In this document: positions 1-64,000 of the stretch, piece by piece
Position numbering within the stretch: the first letter of the stretch is position 1
Layout of the letters: every line of letters begins with the position of its first letter
Program-made: the position numbers and the translations under genes
Source of the DNA: Paramacrobiotus metropolitanus
Lineage: Eukaryota; Tardigrada; Eutardigrada; Parachela; Macrobiotidae
Reading direction: 5' to 3'
Assembly: GCF_019649055.1 (NCBI RefSeq)
Contig: NW_026570287.1
Location: 558,001-622,000 of the forward strand
Length of the DNA: 64,000 bases
The notes under the pieces: model-generated
The model's input: only the letters and a program-made list of their open reading frames with translations
Told to the model about the DNA's origin: nothing
Databases searched by the model: none

Positions 1-115
1 ATTGTAACATAGCGTTAAAATTATAATTATTACGTATCAATCAAGATGTGATCTGGCATTAAGTGCTGGGAGCATATTTGACCATTACATTTGATTATTG
101 AAATGGGCTTTTCAG

Positions 116-3100
116 GTGACTATTTCTGCGCAGCCAAGTAGTGGTCTGGGTTACGCTAAGCCCGAGGAAGATGCGTCCTTTAAAGTCACTACAAGTCCTT
201 TGTCTTTTGTGGCTTTTCTGGCTATGGACGAAGGTCTGCTGTTAATGAAAAGTGGGAACGATATTTCCTCAGACGAAGTGAGTTTACGCTTACCCAGTAA
301 TTGACAAAACTGTATTATGAAGCATTTAAGATGACCTCCTGGAAAGGGAAAACGATTTGTATGGTGTTTGGTTATACAAAATCCCAATACCATGGAGTAA
401 AAAATTTGATTTCCTTATACGCATTGATACTTTACATAACTTTCAATGGTTTTAATTAAGTTTCCTGATTAGGTGAATTCGGCTGTGAGCAAGGACAAAT
501 TCACTCTTTCTAATCTATATTCGACTCAGGATTACTTTGAGGTAATTGAAAATCTGCCTGTAGAAGGTGCTGAACATATGACACACCTTTAATTCCCTTT
601 GCATTTCTATGATGTCCAGAAAGCGTACACTTCCGGACAATTTATCTTGACCAATGATAAACTGACTAGCTCAACGGAAACAGAACCCTACCAATACAGA
701 CCTTGGCTGTCTGGCATTTCGGGCGTAGCGGGGAGGCCCATGTTCTCAATGATGGCAAAATCGCCCTCCCGGAGTGCATCGGCCAGCAGTGCATCCCTAA
801 ATAGCCTTCAGATGTCTGCAGTATCGATAGGGTCGTTTGCTGGGGGAGCGTCCGGTGCTAGCGCACTACCTACTGAGAATCGGAGTGGGTTTTTCGAACT
901 CAGTACCCCGATGCCTTCAGCGACTTCTGAATCAAGCAAGGAAGCCGACAATCTGCAAGCGCCGGCCCAAACGCGAAAAGATTTTCGTCAGAGTTTCTTG
1001 TTTGAAACCGCAGAGGCTGAGTAAGCAGGAAGAATTAAACGCCGTAGCTCCAATTTGAACAATTAAAAAATTATAATTAAAACCGGGCCGAGAACGAAAA
1101 ATGAAATGTTACATTTTTGCTCTTATAGTGCTAATGGCTTTACGGAAATTCACTCCAAAGTACCTGACTCAATTACCACGTGGAAGGTTTCAGCCTTCAG
1201 TTTAAACAATTCCACTGGACTCGGACTGACCTCAGATCCTGCCAGGGTAAGCAGCAGGTTCTGTCTGATGTACTTGCAGCTTTATCTGTTGTTAAATTCG
1301 TTTGGTCATTGCAGCTGAAAGTTTTCCAACCATTCTTTGCTGTATTGAATTTACCATTCAGCATTGTCCGCTTCGAGAATCTCACAGCTGAAGTCCTTGT
1401 GTTCAACTACATGTCGCAGCAGCAAGATGTGACGGTTCAACTGGAAATCCGCAATCCCGACAACACCACCGCTGTATTTAAGAAGAACGTCGTTGCAAAG
1501 CCTAGCGAAGGCACCACAGCTGCCTTCACGGTCATCCCGCAGCAGATTGGTGACCTAACTTTAAAGGTCACCGCTCAGTCGACATTTGCGGCGGACCAGC
1601 TGGAAAAGACGCTTCCCATCAAACCCGAAGGAGTGAAGCAGTATTTCACGCGACCGGTATTTCTTGATCTTCGCAAATCGTCTCCGCTGAATATTCCCGT
1701 GGCGCTGCCAGCCAATCCGACCGGCAAAGTGGACGGCTCCGATAAAGTGGAGGTGCGCGTGGTGGGCGATATTTTGGGTGCAGCGATGAACAATTTGGAC
1801 AAGTTGATTCGCTTGCCTACCGGGTGCGGTGAACAGAATATGGCCACTACGACGCCGAATCTGGTCGTCGCCAAATATCTCAAACAGATCAACAAGTTGG
1901 TTGAGCCGCAAAAATCGAAACTTATAGCTAACATGCAGCTGGGTTATCAGCGAGAATTAAAGTACCGCCACAGCGATAACTCCTACAGCGCCTGGGGACC
2001 ATCCGATCCGAAAGGCTCGACTTGGTTGACTGCCTATGTTGCCCGGGTTTTCGCTGAAGCTGTGGAATTTGTTCCCAGTATTGAGGATGATGTGATAAAA
2101 ACAGCGCTGCGTTTTCTGGTCGATCAACAGAACGATGAAGGGGCATATATTGAAAACGGAAAGGTCATCGATAAACAGCACCAAGGCGGCGCTTCCTCGG
2201 GAGTGGCCTTGACAGCTTACTGTGTTCTGTCCTTTTTGCAGTACAAGGAGTCTGGCAAAGCTTCCGTATCGAGGTTTGACGAATCCGTTAAGACAGCTGT
2301 CACGTATTTGGAATCGAAATTCACCAGTTTGAACAATGATTCGTATTCGCTAGCCATCACCGCATATGCTTTAGCGCGGGCGAAGAGTGCCAAGAGCGCT
2401 ATGGCATTGGATCTGTTGGAACAGAAAACGATAAAAAACAGCACAGCTGCGTACTGGACCACGGTTGCTTCCCTTTCTGATCAAGGAGCGGATACTGACC
2501 ATTCATACCCGACCAATGCTAAGGATGTGGAGGCCACCGCTTACGCGTTATTAGCGTATATGGCCAACGATAAACTCTCATCTGCGCTTCCGGTTGTCAC
2601 ATGGCTGATATCCAAACAGAATGCTGAGGGTGGTTTCTTGTCTACACAGGTATTTAGTATTTACTATAGTATCTGTAAAGTCTGTTCGGTTTGTCCATGA
2701 ACTACGTATGCACGCGGAAAGTCAAGTAAATTTTGACTTTCCTCTTTGGCTTTCCAAAAAATGTAACTTTAGAGTAGTCTGGAATCTGGATGTATCTTAC
2801 TGGCCGTGTTACTCGTTTTGAAATCGTCAGTTAATTATTCAAATTTTTAGCGTATTTTACTATAGTTTGGATGTTTTGTTTTAGGATACTGTTGTGGGTC
2901 TGATGGGATTAGCGGAGTTTGTTAAGGTGTTTGTCAATCCACCGTCAATACAGCTGGATATCAATTATGATGAGTCCAAACGTAGCCTCTCGATCACCCC
3001 GGATACAGCCGTCGTTCTGCAGAACGTCGAGCTTCCGAAAAAACCAAAAGCAATCTCCCTGAATGCACAAGGAAAGGCGTAGCACTGGCTTATGTGAGTT

Positions 3101-3682
3101 GGACATACTATGTTGCCAAACCGGCGGAAGACGTTGCGTTCGATCTGAATTTGACCACGACTGCGTCAAAATCTGACCTTCGAATGGGAATTTGCAGCCG
3201 GTAAAAAATGTTTGCCTACATGGTGGTAAACTGGTCATAGACATTATAAGGTGTACAAACTGTACTTTGCCGACGGCAAAACTGCCTTTCTCTTAAGTAC
3301 GCAACTGCTTTCAGGTATCTACGCGAAGGCATGAGTAGTATGGCCGTAATTGAGGTCAATACTCTTTCTGGCTACCAGTTCGACGAGGATGAGATTGGCA
3401 AATTAATCAAAACTGTTCCCAGTTTGCGTAAAACCGAATTCGAAAACAAGGATACAAAGGTCAACTTGTATTTCGACCAGGTATGTTCCGATTTGTGGGA
3501 AAATAATTGCATTAGGTTATTCTGAATGCACCGATGTGTTTCAGTTGGAACAGGCGCCTACATGTTTGAAGCTGACCATGTACCGTATTTACAAAGTGAA
3601 GGATTTGAAGGATCAGAGCGTGGTCGTTTATGATTACTATAACCCCAAAGAAAGGCGAACCACTTCGTACAATCTGTCGTAA
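116..3682 (+). CDS. Thioester-containing protein / alpha-2-macroglobulin family (5' partial)
   Basis: Secreted protease-trapping or opsonising protein of the A2M/complement/TEP family. Exons that fit by phase: 116-277, 473-541, 620-1020, 1129-1246, 1315-2649, 2885-3200, 3315-3480, 3545-3682. The first exons match the MG6 and linker region; exon 3 carries a Ser/Ala-rich bait-like stretch and ends in FRQSFLFET, the site equivalent to the conserved post-bait FPE-W motif. The next exon has VPDSITTWKVSAF. The canonical thioester GCGEQ is encoded at 1822-1836, followed by the alpha-helical thioester domain. The last exons form the receptor-binding domain (MAVIEVNTLSGYQFD) and end in VVVYDYYNP. A poly(A) signal AATAAA follows the stop. 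N-terminal MG domains lie left of the window. Exon 2885-3200 needs one extra base near 3076 to stay open (see findings). Family call very sure; functional status less so. Confidence 0.93.
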
Positions 3683-5082
3683 TTCAACAAAAAAATAAAG
3701 AAGCCTTCGTTGCATTAAGTATTGAACATTGGATTCGAACTGAATTCGAATCTCTTTAGATGTTTGACTTTGAAATCTGGTTGTTTTGACTATGTTAGTG
3801 CGTAATGGTGTAATGGCACGCTTGCAGCTAAAGGCGATCATTGCGTAGAAAATAGAATTTTGTTGAACGTTTTTGCTTCTTCGGATTTATATTACGGAGT
3901 GACAGACAATTTTTCGGCCAATATTTTTATGCTGGATTTGGTGATGTAACTGAAATCAAAAATAAAGCGTCTGTTAACGCAGTCTACGGGTGCAACAACA
4001 ACAACACGTAACGACTTGTTAAATGCAAAACATCTTTACTCCAATACGACAGCAACTCAAATGCACTAACAGAAATGCACAATCACTACAAATGCAACGT
4101 CCACAACCGAAACTGCATTGCTTATACAGCATCGGGATCTGCCTCCCAGGACACACCCTAATGGGTTTTCTTGGCTGGACACTGGTTAACCAAGTCGTCC
4201 AGCCTTGCGAGCACCTCCGCTGCGTTAACCGGAATTAGCTTTGCTAATTCTATTTAATTTCAGGTTTACGTGCGGCGGAATTTGCGCTGACATATATACG
4301 CGCTTCTAGTTCTGTCACATCTGTGGTAAATTTTGGAAGTTTCAAGCAGCTGGACGGATAAATTCATTCATCAAAACTCAAAGCTTTATCACAATATTCA
4401 TCACATGTACAGGTAATTCTTTTGACAGATGCAGATTATTGAGGACCGGCAGGTACATGGTTTTCCTACGTTCAAAGGCAAAAGTAAAAAAAAGGAGTAG
4501 GAAAAACGTTATTACCATGAGAAAAACGATACTCCCACTATTATTATATTTCGTCCGTTTTGGATCGAATTACTATCAAATCAGTTATTATATTAACAAT
4601 TTAATCGTTTGGGTTGTTTACTTTGGAGATGCTCCTTTTATGTGAAACTCTAGATACACCCATTCCGCAGTTGACGGCCGTATTCGTGCTCTACGATATT
4701 GCGAAGAAGTTCCGCTGGCCTGTTATCCATTTGCTCTATTATTTTATAAACTCTTGGCAAGGTCCATAACGGTGTACATTTGCGTGTCTGAAAACCAACG
4801 TTGATTTCTCGAGTAGGAAAAGAATTTTCAACTCCTGTTATAATTATTATAATTATACGAGTTGTAAGTAATGAGTAGTGAGTTTAAACAATAAACAATG
4901 AGTAGCGGATCTGTAGATTTGATAATTAATACCGCTTGAATAATAATAATCTGTTACGATTTGCTGTAATTTGCCTAATTTTTTGCATCTCTTCAGAATA
5001 TTTCGGATGGTTTCTGCTATTTACTTTGTACCGGGTGGCAGAATAAAATGTCCCTCTCCGCTTTTGGTTTGGCCCTCGCAAA
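3683..5082. other. Intergenic, no gene seen
   Basis: AT-rich spacer downstream of the thioester gene. Short open frames here (for example 4439-4645, lysine-rich) have no splice context or recognisable domain. I see nothing else that can be supported. Confidence 0.6.
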
Positions 5083-5556
5083 CTATGGATTATGGATCAC
5101 TGTTGGGCAAACCACTCACTAAGTATACTCGTACTAAGCACGAGCGGTTTTTTGACAGATGATTCTGCCGACATGTACGAGTATGTGTGCAGGTGATAAA
5201 ATGTTGACTTGCGCCTTGACTAAAAGCCGATCATTAATGAACGAAACAAAAAATCTGCTTAATGTACATAAACGATGCTGCATTAGCGTTTTATATGTAG
5301 CAATTTCTGATTAATAGTTGATATTCACACGCTTCTGTTTGAACAAAGTTCGCTTTCATAGAGGTTAGTGCCTCTAAATACTTATGCTGTATTTGCATAT
5401 AAGTTAGCGTAGCTGGCTAGAATAACATTGTAGACTGGACACCTGTGTCAAAATCGTGATTTGTTTGATATTGACACACTACTAGTAGGCGCACAAAGAG
5501 ATTTTAAATACTTCATCATCAAAAGGTTAAAAGCACCAAAAAATTATACTTGCGCA
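5083..5556. repeat. Dispersed repeat, copy 1
   Basis: About 450 bp nearly identical to 18378-18823, in the same orientation. Shared blocks include CACTCACTAAGTATACTC near the left end, TTTTTTGACAGATGATTCTG, and a right end running into AATTATACTTGCGC. Copy 1 differs by small indels. There is no coding capacity and no obvious terminal inverted repeat, so this is probably a non-autonomous mobile element or SINE-like repeat of unknown class. Confidence 0.8.
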
Positions 5557-5907
5557 TGGTCTCTGTAGGTTTTTAATCATTGTTTAGTAAGTACCACGGC
5601 AAACACAAACTGAACCAGCCCAACAATTCATTTCAGACAAGATTACAGCCAATGGAATGTATCGTAATCATTGTCTACCGACATTTGATTACTATCAAAA
5701 AATACAAAAACAGTCCGGACGATCCTTAGTAAAAAAATTAAGCTCGAGAAAAAGCCCAGGTTAAGAAAACTATTCCAGGGTAAGAAACAAACTTCGACGA
5801 AAATGTCTAACTATTCCCGAGTAAAAATCGAACAACCACAGAAACGACTGCTTACAGGATGTATGTACACGCCGTTGCCCAAATCGCTAGTGAAATGGTG
5901 GCTCCGG

Positions 5908-7400
5908 TTAAATCACGTGTAAGTAAGCTTCCTGAACGATCCATTCATCGAGGCGGTCGTCGATGCGGAACCAGCACTCGTACAAACCGGCGTCTTTCCA
6001 TGTGACGCTGTCGATCGTCATCGTCGCGTTACACATACAAGGCTCCCCCATTCCGAGCTGGAAGCGCCCTTTGAAGCCATAAGGCGACCTGGCTTTATCT
6101 TTCATCTCCGGGATGGACTCGGCAAGTAAGAGATAGTTTCCCTTGCGCCACAGGAAGCGCGTGGCGAGGTATCCAGGCAGAAACGTAAAACGCACCGGGC
6201 ACACCATCTCCACTGGGTCACCGTAGCGCACTGTGAGGTTCTGCATGGGCGGATCGAAGACGTCGTGCCGGAAGAGGGTCGCGCTGACCCAGTAGCGCTG
6301 CGTCACCACCAGCTGGCTCCCGTTGGAGTGCAGGCACTTGTACAGACCGGTGTGGGCGTACGTGAAGTTCTCCAACTCGATGGAAAACGCACCGGTTGCC
6401 AGATCGTAGTCGGCAACGAACCATGTGCGCTTAAGAACGTATCCCCCGGAAATGAATTCCTTAGAGCAGTTTCAGCAGTAGTTTACTTCTTCGAGCGGCT
6501 TTCTGGATATCCCTTGCGTGGGAACAGAAACCCGCCTTCCGTTGTATGTGAATGCCGTCGGAATCTCGATGTGAGACACCTGTGTGTATTTGTAATATCG
6601 ACAAAACTGACGACAGTATTTCATAAATAAGCCTGCTTAAAACGAAATAATGAATGTAACTACAAGGAAAAAAAACCGGTTTGTTCGCTCGGAAAATCAC
6701 TTTCGCTGGCTTATTGCGCCAGTCTGCTACGTAGTTCTAGCATCTAAACCTGATTCAGTGAGCCCTCTGCTTAACAAAATACGGACATATCAGACTAACG
6801 AGAAATCAGGCTGCGTTCTCCGCAGACTTTCCTGAACGACGCTTTGCAGTTGCGTCCAGAATCGTGAAACAAACAAAGCGGTCACTGTCTAATTAATGTT
6901 TCATACATACAGACGAGCTGTTGGTGTTGTGGCTGTTTTGCAGGGAATGAACAGTGTGCCTCCTTCTGGCGCTCGGATTATCTCTGTCTGCGGCGGCCAT
7001 TCCGCTATTGGAAACCCTCTGGTGCTTGGACCTCGTCCGTGTCCTTGCAACCACATGGTGCCGTTGCCGTTGCGTTCTTTGGCTTCGTTCAAAATCTGGT
7101 TCACTAAAAAAAACAGATGTTATGATTCAGATGGGACATACCGATACAGACATACCGATCCTAGCAGAAAGTTTCCGCTACCCGGCTACCGATTTCCGAG
7201 CACAAGCGGGTGCGGGAATTTCCCGTAATTTACCGAGCCATTGAATAAAATGGGACATCACTGGCACTGCAGTGTAACTGCGTTACTACAGTAATTCCGG
7301 GCAACCCACTTTTATTAACGGTGAGCTCATGCTGAGCAGGGCAACAGGAGGTCAGCTGCAGCACAGCCAAGCCAAGAGCCATTACAAAAAAATACATCAT
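5908..7400 (-). CDS. Secreted protein with two immunoglobulin-like domains
   Basis: Minus-strand gene. A first exon begins with ATG at 7400 and encodes a signal peptide (MMYFFVMALGLAVLQL, cysteine pair, PAQ). Following exons: 6907-7103, 6487-6579, 5908-6459, joined in frame; the junction from exon 1 to 7103 is not resolved. Ig domain 1 runs from GGTLFIPC to the Y-x-C motif in THTGLYKC-like FTYAHTGLYKC, with a Trp in RTWFVADY. Ig domain 2 has EMVCPVRF, FLWRKG and TWKDAGLYECWF. The reading frame ends in EAYLHVI-stop with no transmembrane segment, so the product looks secreted, about 270 residues. The paired strands resemble receptor-type Ig domains (growth-factor-receptor or axon-guidance-like), but I cannot name an orthologue. 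Confidence 0.8.
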
Positions 7401-7559
7401 GGAGGACTGAGCAGGAATGAAGTTATGCTACACTTTCGGAAAATTCGGATGGTAGTTTGGTAGTTTCAAGTGAATTCAGATTTGCGGTACGAGTACACAA
7501 TACAATCGTAAGTTTCATACTTCTATAAAAGTAAAAGTTTTGTAGAAGTACTGAATACT

Positions 7560-8152
7560 ACGAAACAGGCGGTGACCAAGCGGATGAGCATGGATATCAT
7601 GGTTCAAGTTGCAAGTTCAGTGCCGGACGGAAACCGACCCACGAAAGCCTCAAAGCGGTAATAAAGCGCGCCTTTGCATCGGCCGGAATCGAAACTGGGC
7701 TGGAACCTCCCGGAATCTCCCGTACAGATGGCAAACGACCAGACGGAGTGACAATTACCCCGTGGGAAAGAGGAAAGGCGCTGGCCTGGAATGTAACCTG
7801 GCGCAGCACCATGGCATTGTCATACATCGCAGCCACATCCACTCGAGCCGGAGCGGCAGCAGCGCTAGCCGAGCGGAGCAAGACCGAGAAATACCGCAAC
7901 ATCACCCAGGATTACTGGTTCAAGCCCCTGGCTTTTGAGACCTACGGAACATTCGGACCAGAAACCACCCAGCTACTGAACGTGCTAGGAAAGATGATCC
8001 AGCAGCAGTCAGGCGAACCGCGAGCACTAGAGTTTCTGCGTCAACGGATCAGCATCGAAATACAGCGGGGAAACACAGCATCTACATGGGAACAGCACCA
8101 CCGGCGGCAAATTTAGACGAAATATTCTCTGTCATTCGCCCGCCTGTGTTTG
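7560..8152 (+). mobile_element. Retrotransposon pol C-terminal remnant
   Basis: An open frame of about 185 codons matches the C-terminal region that follows reverse transcriptase in a widespread class of animal retroelements: THESLKAVIKRAFASAG, then DGKRPDGVTITPWERGKAL (W-x-x-T), an AE..K..KY segment, FETYGTFGPE, and FLRQRISIEIQRGN. After QRGN the frame breaks: the expected GTAPPAANLDE continues in another frame up to 8152. No reverse transcriptase core is present upstream, so this is a truncated insertion. A second, shorter copy lies at 40440-40632. Confidence 0.75.
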
Positions 8153-8654
8153 TAGATGTTGTGTAACTCGCTTGTGTTTTAGTTTCTCACGATTTACGTA
8201 AAAAGTGCAAAAAATTTTGTTGCTACTGACGCGAATAAAAAGACGAAATAAAAAAACGAAACAGGCAGTCAGACTGCATTCAGTTACGTACAGTATACAG
8301 TGATACCACTAACCAGTGACACAAAACTGCACTCGTGATACACTCGTTGGCACAATGAGCGGACACCAAGACAACAGGTAACAACCACATGGGTAAGGAA
8401 GCGCAGCTGATTGATTGTTGTTTACAGTACTAGTACTAGTTACACTTTGGATGGTCCAAGGCGTCCACGAATGCTGATCGCGACGTTATTTTACGGTGTC
8501 AGTTTTCATAAATGTTCAGCTGACTGTTTCCTTTCTAATTTATCGTTTGGTTGCTTTTTATTAAAATAACAGAAAGTTATCTGTTTTGGCTTGTTTGTTG
8601 CATACCCTGCAAGTGCTTTACACTGATTCAAGTTGAGGGGCCCTCGCAGCAGTA
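8153..8654. promoter_or_regulatory. Spacer and presumed promoter of the 8655 gene
   Basis: About 500 bp between the retroelement remnant and the first ATG of the N-module/BEN gene. No clear TATA box was identified. A TACTAGTACTAG palindromic stretch sits near 8430. Promoter role is inferred from position only. Confidence 0.35.
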
Positions 8655-11170
8655 ATGTCGACGACACGACACAGTCAGCGCGTTAAGCATCAGCCAAAGC
8701 GTTTCGAGGATCTGCCTGAACCGCAACCATCCACCTCCTCACAGCCGCCCGTCAGCCCCGAGCAGAAGTCCACCGCGAAACGTGGCCGCAAGCGCAAGGA
8801 GCGGTATTCCGTAAGTGAGGATGATTTCACGTTTGAACGTCTTTTGGACTATCCCTCGGATCAGAGTCCCAGCACGGGACCCACCGTACAAACCTGGAAG
8901 AAAGCCGTGGACGAAGTGTCCAAGACGATTATTTTCTATCAGCTGGATCTGCGCTCGGAATTCCCTGGCATTTCGCGCTGCGTTCGGATACGTCCGGAGT
9001 CAGGGGATGCCAATGCGGGATTGCCTGCGACAGGCAAACCCAGTCTAGTGGCGTCGATTTTCATGGGTGACTACGATCTGGGCACGGAGCCCGTTTCGAG
9101 TCTGCTGGATAAGGATAATATTACGACGGAATCCGAGTTTCAGAAAGTGCTGGAATTTATCGGCAGCATGCCTGTTGTTAGAAATAAAACCGGGATAAAA
9201 AGAAGGGATATGGAAGCGGTTCCGGAGCAGCCTGTGCAAACGTGAGTAAAGCCACAAATTCAGTTGTGAAGGACGATTGGCATGCGCGTTACCAAATGAG
9301 TACGAAATATATTGCAGTACAGTATAACTTTTTGCATTCGGTTTGAGAAGCGCAGTATCACTGGTTTCATTTTACAACATAATTTGTTGACAAGGATCAG
9401 AAAAATAATTTACCGCTGTTGAGTGCTTCGGCTGTGCTGTTGCATAAGAATTAAGTAATAAATAATGTGAACCGCATTTAAATATGCAGTATTAAAACGG
9501 TAAACCATCACTAACCTGGTAAGTATCGGATATCGGTATATCAGTGTCATGTTTTTCAATGTCATGTCATTGAATGCAGCTTTTAAAGGCTGTAATTAGT
9601 GATTTTGGTTTATTTTGCAGTGCCGCTCCAGTGGTATACCGCACCATTGTCAGACGATCTGGCAGATCGCAACAGAATCTTTCTAAAGTTTGTGATCCGC
9701 CCGTGGAAGCAGACCTTAATGGATCTACTGTAGTGGTAGAAACGGAAACGCTCGGCGATACCGGTAAGCGCATATGTAATTTTAATATTTGCATTAGTGC
9801 TTTACTGCTTCTGATAAAATTCAATATTTGAGTGCATGTTTGATTGAATTAAATTTAGATTTCGGTTTATTGTTCGATATTGAATAGTTTTGCATTTTAG
9901 AAGAGAAGGCCGGCGAAGAAGCGGTAAATTTCTACTGGAAACATCCCGGCCCTGAGCAGACGCAGTTGCTGGATAACCATGATGTTTATGTCAAAAACTC
10001 CGTTCTGGATGATCTCAAACGCAGTCTGTCTACAGCCAATATTAGCAGTCCGACAGCCTGGAAGAGTTATGCATGGAATTTAACCCTGCACCTACTGGGC
10101 GATGCCGAAGGTGTCGCCAAATTGAAACGCAGCGGAAAGAAATTAATGGTCGATCAGTTATTAGATGCGTTTTGTGTGGAAGCTATCATTGGTAGGAATT
10201 TGCTGCAGTGTTGTTATAACGCAGTAAACTGATTATTTTCTGCCAGATGTTAAACTTTTTTATTGTAGAACATGTACGGAATGTTTGTGGACCCGCCGTC
10301 GACGATTTAGAAGATAGCTACAAGCGCTACTGCAATGGTTTGTTCCAGCAGCTCGGAATGCAGCGGAAGCCGAGAGCGACTCGACCGAACACAAGAGCTA
10401 GATATAGTATAACTATAAATCATTGCTTTTAATAATACTTCAGAACGTTTCTTCATAATCTTCTATCTGAATCAAGCAAGCAGACTAAACTCAATCGATT
10501 CCATGTTTTGCAGTCATTCCTGCTCCTGTAAAAGAAGCATCTACCAACACCCAGCCCTCGCCTGCGGATGTACTCATTCCACAAGAGTTGGAGATTTTGG
10601 GCACTTTGCAGGTGAATACAACGCTACCTGTGTGCGCAGACATTGCGTTTGTTTGACTGACGGTTGGCATTGCCGCGGTACTATACCGAGGCTGTAGTCG
10701 TAATTTGAAAATGCTTGAGCTGGCATTTTTGATTACTTATGTATCACTAATTCACTATCACCGTACGTAAATCGTTTGTAGCTGATTGTATTTCGTTTGT
10801 AGCTGATTGTATTTTTCCTTATGTCTTGCAGGGCAAAGCTTTATGCCCAATCAAAGAGTGCTCTGCTCGGAAGTACGCTGTGGCCGATTTAAATTTCCTG
10901 AGACGCCATTTCCAGCAAGTCCACGCACATGCCTACCCGTCGCCTTCGTTTACTTTACTTTGCCCGGTGGCCGAATGCGCAACAACGTTCGGGACATCTA
11001 TGGAAGCCTTCCGTGAACACTTGGCAAATGACCACCTTCGACCATCAAGCAATGGCAATACCACTGTCAGTGTCTCTGACAACGCATTTCCTTCCGGAAT
11101 TGTGGAGCAGCCACATGACCAAGTGGCCGAAAGTGATACCACGGTGGAGACTGTAGCCATTGAGGCGTAG
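8655..11170 (+). CDS. N-module protein with BEN-like domain and two C2H2 zinc fingers
   Basis: Exons 8655-9241, 9621-9763, 9901-10191, 10269-10406, 10514-10611, 10832-11170; every junction keeps phase. Exon 1 starts with a basic, Pro/Ser-rich segment, then the N-module: TWKKAVDEVSKTIIFYQLDL, P.ISRCVRIR. Exons 3-4 encode a predicted helical region resembling a BEN domain (VLDDLKRSL, AWKSYAWNLTLHLLG, LMVDQLLDAF). The last exon has two fingers, CPIKEC-x15-H-x4-H and CPVAEC with HLANDH. The product is probably a nuclear DNA-binding regulator. The first exon is 587 nt with a phase-2 donor, as in three paralogues of this window. Gene model good; BEN assignment is by pattern only. The donor after 10406 (GTATAA) is the weakest call. 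Confidence 0.8.
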
Positions 11171-11778
11171 CGAACGATGCGCTGTTATTAACTGTTTTTC
11201 TTGTTTGAATAGGTTTGCTGTATGGGTACATTCGTACCTTCTACGGGTTTTATGTTCAAGATTTCCACTAATTAATTTCGATCAAGTTTGTTTACTAATG
11301 CATCATCTGTTCTTATCTGTGCCACAACAAAATTATTTATACGAGTGCAACAAAAATAATCGAAAACGAAAATTATGGCTTAATATCGACATATCGAAAA
11401 TTAACGCTTAATTTCTGCTGAACTGCCTGGTACTCTAAGAACATGACGGACTTGTACTCGTATTGATGCGCATAACGCAATAACAAATTAAAAGCAATGC
11501 CACTGTAACAAAAAGGTATCGCTAATGATTTTGAATGTAATATTCACATCTCACAATCAGACTTCGTCTTGAGCAGTTTTCTTATTTAATAATCTTTTAT
11601 AAAAAGTAAGTGTTACGCACTAAAAATGTTAAAAAATTCCCTACTGCCGAATTATTTAGCTCGCAGCCATACCGGATAAAACTGGCAGAAAATACAACAA
11701 AAATTAATGATTTATGGATTCGGAACTTCAATAGTCAACAACTGCGTTAAATGCTAGCACAGAAACCTAATCAATGCA
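11171..11778. other. Intergenic between convergent genes
   Basis: AT-rich 3' flanks of the 8655 gene (+) and MED4 (-). Contains one TACTCGTA octamer near 11455. No gene seen. Confidence 0.6.
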
Positions 11779-12765
11779 TCACTCTTCTTCACTACTTGAC
11801 GAACTAGACGAATCACTGCTCATTGTCTCCACATCCTGCTCTTCCGCGGAGACTTCGCGTTGCAGCGCGGCCGTCATTGGCGTCTTCGGACTGTCCATCG
11901 CTCCGCTCTGACTACTCGGCTGCGGCGACATCGTATACGGACCGGCATTACTGCCTAAAAACTTATGGGACACCTGCGTCAGATTCTCCGTGGGCAGCGC
12001 TAAGATCTGATTGGGCGGCGGCGGAATATCCTGCAACTTGGCCAGCACACCCGCCCGCATCTCCACTTCGGTCGGGTACGGTCGCCGCGGATCGCCGGGC
12101 ATCCAGTTGGCGGGCGCCGCGGCCGAGAAGCCCACACTGATGCGATGCGCGTAGCGGATAATGTCGTCTAGTGTGAGCTGCGCTTCATCCGCCGCTTTCA
12201 CCGTCTCCGTCTTCTGTTTGGCCATGTGCAGGGCGTTGGAGAGAATCTGCTCGGCTTCCTTCAAACGGGTCTGAAAGACCATCACTTGGTCTTTTAACCG
12301 GTCTGCTTCACTCGATAATCCCTGAATCGTGGCTTCGATCTCAGCTTCTTTAATTGCATCGGCCACTAGTTTGTCAAAATCTGATTGTCGTTCGGCCAGT
12401 AATCCGATCAATTCCTGCAGACTGGACTCGAAAAACGGCAGATCGAAGTCAGAGGGATGTCCCGGAGCGACAGCGTTCTCGGCTGGTTTTAAATGCACGG
12501 AGAGATTGGGATCGTTGGCAAAAATGGGCTGCGAGGAGATGAGATCGATGAATGAGTCGTAGATCAGTTCCACTTCGTACAGAACGGCATACAGTTTATC
12601 ACGCGTGCTGGGTTCACGGGTAACGGCGATTCTGTCACCGAGAGGGTCGTGGTCGGATGATGCGGACTTCGTCGCTTTGGTGGAAAAGGGAACGTCAGGA
12701 AATGTGGTGGCAACTTCGTCAAAAGAACCAGAATGGAAATGCTCGGGCATTTCCACGTCGTCCAT
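11779..12765 (-). CDS. MED4: Mediator complex subunit 4
   Basis: Intronless 328-residue protein read from ATG at 12765 (MDDVEMPEH). MED4 sits in the middle module of Mediator and links regulators to RNA polymerase II. The diagnostic central block is DEAQLTLDDIIRYAHRISVG followed at once by FSAAAPANWMPGDPRRPYP and then EMRAGVLAKL. A long coiled coil precedes it (residues roughly 130-200; ISLL-type heptads around KDQVMVFQTRLKEAEQIL). The C-terminus is a Ser/Glu-rich acidic tail. The protein is somewhat longer than typical animal MED4 because of an acidic N-terminal extension. It is head-to-head with the N-module gene at 13246, separated by 480 bp that probably hold both promoters. Confidence 0.93.
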   Translation of the reverse strand: MDDVEMPEHFHSGSFDEVATTFPDVPFSTKATKSASSDHDPLGDRIAVTREPSTRDKLYAVLYEVELIYDSFIDLISSQPIFANDPNLSVHLKPAENAVAPGHPSDFDLPFFESSLQELIGLLAERQSDFDKLVADAIKEAEIEATIQGLSSEADRLKDQVMVFQTRLKEAEQILSNALHMAKQKTETVKAADEAQLTLDDIIRYAHRISVGFSAAAPANWMPGDPRRPYPTEVEMRAGVLAKLQDIPPPPNQILALPTENLTQVSHKFLGSNAGPYTMSPQPSSQSGAMDSPKTPMTAALQREVSAEEQDVETMSSDSSSSSSSEEE

Positions 12766-13245
12766 ATTGGTTGTATTCTCCGAGCCTGCGGTACTGCTGT
12801 TCGAAAAATACACAAAAATATTTTACAACCCTAAAAAACAGCAGTTATTACAGAACGAAAACGGTCATGGAAAGGATGAAGTAAAAAAACGCTGCAAAAA
12901 TAACAAAAATGCAAAATACAAAAATCATCAAAACGAGCCTTTTCGTTTATTCCATGAGACATGAGTGTCGGCATGGACAACCGCACGCGGGTTGGAAGTT
13001 GCGCTATGCTTTCCTAGTGACTGGCCTCGCAATGGCTCGCATATGCAGTCTGCAGAACTTCTTATTTTTGGTTTTCGTTTTTTGCGCATTAATCCGTGAT
13101 CGCTTTTGTAAACTTTGTCCGCGACTGTTTGCTGATTTTTAAGTACAGAGCAAGCTCCAGTTAAATTCGAAGTTATTTCTCCTTTGTTGCTCCGAATAAG
13201 ATATAAGTCATATAAGGTCGACAACAAAACTTTTCTAGTATAAAA
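12766..13245. promoter_or_regulatory. Presumed bidirectional promoter, MED4 / 13246 gene
   Basis: 480-bp spacer between two divergent start codons. AT-rich with lysine-codon-like A tracts; no specific element recognised. Role inferred from arrangement. Confidence 0.4.
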
Positions 13246-14460
13246 ATGCGACGTCCAAAACCCCGATCGCGTGCTCCAAAGCGAAAAAACCCCGAAGAAG
13301 CGACGGCCAGTGCCAACGGCTCAACAGCCGCTGACTCCGCACAGATGTCTGTAGAATCTCCAGAATCTCCGGAATCCGCGCAACCTGCCCAGTCGTCTAC
13401 GAAGACCACTCCAGCACGAGTGTCGCCTCGTGTTACGCGTTCGGGCAAGAAGGGTCCTCAGCCGCGCGCACCCCTTACCAAGAAATCGGCAGCTCCCAAG
13501 AAAGCCAAAACAGAGCCAATCACATTTCAGGAGTTGGCTGATCGGTTGGAGCCCCATCCGCAGCCCGCGACGAACTGGCGCAAATTCATCGATCGCAATG
13601 AAAAGATGCTCATGTTCTATGATCTTGATCTGAAGGCGCCCATTCCCAAGATCTCACGCAGTGTGCAGGTGCGCTGCACGGCGGTTAAAACCGGCAAGAA
13701 GAAGACAGAATACAAACTGGTGCCCACTGTGCATATTGACGGGAAGATCGTGTCCCCGGCCAGCATAAAGAGTGTAATAAAAGGGGACTATGTTGAGACG
13801 ATTGACGATCTTACAAAACTGGTGAACCACTTTGGCGTGCTGGAAAATTTGCACAATATGAAGGATGGCGAGGATGGTAGCACAAATTTGGAAGATGGAA
13901 AAGGTTAAAAAAGCCTGTTGTGACAGTACAGTTAATGATTTATCAATGTCCAGCAGTTTAGTTAGTTGTGATTTTTTATCCTTTAGGCTTTACGGGCTGT
14001 AGAATCCCCATGTAGCAGAGTAGAGTACATTCTGTATTCATTGCTGGATTTTAATGTACTTAAACATAATTATCGACCACGGTTAATTTGTTGTGCATTA
14101 ATAATTTTACCCTTAATGCTTAAATTAGTTGAAGTGGAATCTTTACTGAAGAGCACCCCAAGGCCAGGTTGAGAATTGCAGTTTACTTTGTTTTTGCAAA
14201 AGTTTTGCTGGTGTGTAATCTGCATGTAATTTGTAAATGTTGGTAAATGTATTGTGATAGGCAGTTAACAACTGCTTGTTGTAACTGATGAAAATAAGCG
14301 TTTGAACAAAAAATACTGAACCTGTTTTGCTGTAACTGAGTGTACTCACTCATTTCACTGTTTAGAAGCGTCTTCTGCGGACTCGCTCTCTTCTGCTGTT
14401 GCCTCATCCTCCTCCGCCGATCCACATGCCGCTCTTTCAACCGATGTGATGAAAGAGTAG
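13246..14460 (+). CDS. N-module protein, short form
   Basis: Exon 1 at 13246-13903 and exon 2 at 14366-14460 join in phase 1. The N-terminus is basic and Ser/Pro-rich (RRPKPRSRAPKRK, later RSGKKGPQ), likely a nuclear localisation and DNA-contact tail. The N-module follows: NWRKFIDRNEKMLMFYDLDL, P.ISRSVQVR, LVPTVHIDG, then a DDLTKLVNHFGVL helix. The second exon adds a Ser/Ala-rich tail ending DVMKE. It is the most diverged copy of the family and has no recognisable second domain. If intron 1 is not spliced, the frame still stops two codons later. Function unknown; probably nuclear. Confidence 0.75.
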
Positions 14461-15372
14461 ATATCGCGGATATTCTTTCTTGCTGACATTGAATGCTTTG
14501 TGCACTTTCACGATGGAGGATGGACTATCAAATGCCGGGAGAGGGAGTGGTGTTCAGCGGGAGCGATAGCTACGAATTTTTGTTTGTTCCATATATAAAG
14601 TAGTGGCCATTATTGGCCGCTTAATATCTGTAAATAGTTTTCGTATTTTTTTCCAACTGTTTGTCAGATACTAAACGGAGCTTAACTATATTTTACACTG
14701 CATGATTTATCGGATTTTATCCACAGGAAATCCACAGAAAATGTTGCTTACTTACCCGACAGTCAAATATGGAAAAAACATTTGCAGTACGAATTTGATA
14801 AAGATGTTCTGCTTGTTGGCGCACCGTCTTCGGCATTCCGCGCATCAGTTTTAACAAAAACTGTTTTCGTTTAGTTATTAAAACAGTGGACGAGTAAGAG
14901 TTTTGGACAAGTACTCTGTAAGTCATCTGCGAAATTCATAATTACGAATAATATGCTTAATCGAAATGATCGAATGTTCACTTTCGACACCAAGCCTGCG
15001 AAGATGCTGTACGAAAATATGCTGCTATTCGTCATTCGGCGATACGAATCGGTGGCAGAAAGCTGGAAAGAAGAAACTGGCTTTTTCCTGGGCTGAAAAC
15101 GCTGATACCCGTTACGAATTTTACATACATAATGACTAATGTTATTCTTTTCTCATGACTAATGTTATTCTCTTCTTTCTTTTGTATAATCACGTACAGT
15201 TTAACTCAAAAATACGAGTACATTGTTTATAGCGTACACTAATTACACCTTCATAACTTGGGAGTTCGATGGCCACGTAACTGATGTAAATTGAATTATG
15301 TATACTGTATTACACTCGATTTCCTTGTGACAATCGTTCATTTAAAGCACGTGCACACATGCCAGAAATAAT
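14461..15372. other. Intergenic, no gene seen
   Basis: AT-rich spacer between convergent genes (13246 gene and the SLC17 gene). Only short shadow frames. One TACGAGTA octamer near 15212. Confidence 0.6.
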
Positions 15373-18236
15373 CTAAATTTCTTTAACCGATATTCTATCC
15401 TCGGAATTCGAAGCAGATATCCGACTAGGCCGGCGATGCACCCACGCTACACCTTCCGGTTTCGATTTGAAATCAACGGCATCCGGAATTAGACTGGCTT
15501 TGCGCTGTCCCCAGCTCTGCACTTCTCCCGAGCCAAATATACAGTAGACAATCGCGGCGAATATTCCAATAGACGCGGTGATATAGAACACCGTCCGCCA
15601 GTTCTCCATGGTCTGTCCATTGGGTCCACCGGTGATCACGCCCACAACATACGGGGCAACAATCCCCGGTAACATCGCCGGTGTCTGCGAAATCCCTAAT
15701 AAAATCCCAGCGTACTGTGGTGAAAGGTCAATGAAGTTTGCCGACACCGCGGCAAACGCCATTCCACCCAAACCGACACCCACGACCAATAAGGCCATCG
15801 CGATATATGAATTACACGTGAAACCGACTCCAATGAGACATAAAGATGGTACGACCAATCCCAGCAGCTGGCTGCCTTTGCGCACCGTGGTTGTCGACAG
15901 GTGACCTTTTTGACGTAACCAGTCCGATATGACCGAAGAGGCCTGTGTGCAGAGGGCCACTGTTAAATACGGCAATGCGGATAATAAACCGTTGGCTTCT
16001 AAATCAAAGTGTAGCATGTTGTTTAAGTATGTCGGCAGATTGGTCAGCAGGGTGAAAAATGCCCAGGTGCCGCCAAAGTGCGCTACCGCCGCCGCAAGAA
16101 ATGGTAGAGAGGTCAGCGCACTCCGCCACGGGAAATCCGGTACCTTTTCGTTGGATTTCTTCCTGGTATCTTTGGTAATTAATTGTAGCTCGTCTTCGGA
16201 GATATATGGATGCACGAACGGTGTGTCGTAGACAAAAAATATCCACAAGACGAACCATATGCAGGCGGACACGCCGAAAAGATAGAAGATACTAGCCCAT
16301 CCCCAGAAATTAGCCAAGTAGCCGGATACTGCCAACGTCAACACCTGTAAAAAAATTCCAGTACTGCCGTAATGTGAATTCGTTTATACATTCTTTGACC
16401 ACCATCAGAGTTTAATAATTTTCGCGTACATTTAATGCAGAAATCGTTTTCCATTATACGGATAGTCAAGTCTCTACGTAGCGCTGTGCAATACTGTAAT
16501 TAGGCTCATATAATAATCATGAGGTACGAAATTACATATCTGCCTCTCATAACCTTACCATGCCAATATGCATTCCAGAGAATACAAATCCAACAAGTTT
16601 TGTCCTTTCCGTTGCAGGACTCCAGCTGCTAATCAGAGTTTGCATAGCTGGAAAGCAGACTCCCTAACCAAGAAAAAGTGCAATTTTGAAAGCCATATGA
16701 GCCCGCAATTTAATCCTACACATAATAACACGGCAAAAATTGATCCTGCGCAGTATGCCATGACGGCATTGCCATGACGGAGTATTGCTACTATATATTG
16801 CATACACATGATACTTATGCATATGTGTATCCTATTATTTGTATTCAATCTGTATGTTTTTTATTATTATTCTTGTTTAATTGTTATATTTATGCGAAAA
16901 AAATATGTTCAAGTTTAAGAAATTTATATATGTACGAGTACAAACCAATGTGCCCACTTCCAGTTTTACGTTTTACAAAAGTATGAGTGCAAAATTGTAC
17001 TTACATTTACTAAACCTTGCAATGCGCGCACAGCTATCAGTGCTCCGTAATGCGTTCGCGCTGCCAGCGGAGTGAGAAGCGTGAGAATCCCTCCAACCAA
17101 AACACTCGGTCCAAAAATGTATTTCCCTCCAAATTTATGGGCCAGCCATCCTCCCAGGAAACATGTGAATATATAACCGTAGAAAAACGAGCCCAAAACC
17201 AACCCTTGCACTGGACCATCCCAGTTGAACTCCCCGTTGGACTGCAGTTATATCAAAAGGTCATTAAATTCTCGTTGACGAAATCGTGTTTATTTCATGG
17301 AATGGCCAAATAAAGCCTACTTTTTTCATTATTAAGTAAATACCAGTAATAATTATAAGATTTGGTAGACACTGATATGGAAAGCAGTCGTATGTTTGTT
17401 GCAGTATATACATATACAAACTTTGCACATGTTCAATATTACGCGTTGCATATCCGAAGAATTAAAAAAATAAATTTCGCGGTGCACTTGTGCAAAAAAT
17501 TATACTGATAGATATCAGTCATATGGAAACTGAACGCTTAATAATATTGGCTTACCACAGCTTTATGCTGAGATCCAGCAGGAACAGGACAAACGGTTCC
17601 GATTTGCGACGAGATCGTTTCGTTCCTTTTACCGGCAATGCTAGTGTGGTTCACCATCGCCACAATGGCGACGCTCAAATTCACCCGCAATGCATACAAA
17701 TTAAACATGCCCAAAAAGGCCACCACCGCAAACATGTACCGCAAAGGGAAAAATGAACAGCATCTTGCTCCTGCAGTCAGACAAGGCAACGCAATAATGA
17801 GACACTTGAGGGAATTATAAATAACATAATAACACTTTACGGATTATTTTGTATGAACAATAACAGCACATATCGCGCCATGTCGTTTATCTTTATTTCC
17901 AGCTGCATGCGGCTAATGGTAAATACAATAGGATTACCAATTAAAATGAATACTTGTATACGGTATAAAGATTATACATTATGTAATTTAGTAACACGTT
18001 TTTTGAGTATTTAGGCTAACATGAAGTTACTTCGTACGCCGGTAACCTTTGATAACAATTCCTGTTAATATGCGATGGATTGCGATTAAAATTTTATAGT
18101 AGAGAGCTATTACTCTGTACTTTAATTTTTAACTGCAGCCGGCGTATTCGATAAGGCACTAGTGTACCCTATGCAACGGCAGTATAATGCAGTAGTAGAA
18201 CTGACCTTTTATCGAGATTTCCTTTCGGTCCAACAT
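15373..18236 (-). CDS. SLC17-family anion/phosphate transporter (sialin/VGLUT type)
   Basis: Major facilitator membrane carrier for organic anions or phosphate. Exons on the minus strand: 18206-18236 (ATG, MLDRKEISIK), 17556-17770, 17005-17241, 16559-16663, 15373-16344, all phase-consistent. Family signatures are clear: LRVNLSVAIVAMVN after TM1 and GEFNWDGPVQGLVLGSFFYGY; then the GGWLAHKFGGK loop, VRALQGL, and GVCFPAMQTLISSW with PATERTKL. The large last exon holds the second six-helix half with FGGTWAFFTLLTNLPTYL. The luminal loop between TM1 and TM2 has N-glycosylation sequons (NHT, NET). Substrate cannot be assigned from sequence. The tiny first coding exon was found by phase match, with GTCAGT as donor. 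Confidence 0.9.
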
Positions 18237-18377
18237 AGTTCTTTGATCTGAAATTCTTGTATCTAGAACAACGTTTTGCATAAACACTTGAACAAAACTG
18301 TTTAGAACTTGGACTACTACACCGACATTGCGAGCGGTCTGTGTTGCACGTCTATCCTATAAGTAACTAGTTCCCAT

Positions 18378-18823
18378 TATGGATTATGTTGGGAAAACTA
18401 CTCACTAAGTATACTCAGCACGAGTGGTTTTTTGACAGATGATTCTGCCGACATGTATGTGTGCAGCTGATAATGTTGACTTGCGCCTTCCCTAAAAGCC
18501 GATCATTAATGAACGAAACAAAAAATCTGCTTAATGTACATAAACGATGCTGCATTAGCGTTTTATATGTAGCAATTTCTGATTAATAGTTGATATTCAC
18601 ACGCTTCTGTTTGAACAAAGTTCGCTTTCACAGAGGTTAGTGCCGCTAAATACTTATGCTGCATTTGCATATAAGTTAGCGTAGCTGGCTAGAATAAGAT
18701 TGTAGACTGGACACTTGCGTCAAAATCGTGATTTGTTTAATATTGACACACTACGCCCACAAAGAGATTTTAAATACTTAATCATCAAAATGTTAAAAAC
18801 GCCGAAAAAAATTATACTTGCGC
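18378..18823. repeat. Dispersed repeat, copy 2
   Basis: Same-orientation copy of the element at 5083-5556, starting near ATTATGGATTATGTTGGG and ending at AATTATACTTGCGC. It lies upstream of the SLC17 gene's first exon. It carries several small deletions relative to copy 1. Confidence 0.8.
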
Positions 18824-19149
18824 AAAAAAACGTTCTAGCACCTGAAACGACACAGAACTTTGGTCTTAGGGCGCATCGTAAAATCCTGACGACATAATGC
18901 TCGATCAATCATGCCGACACTGATTACTTCTTCATTTTTCGTGCATCTCATACAGCGCGAGCTGGTGGCCTGCATGGTGCACAAAATATGTCTTAACTTG
19001 AGAATCAAAATGTGTTCCTCAGCAAGACGATGCAGGAACATTTCCATGATACAACGGAAACTTCATTTACATATCTGTGCGCTACACAACCGCAAAATCA
19101 GCGTGCATTAGCAATACAACGTATAACAGAAACCTAAACAAATCAGGCA

Positions 19150-21600
19150 CTAATTAACCTTCTTTCTTTTACGACATATTTGACGATACTTATCCATCCA
19201 GTTTGCAAACTTATGACCAAAGAAAGATTGCAAGGAAGGCGGTAAACTCGGTAAATTCTTAACAATACCAGCTAATGCAGATGAATCCATTTCCCCTTCC
19301 GGAATCATTTCACGCACCAAATCACTGGCTTTCTCTGAAAAAACCAGAACAAAATTTTGTCAATGTCGTAGCGATAAAGCAATCAAACGGCGCATACTCT
19401 CGACAACCCGAAAGAAATCCGATCCTAAGACGCTCTCGTAAAAATTATACTGTCGCTTTCCATCACTCTCTTCCTTTCGCACATCGTACACCGTGGCCAA
19501 ACGTATTAATCCGGGGGTACCGCCCAATAATCGCGACATCAAGTACCAAATATACTGTTCGGGTGTAAGCGTATGCTTCAGAAATTTGGAATCCAATAAA
19601 TGGTATCGGTTGTCGACGAAAATGTTTGGGAAGCTTTCATCCAGGATCATCATGTCCGGACCATCCATCTGAAAACACCAAGGAGACGTGGTATCCTCGA
19701 GGCGACAGGCGGATTTGAGTACCCGTGGAGGGTTTTTTAAAGCGAAGTGACGTTCAAATGTCCGGGAACCCACATAGTAATCTGCAAGTAAAGAGAGTAA
19801 GAACGGCAGTAATGGAGAATAACAGAATTAATAAAAAAGCGTTTGAAATGATTGAAATGATCACTAGGAATTACCTTCGCTTGTGCTATCGGGTACAAAA
19901 CCATCTAAACACAAATCTTTGAATTTTTCTTTGCTGACTGATTCCGTGGTACCATTCCGAACTGTATGGGCAGTGGAAGGTGCAATTTCGTGGCCGTCTC
20001 CTATAATAAAACCATAAAACTGTACAATAGCGATCAACTGCTGTTCCGGTGTTTAAAGTTATTAACTGTAATTCAAAATACAAGTTCTGACGTAAATTAT
20101 TTGTACGAAAATAATACGTTAACAGTTATTCAAATTAAAGCAAACATAAGTAAACAACATTGGGGCTACTTAACACTAATCATTATGACACACGTTTTGT
20201 CAAGCAAAAATATACTGTCTCGATAGCAGTCTGCAGATACGTAATGTACGCGTACCTTCCCCCACCTCCACTTCGTGGCTGGCGTCACTCTTTTCTCTCA
20301 ATCCTAAATTTAAATCACGACAGTTTGATCAGAAGTCTGGCATAAATCTCAGCATATCTCAATAAAAAAGAAAAATATCAATACATTATTATCGCACTAT
20401 AGCATTCATAACTTACCGGTTGATAGTTTTGGTGTTTTTCGCCTTCGACGGCTTCGAGGAGCCTCTTTTAATGGCAAAGGCGGTAATGCTCCAGTAAAGA
20501 GATCCCCGAGATCAATGGCACTGCGATGAGTTGGTTGGTCATCATTCGCAGTTTCTGTTTCGTCACTGCAAATGTGCAAGAATAAGAAAAACCAGATAAT
20601 CACTTTTTTCGTTTTTGACTTTTAACAGTCGTACACAGCGTAAGCTGAAGAATTAAATACTATTAATTATATATGCTATACGCTGAAGAACTTACTTTTA
20701 TATTAAGAAATAATTAATGAGTGTAATCACTGTAATGCGTACGTATTTATTTCTGTGCACTATGCTCTAGTAGCAGTCGTGCGGACATATATCCAGTAAT
20801 TTCCACTCTTCAAGCATTTACCAAACGAAGAACGTACATCAAAGATGATGCGTACGAGTATGTAGTCAAATTATCCGCATCAAATGCAGTTTATTATTAT
20901 TATTATTTTTTAATTTATTTTTTATCATCACTCGTAATCGCAGCCATATTATCCGCACCAAATGTAATTTTTATAATTTTGTTATTCATTCAACTTTTCT
21001 TGTTACCTACGTAGTCATATTGTCCGCATCAAACGCAGTTTTCTCCGAATCATCCACGAAATGCCTCGCTCGTTTCGGCGCTGCTTCCACTATTTCATCA
21101 TCTGGTAAATCCGCTGCATCTGGTAACGAAGCAATCTGGATGTTCTCCGCGGTTTCTGGAGAAAAGCAAACAGATTCGCTTGTCTGCCCGAGGATAACTT
21201 CCGAACCCAGCAACACCCCGACATACTCAAGGAGCTTCATCAGATCGTCTTCATCGGCCAGATACGGTCGTCCGATGACGGTCGTCATGAAGGATAAACT
21301 CAACGGTGTGCTGCCGATGTACACAGACGGTACGAGGTGGCCCTTGTCTTCCGCACAACGAATGCGGATACTCTTGCTCATATGCGGGACGCAGGCGCGC
21401 AGATCAACCTGGTAAAAGACAACAGTGTCCGCGGAGTGGTCAATCGCTTTCCGCCAGGATGACGGGCCTAACTCGGGATCGACGCCAACAATCCTGATCA
21501 GATCCTTGTACGTCATACAAGATGGAGCAGTGAGTCTCCTCGAATAATCCAGGTTACCATTCAGCGGTCTTAAAGCCGATCTTCTGCGATTTTCCGCCAT
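19150..21600 (-). CDS. N-module protein with BEN-like C-terminal domain
   Basis: Six exons on the minus strand: 21011-21600, 20417-20565, 20256-20303, 19875-20000, 19389-19781, 19150-19334; phases 2,1,1,1,1. Start ATG at 21600 gives MAENRRRSALRP, parallel to the 29141 paralogue. N-module: LGPSSWRKAIDHSADTVVFY, P.MSKSIRIR, then GRPYLADEDDLMKLLEYVGV. After acidic and Arg-rich linkers (RSRRRRKTPK), the exon at 19389-19781 carries a BEN-like segment (FVDNRYHLLDSKFLKHTLTP, WYLMSRLLGG, YESVLGSDFFRVV). The last exon ends in a basic tail, RQICRKRKKVN. Likely a nuclear DNA-binding protein. The donor at 19388 (GTTTGA) is weak but is the one that keeps frame. Confidence 0.75.
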
Positions 21601-22059
21601 CGCGGGTTTACTCACGTCAAAATATACTTTTCGCAGTCTTGTGCGTACGAGATTCGTACAGAAGTTTAACTGTTTGCACAATGCGAATAATGTATTCGAA
21701 GTTTAAAATTTCCACTCTCGTTTGAGTGTGCAACAGCAAACTGCAAAATTCAAGAGGCGGAAAAGCACAACACTGGCAGCGAAGCTGAACTGCGAGAATG
21801 TACGTAACCGTCGGCCCTGAAGCGTGTGTTGCTGCCACAGAACATTCACAAAAACGCCCGAAAGGATTTTTTGGTAGCGGCTTCCAGTTCCCATAAAAAA
21901 TGCTGTCTGCTTCAAGGGAATGTTTTCTGATAAAAAACAATTAGAAAAATTCTTTCTGGTGCCACATTTTCCGTTGTGTTCCGCTATTATTGAATTTCAA
22001 TCTGTTCACGTAATCGACAGAGTTAAGTTTGAAAAAAAGAATTGTTATGTAATCGATCG
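21601..22059. other. Upstream flank of the 21600 gene
   Basis: Non-coding spacer leading to the inverted-repeat element. In-frame extension of the 21600 gene to 21681 is possible only with a non-ATG start. Presumed promoter region. Confidence 0.4.
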
Positions 22060-22062
22060 TTA

Positions 22063-23035
22063 TGCTAGGGCCACACTTCAAGTGCGAAGCCCTTCCTTCG
22101 CACAGTGCGAAGACGAAAAGTGCTAATAAGTGTGAGCGCAAAATGTTCTAAGGGATCCTTCGCATCGAACAAAAAGTATGAGCGCCTTTCGCCCATTTTT
22201 CTCTTAAAACGAGTGCAAAGAGCGTCTTCGCACCGTTTTTGGTGGGAGGGGATTTTCTTTCTCCTTCGCACAAGTGCGAAGGAATGGACCAATACCGAGC
22301 AACCGGATGTGATTCTGAATGTTTCTAAAACAGATAAAAAGCATAAAATAATTAGTGGTACATATTTGTGCAAATGTATTTTCCCTAATCGATATCGAAT
22401 TGCGATATCGTGCTGAGAACAACCGCTAGCCAAAATTCTGTAAACGAAATCATTTAATTATAGACCCGCCAGTGCAGCGACGTTTTTATTGAGAGGTTAT
22501 AGGTGTATATGATTTTGTACAAAAATCAGCACGTATTTATATATGCATACAACTGTAATGGACAGTACTTACTCTAGACGTTGACAGTAGACGTTACGAC
22601 GTTAACAGTAGACGGACAGTATAGCGCGTGATCAAAACGCTGGACAGCAGGATGGTCAACAACAGACGTTTTTTCGGCAGAATGTTAGGACGCATTTTTC
22701 AAGGGAGGAATTCAATTCCGCTTGAGAGAATCATTAAGGATTATTTCATTGTCACAATAATTTTAAGATTTATAAATTCAAACCGAAATGCAGTAGCTCT
22801 CGACCTGAATCCCGTCAGTTTTGCGCTCATGACTTGGTGAAGGCGGAGCAGATCTCACTTGCCAGTTTCGTAGAAGTTCGATGAAGTGTGAGGGCTCACG
22901 TTTTAAGCAAATTTTGTTCGAACTTTTTCTTCGGTTCGCACCTCTCGCACTTTTTGGTGCGGAGAAAAGCTTCGAACTGTGCGAAGGAAAAAAGTTCGAT
23001 GAAATTTGCATCGCACTTGAAGTGTGGCCCTAGCA
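22063..23035. mobile_element. Inverted-repeat element (MITE-like) with TTA target duplication
   Basis: The ends are perfect inverted repeats of about 25 bp: TGCTAGGGCCACACTTCAAG at 22063 and its complement ending TGTGGCCCTAGCA at 23035. The flanks are TTA on both sides (22060-22062 and 23036-23038). Inside are further short palindromes built on CTTCGCAC/GTGCGAAG. There is no transposase frame. A 3-bp TTA duplication fits PIF/Harbinger-type mobilisation. No second copy is seen in the window. Confidence 0.8.
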
Positions 23036-23318
23036 TTAGTTTTTGACACAGGTGTAACTGACCAGTGCCACTTTCTTCAATAACAGTTTCCACGAATTGT
23101 CATCGCACATTTTATGTCGAGCCGGCTACTAGAGGTTTCCTTATTACACTCATAAAGTAATATTACCGTACTATTACATCAATAACCGATTCACGAAGGT
23201 ACGTAAGTGTTTCTGCTGAAACACTAAAAAAATGCACAAATAAAACGGAAAGAATATTTAGGAGGACAGGCAGAAAGATTACATTTTCAGCTTCTTTACA
23301 GTAACCGGATAAACAGAG

Positions 23319-23493
23319 CTAAGTAACATATAAAACAAATCAGACCGGAACAACGGCTGCTGACGACTATATAATAACAATTTAAAACAAATCAAAGCTA
23401 ATCATTAAGAAACCTAAGTAACATATAAAACAAATCAGACCGGAACAACGGCTGCTGACGACTATATAATAACAATTTAAAACAAATCAAAGC
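23319..23493. repeat. 80-bp direct tandem duplication
   Basis: Positions 23319-23398 recur almost exactly at 23414-23493 (period 95), including CGGAACAACGGCTGCTGACG. It lies in the 3' flank of the polyhomeotic-like gene. A recent local duplication. Confidence 0.85.
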
Positions 23494-23600
23494 CGCATGC
23501 AAATATTCATGCATTATGTAAAAGATTTGAATGCAACGATCAACTAACGGGTTACAGAAATAGAAATAGCAGAATTACAAGAGATCATGCAGCACCAGAG

Positions 23601-25957
23601 TCAGCCCAGGGCAGGAAGCCCTTCCAAGTGAGCAACAGCAGCGCTGAACAGCGCCGGTCGCTCTTCGTGCCATGCTTTCAAAGCCTCGTCTTTCTGGAGA
23701 TCTTTCAGCATATCGATAGCTTTCCTTAATTTTAAAGATGGGCCCATTTTTACGTTGAATCCCTTTCTCCAGGTGTTGTCGTCGAACAGACACAAGCACT
23801 GTCCATCAATCTGTTCCGTCAGCATTACAATAGCTAAATTTTCCAATCCCGGCACTGATCCAATATAGGCGGCCACGTCTGAATACTGCAAAAAGAAAAG
23901 CAAATAGTGAAATGGGATTCCATGGGGACACGAAACTTCCAAGACAGTGAGCAGGTTAGCAAAAATAAAAAATAGATAAATACTACGCGTCACAACAACT
24001 TATTTCGTATGAGTGTGGAACAATTCTAAAAACGCACTCGGAAGTTGTATCATAAACCCAATCACGCGCGCAACAATAACCTAATTCCTATCCATACACG
24101 TTCACAAAAAGCTACTCTAGTTTATGGTTTATATGCAATACGATGCATGCAATAAAGCAACAAATTTCGGAGCCAAAGCACTGACTGCAAGAAAGTCTTG
24201 AAGACGTACGTAATCAATAATATTTTGCATGCCACTACAGAGAAATTAATTGAATAAGATCATTGTGCACAAATTCCACTTACATCCCAGCTGACCAGAG
24301 GTTTTTCAGTCATGAGAATTTTGACATTATCCGGTCTGTCATTGACGTAACTGCGATATTTAGGTGACAGATGCCCGATAGCAGATTTTGCGCGCTTAGT
24401 GCTCCTCCTTCCTGTTGGGTTTTCTTTCGCCTCATCAACGTCCAGTTTTTCCGGACTTTTTGTAGGTGACGGGGTGGTAGCAATGGAAGAATTATTCGAA
24501 GACGATGGTGGAGGCGCATGGATTTCAGGGGAGTCACGCTCGGAAGGCTGGCTTTTTGCTGGTGAATTTTCTTCCTTTTTCGCGGGTTTTTCCGTTTCTG
24601 GAGGAGTTTTGTGTTTGGATGTCGTGGGTCCTTTTTTAAATGGAACATTTCCCGGACGGGATTCTTTCTCTCCTGCAAGTGAGTCATTGGAATCATCGCC
24701 GCCGAAATAGGCGGCAAACGGAGGGAACGTATGCTCCTTTTCTTTGATACGGTCACTCTTACGCGCTGCAGACGGTTTAGTTTTTTTGCTTTTTGAGCCG
24801 AACGGACGCCCGAGTTTCTTTTTAGGCGATGCTGGCGTCTTTGTTGGATTTCGCTTAACCGGTTTTATGCGCGAAGTGAAACCACCGTCGTACTGCCGAG
24901 AACAGCTTTTGCTGCAAAAGCGATCCGATGCTCCTGGGCGATTTACGAAGGTGAACTTCCGGCCACAATACTCACATGGTTTACCTAAAAATTAATGAAA
25001 AATCAGGCATAAATCGTAATAAATCTATTGCATTCAAGACAATGTACGCGGATCTTTAACTGTCTTCAGTTTAACATACGTATAAATTCTAAAAATGGTA
25101 GAGTAAATTATATAGTCAGGATCATAATTGTGTCTCTTAAAAGTTAAAAGTTAAAACGTTAAAAGTTAAGACATAAAAATTTAGCTCCGATATAAAGCCT
25201 GCTCTAAACTAGCGATCTAAATAAAATCTGATTACAGAAACGTTTTTTAGTTCCCCAGAAAAGATTAATAAGATAGAAGCGAGCAACAAAAATTAATTAC
25301 CATTAGCTGAGTAGTGCATTAAATATACTAAAGTCATATTGGCTTTCTTATTGTAAAAAAATCCAGAAGTTGAATTGCTCTGCTGGAAAGTGTCTACAAA
25401 AGTTCTCTTTAAATACCTGAGGTGCTTGGTCCGCCTTCTTCGCTTTTTCTCTCCAAATCTTCTCCGCCACTGGTTGTTTCGCTCGGCGGCTCCGTTACCT
25501 CACTGAATTCGGAAAAGTCAGCATCCGAACTGGAGTCAGCGTGTGTTCCTTGCTTGCGAGCAAACGTGGGTTTCACCTTCTTCTTTGTATTTTTTTCCTT
25601 GACGCCGTCGCTATCCGTCTCCGATTCCGAACCAACTTCGGCCGCTGTACGTTTGGCTCTAGCTGAATTATTCTTTGGAATCCTTTTCCGAACCTGCGTT
25701 TTCTTCTTCGCTACCTCAGTAGAACGTGGAGCGTCTTTCTTGGTCTGGACCGCTTTTTGTGGAGAAGCTGATTTTGTAGCGCTGATAGCCGATGCACTCT
25801 TCCGCAGTTTACTGGCATCAGGAGGTCGGGAGCTGCTGGATGAATTGTCATCCCGATCTAAAGGATCACCAGATGGCCCTTCACCAGACGCTTCTTCGAT
25901 GCGTCGACCACCAATAACATGCGTTACCGCTGCTGCATTCTGCTTGCCTACTGGCAT
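23601..25957 (-). CDS. Polyhomeotic-like Polycomb protein (HD1, FCS zinc finger, SAM)
   Basis: Minus-strand exons 25417-25957, 24284-24984, 23601-23885, all in phase. Polyhomeotic proteins are PRC1 subunits whose SAM domains polymerise to compact chromatin. Visible in order: an HD1-like motif near the N-terminus (AAVTHVIGGRRIEE), a long Ser/Lys-rich disordered linker, an FCS-type finger at the start of exon 2 (CEYCGRKF, then RFCSKSC), a basic AT-hook-like LGRPFGSKSKK, and a C-terminal SAM domain (SWDYSDVAAYIGSVPGLE, EQIDGQCLCLF, MGPSLKLRKAIDML). The order HD1-FCS-SAM is that of PHC/Ph. The protein, about 505 residues, lacks the long Gln-rich N-terminus of fly Ph. The start at 25957 is the first in-frame ATG; extra 5' exons cannot be excluded. 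Confidence 0.85.
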
Positions 25958-26944
25958 GATTCTCAGAAGCTCCAAAGAGGATTAAAGTTGATTGTCAATA
26001 TTCCAGTTTGGGGCAGTAACTGCAGATGTGCACATGCAGTATAAGGCAGCACTCCTCCAGAAATGGCCAAAACCGCAAAGTAAGAACAAAGAACTAGATC
26101 GTTCCAGAGTAATCGTAAAAACACTTTAAAGCGGCGATTAACAACAATGTCCAAAATTTATCACATTCTTGGCTGCAGTCAGAGTGTCTCTCGCATCTGT
26201 CTCACTGTCTACAAAGGTATTATTTTGTCAATCTCTTCGAGCGATGTTTGCCATCAGAATTCAGAAGTGCGTAAACACTGATTTAATTTTCTCCCAGAGT
26301 AATGGATCCATCCGAATGAACGCACTGTGAACTGCCCATTTGACATACGAGTACAATATCGACTTTTCACTGCTCGTCAAACAAATGCTAAATTACTTGT
26401 GCTCGTACTTAATATTGATCGTGAATTAATAATCACAATATTAGGTTTTCTTCGTGAAAGGAACAAAAAAGCGAGACCAACGGATCCGCTGTAACTTAGT
26501 ATGTAGTTATGTATTATACAGCCTATGTGGCAATATCTATATTGATAAATATCCTACATAATATTATCAAAAGAAAACTACTCGTATAAATCGAAGTCAG
26601 CCAAAACCTAAACTAATCCAGTGCCGCGGCAGTATGCAACAGCTGTCCGATAAAGTACAGTTTACACTAATACAGCTGTACAATATCTATACATTATCTC
26701 AAGGGCCCAATTCTTTCAAGCGAATATTTATAGAGCAAATAACAATAATGTTACAAATAAAAGTGCATAAGACAAATCTTCTAGTAGAGGTCAACAGAAG
26801 CCAGCGGAGTATACAACTAGGTACAGAATACAGATATCCAACATTTTATAAAACGTAACAGTAATTGCTGCATTACTTACAGCAATACTTCTACTGAAAA
26901 AGGAGATGGTAGTTGTTGCTCTTTTATTTCGGAGAACGCGTCGA
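25958..26944. other. Intergenic, no gene seen
   Basis: AT-rich spacer between two minus-strand genes, presumably with the polyhomeotic promoter at its left end. Holds two TACGAGTA-type octamers (about 26347 and 26579). Open frames here look random. Confidence 0.55.
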
Positions 26945-29141
26945 TTACTCGCTGCTCTTGTTGGAATTTCCTTCATTTGCATCGTCACCTGCTGTGGGCG
27001 ACTCGCTTGAACTTGCTCCTTCTACTTGACCAGTAGATGCCCCTGTAAAACAACCAAAATAGATAACAAAAACATCAGACAGCGAAATCCTGTCGAAGCC
27101 GACAAATTCTTAACAATATAAAAAAAACTTACGAGTTTCAGGTGCTTTCGTTTTCGCCGGCAGCTGTCTGCGACCATACACAGAATCAAACAGATCAAAG
27201 TACGGCCATGTCGATCGAGATCTGCCGAGATCATGATGAGTTCTTTTCTCGGTCTTGTATTTATGGAAAGAATTTTCAAATCGTTTGGCGACATTAGCTG
27301 CCGTATGGGGCATCAGCGGCCAGTATTCCTTCATCGATTCGACAATTTCGTCCCAGAGTGGCTTCTTCATTTTGGTGTCTAGAAACTGATCTTCCATGTC
27401 CAAGCGTTGTGTAATAATAAATCTACGACATTACGACTTTGTTGCACAAGATTTGTCAACCCAGTAAACTTTCACAATAAAATTTAAAAACCAACAGAAG
27501 TACACAAGGAAATTCCACAGCTCACAAGTTTACAGACCTGTGCTGTTCATCGGTAAAAGGACGCTTTTTAGATTTTGAGCCGCTTTTGCCAATACCTCCT
27601 TCCTGTCCCTCATCCCATTCACTATCGTCCGCATCGGCTATGCAACGCACAATAAATTGGCAAATAACAATCTAATGCACACTGCACAGACAGCACAGTA
27701 TTCCAAAATACAATATTATTATACAGTAAAGCGCAGCCGAGCCTAGTCGCAATCATCTGCAATACTGCGCAGCCGCAGAATTTTTAGCAAGCCTTACGTT
27801 TTTCTATAACTTCAACATCTTCATCGCTCACAGTTTCTTGAGATTTAGGCTTCTCTGTATGTAGGGAATACTCTTCCGACGCTCCTATCAAATATACGTA
27901 TACACAAATGACAATTTTAAGCAACTGTAGCAGCATCAGTAAATCTGAACGACTGATTTTTGAAGTAACACTTGATTTGCCATAATGCCTCTAACCTTCG
28001 CTGCCAGGTTCGCCTTGGCTCACTGTTTTTGTTGGAGCGGTATTATTGGTCACATAAAAAATCTGAGGCCCTACAATGCACTCCATTAATACAAGTATTC
28101 GAAAACTGACTAGTGACTACAATCTGCCGTAAAAAAATGGACCACAAAATACCGTTTGCGGTGGATGTGCTGGGTACATTCGCGCCAAAATTAGTTGGCG
28201 TTAAAATCAGGAGATTCGTCAAATCTGTGGCTTCACGGCCACCAGTTGGGTGTCGTCCAGACGTCGTATCCGTACGCAGACCAACCTTACTGGGGTTACT
28301 ACAATGCAAAAAAAAAGCAATAATCTTGAACTCACTTGTCAGCACAGCAAACTGGCGTGGACAAATTAATCGAAGGTGTACGAATATTCCATGTTTACTA
28401 CACACAGCCACACAATTAGCACATAAAAGTGATAAAATTGTCAGACGCGTGACTTCCGAAGTCATGTCGCTGCGAAAGTTTTGATGCACTTTATGCGTAA
28501 CCTTACCCTCGAAGCAATTAATATTGTATGCACAATAAAAAAAATTCACACCTGTTGACTGACTGTCGGGATGCAGGTTTCGGCGCACCGTGTGCAGCAC
28601 GCTTGACGCGTTTCGCTCGGGGACTAGCCTCATCGGCCAGATGAGAAGGATAAGGCACAGAATTCTCCATATCATCCGCTACCGGTTCAGAAAGATAACA
28701 GTCAGATTCCTGGACAGTCGCCGCAGCTTCCTCGGTGGTCTGCAGCATGCCTGCATGCTCCAACAGCTTCATCAGATCGTCTTCGTCAGCCAGATACGAT
28801 CGTCCAATAACCGTTTTCACGTATGATAAACCGAGCACCGCGCTACCAATGTACACGGATGGCAGCAACTGCTCGATGCCGTTCTCCATACCACGCAAGA
28901 TGCGAATACTTTTGCACATATAGGGTACTGCTGCGCGGATGTCCACCTGGTAGAACACCACGGTATCCGCGGAATGATCGATGGCTTTGCGCCAGGACGA
29001 CGGTCCCAAATCGGGATCCACACCGACGACGCGGATCAATTCTTTGTACGAGATCGGTGGCAGAGAATTCCCCCATGATAACTGGTTTCTACTATCATTC
29101 ATGGGCTTGAGCAGCGATATCCTTCTCTGAAAACTCGTCAT
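26945..29141 (-). CDS. N-module protein with Myb/SANT-like (trihelix) domain
   Basis: Seven minus-strand exons: 28552-29141, 28153-28298, 27996-28070, 27798-27884, 27538-27637, 27133-27422, 26945-27042; every phase matches. N-module: LGPSSWRKAIDHSADTVVFY, VPYMCKSIRI, GRSYLADEDDLMKLLEHAGM. Acidic linker exons follow. Exons 5-6 encode a Myb/SANT-like DNA-binding domain: RPFTDEQHRFIITQRLDMED, KKPLWDEIVESMKEYW, NVAKRFENSFHKYKTEK, WPYFDLFDSVYG. The last exon is a Ser-rich acidic tail. Exon 1 is 590 nt, the same length as in the 21600 gene. Probably a nuclear regulator. Two linker exons (75 and 87 nt) are phase 1-1 and could be skipped without frame loss. Confidence 0.82.
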
Positions 29142-29941
29142 TCTAGAGTGCGATTGGCACTTGCAGGCATACGGAACGGGGTAATGGCAAGCAATCTCGA
29201 GGAGATTTGTTGTGCTACTTGCAGCTAACTTGCAGTTGTAACAAGCTGCACCAATGAGTAGGACTTTAATAATGCGAAGCGTTTGACGTACGCCGTTCTA
29301 TCCGGAGAAACCAACCTGAAAACGTCAAGTGATAAAAAACTGAAAGATCAGAACAGAACTTCGAACTACTGCAAAGTACAAACGTAAAAAACTGAAAACT
29401 ATTACTACTCGTATAAACACAAAAAGGCAAACACAAAAACGGTATCAACAATGCATCATAATTCATGCAATGGCAGAACACATGTTCCAACGGTATGTCA
29501 TATGGAAAGTATATCTATTGGAAAGCATATCCAGTTAGAACCGCCACCAGACGGCGGTGTCTAAGGGGTTAAATCGTACAGCACGTTACGGAAACAGAAA
29601 GAAAAACGGAACAGAAAGTTAAAAGTGAAAACAAAAGTGAAAACAAATATTTTCTTACTTTCTACGATTCTGTAGAACTCTAGTTTATCCTTCCTAACAG
29701 ATTCATGAGGTTTGAAATTTCAGGAAGTATATTACCGTATGGGAAAGGGTAATGCCATGATGCCATCTATCTGCTTAGTGCCTGCCGTGACATTTTGATT
29801 CATCCGTGTGATCAATGAGATTTCAGAACTGTCGGTCCTAAATTGCGTCAGTGTGGATGCTTTCTGGAGGATTCCCCTTTCATCCATTTAATTCTTCTTG
29901 TATCATAGCACTGATCAGTTATCTATACCGCTGACGCCAGT
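29142..29941. promoter_or_regulatory. Divergent spacer between 29141 gene and SFSWAP
   Basis: About 800 bp between two head-to-head starts; presumably carries both promoters. No specific sites recognised beyond one TACTCGTA octamer at about 29407. Confidence 0.4.
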
Positions 29942-32935
29942 ATGGACCGCTTTCAAAAACCTCCATCTCGCCGCCGAGGGCGCACTAAACACCGTTCCGA
30001 TCCTAGTCAGGTCTCTAGAACCTATCAGAATTCAGATTCCGATGAAGACCAGTACGACGATGCTGGCAGTGCCAGTAAAGCCAAACGTCAACCCCCTCCT
30101 AAAGACCTTCTGGTGTTTGGTTATGCCAGCCGCATTTTCCGCAATGACGAGATAGCGGGCCAAGTGGAGAGCGGACGATTCATGATTCCGTGGATGGGCG
30201 ACCCGGGTTTAATGATCGACAGGTGCGTTAAACGGGCTGATCGGGAGTAGATAGGATGGCTAGAGAGTGTCACTATAGGATTAGGCCTGTGGATTCTCCC
30301 ATTACTATCACGGGTTGTTCGTAATAAATCATGGAAAGTGGGCTGTATGGAAGACTGGACAGTGTGGAATCGCTGGAACACCTGATGTTTGCCAACGGAA
30401 ATTGGTGTCGAAGGTACTCAGTGAATATTTTTGTTTATTTTTAAAGCGCTTTAAACCAAGAATTTTTGTGATACATCTTTAATGTGTTGCCTTTCAGTAG
30501 CGACGATATCAGTTCGTTATCAGTTGCCGTTTTCTGCGTAAAATTTCTTCTTGACTGATTGATACATTTTGAGTTCGATCACGTGAAGTTAAGCTTTAAG
30601 CTGTTGCGGAATGAGATTACACAGTGGTGACGGAAGAAAAGACTGATGGCGTTGGAAAAGCATCAAAGAGCTTTAGCTAGAATTTTTACGAACTTGTTAT
30701 TCCGATTGCTTCAATGGAATTTTGAATAACACTTATTTGTGCTTTTAGGTATGACGGACTGACATTGGAGAACGTCGGGAGTAGTGTTCATCGCGTTTGA
30801 CGATTCTGGTTTAACAAAGTGTAATTCTTACCAGAAATATTTACCATATTAATCTGGTTTATGTTTCGGCTGCGTACAAATAAGCACGTTGTGAATTTTC
30901 CTTTGTAATCGTGTTTCTTTGTATGCAGGTATGATTGTCGTGGGCATTTGCACAATCTCCGGGAATATGATGCTTCGACGGCGGTTTCCTGGGTGGCGCC
31001 GCAACCAAACGATGATGAGTCCAATTTGGAAGCCAAATGTCAGACGGAGCGCTACCGTGATCTGGTAAAAATTCAGGAGAAAGAGCGATTGAGGAAAGTG
31101 GAAGAGAAACGGAAGATCATGGAAAGGGAATATGTCCGGGCGACGGCACCGCCTTCACCTCTCCGGCTGCCCGTACGCCGGCTGAAAATGCTACAGGCAA
31201 TAACTCAGATCAAGGATTTCATGCCATTGGATTTAATTATAACTCGGTTCCACCACCACCTCCCGGTGAGGGCCCGGAAAAGGATGAAGAAGAAATCAAA
31301 AACGATGAAACTCCTAGTGCTACTGCTGTTTCGGGTAAACAACTAGATTACGTAATTGGATCTAACTGGATCTACATAAAAATGTTATGTAGATCCAGTT
31401 AAATGATTTTTAGCGTTTTTACATACGTATATGTATTACGGTATGTACATGTGCACTCTTGCGTATTATTGAGAAAATTTTTCGTGTTCACTGTTACGCT
31501 TTTTCAGAAACCGCTGCTGAAAACGAAAAGGAAATGCAGCCGTTTATTCCGCGCGAAGATTTCGACATTCCGTCACACATTTGTTTGGTAGGTGTTGTTT
31601 GTTTCTCGAATTTTGACTTTCGACTAATTAGAGGAATTAACGAAAGTTGTAATGTACATCTTGAATTGTTTTTTGCAGCCTCAATATAAACGTTTGAATA
31701 CCATTATCGAGCGCACGGCAAACTTTATCGCTGACAAAGGCCAGCAGCTGGAAGTTGTCATCCGTGCTAAACAGGCGAATAACGAATCTTTCCGTTTCCT
31801 CCAGCCTACCGATGTCCTCCATCCATATTTTCGTTTCCTAGTCGACTCCATCAAAAGCGGCGCTTATAAACCTGCGCAAGAGAGTAGCTCCTCGTCCTCG
31901 GAAGACGAAGACTCTGATCATTATCTACATCCCTCTTTATTAGCTGCCAAGAAACCACCTCCCGCTGCTCGTCCGACTCTCCCTCCGGCTGCTGCCAAAG
32001 TCTTCGCGGAACCGAGCGCTTTTTCTTCCCTGTACGGCAGCCTAATTGATAAAGTACAAGCTAGTGCAGCTAGTTCACGTAGCACGGTTCTAATGGAAGG
32101 CGGCCGGCCCACTCCCGAGATGATGTCAGCAATGGAAAAGATGGCAGCATACGTAGTGAAAAATGGATCGCAGTTTGAAAAAATGATTCGAAATCGGCAC
32201 GGTCCGGATGATCCAAAGTTTGGATTTATCCATGGTTATCATCCTTACCACAGTCTCTATGATGAGATGAAGAGGAGTTTCCGGAAGCCGGTTGTGGAGG
32301 AAGATGTACCAGTACCGCCACCTACGGCAGTCGTTCCGGCACCGATACTGGAGTTTTTACCGCCGCCACCACCACCTCCTCCACCGCCGCCACCTCCTGT
32401 TTCATATGAGGTCATTACGCTACCGTCATCTCCGCCACTGCCTCCTCCACCCCCTCCGCCACCACCGCCGGTAGAAGATCCGCGCATAGCGGAGCTAAAA
32501 CGGAAAGCAGTGGAGGCATCATTACGAATTTCGGAGAAATTGAAGGAACGGCAGAGTAACGGCGCACCAGAGCCCAAACTGCCCACCCCGGTGGTGTTCA
32601 CCGTTAAGAGCAAAGAAAAACCGACACGCTTCGAGCGAAGAATTGTGGATCTGGAGGAAATTATCTTGCCTGTGCCACCACCTGCGCCGAAGGTGGATAA
32701 AACCGAGAAAGTGGTGGAGGTGAAGAATGTGGAACCGGGATCGCTGTTGGAGCTGTTGCAAACTAAGCGCGAGCGCAAACGCAGTAGTAGTCGCGACGGG
32801 AAGGAGAGTCGAAAAGAGAAGAAAAGGAAACGTAGCCGGAGTCGGAGTCCACATGATCAACGACATCGCTCGCATCGAAGCCGAGAGCGCAGCCACAAGC
32901 ATAAGAAAGAGAAGAGGAAGCGGGACTTATCATAG
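29942..32935 (+). CDS. SFSWAP: Splicing factor SFSWAP (suppressor-of-white-apricot) homologue
   Basis: Exons 29942-30222, 30929-31334, 31508-31587, 31679-32935. SWAP proteins are SR-like nuclear regulators of alternative splicing. The N-terminus has the conserved block DLLVFGYASRIFRNDE, FMIPWMGDPGLMIDR, YDCRGHLHNLREYD. Two SURP modules follow: RLNTIIERTANFIADKGQQL with FLVDSIKSGAY, and MEKMAAYVVKNGSQFE with DPKFGFIHGYHPYHSLYDEM. Then come two proline runs and a C-terminal RS/HK-rich domain (KRSRSRSPHDQ, ending KRKRDLS). Exon 2 (406 nt) is one base short: its start reads in one frame through EKRKIMEREYVRA, and its end reads GFHAIGFNYNSVPPPP in the next, the frame that fits exon 3. Identity sure. 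Confidence 0.9.
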
Positions 32936-33380
32936 AAGTTTCTTAATTCCGAGATTCTCTGAATGTTTGCTAGTTGTTCTTTGGGATAACGAACTGTTAA
33001 TTTGGAGGCGACTCGCTCCGGCTGTGATGAAATGATAATACCAATTGCTTTACTTCCTTAGTGTTTTTGCTGACCGGATATTGCTGTTGGGTAATGAAAA
33101 TGTTAAAAATGTGGTTATAAGGACTACGTTCCCATGATTTCATCATCTTTTTATACTTACAAAAACAATCCAAGTTTGTCCATCAATAGACTGTTTTGTT
33201 AACCGCTTTCTTACAAATATTGTTATTTTTGGCTAACAGAAAACAAGTATTCGGCAAAGCACAAGTGTCATTGCACAAAGATTGGTCTGTATGAATACAT
33301 ACTATTATGTTATGGAAACATATGAGAATGATTTAGAGCATCCTCACAGCAGTGTCGCCTGTAATACACAATTGGATGAC
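32936..33380. other. Intergenic between convergent genes
   Basis: 3' flanks of SFSWAP (+) and of the zinc-ribbon exon at 33381 (-). No gene seen. Confidence 0.6.
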
Positions 33381-33601
33381 TTATTCACCATTTAAACAAC
33401 ATTCCGGTATACTTGTCGGATATTCCCGAAACCTATCCACACAGTTCCAGCAGAAGCGCATGAAATGCTTTACACACACAGGCAGCGAACAACTTTGGCA
33501 CTGGTGACTGGTTTTTCGATCCATCTTGTTCGGGCACATTTTGCATCGCTTTTGTTTCCCTAATTTCCATGACAGCGCTTTTGGTCTCTCCTCCTCACCC
33601 A
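33381..33601 (-). CDS. Terminal exon T5: zinc ribbon type B
   Basis: 73 codons including stop, entered after TCTAACAG in phase 1. Encodes KRCKMCPNKMDRKTSHQCQS then CVKHFMRFCWNC, matching the T3 pattern. It is the most distal terminal exon, about 4.6 kb from the last constant exon. Confidence 0.7.
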
Positions 33602-36600
33602 CTGTTAGAAAAAGGGTGCTTTATTAATCGAAAATATTAGTTCAAGTATAGAGATGAAGAAAGTATAAAGACTGCCTTATACAGGCTTATACAGATAAAG
33701 CAACAGGACGCCTCATAAATATTGTACGAGTACATTTCGCACTAACGACGAAAACGAAAGTTAACGCTGTACCGAGCGAGAACTTAATCAGTATAAAGCA
33801 GTTACAGTAAAACCTCTCTATAAAAAACAGGCACGGTTCCATCAGTTTCGTATGTTATACCGGGGTGTATTTTATAAAGGGAAACTTCCTCCAGTGGCGC
33901 TGTGATAATTTGGGGTTGGAGGCGCCGCAATACATGTATTTTATTAATGCAACATTAAGGCGGTAGCGAGAATCTGTAGTACATTACAAATTTGTATTGC
34001 ATACGAGTACATTAAAAAATACAAACTTCGTTTTGAGTTCATCATAAAGTATGATTAGTACTTGGAAACTGGCAAAAAATATTCTATGAGATATACTTTT
34101 GAATAATTTACAGTAATTACCATTTACACAAACAACGTTAATGTTGCTCCACATTAGTTGAGGATGTTAAGATAACGAGAGGTTTTACCGTACTTCATAT
34201 TCATATAAAAACGTAAAGAACGTTACGGACAAACTATGTAATGTGAATATATATTTTCACACCAAGCAAACATTAGCACAATGTAAACAAAGTTTTACCA
34301 GTAGCCGAGGCAGTCTTTCCATTTAATGGTACAGCGAGAATCCATAATTTTTGTCTACGAGAACCGGTACGGTACAGCGAGAACCCATCCAAATCTACAG
34401 AAAAATTTAATATATTCTTTAGTTTCACGAAATCTGACAAATTCAGAATAAATAATGACTATTTATTCCTGTTTTTGTTTCGGATGGTTATTGCGCTAGC
34501 ATCCGTTCAGTTGTGCTTTTAATTCAGACCAACTAGCGATACCTCTCGGTACCCAATCCCGTTCGAATTATACCGAGAAAGCTAAGAACTGCCGATGCAG
34601 TATATCAATCAGAAAGCAAATTCTTTCATCAGATTTTTGTAGCCGTTCAGGTCAAGCTACAGTAGAATGATATGAATATTAATCTGAAACCAACGAGCTT
34701 ACCAATACGCACGACAATCTCATTTTCGACTAGCTCGTTTCCGGCTAGAAACATTTTAGGCTACCAACAGTACATTACAACCAAGGCAGATTTTAAAGAC
34801 CTATCTGTCAGCATACTCGTAGTGGTAATCAAACTGACCACCGGTCAGCAATACAATAATGCCATTCAGTGCTTTCACTGCGAAAAACCCTTCATCTAAA
34901 CCGCAAATCTAAAGAAAAATGCTGAACACAAATTTCACATAAGTGCAAAACACTACTCTTCGCGTATTTTAACCGGAATCATGGAAGTCGGGAAAGCATC
35001 TGAGATGCAGGCGGACTTTGCATTTGATGCACCGGTTCCGTGCGGATGAACTGCCGCACTCCTTGCATCGGCCAATAGTACTCGGTTCGGGAAAGTGGTT
35101 AATCCCGTCAAAGCGAACACTGTTGCATACGAAAGTCGATAGTCGTGTGGAAACTAAGAAGATCAGGTTCAATTTAATTTTTAATAACATATTTACTGAA
35201 TGCCAAGTATTTGTACATAAGTCCACTTGGTCGAGCAAAACACAAATGTATTTTCAAGCAAAATAAGTATTCCGGTTTCTGAAAACGGTAGTCCTTCCGT
35301 GTTAATTATGTATAAAGTGAGTACTACGTAAGTGAAAGTGATACTGCGGTAAAAAGACTGTCCCGTTTTTTTAGCAACTATAAATGGAACGGTTTCCTAT
35401 CATTTGCAGTAGCATCTACCATATGTATTTATACGATGAATTAGTTGTGCTTCGTAGGAGTGTATTCGGTGGCAAACTTACAACAAGATCGATCTACAGA
35501 AATTGATCATGATTAACCCGCGGAAGAAGATTGCTGCGCAGAACTAGTTTTGAAACAAAAATACGAGGCCCAGGCGGGAATAATTTCCAGTGTTCGTAAG
35601 AATCGTAACAGTAAGAAAAGAGTATACAGTGTCAAAAACACAGCAATTACAGTAACATCAACATAAGCCCGCTTTTTCCATGCATTGCAGGCATACCGCA
35701 CCATAATGCTCTCCACAAACATGATTTTTACATGAAACGCACAATACCGTCGTTCGACGATTTATCTTGCTAGGACAGAAAAAGCAAGATTTCCGCTTAT
35801 CGGCTTTACACGTCTTGAATAGATTTGTCTCTGCCTCCACGTCTGTTATATTGTGAGCATTAGGCGGTTTTCTTCCTTTAAACACGCGGATTTTGCTTTC
35901 TACGGTCGGCGAACGTGGAGCATGCGTAGTGTATTCTTGAGAAACAGAAACCTCGCTGTTGACTGCCTTACTGGATACTGCAAAAATCAAAGATGATGGC
36001 AACAGCCATAATTTCTCCATTCTTTCTCCTATTTTTTTGACTACTTATAGAATTCATTTGACTCGAAGAACTAACCAAACTAACAAGAATTCACTTAACG
36101 GACTGACATTACAAATTTTGATGAATTTTTAGCTGGAAACTCGCAGAAAAAGCAGCACCGACATTGCAATACCGCTCATGTGAAACAAGTTGCACACTAA
36201 ACATTTTGATTGGAGCGCTTGGAACCTTCAAGCGAAAAGTGCGGTGAATAATATACTATACAGCCACTTCAAAATTAAGAAATGCTAAGGCTACCATGAT
36301 GGTCAGCGACATGGTCAAATAGTAATAAAATATAACATACAAATAACAAATACTGTGCGACAATCGAGTTGAAAATACATATTATCACAATTTCAGCTAC
36401 TAGGTTCCATCAAAGGCGGCTCAGGACGGCAGTGGTACAATGGAAAACAGGCCCGATGCAAGCGCATATTACATTTACTGCACTTCTGTAGCGCGGAACT
36501 GCGCCCACAATGCCTGCAACGTCCTCGACTGCAGTGCTCTGGGATATGATTGATACTATCATATCGCAAGCTTAAATTAACACCTGCCGCTGTTTTTGCC

Positions 36601-39600
36601 AACTTGTTGACTCCCAAAACATTATCTGCAAACAGATAAAGTAATAACCAACCTGCACCAAATAAACTCACACCCGCTCACTAAATAAACCTAGCTAATT
36701 TTTGTGTTAAAACTGCGCACAGTTCACCCATAATTAAATCAATTATGTATTAGTACAGAATATCTCCAGTCAACTCATCAAACACAAATAACAACCGAAA
36801 GCAACATCGTTCGATGTTGAGCAGATTTCAGACAGAATCAGCCTATGAAATCACATCACAGACCTGCTCAGAATGACTGTTTTGGATGAAAATGAATGCT
36901 CTCCACAAAAATGCTCTCCCCAAACATGATTTTACATGAGACGTACAAACAGGTCGTTCTACAATTTATCCTGCATGAACACAGGAAAAACAAAAGCTCC
37001 GCTAATCGGCTTCATAAATAGCTGAGCTGTTGATTAGCCTTGAGAAACAGAAACCTAGCTGTTGACTGCTTCTCTGAATACTGCTCACGTCAATATCAAG
37101 CTGATGGTAACAGCCATAATTATGCCATTCCAACCACGAAATTTATTCAACTCAAAAAGTTACTTACTCCGACTAATAAGAATCCGGTCAAAAAGATTTT
37201 ATGTATACTGTAAACCGGTTTAACAATACAAATTATAAATTTGGAGCTGGAAACTGACAGAGAAACCAACACCAACATTACAATGCCGCTCATGTCTCAT
37301 GGGAACAACCTGCACGCTAAAAATTTTAAACTGTAACTTAAAAATGCAAACAGCACTCACTGTACAGCCACTTAAAAATCCAATTTCAATTAGAAGTTTC
37401 CACCAGCGGCGACTCGGGACGGCAGTGGTACAATGGAAAGCAGGACCGATGTAAGCGTACCTTGCATATACTGCACTTTTGTCGCGCGGAGCTGCGGCGA
37501 CAATACTTGCAGCATCCTCGACTGCATTGCTCAGGAAAGTGAACACTATCATATCGTGAACTCAAACGAGAAATTTTCGCTGTTTTTGCCGATTTGTCGA
37601 CTTCAGACGAATGATCTGCAAACAGATCATATACCACCCAACCTGCTTCTGACTTAGGTGTACACTAAAAAAATTGAATAATTTTCGAAGAAAGCTGTAA
37701 CAATCACCATGTACCAGGTCCCTTATGTATTAGTACAGAAAACCGTTCAGTCAACTGAGTCAACATGACCAACACACATAACAAGTCAACAACCGACCGA
37801 AACCAACGTTTCGGTGTCGAGCAGAACTCAAATTATGAAATCAAATCACAGACCCGCTCAGAATAACTGCTAAGCTGCCTTCGATAAAAATAATTACGAG
37901 AAAGTTAGCTCAAGCTTTTTTCTATCCACAAAACACAAAAAGCGCCTTCACTATCACTAACGCTGAATGCAAAGCAACAAATTCATCATTTTCCGAAACA
38001 TGTCCCAATATTTTTAAATTTAATAAAATCTATTAAATTTTAGAAAACGTAAAATCTTCTAGGTTTTTAGTACCTTATCGTGCATAACTTCGGTTTCAAA
38101 CTATGAGCATGAAGTAAACCGAAAGCGAGAAACAGTCGAACTACTGCTACAGCAATTGGCAAAAGGGCACATTTTCAAAAAATCGTAAACGAACCACCGA
38201 AGATCAATTTTCAACCCACCTTTAGCACCTCGTTTTTTCGCGCTTTTTAGTCTAGTGCTTTTCCGCGTGGTTCCATGTCCGTCAACGTCATCGGGATCAT
38301 CCGAATCTAAAACATATGATAAGCATGTACCGAAGAAAAACTGCTCACAGTCAGCTAATTCCACCACATCAATACACACAGTCTAAATTAATATCAATTA
38401 CCTTCATCAGGCGGTTGCTCGTAATCGGAATCAGCCGTTCCATCACCATCGACGCCGTCGAAACCGAGAGCCGGTTCCTCGAGTTCTATAAATAAAAATA
38501 CATTGTAAAAACCCTCATGCTAAAAGCGCATAAACTAATGTATTCGTTAAAACTGCAAAACAGGCGGACAGTCGGACCTTCATTTTTGGCCATGCAAGGG
38601 GAGATTCCGGAAGCCGTGACCATCATAGGCTCCATTTCAAAATGCCTCGAAGGCAAGGATGTCGGTAGCGTAAACATAGAAGTGAGATCCATAACGGGGT
38701 GGCTCGACGTACAGATGACCGTTGCATTGACGGCAGATGTGGCATCCGTGGAAGGCAGTATATCACTGAAACATCAAAATTGTTCTTCCAAGACAGAAAT
38801 TTAATTTGTTCAATTTTTCCATTAGAACACCATTCAGAAACCGACCAGTACGGGGAAACAACAATATATCCACAACAAACAAAGTAACTTGAAAAAATGC
38901 ACGTTTGCGTGCAGTGGCAAACCGGAGTGCATCAACTTGTGTGAGTCTATGAGTGGGAGATATGATTTTATTTTTAAATAAATGATTAATGAGGCATAAA
39001 AAATTGCCTAATTATAAATTACAGATTACTTTAAATTATGTATACCGTAAATCAGGTGACAAAAAATAAATAGCCCTAAATTAAATGATAAAATAATTCA
39101 AATTTTCGATAATGCAAAATAACAGAAGAACGTGAACCGAACATTCTAAACTATTAACTGTTCAAGTTGTACCTAATCTTCTCCGCCTCTGCAGAAATGC
39201 CTTCGTCCGCAGGCAAATTTGTCTGCATACACGTTTCCCCATAATCTGCTTCGCACTTATTTCCATCCACCTTTCCATTTCCTACATCATCTCCATCCGC
39301 TTTGGCCTCATCCGTCCCGTCCTGAAAGACCCCTGCATGATCAAGCAGCTTCATGAGATCATCGCCATCCGCCAGATACTGTCGCCCGATGATGGTTTCT
39401 ACAAATGAGGAGCTCACAGGATTCTCGTCAACGTACACTGTCGGAATCAACAAGGAACCGCTTTGGCCGTTACACACGCAATCCTCGGCGCGGATGCGAA
39501 TGCTTTTGCTCAACTTTGGAAAACCTCCCCGGAGATCAAGTTGGTAGAAGAGGATAATCTCCGCGGAATGATCGATGGCTTTGCGCCATGAGGTCGGTGG

Positions 39601-39771
39601 AACCGATGAATCGATTCCGATGGATTCCACTAGCTTTTTGTATGACACACCGGGAACTGCAGTGTTTCGTAGTGATTTACGGACGCCACAGGCAGGCCCT
39701 ACACCATCAGGGCTGAAGAAAACGGAGTTTTTCTTCGGCCGTCCACGCCCGCGTTTGAATGGAAGAGACAT
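33381..39771 (-). CDS. N-module gene with five alternative 3'-terminal zinc-ribbon exons
   Basis: Constant part: exons 39173-39771, 38578-38765, 38402-38485, 38220-38306. ATG at 39771 gives MSLPFKRGRGRPKKN, an AT-hook-like basic start, then the N-module (PPTSWRKAIDHSAEIILFYQ, FPKLSKSIRIR, GRQYLADGDDLMKLLDHAGV), Ser/Thr-rich and acidic linkers, and a basic stretch RKSTRLKSAKKRG. The last constant donor (GTGGGT after 38220) leaves phase 1. Downstream lie five exons at 37386-37615, 36393-36625, 35658-35977, 34969-35153 and 33381-33601. Each is preceded by a good acceptor, opens in phase 1 and ends in a stop. None has an N-terminal partner of its own. I infer mutually exclusive last exons that change the DNA-binding ribbon; separate decayed tandem genes are the alternative. 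Donor at 38577 (GTCCGA) is weak. Confidence 0.75.
34969..35153 (-). CDS. Terminal exon T4: zinc ribbon type A
   Basis: 61 codons including stop, entered after CTTCTTAG in phase 1. Encodes VRFDGINHFPEPSTIGRC with the same C-x2-C-x8-C-x2-C-x5-C-x4-H spacing (CKECGSSSARNRCIKCKVRL, RCFPDFH). More diverged from T1 and T2 than these are from each other. Confidence 0.7.
35658..35977 (-). CDS. Terminal exon T3: zinc ribbon type B
   Basis: 106 codons including stop, entered after TTTTTGCAG in phase 1. A Ser/Thr-rich lead is followed by CFFCPSKINRRTTVLCVSC, CGEHYGAVCLQC: C-x2-C-x11-C-x2-C-x4-C-x2-H-x5-C-x2-C. This is the cysteine-rich domain pattern at the C-terminus of insect-type piggyBac transposases. 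An ATG lies in the upstream intron but its frame is explained by chance extension. Confidence 0.72.
36393..36625 (-). CDS. Terminal exon T2: zinc ribbon type A
   Basis: 77 codons including stop, entered after TTTGCAG in phase 1. Encodes LRYDSINHIPEHCSRGRC with C-x2-C-x8-C-x2-C-x5-C-x4-H (GRCRHCGRSSALQKCSKCNM, RACFPLYH). Near-paralogue of T1. Flanking intron sequence of T1 and T2 is also alike, so the duplication was larger than the exon. Confidence 0.72.
36895..37120 (-). pseudogene. Decayed copy of a type-B zinc-ribbon exon
   Basis: Aligns with exon T3 (35658-35977) over short shared blocks such as GCTCTCC..AAACATGATTTT and GAAACAGAAACCT.GCTGTTGACTGC, but with indels and lost cysteines. It sits between T1 and T2, where a type-B exon would be expected from the A-B order of the other pairs. 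Confidence 0.7.
37386..37615 (-). CDS. Terminal exon T1: zinc ribbon type A
   Basis: 76 codons including stop, entered after TTTGCAG. Encodes RYDSVHFPEQCSRG then C-x2-C-x8-C-x2-C-x5-C-x4-H (CKYCRRSSARQKCSICKVRLHRSCFPLYH). This spacing matches the C-terminal zinc ribbon of piggyBac-type transposase-derived proteins. No DDE catalytic domain is encoded nearby. Closest to T2. Confidence 0.72.
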
Positions 39772-39810
39772 GACGTCGGATTTTTTAGTCAGCACAGCAA
39801 GTGACTGCAA

Positions 39811-40281
39811 CGATCAACGCATCGAGATTCAAGTCTCCAAAATGCAGATGCTGTCACCTGTCAGCTTAATTTACCAAACCGATGGATGACAGGGCTTAAC
39901 GTTCTTTTCTTTGCCCAGAAAACGAGGATCGAAACAAAACTCAAACTACGACTTTCGGATAACTGGAAAAGAATTTGCAGGAAAACTGAATGAGTTTGGC
40001 ACGATTTGTGAAAACAAAAACACCACTGCAGTTTGCCGCAAACTTTTTTGCGCGGCAGGGTAAGCGCCAGCTATCGCCCCACCGCGCTTACCATCGACCC
40101 GCTACGCTTACTTCCTTATTACTTTTCTGGCGAGAAACAATAATTATAGAAATGGAAATGCCGATGCACTGGGCACTGGGCAGCAGAATAATGCGAATAC
40201 GTAAACTAAAATTATAAAAACGGTTCATCTATAAAATAGATTTTTGACAGTCAGATTACTCAATTTTCAAACAAAAAAAAG
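39811..40281. other. Upstream flank of the 39771 gene
   Basis: Presumed promoter region of the N-module/zinc-ribbon gene; nothing specific recognised. A T-run on the minus strand at about 40270-40281 follows the tRNA gene and could serve as its Pol III terminator. Confidence 0.4.
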
Positions 40282-40354
40282 TAGCAGATCGTGGTTTCGA
40301 TCCACGGACCTCTGAGTTATGAGCCCAGCGCGCTAACCTCTGCGCCAATCTGCT
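40282..40354 (-). tRNA. Initiator tRNA-Met (CAT)
   Basis: 73-nt cloverleaf on the minus strand. Acceptor stem AGCAGAT/ATCTGCT plus discriminator A; D stem GCGC/GCGC; anticodon loop CTCATAA with CAT; T stem CGTGG/CCACG. The A1-U72 pair and T loop ATCGAAA (A54, A60) mark it as the initiator rather than the elongator. The anticodon stem has G30.U40 in place of one of the usual three G-C pairs. Followed on its strand by a run of Ts typical of Pol III termination. No intron. Confidence 0.93.
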
Positions 40355-40439
40355 GAAAGTGTTGTTTTGCACACCATGCCAACAGATATCTATAGTCTAC
40401 ACCGGTAGAAACTTTGTTTGTTTTATTTGACAAATAATC

Positions 40440-40632
40440 CTATCTCCGCTTACAGCTTCTCTCCGCTGGCCTTCGAGACCTGTGGACCATTCGAACCAGA
40501 AGCGACCCGGCGAATACGAAACAGGTGAAACGCGAGTAACGGAGTTAGTAATGGGGACAGCAACACCGGCGGCGAATTTAAGCGAAATTGTTTTCGTTAC
40601 TCGACAGCCCATGTTTGTAGATGTTGCAGTCT
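40440..40632 (+). mobile_element. Retrotransposon pol tail, degraded second copy
   Basis: Matches the end of the remnant at 7560-8152: SPLAFETCGPF is legible, an internal deletion follows, then a GTATPAANLSEI-like stretch and the same terminal FVDV before a stop. Shares nucleotide blocks such as CCCATGTTTGTAGATGTTG. Too short to act. Confidence 0.65.
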
Positions 40633-41224
40633 AACTCGTTGTTCTTCCAGTTTCTGTTGGTTTAAGTGAAACTCTGATAAATTCGTTGCAGAGGAATTCA
40701 CTTAAAGTAATGAAAATCGTTCTCTTTCCGTAAGTTTTTTATGACTAGTCTACCGCTGTCTTGCCAATTCGATTCTGTACGAAGTGTTTAATCTGCCGAA
40801 AAAGGTCAACAATCACTGTACTGTAGCAACGTTTTAGAAATCTCGCAAGGACGTTATGATTTAGGAGTGAAAATAAAGTAAACCTGAAACCGTCTCAAAT
40901 CTGCTATAGGCGCACTGTATCTGGTAAAACAAGCAGTTTGGTTCTCTTTAATGTTAAGAACACTTCACACAAAGCTGCCGCTGGCCACATAAATCAAAAC
41001 CACAAACCAGTCAAAATTTGAAAAATTCAAAATAATCTGGTCATGAAATACTACCATTCCCGCAAAGCACTACAGCGGAATGTCCCCAAAACAAGCACAA
41101 ACTAACTATACGGTCAACAACTCATAACGTATCGGTATTTCTTTTTGGCATTTGCATTTTTTGTGACGCCCATACAACGTAATATATGACTGCACACCTT
41201 GATTTCAAAATAATATCCACAATT
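40633..41224. other. Intergenic, no gene seen
   Basis: Spacer downstream of acetyl-CoA synthetase. No coding signal seen. Confidence 0.55.
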
Positions 41225-44200
41225 TCAAGCATCTGCCGGTCGCAGTTTAAACAGAACATCCACCACGCCCGGTTCCGCTAGCGTCGATGTGTCGCCCAGA
41301 CTACGATCTCCCACTGCAATTTTTCTTAAAATCCGCCGCATAATTTTTCCCGACCTGGTTTTCGGCAGAGCGGGAGCATCTTGCAGGAAGTCCGGAACAG
41401 CAAATGCACCGATTTTATCTCGAACTGAATAATGTTACAAAGTTTAAGCATAAATTCACCCATCAGTCATCAGAACAGGATTAGTTTCAATTTTCTCGAT
41501 ACAACATAACTAACCTTTGTGCTTCAATTCACCGAGAACTTGAGGTGTGAAATTATATCCATCCTTCATCGTAACGAATCCATACGTACATTCGCCTTTG
41601 ATCTTATGCGGATGCGATACAACAGCGGCTTCCGCTACGCCTGGATGTTCAACTAGTGCAGACTCAATTTCCGCGGTACTTAAAAGATGCCCCGATACGT
41701 TGACCATATCGTCAATTCGTCCAGTTATCCAGTAGTATCCGTCAGCATCACGTTTAGCACCTTAAAAGAAAAGAAACCAATTACGTTAAAATATATTCTA
41801 GATATACGACTGGTATTAATTCCCGTGTAATTCTAACAATGGGTATAAAAAACAGTTGCTATAATAATTATAATAGGCTTGCTAATCAATTCACAAGAAC
41901 CCGTCATATTATTTACAATTTACAGTACATAGTCAGAATTTAAAATCATAATGTAACGGGGCTTACCATCTCCAGTGGTGTAGTATCCGGGAAATTTTCG
42001 AAAATACGTATCTTCATAGCGCTTGTGGTCGCCATACACCGTGCGCATAATTCCCGGCCATGGTCGTTTGAAAACAAGGTAACCTTCTGCATCGGGCTCT
42101 GTCAGCTCTTTGCCATTCTCATCGAGAATAGCCGGCACGACACCGAAGAAGGGCAGAGTAGCTGAACCGGGTTTGAGAGGCGTGGCACAGGGGAGCGGCG
42201 TTAGTACATGGCCTCCGGTTTCCGTCTGCCAGAACGTGTCCACGATCGGGCACCGTTCATCGCCAACGTATTTGTGATACCATAACCACGCTTCGGGGTT
42301 GATCGGCTCACCAACCGTGCCTAGGACCTTCAACGTGTGTCGATCGTATCTGGAAAACAAATTTGCTGTGTTAGCCACGACACCATACTTTTTCAAGTGT
42401 CGGTGACAAAGAGGAATGAACAATTATAATATTGCGTATACGGCAATATGTTGCAAAAACCGATGACGTGGATCGCATAATTAAATCAGAATCGACAGTC
42501 TTACTTCAACACCAACTCCTCGCCAAATTTCATAAGTGACCGGATAGCTGTAGGAGCGGTGTAGAATTTCGTCACACCGTACTTCTGAACAACTTCCCAA
42601 TAACGACCAGCGTGTGGATGCGTCGGGATACCTAAAAACCGATAATAATTCAAAAACGAAAGACAGAAATTACTGACCAATATTATGCGAATGACCTTCG
42701 AAAACGATTCCCGTGGCACCATTAAGAAGCGGTCCGTAAACGACATACGAATGACCAGTGATCCAGCCAGCATCAGCTGTGCACCAGTAAATATCGTCAT
42801 CGTGATAATCAAATACGCACCTAAATAAAAATTTAACAATGATTTCAGTATAATCAATCACTGCAAAAGGAAGTACGTTCTAAAACTTACTTGAACGTAA
42901 AAGCAGTATAAACCATGTAACCACCGGTGCTGTGCTGAACTCCCTTTGGTTTACCGGTTGAACCGGAAGTGTACAGCATAAATAACGGATCTTCGGCATC
43001 CATCCATACTGGTGGACAAATGTTCGAAACCTGTAATAAAACCATACAATGACAACACTGCCCTTCTGAAAATGCGGAACGCAGCATAGAATCGCACCTT
43101 GGCCACTTCTTCATGGTACCAAGAGTCCACACTGCTATCCCAACGCGTAACGAGTTCTTTATGATGAGTTTTTTTGCAGTAGGGATCAATGCGATCTAAT
43201 GGATCTCCCGCAGCATGTCCATTGCCATTCGCCAAGCCATTCGAGTGCTATGGTGGCACAATAAGTTTAGCGGATGATAAATGCTGCCTTCGGGGCGTGC
43301 ATACCTGGATGCATCCCATGTGCTTGATAATAATTTTTTTGGTTATTTTGTGTCCATGTGCCGCACACCGGTGACAAGCATCGTCCGCAATTTCTTTTAG
43401 ATCAATAAATTTATTGCCGCGCCAAACACCATCTGGTAAAGTAAAAATCCTCTCACTGAATCGCTAAATTTAATGCAGAAAAGTCTTACTCTATTTTATG
43501 GAAAACTTTATCTAGACCTATAAAAATATTTACCATACAACGCACTGTTACGCACGTGTTGTTGTATGCCTACTCGGTATGCAGTTGTATAATTATCCCA
43601 TGCATCTGCTTGTCTTGAAGTTTTCGGTACTGTGTACTCGCGGAGACTGTACAAAATTTGTCGTAGCTGATGCTTCGGTATTCTGAAGTATGATACTTCC
43701 AGCGAGGATTAATAAAAAAGGACTTTTTGACTAGTCAAACGGCTTTCGACTGGTATTCATCAACCCGGCGGCAATGTGAAAATGTCTTCGCGAAACTTGG
43801 CACACTGGTGTTAATTGCTGTTGCTCACGCATCCCCAGGTGAAAACAACTCCAGCTCCTGCGTTAGATAACGAGCAAAAGCATCATATGACTGCGGATCA
43901 TTTGCATCGCGCGTCAGATATTAACGATCCCCTATCGACCGCAGTATTACTCTCAAGATGTCGCATCCCGCCGCTAGAAAACTGTTCCTTAACCAGAATC
44001 AATCACAATCTCCTTGTTGAGACACTGGCTAAACTGATCGATTCTTCTGCTCTCATGTTGCTCACAAATTGCTGGATCAATAAGAAATTATTCAACCGGA
44101 AGCCGAAGACGCAAGCCGACAACGCGCAAATCTTCCAGCAACGAGTTATCTCAAGGTCTGTTTGCCCTGTTAATCAGACAGTTCCCATCTTCAGCGTATT

Positions 44201-45406
44201 GTGCAAAGAGGATGGACAAGATGGGAGCGGCCAGCAATTTGCGCGGATAAACAGCACTAACTGCCAAGGCATTCTCGAATGCTTACTGCATTGTACCGAC
44301 GAAACTGTTGCTAACTTGCGTACACATACTGACCCAAAAATCTGCGAAAAGCTAAGGAAAATACGTACCAATAAATAACAAAAAGACACGAACAAAAACT
44401 TAACATTTTGAAAAACTGCCAGACATGCGATATTTGTCTCTTTCATCAACCGCGGATAAAGGGAGTGAGTTCGTAGAAGTACAAGACCTTATGCTTGTTA
44501 CAATTTCAAAATAATGCAGATCTCTACGGTAGTGCAAAATGGTTGAATTCACGTAAAATTAATTTGTACCTGCTGTAATCAGTACACTGCAGTGGCCATC
44601 GAGCATGCGTTCCGCCAAAGATTCCGCGGAAAATCCGCCAAACACAACCGAGTGGACCAGCCCAATTCGTGCGCATGCCAGCATCGCAATGGGAAGCTCC
44701 AAGATCATTGGTAAGTAGATCGCCACACGATCACCCTTCTGCAGGTCAAATGATTTCAGGACATTGGCGAAGCGACACACTTCGTCCAGAAGCTCAGCAT
44801 AGGTGATGCGTCCTTCGTCCGATGGATTATTTCCCTCCCTAAAAAATCAAACTTCTTAATCTAATCAGCCCAGAAAATTCTACCCGATGTCCATGGCAGT
44901 CTCAAAGATTATTTTTTTATTATTATTGTTTTAATTTAATTGATTTTTCTCAAACTAGGAAAAAAATGTAATGCCCGAACATAAAACACAAAAAGAAACA
45001 ACAAAAACAAACCTGATCGGACATACCAAAAATACGCGACTTTATTCCCAAAACCCCTCTCCACGTTGCGATCCAGAGCATTGTAACAGATATTCGTTGT
45101 TGCTCCTTCCATGAATTTGATACTGATGGGTCCATTGCGTACATCGAAATTGGTCTTCGAATGGCCTGTTTTCGCGTGCGCCTGCTGGTCCTTGTAATGG
45201 TGTTCATCGAGGAAAGCATGGGTGGCGTCAATCTGATTCTTCCAGTAGAATTCCGATGCAATACGACGCCAGAATTCATTGGGATAGTTAACAGATTCCT
45301 CGTACATTCGCTGGTACTGCGTCATGTCCTTGACGTGAGCATCCATCTGCAGGTACGGCGGAGGATGGAACAGAGTTCCAGGCTCTTCTGCCTCAACAAG
45401 CGACAT
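41225..45406 (-). CDS. ACSS2: Acetyl-CoA synthetase, cytosolic type
   Basis: Ligates acetate to CoA using ATP. Ten minus-strand exons, all phase-consistent: 45027-45406, 44570-44838, 43305-43432, 43098-43247, 42891-43030, 42678-42820, 42505-42631, 41967-42349, 41515-41760, 41225-41424. The ATP/AMP-binding P-loop-like motif [12 protein letters not shown] is in exon 5; [10 protein letters not shown] (A5) in exon 8; [17 protein letters not shown] (A8 hinge) in exon 9; and [17 protein letters not shown] (A10, catalytic and acetylatable Lys) in exon 10. The start [10 protein letters not shown] has no mitochondrial presequence; the upstream in-frame extension lacks an ATG. Divergent from a small gene at 45692. 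Intron 2 may hold a plus-strand gene. Confidence 0.95.
43839..44378 (+). CDS. Possible nested cysteine-rich protein in an acetyl-CoA synthetase intron
   Basis: Open frame of about 180 codons on the strand opposite to acetyl-CoA synthetase, inside its 1.1-kb second intron. It may be an exon entered after CATCCCCAG at 43838, or may start at ATG 43887. The protein has cysteines spaced through its C-terminal half ([33 protein letters not shown]) and an NCSL and NST sequon, suggesting a secreted cystine-stabilised factor. I could not find a convincing upstream signal-peptide exon, and I do not recognise the family. Length and non-repetitive composition argue against chance. Confidence 0.45.
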   Translation: MKTTPAPALDNEQKHHMTADHLHRASDINDPLSTAVLLSRCRIPPLENCSLTRINHNLLVETLAKLIDSSALMLLTNCWINKKLFNRKPKTQADNAQIFQQRVISRSVCPVNQTVPIFSVLCKEDGQDGSGQQFARINSTNCQGILECLLHCTDETVANLRTHTDPKICEKLRKIRTNK

Positions 45407-45691
45407 GGTGGATGGCTGCGTAGAGTGATAACGGAGAAGTTTCCAGCAAACTAGCAGGCGCACTTAGCGAATGGCGCGACCGATATTACGAAGCGGATCC
45501 GTACATGTAGAACAACGAAAATTATATAAATATAATTTTCGTTGCATATCGATGGTTGCTACAATTTTTTTTAGATTCAGGCGTTGCTCAAGGGGATGAA
45601 AATGAGAAGCGATCACTGAAGATTTGTGCCAAAAAAAGAAAAATGCATGTGTGCGCGGTGGCAAGCCAGCTGATGCCAAGTGAATCAAAAT
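45407..45691. promoter_or_regulatory. Presumed bidirectional promoter
   Basis: 285-bp spacer between acetyl-CoA synthetase (-) and the small gene at 45692 (+). Includes a palindromic AATTATATAAATATAATT stretch at about 45520 that could act as a TATA-like element in either direction. Confidence 0.4.
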
Positions 45692-46045
45692 ATGCGTCAG
45701 CCATCACCACATAACCAAGTTGACCAATCAAACGACGCCGCCGCAGACAATGAGGCACCTTTGTACGGGATCGAAATCAATATGAACTTGACACCGAAAC
45801 AATCCGTCCAGAGTATCATTCAAAGTGTCAAAATGATATTTTCAATAGTTTTGGTACTTTTGGATGCTAAACTTTTGTGCTTTATCTCTATCATCTTGCT
45901 TTGTTAATAAACAGTTCAAAACATAGAAACCGGAAACAAATCTCCCACTTCCGGCGTCTTCCGCCCTGGAACGCAAATATCCTTAACCAACGAGTGTCGC
46001 CACATCAGCCGCACTCGAGCTGGCAGTTGTCGGGTATTTATGTGA
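45692..46045 (+). CDS. Small hypothetical protein, two exons
   Basis: Exon 1 (45692-45824) and exon 2 (45915-46045) join in phase 1 to give 87 residues: a polar start (MRQPSPHNQVDQ), then PLYGIEINMNLTPKQSV, and a second half TGNKSPTSGVFRPGTQISL. Without splicing the frame runs on to 45907 as a hydrophobic tail, which could instead be a tail anchor. No family recognised. It lies between acetyl-CoA synthetase and OS-9. Gene reality moderate. Confidence 0.4.
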
Positions 46046-46248
46046 TGCTTGACGTGCGCTGCTTTGATTTGGCCACAAAAAACTTCTGCAATAGCAAATT
46101 TTGTAGAAAATGAAAATTCCACACAAACTTGGCTTTACTTGTATTTAGTTTTACAACTTGTTTTGTTTTCCTTAAATTTTCTGTTTTACGTTTGTGCATG
46201 TGTGCGTATGGCGTTTTGAGGGAATTTTATTCGTGAGTACATCTGAAA

Positions 46249-49200
46249 ATGGGGCTGCGTTGGTCGCGGCGGAGTTTATCGGAGCGTACATTCGCGTTCT
46301 CTGTTGTTGTTATCCTTCAAGCACTACTCCAAGGAATTCTCGTTCCTGTACATGCAGCTTCTCCCTATGGAATCGGATCATTTGGTGACAATGGAGTGTA
46401 TAACATTGTTATTAGTAAGAAACGTGTGGAACCACAGAATGAAGCAATCGAGGTTCGTAGGTGTTTTATGTTTATCATTAACAAGTAGAACCTACTGTCG
46501 TACAGCAGCCTGGCGTGTGGACTGCTGACTGCATGCTCCTTATCTTCTACAGTAGTTTTCATACAACAGAGCAATGAATCTAAAGACGGCTACAAAAATA
46601 AATAGCCAATAGATTCACCGTCGGATTTTCCTTCATGATTTGCATTCCCAACAGGAGGCGGCTGGCAGCTATGTGACGATGCTCAATCGCAAAGGCAGGC
46701 CATTTCGCTGTTCCATCCCTTCCATTCCGGCGCGAGTGGACGAGAAGGATAAATTAATCAACCTCACCACATCCCATATTGAAGAGATCCTTATTCCCGT
46801 GGAAAGCAATCGGCAATGCATACAATTGGTACGACTCCAAATAGCGCATCAAACAAACTAAGGCGTTTGTAATCCGATCGATTCTTTTGCTTTGTGAGTT
46901 GCTTTTTCGAAATGTGCGCATGTTTCGTTTTCAGGTGACGTCAGGCTGGTGGCATTACGAATTTTGTTATGGGAAAAATATTGTACAATTCCATCGTGAG
47001 AACGGAGTAAAGGTGCCTCCAATTATCGAGTTGGGAAAATATTCGCATTCTCAAGATTGGTCGGGTGTGTCGAAGGTATGTACGGTATCTTCACTTTTTT
47101 TGTATTCACGAGCAGTTTCATCAATTTTACCGGATTTTGCATTGCATTAATGCTTACTGATTTCTGATGTATTGAGTCGCATTCGTGTGCTATGTTGCTT
47201 TTTCAATCGTCAGGTTTTGAAACATTATTAGCCATTTTGCCATTTTATGTCGTGGTAGCAGGTAGCCATTTGTTAAAGGTTAAAGTGGTTGTTTCTGTGT
47301 TGCAGGATGCGTTGAAAAAGAAGCCACAAGATCGATACCATATGCAGTATTTTGTCAATGGAACAGAATGTGATCTGACCAATCAACGACGCGAAACTCG
47401 CGTGAAGGTAAGCACTGGTTTTTGTTGGTTCGGTTTTTTTCAAAGAGTTTTGTCATTTTCGTATACTCTGCTTTTCTTTTCCTGTCATGCCTTCGCAGCC
47501 GATCAAGGCGCAACCTGTTTAACAATTTACGAGTAATACTGTATTTGTAGCAGCGCTGACTGAAAGGTGACTGATTATGGTTACCCATTTATCTGTGAAT
47601 ATTAGTAAAACTAAACTTCGTAGTTAGAGGTTACTGTAAAAATTTTTGTTGAATGTTGGAATTGGTTGATACGCATAGTGACTTTAATATTTTAGTTTTT
47701 CTGTGACACTCACAAATGGCCTACCGATTACATTGAGTCCGTGACCGAGCCGCAGTCTTGCATGTACGAGGTCAACATATTCTCTCGCCGTCTTTGCTCC
47801 ATTCCGTATTTCAAGAAAGAGGAACCTGTCATTGGCGAAATTACCTGTAATCCAGTCAACGTTCCCAAATCTGACAAGAAAAAGACGAAGAAATCCAGTG
47901 ACCCCCTTGTAATCATGGGAAAAGATCTCGTGGAAAATTTACTGAACGAAGCGGCTTCACCTGTTCCGGAATCGGAAATGACCGACATTAAAATCGTCCC
48001 CGGTGAATCGGACAGCGAAGCGGGTATTCAAAATGAGTTACGGCAGGCCAGCGAAAAAATGGATTACAAGTTGTTCAAAAATTCAAAATTCTTCATTGAA
48101 AAAGACGCCAGTATGCGTGCCAAGCAGAGCTCTGCAACAGGAAAGCCGCTAACGGCGGACGAAAGCGACGAAGAAGAAGAAGACCTCCATGCGGAAGTGG
48201 AGAATGCAGCCAAATCACCGAATACTGGTGCGCCCGTAAGCTTCATCGAGCAGGCCAAAATTCGTGCCATATTCCGGGGTTTGGATTGGGTGGAACGGGA
48301 AGATATTGCCAAGGCGCTCTTGCGAATAGACTTTAAGAACTTGGGAAAGTTGTCGGAAGACGAGGATCTGATACTGCAGAAATTCGCACGGATTCTGAAA
48401 ATGTCTAAAGGATTTGCAGTTGAAGATGAGAGTATTAGGAAAGAAGCTATTAGGTCGTGTTTGGATGAATATGCCGAAATGGTGGAATTGTTTGTGTCGG
48501 TATGTAAACGGTGATAACCTGTCAGAAAGCTCGTCGTGCTGATAGTTATTTAGTTTTCATTCGGCAGAGCCCTAACGTCCGTGCGGTTTTCCAAGATTCC
48601 TATGAAGAAGTGTTCCGGTTGCTGCATTCCATGATGAAAATATTTGTTGCAGAAAATGAGGCAGAAGAAATTGTGGAAGCGAAGGAATCGGAATCGGATG
48701 GTAATAAATGATAATCCGATATAACACTTAGCAGACTCTTCGGAACATTTATCTATCTACTGCTATGGTTTCTTGGCAGAAGAGTCGCTACCGGATGATA
48801 TTGAAATCACTGAAGAAATGTTAGGCGATGGAATGAAGTTAGCAGAAGCTATCAAAAAGCTGGACTTTTTTGCTCTCGCTCCACTTTTACCGGCTGAGGA
48901 AACTTTGTTTGAGGCACTGGTCGATATTAGTGAGCGCATGATGGAAGCTCACATGTTGTATCCAGTTCAGCCGGAGGATGTGTATACGCTCATGGAAAGT
49001 TTTGAGGATGAACTGGTGGCGGTTAAGCGTTCCATGGATAAGGTAGAATCATATCGCGATTTGTGTTGTGATACCATTACTAGTTACGATTGGATTACCT
49101 GATTTGTATCAGGATGTCTGTGTTAGCATCGTCAGGATTTCTTTTGCTTCATTTTGTCTGCTTTATTTTACCGTACATTCATCCAAGTGGCATTATGTTT

Positions 49201-50648
49201 TCAGAATACAGAAGCGAGGAAACTCTTTAAGCACAAGTTAAACCAGTTTATTCGACTGCTGTTGGCATCGCTGAACCACTGGTTTGCTGCCGCACCACTC
49301 GATGATTCCACTCCCCAGGAAAAGGCAGCCACACTGAAGGACGATGTCGCATATGGTACGCCAAAAATCTGAACTGCTTTTAAAATCAGATTATTCAGTT
49401 CATGTTCATTTTCTTGATTTTTCAGCGGAAAAGTGGGCAAAGAAAGCTGTGCAGATGGCAAAGGGGAGTCCAGCTGGGGACATTACACCAGAAAAAATAT
49501 ACGCAGACTCTGATCAAGTGGTAGAAGCAGTGCAGGATCTCGATGATGCCGAGGATGAGATGAGCAGTGATGAAAAAAGCGTATCTCTACTAATCTGGAA
49601 GGGAATGGAGAAAACTGCTATTCTCGCATCGAAAGATCGCTCAGTCAACTCTGAGGAGAAACGAGCTGCGTTGCGGAAGGCCCGTGTGATAATGAAATAC
49701 GTTGCGGAGTTATTAAAGGATCCCACGGTATGGTTGGGTAATATACTCCACTTACGTTGTCTCATTTTGTTATACAGGCCATTTATTTTTAATTCAAGAT
49801 CTTTATCCAAAAATTCTGTAAATATATTTGGTATTTAATTTTAATGCAGTATTACAATACAATCATTCGTTATCATTATTGTAGAAAAATATACGCCCAA
49901 GCATCAGAGAGAAATTGCTAGAGCGAGTGGAAACCATGATTGCGTCGTTGGGCAAGTACGAGAAAACGGAAAAAAGTTTAACAGAAATCCGGGAAGCTCG
50001 ACAAAAACTGGAGGCTGGAGCCGATTTCGAAACGTGGTTGAAGCAATATGCCAAGACTATCGAGAAAGCCAACGGTAAGTAATAGGCTGCTTTATGTACG
50101 CCGAAGTTGGATAAACATACTGTTGATAATTGTAGTGAGGGAAGCAGCTGAAAACTGTAAATTTGAGTTTTTACGGTGCCTCCTTGACCTGAGTAAAGTA
50201 CATAAATATGTGGGGTATTATAGCGGTGCATGCTGAAAATGTGAAGGATCAAGTGAAAGTCAAGCAGCCAGTATCGGCTAAGAAACAAGATTCCCCATTC
50301 CTTCCTTTCGGTCGGACCATCACCGGTAAAGGCACACAACCAAAATCCAAAGCCGTTAAATTTGGTGATATTATTGCGGATATGAACCCGACTAATCGGA
50401 AAATCCGTGAGATTGAGGACCTGATTCGGGAAAAGCTGCAGTCGATGGGCGGTGGACCCATTGAGATTAAACTGGTGACTGGTGGTGATCGGATGGCCGG
50501 AATGGGAGATATCGACATGCACCAGTTGGAGCATATTAAAAAGAGTCTGGCGGGTGCGTTTGCGGCGCAGTTACAAGGGGTGTTTCAGCAGCAGTTCTCG
50601 GTGAATGAGCTAGAGGAAAACTATAGCCTCGATGACGATGAGGATTAA
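46249..50648 (+). CDS. OS9: OS-9 ER-associated degradation lectin
   Basis: ER-luminal lectin that delivers misfolded glycoproteins to the HRD1-SEL1L ligase. Exons: 46249-46452, 46655-46828, 46935-47075, 47306-47407, 47696-48499, 48568-48700, 48780-49042, 49205-49355, 49426-49727, 49885-50074, 50224-50648; all phases match. The signal peptide (FAFSVVVILQALLQGIL) precedes YNIVISKK. The MRH domain spans exons 2-5, with the double-Trp mannose-binding motif SGWWHYEFCYG, QFHREN and the C-terminal SCMYEVNIFSRRLC. A long acidic and coiled-coil region follows, and the end (REIEDLIREKL, PIEIKLVTGG, ENYSLDDDED) matches the OS-9-type C-terminus. No HDEL-like signal. Long relative to yeast Yos9, similar to animal OS-9. 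Confidence 0.92.
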
Positions 50649-51264
50649 TTAACCCCGTTGGAAATTCGCTTAATTTGAACAGGTATTCCATAAAGCCTTT
50701 GTGATAGCCACGAGTAATCTTTTGAAAACGGTGCATGTTTTTAAAATCTTTGCCAGTTTTTTTAGACGATTGACTCATTGTTATAAAGTTATCAGTACTG
50801 TACTCTGATGGGCATGTCCGTAATCGTTCATCGGTTTTGTGATCATTGGGAACTGTTCGAAATTGTATTGTATTGCCCTTGGTTTTGGAAAATTATGTTC
50901 ATGGTAAATATAACGAACAATTCTACATACATAGTACTTTTGTTCTGTTGAAATTTTGGCCTTGTAAGGCATTAGCAGTCCGTCCGATTGCTGGAATGAA
51001 TAAAACGTCATGGCCAAGGCCCAATATGATGCTCCAGAGTCATGCATCAGACCATTAATAACAATAATGCGATGACAATTTTCGCATTTTAAATTTCTCG
51101 CACAAAGCAATTCTCAATGGTGCTTTATGCGCAGAAGCGATTATTAATAACTTTGTCATGCGGTTAAACGGAACCAACAACGCTGACTTTCAACGAGAAT
51201 TTTCAAAGACTTGTTGTTTTCCGAACTGTATTCAGTTTTGACCTTGACGGCTTGACCATCTAAA
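50649..51264. other. Intergenic, no gene seen
   Basis: 3' flank of OS-9 and presumed promoter of the secreted-protein gene at 51265. No coding signal. Confidence 0.6.
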
Positions 51265-52427
51265 ATGACCGGAAAACTGCCATTAGACAACGGCTGGCCG
51301 AAGGGGTGTCAAAGAAATTTGGCGCTTTTATGCTTTATTGTTTCGCTCATTTGCCTGTCGTGTGAACTGGTAAGGTAAATTTCTGCTTCCTAATAATATT
51401 GTAGAGCAGCCTACTAGAACTGTAGTATTTTTACTGTAATAATATCGCATTCTTTGAATGTGTACAACACTGCAGCATTTAATAAGTACCATAGTCTTCG
51501 AATAGTTATCTAGCGAAAAAAACAGGATAGAATAGAGAACATAGCGAACATACATACGTAAGTACTGTCCTGTGCGCATCCTAATTGTTTTCCCCCTTCT
51601 ACGAGCTATGTGCAGCCAGCTTATGGAGACGGCGACTTAACCGGTAATACTTTTGCCACATTGCTTGAAATGGTTGAAAATGCATTATCTACAGCTGACG
51701 TTTCTTTGCAGCTTTGCAAAACATAGCATCAGAAATCAAGGGAACATGGGGAGGTGAGAAACAGATCGTTGTTTGAATGAGATCAGTTTTTCGCCATGCA
51801 TGTTGTCCAATAGCGTTTTTGGTTGGTAATGCAGGTTCAGCGGCAAATAAAAATCTTAGCAGTAACCAGTTCTAATGACCGAAACTAATACATTCCAACG
51901 TTTGTCGATTCAAATGCATGACCTTAATTATCATAAGTTGATTATAGTTGTAAATGACGCTCACTGATTCCCGTTTAAAGAATTAAATCACAGCTTCCTT
52001 GTGCTTACTTCGCAGTTCTTATTTTCTGGCATACTAAACTGTGTTCGCGTATAGAATAACCAGAGCCATAGTATTATTGAAGATCTGCTATATCTATTAA
52101 CAGACTCCGAAGGCGCATATTATATACGAGTACTTCATGTAGTATTCACCTTCAGACATTTACGAGTACTATGCTACAACTAAATTGTCGGTTGCAGTGG
52201 CAGCCGCAGCACTTATTCCACCGGCATCCGTCCGCATGAACGACCCTGATGGTTTCATGGGAAGTAACGATGATGGGAAGCCATCGTCTTCCGGTTCATC
52301 AGGAGGGGGAACAGCGCAGACGCTCAATCCGCAGCTGATTCCATTTCTCGCGCCTATGTTCAATCCACCGCTGCCATCTTATGATACCGGGGTCGATAGC
52401 GAGTATGTGGCAGATGAAGAGCTCTAA
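51265..52427 (+). CDS. Small secreted protein, Pro/Ser/Gly-rich
   Basis: Four phase-consistent exons: 51265-51369, 51616-51643, 51712-51753, 52156-52427. The first encodes a signal peptide (LALLCFIVSLICLSCEL). Two micro-exons of 28 and 42 nt follow. The mature part has YEYYATTKLSVAVAAAALIP and ends with NPQLIPFLAPMFNPPLPSYD and an acidic tail. No known domain. First of five neighbouring genes for short secreted proteins of low complexity. About 148 residues. Confidence 0.7.
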
Positions 52428-53429
52428 AACTTTTATCTAGCACAAATAAAATAACTGCTTGCGTGTGCCATGCACGCTTTTTCCTCTGCATGAGCTTTAT
52501 CGTCGTTCTTTAATATTCCTGAATGCTCTACGTGATGGATTTTTTCTCGGATCCCGCGTTTATGTGATAACCCGTTTTAGCTCGGTGGAGTTCGGTGGAG
52601 ATTGAATGATCAATTCAAAGAGCGTCGCGGAAATATACAAAGTCTCAATCAATCAGCGCGGATTACCAGATTTTTTATATTGCTGCACCTGAATGTTTCC
52701 CCTCGATAGTGGCTTGTGCGTGCCTAACAGGCCACCTACATGTTTATTTTAACAGATAATTGGTATAGTTTTTGCCTTTCTAGCAAGATTGTTTCTGGAA
52801 TTAAAAATGGATCGTAGTAAATTAGGATTTCTAGCGATGAGGCATTTATTGATAAACAAACTTGAAGACGTTATTGCCAAATGCATTTCGATTGGCAAAC
52901 AGCGTCCGTATTGGCGGCGCGTATACACAGTATATAGCATACGAGTATTAAAATTATAGTATACAGTATATATGTATACTTCTATGGTTACGATTGCATG
53001 GGATACCGACAAGAGGTGCAAAACCGGGACGCGTATATGTATTTTGTTGTAAAAGGATTTTCCAGTTTACTGCAAATACTAATTTGCTTGTATCATTCTG
53101 CTTGTTTTCAGTCTCGTTTATCTATAGATGACGTTTAATATATTAGTGCATGTACTGATGATTAACAAAACAATTCTTTCACCGGTTATATTCGATCTTA
53201 ATTGGAACGAAAATTGTCTACTCTCACGATAGATGTTCTGTACTTTTTATGCTAGTGCACCTAACGCTTTGCACGAACTTACGATTGTAATTTATGCGTA
53301 AGCAGTCACTTTATCAGTTCACGATCAACCCAGTGTGCATAAACTGGCGCATCCAAATCCATAAAAGCTACCGCTAAAATCAGACCATGAAATCATGAGA
53401 CCAGTTACGTGTATATTTACTGCAATAAA
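52428..53429. other. Intergenic between convergent genes
   Basis: No gene seen. Includes a TATA/ACAGTATA-rich stretch and a TACGAGTA octamer at about 52941. Confidence 0.6.
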
Positions 53430-54539
53430 TTAGTCGCCGTTGTTATATGGATAGTAACCACCATATCCTCCATAACCGTAGACTGGTCGAATAAGCGACA
53501 AGAGCATCGCCAAAGTTGTAGCGGGAACTTTCTGTCGGGAAGTGTTCGGACGAGATGCTGCTGGGCGGCTGGGTGGATCTGGTGGCCGCGGGATATTTCC
53601 ATTGGGATAACGACCTGGTCGTGCTGTTGTTGCCGGCGGATTCGGTCGGCCGTTGAGCATGGATAGCAAGACAGAGTAAGCTGCTACATCATACCCTGTA
53701 ACAAAAAAACTCCAAAAATAAAATAACATAAAAAGTTTGGAAGTGCAAATGCTTATAATAATAATAGTAGGTACTATGTATTGCATGCTTATTTTTTTCA
53801 AACTTCGCCATTATTGGTAAAATGCTTAAATAATCACTGACCCGCGGATGGTTGATAGTAACCGTATCCACCACCATCTTTATTTCCTTTTTGGTCGAGT
53901 GCTAATTGTGAAGGCTCCGGGGTGGCTCTCGATCCGTGGTCGGTACTATTTTCTTGCGGTACTACACTGCTGGCTGCCGAGAGAACTGAAATTCATGAAA
54001 TTTAAAAGCTAGATTATCCCTTGGTTAATTAGGTGAAGTGTTTTAACCATATGTTTTATGCGTAAATTGCAATGTGGGCACGTAGCGCGATCAGTGAGAT
54101 TACCTGTACGCGTGACCTTTACGTTAATTTTGCATCACAGTTAGTTATACGCACTCGCTTATTACGGATTCCATTGCACCGGCACAGATACGGCACACAG
54201 ACACGGCACTTCTATCAGAATATTTGCATAATAAAAATATGCTAAATTGAGCTCAAAATATATAGGTATCTTGATTATTGACAATTAGTAACCATCTTGT
54301 TGGTACTTGCCAAATGAATCTGGAATTACAGGCGGTTTTGGGGGAGGTCCTGAAGATGGTTCCGCTGGTTTTCTCAGACGTTGCGCAAACTCCTCGTACA
54401 TCGATCTCTGAGCGGTAAAATCTGAGCCATTATTGTTCAGGAGGGAATCAAAAAACGCCGATGCACCTGTTGATTCTGCTTTGTGGAAACAATGCAAAAC
54501 GGTTGCGACGAGGGTGGAATAAAAAGTTAAACAGCGCAT
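53430..54539 (-). CDS. Secreted Pro/Gly/Tyr-rich protein
   Basis: Minus-strand exons 54539 to about 54292, 53842-53985 and 53430-53695 can be joined in phase 1. Exon 1 starts MRCLTFYSTLVATVLHCF, a signal peptide, and continues with a Pro-rich segment (SSGPPPKPPVIP). The third exon has YSVLLSMLNGRPNPP, Pro/Arg repeats, and a Tyr/Gly end (YGYGGYGGYYPYNNGD). If exon 1 is not spliced it ends by itself after 84 residues. The Tyr-Gly repeats recall structural matrix or cuticle proteins, but no family is recognised. The LL..L.GRP motif recurs in the 55669 gene. Confidence 0.62.
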
Positions 54540-55668
54540 TTCTTAGGTCACCATCTGCCGGGCAGTGCCAGAATCGGCACTTGAAGCAGATATTGTGGAA
54601 TCGCTTGTCATGGTGAACGGAACGCACGGCACCACTAGGCCTGCGTGCAGCGGAATGATATTAGGTTTCGTAAATAGTGAAGTTTGACATCAGAATTACC
54701 TTCGGAATTTTAAAAACGGGTATATCCTTCATGCTTACGAAGTTCGTGAATAATTAAATGGAAGGTTACTTGAAATTCATGCTTACAGCGCACCTTCTGA
54801 AGGACATTAAAATTCACAAAATTTATTTGCAATAAGGTAGGTGAATCCGCGAAGCACTCGATGAAAACGTGACAGTCACCAGAGTGCTGCGAGCATTGTT
54901 AAAAACAGCGAATTATCGTCAGATACTGTACCTAACCATAAGCATATATGTTCTGTATCACCGCACAATACTCTTGTAGTAGGAGTACTGTTTAAAGCAC
55001 GCTAATGACCCGCGCTTTATTTATAAAATTAGAAATCTGAAATTTTGAAATTTTAATTATGCTAGTTGAACCTATACTTCGGCGACTTAATGCCAACATC
55101 GACTGCTTATTAACTATTTATTCGACCTAATTTGCATCTACTGTTTCATGACCTTTCGATTTGTTGTTTGTACCGCAATTTGCTTATGCGCATATTGTTT
55201 AGAAAAGCATTCCTATCGTAATTACTGACCCTGGAAAAATTTTTCCCAAAACTGCAATACAAATAAAGGTATAGGTTACGAATCAGCAGGTCGGGAGACT
55301 CCGAGACACACCCGACCATGATTTATATCGGAAGAAGTCGGCACAATGTCTTCTACAGTCATCGTATGCAAATGCTATGCACTCTGCAGTCTATATCCGT
55401 TTATCTGGTCATAATTTATGCAGATACGGCTAAAAATGCTTGAGGTTGCCATTTGCATAGCAATATTTTAAAAAGGTCAGCAGCTATTTTGAAGTATCCA
55501 GCTGATTACCGGCCAAAACTCAAAAGCGAGAGGAAGTCAAGAAAACCCTTTTCCGTCAGTCCGCTCGGAGTTTCATTTTCAAAATTAGTCAAGACGGTCG
55601 TTGTAACAGTTTCGCATTTAACACTTTTCCTGAATAGATACCGAGTACCTGTTGCGTACACTATCACA
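54540..55668. promoter_or_regulatory. Divergent spacer of two secreted-protein genes
   Basis: 1.1 kb between head-to-head starts at 54539 (-) and 55669 (+). AT-rich, no coding signal, presumably both promoters. Confidence 0.4.
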
Positions 55669-57008
55669 ATGCACTGTGCCATTTATTTACTGGCCTGCTT
55701 GGCTGCATGTGTCGTCAAAAGTTCCTCAGAAGTAAGAAACCAGTCTGAAATTTCGTATTCTGACATCAGAAATCCGAACACTCAGAAACGTACAATGCGA
55801 AATGTTTACCACGTTATACATAGTTGTAATTGTTTGGTCTCATTGGTGCTTCTCATCATCATGTTTTCATAATTTCCTGCCTTACTGTCCTGTCATCCTT
55901 CATCCGTTTTAATAATTTATTAAAGGTTTGCTTGGTTTTATATTTATCTGTCTTAATATCGGTAGTTATAATCCTAAAAACATGATACTATACAAGTAAT
56001 ACAGTAAGTACCGGTATTTGTGTTTATAGATTACTATTATTTTGTATAATAAATATACAAAATTGTGTGTAGAAGTAGTTTCAATAAATATTGGTATATT
56101 CATGATAAACCCGAAAAAAAGTGGGAGACGTGGTTCTAATAGTTTTCATTTATTTGTAGCCGGCCAATCTGGAAGCAGCCAGTGACTCGAATTCCCAAGG
56201 CGCCTTTCAGTGGCCAGAAGGAATGGGAATGGGGTCACCGGATGACGATGGAATGGTGTTGGTCAGACGTAAGCGTGAGTTGACCCCGGTACCGACGACA
56301 CCGACCACCACCACCATAACAACACCGACTACCACGACTACCACCACTCCTACCACAACGACTACGACAACAACACCGACCACCACCACGACCACTACCA
56401 CACCAACCACCACGACCACTACCACCCCGACCACAACAACGATCACCACCACAACTACCACGCCGACAACCACTACGACGACCACTCCAACAACAACGAC
56501 TACCACGACCACACCCACAACAACAACAACCACGACGCCCACAACTACAACAACGACAACCACGCCGACAACAACCACGCCCACTACAACAACAACAACA
56601 ACGACGACTACCACCACAACCACGCCTACTACCACTACTACAGCAACGACGACGAAGAAAACTACAACGAGACGTACCACAAAAAAACCGAACAATTCCG
56701 CTGTGCAGTTGATATCGGCGCTGCTGCAGGCTCTAACCGGCCGGCCCTACCTGTCATCCAACTCGCTGGTGCATTCCATTCTGCCTATGCAGCCGGTGGC
56801 GCCCATGAACCCCACCGTGGCGCTTCTGGCCGCGCTCCAAGGACGACCTTTACCAATGATGTACGGGCAATACGGCGCCGGCCGGCAGGATTCACCGGCA
56901 CCCACCGGTACTAATAATGCGGGATCGTCGGCGGCAGCGGCACAGTTGGTACAGTCCATGTTAGCGGGATCAATGGGCAGCCGGGGAAATGCCGGGAAAT
57001 CCTCGTAG
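55669..57008 (+). CDS. Secreted mucin-like protein with long Thr/Pro tract
   Basis: Exon 1 (55669-55731) encodes a signal peptide, MHCAIYLLACLAACVVKSSSE; exon 2 (56160-57008) joins in phase 0. After an acidic stretch comes a dibasic furin-type site (RRKREL), then about 125 residues made almost only of Thr and Pro (PTTTTTT units), a likely O-glycosylated mucin stalk, closed by basic KKTTTRRTTKKP. The C-terminal part has LISALLQALTGRPYL and ALLAALQGRPLPM, then GRQDSPAPTG and AAAAQLVQSML, which align with the 58128 protein. The antisense frame over the repeat is a valine-rich shadow. About 303 residues; role unknown, structural or mucus-like. Confidence 0.8.
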
Positions 57009-58127
57009 AATTTTTTATTGTTCACGCGCATTCGTTACTGTGTACTACAAGTACTTTACACGCATTGCGCATATAATATAATCGTATATGCACTGATATC
57101 TTGTTTTGTGATGCACATTAACTGGATCGCACATGTGATACCCGTAATTCGCTTCGTGGGTCAATATTAAATTACTTACTGGAAGTCTAGAGACGAGAAG
57201 ATGTTGCATTACAGTACTGTAATCAAATGTTTCAAACAATGTGAGCTGCTGTACGTATACTATGTTACAAAGGTCAGAATTCACATCGTAACAGTGCCGT
57301 TTCATTTTGCCGATTTGTGCAGTAAATCTAAATAATCGAAAGTAGCGAGTTTTTCCTGTGTATATGGCGCGCTGTTTTGTACGCCCCATTTCATAATTCA
57401 TAACATCATTCATACTAATAAAGTACTGGGAAATCATTCAGACGCTATTCTGTTCTTCTGTCCTCTATTTGTTTTAATATGGTGTGTCAATATCCAGCTG
57501 TCCTTCAATAATCATTAATGGATAACCAGCTACGGGCACAGTATAATGTATAATGTATGTAAATGTATGCACAATTCAGTTTCTTATTAGCGGACTACAT
57601 ATTGGGTGGTAGCTACATATTCTTCCGTTTGGGAGGCAGTAATATGAGCACAAGTAGCTCGTTGAATTTATTGTAGACAGCGTTAAAATAGAATAAACAA
57701 ATACACGCATTTCCTACGGTAACTGGAGAAAGTTCAAATATTTTGACGGAGTTATTCATTAGGCTTTGATTTTCTCTGGGTTTCGCTTATCTGACAAGTA
57801 GAGCGCCAATAACCTGAAAAGTGGGTGAGAAGTGCATATTATATATGTATTTCGGCAAGCTGTAGCAAAATTCAGGAACGATACAGGCTATTTCAAGTGG
57901 TGCGTTTACATTACGTACTCCCGCACTGAAATAGATTTCGGGTCGGAGGTGCAATTGTAATCTTGTCTGGACTATAAGATGTGAAAACTCTTTGAACATT
58001 TGCGACTGTGGTGGTCCAGACGCAAATACAAAAGGTCAAGCGCCGACCAATATACATTCTAAACGACTAAATTTTTGGTTAATTTTTTACGTTTTTGCTT
58101 TATCAAAGCACTTCTGACGTCCTAAAA
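57009..58127. other. Intergenic, no gene seen
   Basis: AT-rich spacer; only short random frames. Presumed promoter of the 58128 gene at its right end. Confidence 0.55.
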
Positions 58128-58642
58128 ATGCGGTCAGGTTTCTTTTTTGTCGCCGTAACAGCAGTAAGTAAAAGAACGCGAATTACATAACTAGCTGGCT
58201 AATAAAAGTGTAACTGCATGTTTGATAACTGGAAGAGCACCAAAAAGTGGTTTTTATTTATTCGAAATATTTATTTACTGCAGATTATTTCTTCCGCGGA
58301 TAAGGATATTCGTATGTATATCTTTTTGTGACATTTTTTTTTTCTTTACACTGTGGCAAATATTTTATTATCAATAACCTTTTTGTCATATGTTGATTAG
58401 GTGCGAATCCTGTCCCACAGTCTCCTATAGCTTATGATACCCGTGCTCTTTCGCCGCAGCAGTTAATTTCCATAATTTCGCTGCTGTATCCGAACGTGAT
58501 GCCATTAAACGCCCCTCCGTATTTCCCAGGCCGACAAGACGCTCCACCACCACTTGCCGGTTCCGGTACTCCTACTGCGGCTCTAAATGCCCAGCAGGTT
58601 TTGCAGCTCCTGCCGGTTCGTCCAGGTGGAGATGATAGTTGA
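58128..58642 (+). CDS. Small secreted protein related to the 55669 C-terminus
   Basis: Three exons, 58128-58163, 58284-58311 and 58401-58642, phase-consistent. The 12-codon first exon is a short signal peptide (MRSGFFFVAVTA). The mature part has SPQQLISIISLLYPN, then PGRQDAPPPLAGSG and NAQQVLQLLPVRPGG, which matches GRQD-P-x-P followed by AQ-V in the 55669 protein. About 101 residues, no Thr/Pro tract. Lineage-specific secreted family; function unknown. Confidence 0.7.
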
Positions 58643-59341
58643 TGCGGAAACTTCATTGTTTAGTGCTAACAGCTTTTATAACGGGAGTAATGAAAACTGC
58701 GTTTTGTTGAGTACATACAATGACTGTGATGAAAATATAGTGCTTTCGCTTTTGTTTGCCTGTGACCGTATTTTTGTGCAATGTTATGTTTTCTAGTTCT
58801 ACTTATATCTTCGGTTTTTTAAATCTTCGCCAAAATTTTCAAGCGCAGTGGCAAAACAACACAAATAAAGCCACGAAAGGTCATCACTCGTTTACCGAAT
58901 TATAATCTAACAGATTATAAATCGCGCTAACAGATTGTAAAACGTACACGATCTGTACACATCTGCGAGTGGTTGTTACGACTAAAATAATATTGGTACA
59001 ATATTGGCTGTTGGTAATACCAAACGCGTAAATGAAAAAATCACGCTCTGGCAAAAATAAAAAAATTTCCAATTATGCCAATTTAGCCTGTTCATACTAG
59101 TAATGATTTTTAAACATTTGTACTTCATACAATTACAAATAAAATAGACAACGCTGATTTCATTACCACGTGAGTTTTATGCTGACTTATGAATTTCAGC
59201 TTTCGTATGCCAAGCCACCTTCAAGTTTTCCACTAAGCAAGTTTGTCATAAATTACTAGAAGTTCTCAAGATAGCAATTTAAGCAACAAATTTTGTACAA
59301 CGTATTTGCACGTATATTTTAACCAATAAATCACAGAAATC
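58643..59341. other. Intergenic, no gene seen
   Basis: AT-rich spacer with no coding signal; presumed promoter of the 59342 gene. Confidence 0.5.
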
Positions 59342-61759
59342 ATGATTAACGTAATATCCTGTTCTACCACCAACTTCTTCCTGGCTTTGTTCTCCCTATT
59401 TATTTTACGGGTATGCAACGTCCAAGCTACACTAACGCCAATTTTAAAAGGTTATCTTTTCTAGAATGTGTTTTGCAAATCCATTTTATCGGCTGTGGAT
59501 AATGATCGTATATCTTTAACGGTTAAACGGGATGCTGGGTCGCCTCTTACAAAACCTGCGAAGCCGAACTCCAATGACACCGGAACAAGCTTACAACACA
59601 ATGGTTTGAAGGATTGTAAGAAGAATAATAATACGTTTGTCAGTTTTTAATTTGTTTATGGTTTATGGAGCCGTCAGAAAAGAAGCTGAAAAACTTTTGA
59701 GATTCAGCGCTTAAACAGTTTATGTGCAGGTTTAATAATAAGAAAAATTTTACGCAACAGTAGTCAGGAGCTATTAATGCAAATCTGTTTTCAGTGCTGG
59801 AGAAGTTTGATCTGATGATTGAGAATGCTAGAGGAAACGGAACAGGTAAGTGAACGACTGCGTTTAGTGATAATTTGAACATACAGATGTCAATAGATTC
59901 ATATATCCTTACGTCCTTATTTTTTGGAAATTATCTCCTAAATCAAGATTGGTTTTTTCGATAAGTTGATGATTTTATAAAATAGAGCATCGCGCAAACG
60001 TTCCTACCTTTATCTTGCAAAAAATCTTAAGTTTTGGAGAAGGTCTAAAAAAATTTTCAGAAGCTGTAGTACTTAAAGGTTGTTAGTACTTAAAGGTTGT
60101 TAGTTTTGGAAATTATCTCCTAATTCGAGAATCCATTTGTGAAGCTTTTGATTATTTTATAAAATCCAGCATCTTCTGAAGCTTCCTACCTGCAGCTTGG
60201 AAAAAAACTTTGGTTTCCGGAACGTTTTCAAAAACCCTTTCAAACTTTCAGTACTTAGCGTTTAAAGTTCATAGAAATTTCCAGTAAATTCTAGAAACGT
60301 CTCGAATGAGCAAATACAAGTTTCGCAACTTAGCAACCTAAACTATAGTTATTCAAAATTGTCAATCCCATCAAACTTATAATTTTTTTTTAATCCTTGA
60401 AACCTTTAAGATGTTTTTAAATCTGTTTGAATACCTCAAAATAACTATAAATTTTTCGAAAGTCGGCTCCAAAAGCTTTTACATTTCAAGAATTTCTAAA
60501 TATTTCGACTCGGCCCCGCGCAGCGGGGCCGTTACCTCTAATTTTTTGAGCCTCCAAAATTCCCAAATTTCGGAATTTAAAAATATCTAGAAATTTGAGT
60601 ACCTCAATATCTCACGGTCTAAATTGTCTAATTTATAATTTATTTATAAATACGAGGTATCTAAAACTAAAAGCCAGCCTGCGGCCCGTTTACCGTATTC
60701 ACTCACATAGCGGCTCTGTGATACTGGTGGTAGCTTGGGTATTCACTAACCTACGTTGCTCTGTAATACTGGAGGTAGCTTCACTAAATTCAAAATCTAA
60801 TAAATATGTATTTATTTTATTTTTATAAATACTGAAGAGCTTGACTGAATGGCTGAAAATCTTACAATTAGTATTTAAAGATGCAGCCTGCCAGGTCACC
60901 CTGGACAACCGTTAATTGTTTCTCACAAGTTTCCTTTAATTCTGCGCTAAAATGTCGGCTGAATGGTTTTTGTGGGCATCGTGTTAATGATCCCACTCCA
61001 TTCATTTAATCACCGTTTAAATATTATCGGTCGTACAAAAAAATTCAAGTTTTCAGTTCGTTAGATCGGCAATATAAAGTTACATTAAAAACGTAAAAAA
61101 GAACCGTGAAAAATGCAAACAAAAAGAAAAACTGCGGAGGCTTTTACAGTTTTATAACACTGGTCGAATTTACCGGAAAACTTGAAAACTGTCCGCATTT
61201 CACCATGTTAAAATATTTTCGTAGCTGGCCTCGCTGGGGTTTCATATTTGAAATATTTCTCAAAATCATTTTTATTGCTGTACGAAGTATATTTTGTATT
61301 TTTTTCATTCTTCCATACCTCGAACACAACTGGTCGCGCGCTAGCGCGACCTATACTTGTAGTATATATCTTTATGCGCGATGTGCAAGATAGATATTAT
61401 ATTATAATATTGTGAATAATAGTAACCGGCATGAGATTTTTATTTATGCCGGTTATTTTTAGTATTAACCGCAATCGTACACGACCGTATAGCAGAAGCC
61501 TTCTAAGTTTACTAGTACTTCTACAGGAGCGGTAGGAACGAGAAGTGCATTGGATAAGCAAACGAGATGGTGGGGAAATGATAACAGCAACAACAATAAC
61601 AACGATAACACGGATAAGGAAGACGGAGTTCTGCATGAGAATGGATATCACTCATGGCAAGGATATTATTCCAGAATCGGAAGCCCGGGTACTGAAAAGA
61701 AACCACAAAGTCCATCTTCCGACCCTGAAAAAGGGCCTCAAGACCGACCCCTGTACTGA
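59342..61759 (+). CDS. Secreted protein, four exons, Asn-rich C-terminus
   Basis: Exons 59342-59410, 59465-59615, 59795-59845 and 61527-61759 keep phase. Exon 1 is a signal peptide (FFLALFSLFILR). Exon 2 carries a KRDAG site and Thr/Pro/Asn residues; exon 3 adds LLEKFDLMIENARG; exon 4 has a WWGNDNSNNNNNDN run, HSWQGYYSRIG and a polar tail ending PQDRPLY. About 167 residues. The third intron (1.7 kb) contains diverged repeats and a possible Helitron end. No known family. Confidence 0.62.
59923..60265. repeat. Diverged ~180-bp tandem repeat in intron 3
   Basis: Two imperfect units starting TTTTTGGAAATTATCTCCTAA and TTTTGGAAATTATCTCCTAA, with shared ATTTTATAAAAT and TTCCTACCT blocks. The units flank a short duplication of TACTTAAAGGTTGTTAG. 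Confidence 0.65.
60513..60541 (+). mobile_element. Possible Helitron 3' terminus
   Basis: A GC-rich hairpin, CGGCCCCG-CGCAG-CGGGGCCG, stands alone in AT-rich DNA. Nine bases further is CTAA followed by T, as expected for the hairpin-CTRR end of a Helitron inserted between A and T. The 5' end (TC) is not located. Confidence 0.4.
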
Positions 61760-62191
61760 TAACGTACAACAGTAATTTGTACTGCGCTGCTTAGGATTTA
61801 TGTTCCTTTAAATGTTGCAATAGCTTCGGAAAAGTCTTTGCTGTAAAACCAAAAAGAAATACAAGCCATGTCGCAGGAATTCCGTAAGTCAATAAGCCGA
61901 AACATCCACCCCAACGGTTGCTGTAGAGTGGTAGACCATTTTTCTTCCCCTTTAGCTGCTTAACCACATTGATAAACTACTCGTAGGGATTTGCATGAAG
62001 CGCTGTTTGTAAATCAGGTAGAGGAATTTTAATTTGCCTCGTTCTGTCCAATTCGTCAGCCCGACTGGGACAATGCCGACTAACACGCTTCGAACAATAT
62101 GAATTGGAAGCAACTGATTCTTGTCGAACCAAATAACGTAACAAACATAAATACATAATATCCAGAACAAGTAAATCCGCGTTCCTGTAGA
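61760..62191. other. Intergenic between convergent genes
   Basis: 3' flanks of the 59342 gene (+) and of the BEN-like gene (-). No supported gene. Confidence 0.55.
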
Positions 62192-63754
62192 TTATTTCTT
62201 TCTTTTCTTGCGAACTTGCCGCGTTACAGGTGCCTTAGTAACCTTGACCAAAGAAGGATCATCAGTCAGGAGACCTTTTTTCAGGACCGTTCTCTTGTAA
62301 TCCTTAAACCAGTAGCCCACTGTTAAGGCTAAAAAACCCACATCCTCGAGCAGCCGACCAGAATTTCTTGTGAACTCTGAAAGGAAAAATAATTTCTATA
62401 AAGTAAAGAAAAGATACCACATTAACAATAAGCAGCAGGAAGGCTGATGGAGCCATCTATCATCATCATTTACCGTCAAGCATTTTTAGAAATCCTTTGC
62501 TAACAACCGAAGCAAAAAGAACTTTGGACGAATCGGCTCCGGGTTGTAGCTGTTGTTTCCGATGGAGATAGCACATGTGCAGCAAAGTCTGTTCATCGAA
62601 AATTTTATAACACAATGCACGGATCCATCGGGAACTTTCTGGATAATCAGTATGAGACTGTTCACTACAAAAGTATTCCAGATCGGTTTTCTGAATGTAC
62701 ACTGGCGGATCATCGCCAAGAAGCCAAAGAGGAACGTAGCCTGGCCGTGGAAACAAGTATGACGGCCGGAAATCTATAATAATATTACAGACGTATGTAT
62801 ATTTATGCCAAACACGTTTATTACGGGATTCGATGACGCACTAAAAAAAAGATACCTGGATGGTTATAAGGAAGAAGAGGATTCAATTGCGCATCACCGA
62901 TGGGAGGAATGAGCGAATGAGACTGATTATCTCCGCTTTGTTTTGCCCTTTTTCCCTGCGGTGGCAGCAGATCTGAAAAGATTTCAGACGTTCACCAAAA
63001 TCAAATACATCAGGGACGTGGACACAGCACCGCAAGAACCTTACTCAATTCTTTTTTCATGAGATATTGACTTCGATGCCCGAGTTGAGCCATTTTGTCT
63101 GCTACTTTCTGTACGTAATTCTTGTGTCGCAATACAGACATGATCGCTCTGATGATCCGCGCGGCATCAAGAGGTGGTCGCTCGCCATTAACAACACCAC
63201 CATGATTCAGGTTCACGAATTCTAAATTTAAAGAACACGTTAATAAACACGGTAATTCATTCGTGAATAGAGAAGAGCCAATTCGTTTTCATGCATACCG
63301 GCAATTTTTGTAAGAAATTCGTTGTCAAAAATTTCACAGATGTCTGCTCGCTTAAAAGGCAGTTTATTGGTAAATTTCCCCAGCGAATCCATGAGATCAA
63401 TGGCGAAGTGGGCAGCCGGTATATGAACAGCCATTCTCTTCACACGTCGTTGTTGTGTTTTGGGAAGGTACCTCGTTCGGGTTTTTTCAAGTATTCGTCT
63501 GGGGGCATAAATACCGGCTCCGGGATAAATCTCCTGCTTACCTCCATCAGGCTGTCTTAGGTACTGTTTAACTAAATCAGCATAGGCGATCTGCGAATCA
63601 TTCAGTTCTACAAGTAACAAAAGAAACAGCTTTAACCGACAAACATGAGCGAATACCATTCCGAATGTGTGTTTGTACTTAATTGGCGTAATAGCAAGGT
63701 TACCTGGCCCTGGTTTCGGTTGACGTTTTGAACCAGTCGATTTTTCGCCATCGT
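62192..63754 (-). CDS. BEN-like domain protein, 5' end uncertain
   Basis: Minus-strand exons 63704-63754, 63251-63607, about 63024-63221, 62856-62972, 62474-62773 and 62192-62376. All junctions match phase except the donor of the third, which is ambiguous between two GTCC sites near 63017-63023. The exon at 62474-62773 has a BEN-like helical segment: YPESSRWIRALCYKIFDEQ, LLHMCYLHRKQQ, VSKGFLKMLDG. The last exon (YWFKDYKR, ending VRKKRKK) has the same length, 185 nt, and a similar basic tail to the last exon of the 21600 gene. Either an ATG at about 63770 starts the protein or more exons, perhaps an N-module, lie right of the window. Probable nuclear DNA-binding protein. Confidence 0.62.
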
Positions 63755-64000
63755 CTGCAACCAGTAGCATTACTAAAATTTTAAGTAAGTACAACCTACA
63801 GATCAAGAAAGCATAGCCTACTTGTAAAGTAGAAAGCGAAGGCAAAAAAAAACATAAACGCTGTACATACTCTCGTTATAATTAATAATTAGTATCAGTT
63901 AGCGAAACCACACGGAATTTACAGTTTATTTTACAACTCCACCCCATGAATATTAACACTTAACTTAATGTAAAAATAATTCACTAAATATTCATCACTG

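Follow-up and report, generated by a model that had tools for sequence, protein, structure and literature searches.

A tardigrade gene ending in an array of piggyBac-derived cysteine-rich domains as candidate alternative last exons

The Drosophila genes lola and mod(mdg4) combine a constant 5' part, encoding a BTB domain, with several phase-matched alternative 3' exons, each of which encodes a zinc module of the C2H2 or FLYWCH type. Transposases have also been captured into host transcription factors, where a host domain and a transposase domain are united by splicing. In the primate CSB-PGBD3 fusion (PMC2268245), host 5' exons of ERCC6 are spliced to an alternative 3' terminal exon which derives from a piggyBac element in intron 5; the reading frame is kept and the exon supplies its own stop. 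The same source describes a single element with a whole transposase ORF and TTAA-flanked ends, for which the transcripts are proven (PMC2268245). The cysteine-rich domain (CRD) of piggyBac transposases may, on the account given with PiggyMac, bind a DNA repeat of the transposon ends (5'-TGCGT-3') or histone H3 (PMC8086355).

A minus-strand gene of Paramacrobiotus metropolitanus, located in a 64-kb stretch of DNA that was analysed as a whole (the window), belongs to a host family defined by a common N-module and probably has captured several piggyBac CRDs, arrayed at its 3' end as candidate alternative last exons (Table 1). As in CSB-PGBD3, an in-frame acceptor of matching phase precedes piggyBac-derived codons and an own stop, which holds for 5/5 exons in the genome sequence. 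Unlike CSB-PGBD3, the locus comprises five intact CRD-only exons and a dead one, draws on two transposon families, includes a tandem exon duplication and is without the catalytic domain, with one subterminal relic only. While the joining of host exons to a piggyBac 3' terminal exon is already known from CSB-PGBD3, the novelty lies in the arraying of several of them. In gene anatomy, the constant 5' exons followed by several phase-matched candidate 3' exons with zinc modules resemble lola and mod(mdg4), but an N-module without a Pfam match replaces BTB, and piggyBac CRDs replace C2H2 or FLYWCH. The layout is thereby lola-like and the origin CSB-PGBD3-like. The known host-transposase fusions differ in that here several captured ends of one gene would occur as alternatives, with the CRD alone retained and in a tardigrade. 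In their Cys/His pattern and homology the modules are like the solved piggyBac CRDs (5lme, 6x67), unlike which they are separated from the catalytic domain and set behind a host N-module.

Table 1. Features of the locus and related features in the window (positions in the window)
Feature	Position	Strand	Remarks
Constant exon 1	39173..39771	-	ATG at 39771; AT-hook-like GRGRPKK; N-module
Constant exon 2	38578..38765	-	Frame open, ends GT/AG
Constant exon 3	38402..38485	-	Acidic
Constant exon 4	38220..38306	-	Basic towards its end; donor 38219 (phase 1)
Tandem unit 1 (A1 + B')	36904..37869	-	
Last exon A1	37386..37615	-	Type-A piggyBac CRD
B', decayed type-B CRD exon	36904..37074 (about)	-	Unit-1 counterpart of B1
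Tandem unit 2 (A2 + B1)	35699..36879	-	68-78 % identity to unit 1, in three blocks
Last exon A2	36393..36625	-	Type-A piggyBac CRD; A1 and A2 are tandem duplicates
Last exon B1	35658..35977	-	Type-B piggyBac CRD; transposase homology from acceptor or just inside
Last exon A3	34969..35153	-	Type-A piggyBac CRD; weak acceptor, rank 78/357 AG
Relic of type-A piggyBac subterminal repeat	34821..34859	-	Behind A3 stop; matches L027 and L029 at 82 % (39 bp)
Last exon B2	33381..33601	-	Type-B piggyBac CRD; most diverged
N-module paralogue	28518..29297	-	Myb/SANT-like ORF 27110-27427 downstream, same strand
N-module paralogue	21007..21702	-	
N-module paralogue, diverged	13216..13908	+	
N-module paralogue, diverged	8637..9245	+	Downstream C2H2-like ORF 10751-11167, Pfam score below cut-off

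When joined, the four constant exons give 958 nt that end in phase 1 and contain no stop, with an AG preceding exons 2 to 4 and a GT following each exon; the joining thus confirmed the phase-1 end at 38220 given in a preliminary description of this DNA. On a hand-made splice score, with weights not trained on P. metropolitanus, the exon-4 donor takes rank 1 of 496 GT, followed by that of exon 3 at rank 2, while exons 1 and 2 have donors of rank 66 and 69. Apart from an AT_hook match below the cut-off in constant exon 1 (E 0.018), Pfam searches with the focal exon 1 and two paralogous N-modules gave no match to the N-module, nor any to BTB, and the best match of the N-module among PDB sequences had an E of 0.65. 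The predicted structure of the N-module (pLDDT 84, pTM 0.76) aligned best with chain P of 8ovw, presumably CENP-P/Ctf19 (RWD / UBC-like), at Z 8.2 and rmsd 3.5 over 100 residues with 6 % identity, a Z which possibly reflects just a common arrangement. Other kinetochore and E2 structures gave Z values of 3.5-6, while a Foldseek search with the model returned nothing at E < 0.001 and viral structures included no N-module match at E < 0.001.

The N-module occurs in about 29 copies in the genome, rather than in the focal gene alone. The proposed likeness of this gene to lola and mod(mdg4) is partly supported: a common N-module with phase-matched candidate last exons is backed by the anatomy, the constraint on A1 and A2 and the phase-1 pattern of a paralogue. 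In the paralogue concerned (one of the C17 paralogues), the phase-1 exon pattern is kept with the same phase-1 joint, but the terminal module is another one; exon 3 of both genes contains ALGFD and starts in the same phase. The terminal module of the C17 paralogues looked BEN-like by eye, but a three-piece query gave no Pfam match and the model of three supposed relatives from the window was poor (pLDDT 58, pTM 0.40), and the module is assigned to no family. Four further N-modules of the window, along with B' and the tandem duplication, had been overlooked in the preliminary description.

Each of the five last exons follows an AG, opens in phase 1, ends in a stop and encodes a Cys/His zinc module, as had been proposed, and 5/5 join in frame. 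The fusions of exons 1 to 4 to A1, A2, B1, A3 and B2 comprise 395, 396, 425, 380 and 392 aa, respectively, in frame and with a single terminal stop. The choice of an in-phase AG for these exons was partly made in the preliminary description itself. When all six frames of the 64 kb were scanned for the pattern C..C / C..C / [CH], seven rows resulted, the five last exons and two others which overlap within one low-complexity frame at 56.5-56.6 kb; since the scan gave little besides the five last exons, the cluster of zinc modules is above chance. On the same splice score, the acceptors of A2, B1, A1, B2 and A3 rank 2, 3, 18, 23 and 78 among 357 AG. An AATAAA or ATTAAA within 400 nt 3' of the stop was found for A1 only (1/5 last exons; 380 nt scanned for B2).

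An in-frame ATG lies 5' of the B1 acceptor, and the ORF from 35658 to 36044 would start MEKLWLLP. This open frame with its upstream ATG would fit CRD exons that form part of one or more other same-strand transcripts with their own start, rather than of the N-module gene. Such an arrangement seems very improbable, considering that the B1 acceptor ranks third of 357, that the transposase homology of B1 begins at or just inside this acceptor, that the unit-1 copy is stopped soon after the ATG matching that of B1, and that no other partner was found for the exon-4 phase-1 donor, the terminal module of the C17 paralogues having no convincing match behind the gene. Points against the reading as alternative last exons are the weak A3 acceptor, the low donor ranks of exons 1 and 2, the single near hexamer, the dead B' and the ATG of B1.

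All five zinc modules were identified by homology as the C-terminal CRDs of piggyBac-superfamily transposases belonging to two families (A and B). The transposase ORFs L014, L018, L020 and L021 matched the five exons in tblastn with E values from 7e-20 to 7e-5 (best in-frame match per reported pair). Pfam DDE_Tnp_1_7 (PF13843) was matched for L021 (E 6.4e-71), L020 (7.9e-65), L018 (5.2e-33) and L014 (4.1e-8), with matches that come from these CRD-bearing ORFs or their neighbours. The type-B profile matched the solved CRDs 6x67 (E 1.9e-6) and 5lme (E 5.4e-6), while the type-A profile retrieved no piggyBac chain from the PDB sequences, but two chance zinc proteins only. Non-piggyBac zinc families (PHD, C1, DZR, RING-like, zf-Tnp_2 and others) were rejected, as the Pfam scores of the exons were all below the cut-off and A1 gave none. 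The different finger type of the preliminary description is thus identified as piggyBac CRDs of two families.

No match to the DDE catalytic domain was found in the array by tblastn, and 0/38 scored PF13843 matches in the genome are located at this gene. Among the nine type-B CRD matches in the genome, B1 and B2 are the two that lack a DDE match within 3 kb, which the other seven possess. Elsewhere in the genome, another twelve CRD matches of type A are not accompanied by a scored DDE, 8/12 being free of an internal stop, although some are short; because open CRDs without DDE occur elsewhere, such a CRD alone is not proof of use. A survey of the transposases for a built-in acceptor 5' of the CRD found acceptor-like sites in 4/7 reported loci (L016 gave no row), but at no distance and phase that the families share, and the idea was set aside.

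On the evidence of their alignment, A1 with B' and A2 with B1 are the products of a tandem duplication. The region of B' is dead, being stopped in all three frames over 36851-37100, while A1 and A2, the only pair tested for constraint, are both open, with dN 0.228, dS 0.621 and dN/dS 0.37 (Fisher p 0.0011, from rounded counts). In 20,000 runs of a neutral simulation with substitutions only, both copies were open with seven ligands in five (p 0.24) or three (p 0.30) runs. The A1 and A2 exons are 76 % identical over the whole and 82 % over the core, with 70 % in the upstream stretch; the excess in the exons is modest, since an identity of 76 % to its copy is also reached by the gap-rich stretch that separates A1 from B'. 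As A1 and A2 are duplicates, the five phase matches do not represent five independent events. These data bear on the possibility that a normal N-module gene has one real last exon (e.g. A2 or B1) in a transposon graveyard, with the other CRDs as remnants and their in-phase acceptors coincidental or decaying. The death of B', the weakness of the A3 acceptor, the near poly(A) hexamer at one exon only and the CRD remnants without DDE elsewhere in the genome agree with this, but it appears unlikely given that A1 and A2 are both open and constrained after duplication, that 5/6 modules are intact and in phase, and that both type-B CRDs without DDE in the genome are at this gene.

Within the preferred reading of captured CRDs as candidate alternative last exons, the modules alternate between the two families (A1-(B')-A2-B1-A3-B2). 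The array may have grown solely by repeated duplication of one captured A-B pair, with no separate captures of A3 and B2, to which slightly less than an even chance can be given. The A-B-A-B-A-B order, the one unit duplication that is clear in the DNA and the clustering of A3 with A1 and A2 (support 0.79) suggest such growth; however, B2 is 40 % identical to B1 and 43-44 % to the transposases, B1 being no closer, A3-B2 has no DNA homology to the other units outside the CRDs, and the relic behind A3 matches an L027-type repeat. The relic starts 122 bp past the A3 stop, and the corresponding repeat lies 102-125 bp past the stop in L027-L030; over 200 sites of the type-A subterminal repeat are present in the genome. 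A second candidate behind A2 (36322-36285) scored 24 against a best background of 23 and is not claimed. Around the CRD exons, no transposon terminal ends were recognised, and one subterminal relic lies behind A3.

Under the preferred reading, piggyBac elements would have inserted behind the gene in the sense orientation, the catalytic part would have been lost and acceptors would have arisen immediately 5' of the codons for the CRD, the last exons thus deriving from the 3' ends of piggyBac-superfamily transposons, namely CRD codons and stop. A transcript would be spliced from the strong 38219 donor to one of the five acceptors, and each isoform would carry the common N-module, with its predicted RWD-like fold and, as a guess, a role in protein interaction, together with a different CRD. 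The latter may contact chromatin or DNA; the simplest targets would be histone tails or, in the transposon families that donated the CRDs, their ends and relics. It is conceivable, if rather doubtful, that the locus is a renewable targeting cassette, to which waves of piggyBac donate end-recognition domains as new last exons. An isoform for the ends of each transposon family would then bring the partners of the N-module there, so that the transposons are silenced or nearby genes rewired. If true, such a cassette would parallel a family of zinc-finger repressors specific to transposons, based on splicing and made of the transposons' own parts.

Transcriptome data exist for P. metropolitanus, according to PMC11191345. 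A lipocalin search directed at the SAHS proteins of tardigrades yielded three matches, the best of which was an ordinary fatty-acid-binding protein. With a candidate motif, its relic next to the gene and more than 200 copies in the genome, the question of whether transposase domains, once captured, continue to read the ends of transposons becomes testable. The suggested origin of the array is that transposons of one kind inserted behind a phase-1 donor, followed by exon duplication. If the reading is true, one gene unites the capture of transposase parts by splicing with arrays of interchangeable C-termini, and one common front half could be directed to different places in the genome by five interchangeable ends.

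On the minus strand, the open reading frame of the focal gene starts with an ATG at position 39771 and extends over four exons, the last of which has its phase-1 donor at 38219, and the joining of these exons bears out the constant region proposed in the preliminary description. The five candidate last exons, A1, A2, B1, A3 and B2, could likewise be joined in frame, with each (5/5) preceded by an AG, entered in phase 1 and closed by a stop codon, while the Cys/His ribbons claimed for all five were recovered by a six-frame motif scan of the whole window, in which the remaining two rows overlap in a single low-complexity frame. The predicted isoforms comprise 395 (A1), 396 (A2), 425 (B1), 380 (A3) and 392 (B2) residues. 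Using a hand-made splice score that was not trained on this species, the donors of exons 1 to 4 ranked 66, 69, 2 and 1 among 496 GT dinucleotides, and the acceptors of A2, B1, A1, B2 and A3 ranked 2, 3, 18, 23 and 78 among 357 AG dinucleotides. Poly(A) sites had been proposed for inspection after each stop codon; a hexamer (AATAAA or ATTAAA) occurs within 400 nt behind A1 only, with none behind A2, B1, A3 or B2 (380 nt scanned for the latter). The open frame of B1 (35658-36044, minus strand) reaches an in-frame ATG upstream of the acceptor, and the peptide beginning there (MEKLWLLPSSLIFAV...) resembles a signal peptide by eye, probably by chance. A tRNA-Met gene (anticodon CAT; 40281-40354, minus strand) lies approximately 0.5 kb before the ATG of the focal gene.

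Candidate last exons, transposon relic and N-module paralogues in the window
Feature	Position	Strand	Remark
A1	37386-37615	-	type A ribbon
A2	36393-36625	-	type A ribbon
B1	35658-35977	-	type B ribbon
A3	34969-35153	-	type A ribbon
B2	33381-33601	-	type B ribbon
Diverged TGACCAGTGGTCANNNTGTTGACCAC copy behind A3	34859-34821	-	82% over 39 bp to the type-A elements L027 and L029
N-module copy	8637-9245	+	paralogue besides focal gene
N-module copy	13216-13908	+	paralogue besides focal gene
N-module copy	21007-21702	-	paralogue besides focal gene
N-module copy	28518-29297	-	paralogue besides focal gene

The genome searched comprises 169,799,020 bases in 533 contigs; a genome of 170 Mbp, with an N50 of 1.0 M and a longest scaffold of 4.48 M in the current assembly, is reported for P. 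metropolitanus (PMC11191345). The A2 ribbon yielded at least 27 match rows (two overlapping on contig C149) and the B1 ribbon at least nine, several of which sit at the ends of transposase ORFs. The Pfam domain DDE_Tnp_1_7 matches the loci L021 (E 6.4e-71), L020 (E 7.9e-65; CRD in the next ORF), L018 (two ORFs, E 5.2e-33 and 1.3e-7) and L014 (E 4.1e-8), and the type-B profile matches solved piggyBac cysteine-rich domains (6x67, E 1.9e-6; 5lme, E 5.4e-6). Since several transposase ORFs end in such ribbons and the type-B profile matches these structures, both ribbon kinds are, as judged by sequence, C-terminal cysteine-rich domains (CRDs) of piggyBac-superfamily transposases, belonging to two families. 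The CRDs of A1 and A2 share 73% identity, with 71% between A2 and L014, while A3 is 56-60% identical to A1, A2, L014 and L018 and 40-47% identical to L027-L030. Among the type-B CRDs, identities are 67% (B1-L020), 40% (B1-B2) and 44% (B2-L042). Support in the CRD tree, from which L016 and L017 were left out, is modest, and the A3-B2 pair may represent an older copy of the same A+B pair or separate captures.

When transposase ORFs were used as tblastn queries, CRD matches but no catalytic domain were found in the array, the other rows being few and short, weak, on the wrong strand or off frame; in B1, the transposase homology begins at the acceptor or just inside it. None of the 38 DDE matches scored in the genome lies at the focal gene. 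A DDE match occurs within 3 kb of 12/27 type-A rows and 7/9 type-B rows, these counts being lower bounds as the search scores the best candidates only; B1 and B2 make up the two type-B rows lacking such a match, and the fifteen type-A rows lacking it consist of the three array exons and twelve others, eight of which have no internal stop, though several are partial. A type-A CRD without a scored DDE match and with the subterminal repeat behind it was observed at L031 (contig C57), L032 (C15) and other loci. These are possibly short elements carrying a CRD and a 3' end, and such elements are plausible donors for exon capture.

This subterminal repeat, TGACCAGTGGTCANNNTGTTGACCAC, is common to the type-A elements of the L027 group, behind the CRD stop, and with up to three mismatches occurs at 233 genomic sites, compared with two for the reversed pattern. 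In the aligned elements carrying it, conservation stops at CTGGAGG in 4/4, with a TTAA starting at most one base away, as expected for piggyBac. As these 233 places far exceed the type-A CRD rows (at least 27), many non-autonomous or decayed type-A copies are suggested. The diverged copy behind A3 begins 122 bp past the stop, compared with 102-125 bp in L027-L030, and thus supports, as a sequence relic, the arrival of at least A3 with a sense-oriented piggyBac element. The search for the other ends of the founding insertions found none. A second relic behind A2 was rejected, being no better than background. The type-B elements L020 and L021 share a palindrome, TGGGTCGACCCA, roughly 130-150 bp past the CRD stop, perhaps the type-B equivalent of TGACCAGTGGTCANNNTGTTGACCAC; none like it was seen by eye behind B1 or B2.

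The two ribbon types alternate along the array. An A+B unit is tandemly duplicated, as three pairs of blocks align with 70% (37869-37381 and 36879-36388), 68% (37327-37039 and 36207-35936) and 78% identity (37012-36904 and 35806-35699). B', the B copy of the first unit, is interrupted by stops in each of the three frames. Both A1 and A2 are intact, with a dN of 0.228, a dS of 0.621 and a ratio of 0.37 (Fisher p 0.0011 on rounded counts of 21/49 vs 35/179). Between units, identity is 76% in the exon and 82% in its ribbon core; it is 70% in the upstream flank, 76% in the A1-B' spacer, where gaps are numerous, and 80% in B' itself (107 columns). Exon and flank thus differ only modestly, and the case for constraint is drawn mostly from the codon pattern. 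In a neutral simulation of A1/A2 without indels (20,000 runs), two open copies with seven ligands were obtained in 5 (p 0.24) and 3 (p 0.30). The same modest gap in identity tempers our confidence in the best reading, that captured piggyBac CRDs form an array of alternative last exons of a host gene, which we consider probable rather than assured.

For the splicing, binding and function of the isoforms, we infer that the donor at 38219 would be joined to one of the five acceptors, giving a product in which a linker, acidic at first and then basic, connects the N-module (the shared N-terminal domain in constant exon 1) to a single CRD. Binding of piggyBac CRDs to 5'-TGCGT-3' at transposon ends has been described, as has, for the PiggyMac CRD, histone H3 binding with undetectable DNA binding (PMC8086355). 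Given these activities, the isoforms would direct a common N-module to differing targets on DNA or chromatin, most simply the termini and remnants of the donor transposon families. As read here, the array would resemble CSB-PGBD3, in which a host gene has a piggyBac element as an alternative 3' terminal exon; its authors suggested that acting as a 3' terminal exon trap is inherent to piggyBac (PMC2268245). Literature searches, largely confined to papers outside subscription, returned, among the papers listed, no report of a CRD array as alternative last exons or of piggyBac capture in tardigrades; one tardigrade paper mentions PiggyBac a single time, in a superfamily list (PMC11071193). Capture of a piggyBac 3' terminal exon is already known, and the array of CRD ends would be the new part.

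The N-module matched 30 rows in the genome, or about 29 copies, with eight on the contig of the focal gene (C67), fourteen on C17 and seven elsewhere. The C17 copies form a 75 kb cluster (C17:1123-1198 kb; 15 rows, one copy being split in two), within which genome searches with the A2 and B1 ribbons placed no CRD rows. By eye, exon 3 of one C17 paralogue has the same start phase as that of the focal gene, with ALGFD in both, and in this paralogue the last linker exon, ending in phase 1, is followed by the phase-1 acceptor of another C-terminal module, for which no convincing match was found behind the focal gene. On these like phases, the focal gene seems to have retained the phase-1 joint of its family, with CRDs now behind it. 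A model of the N-module from five window sequences (pLDDT 84, pTM 0.76) aligned best with 8ovw chain P (Z 8.2, rmsd 3.5, 100 residues, 6% identity), which we take to be the CENP-P/Ctf19 subunit, followed by other kinetochore proteins and E2 enzymes; no Foldseek E-value fell below 0.001. The model hints at a protein-interaction domain. Downstream of N-modules other than the focal one, on the same strand, are a GATA ORF (L048; PF00320, E 1.2e-14), a Myb/SANT ORF (window 27110-27427; PF13837, E 2e-8) and C2H2 ORFs above (L051) or just under (L047 and window 10751-11167) the Pfam cut-off. Two ORFs, at window 7535-8116 (+) and the end of L051, share the stretch ..KRPDGVT.TPW.RG.., which resembles part of a retrotransposon. 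The N-module family may be a lineage-specific transcription-factor family, the DNA-binding ORFs being same-strand neighbours of several copies; should such neighbours be joined to it, the N-module would serve as a partner for DNA-binding domains in general.
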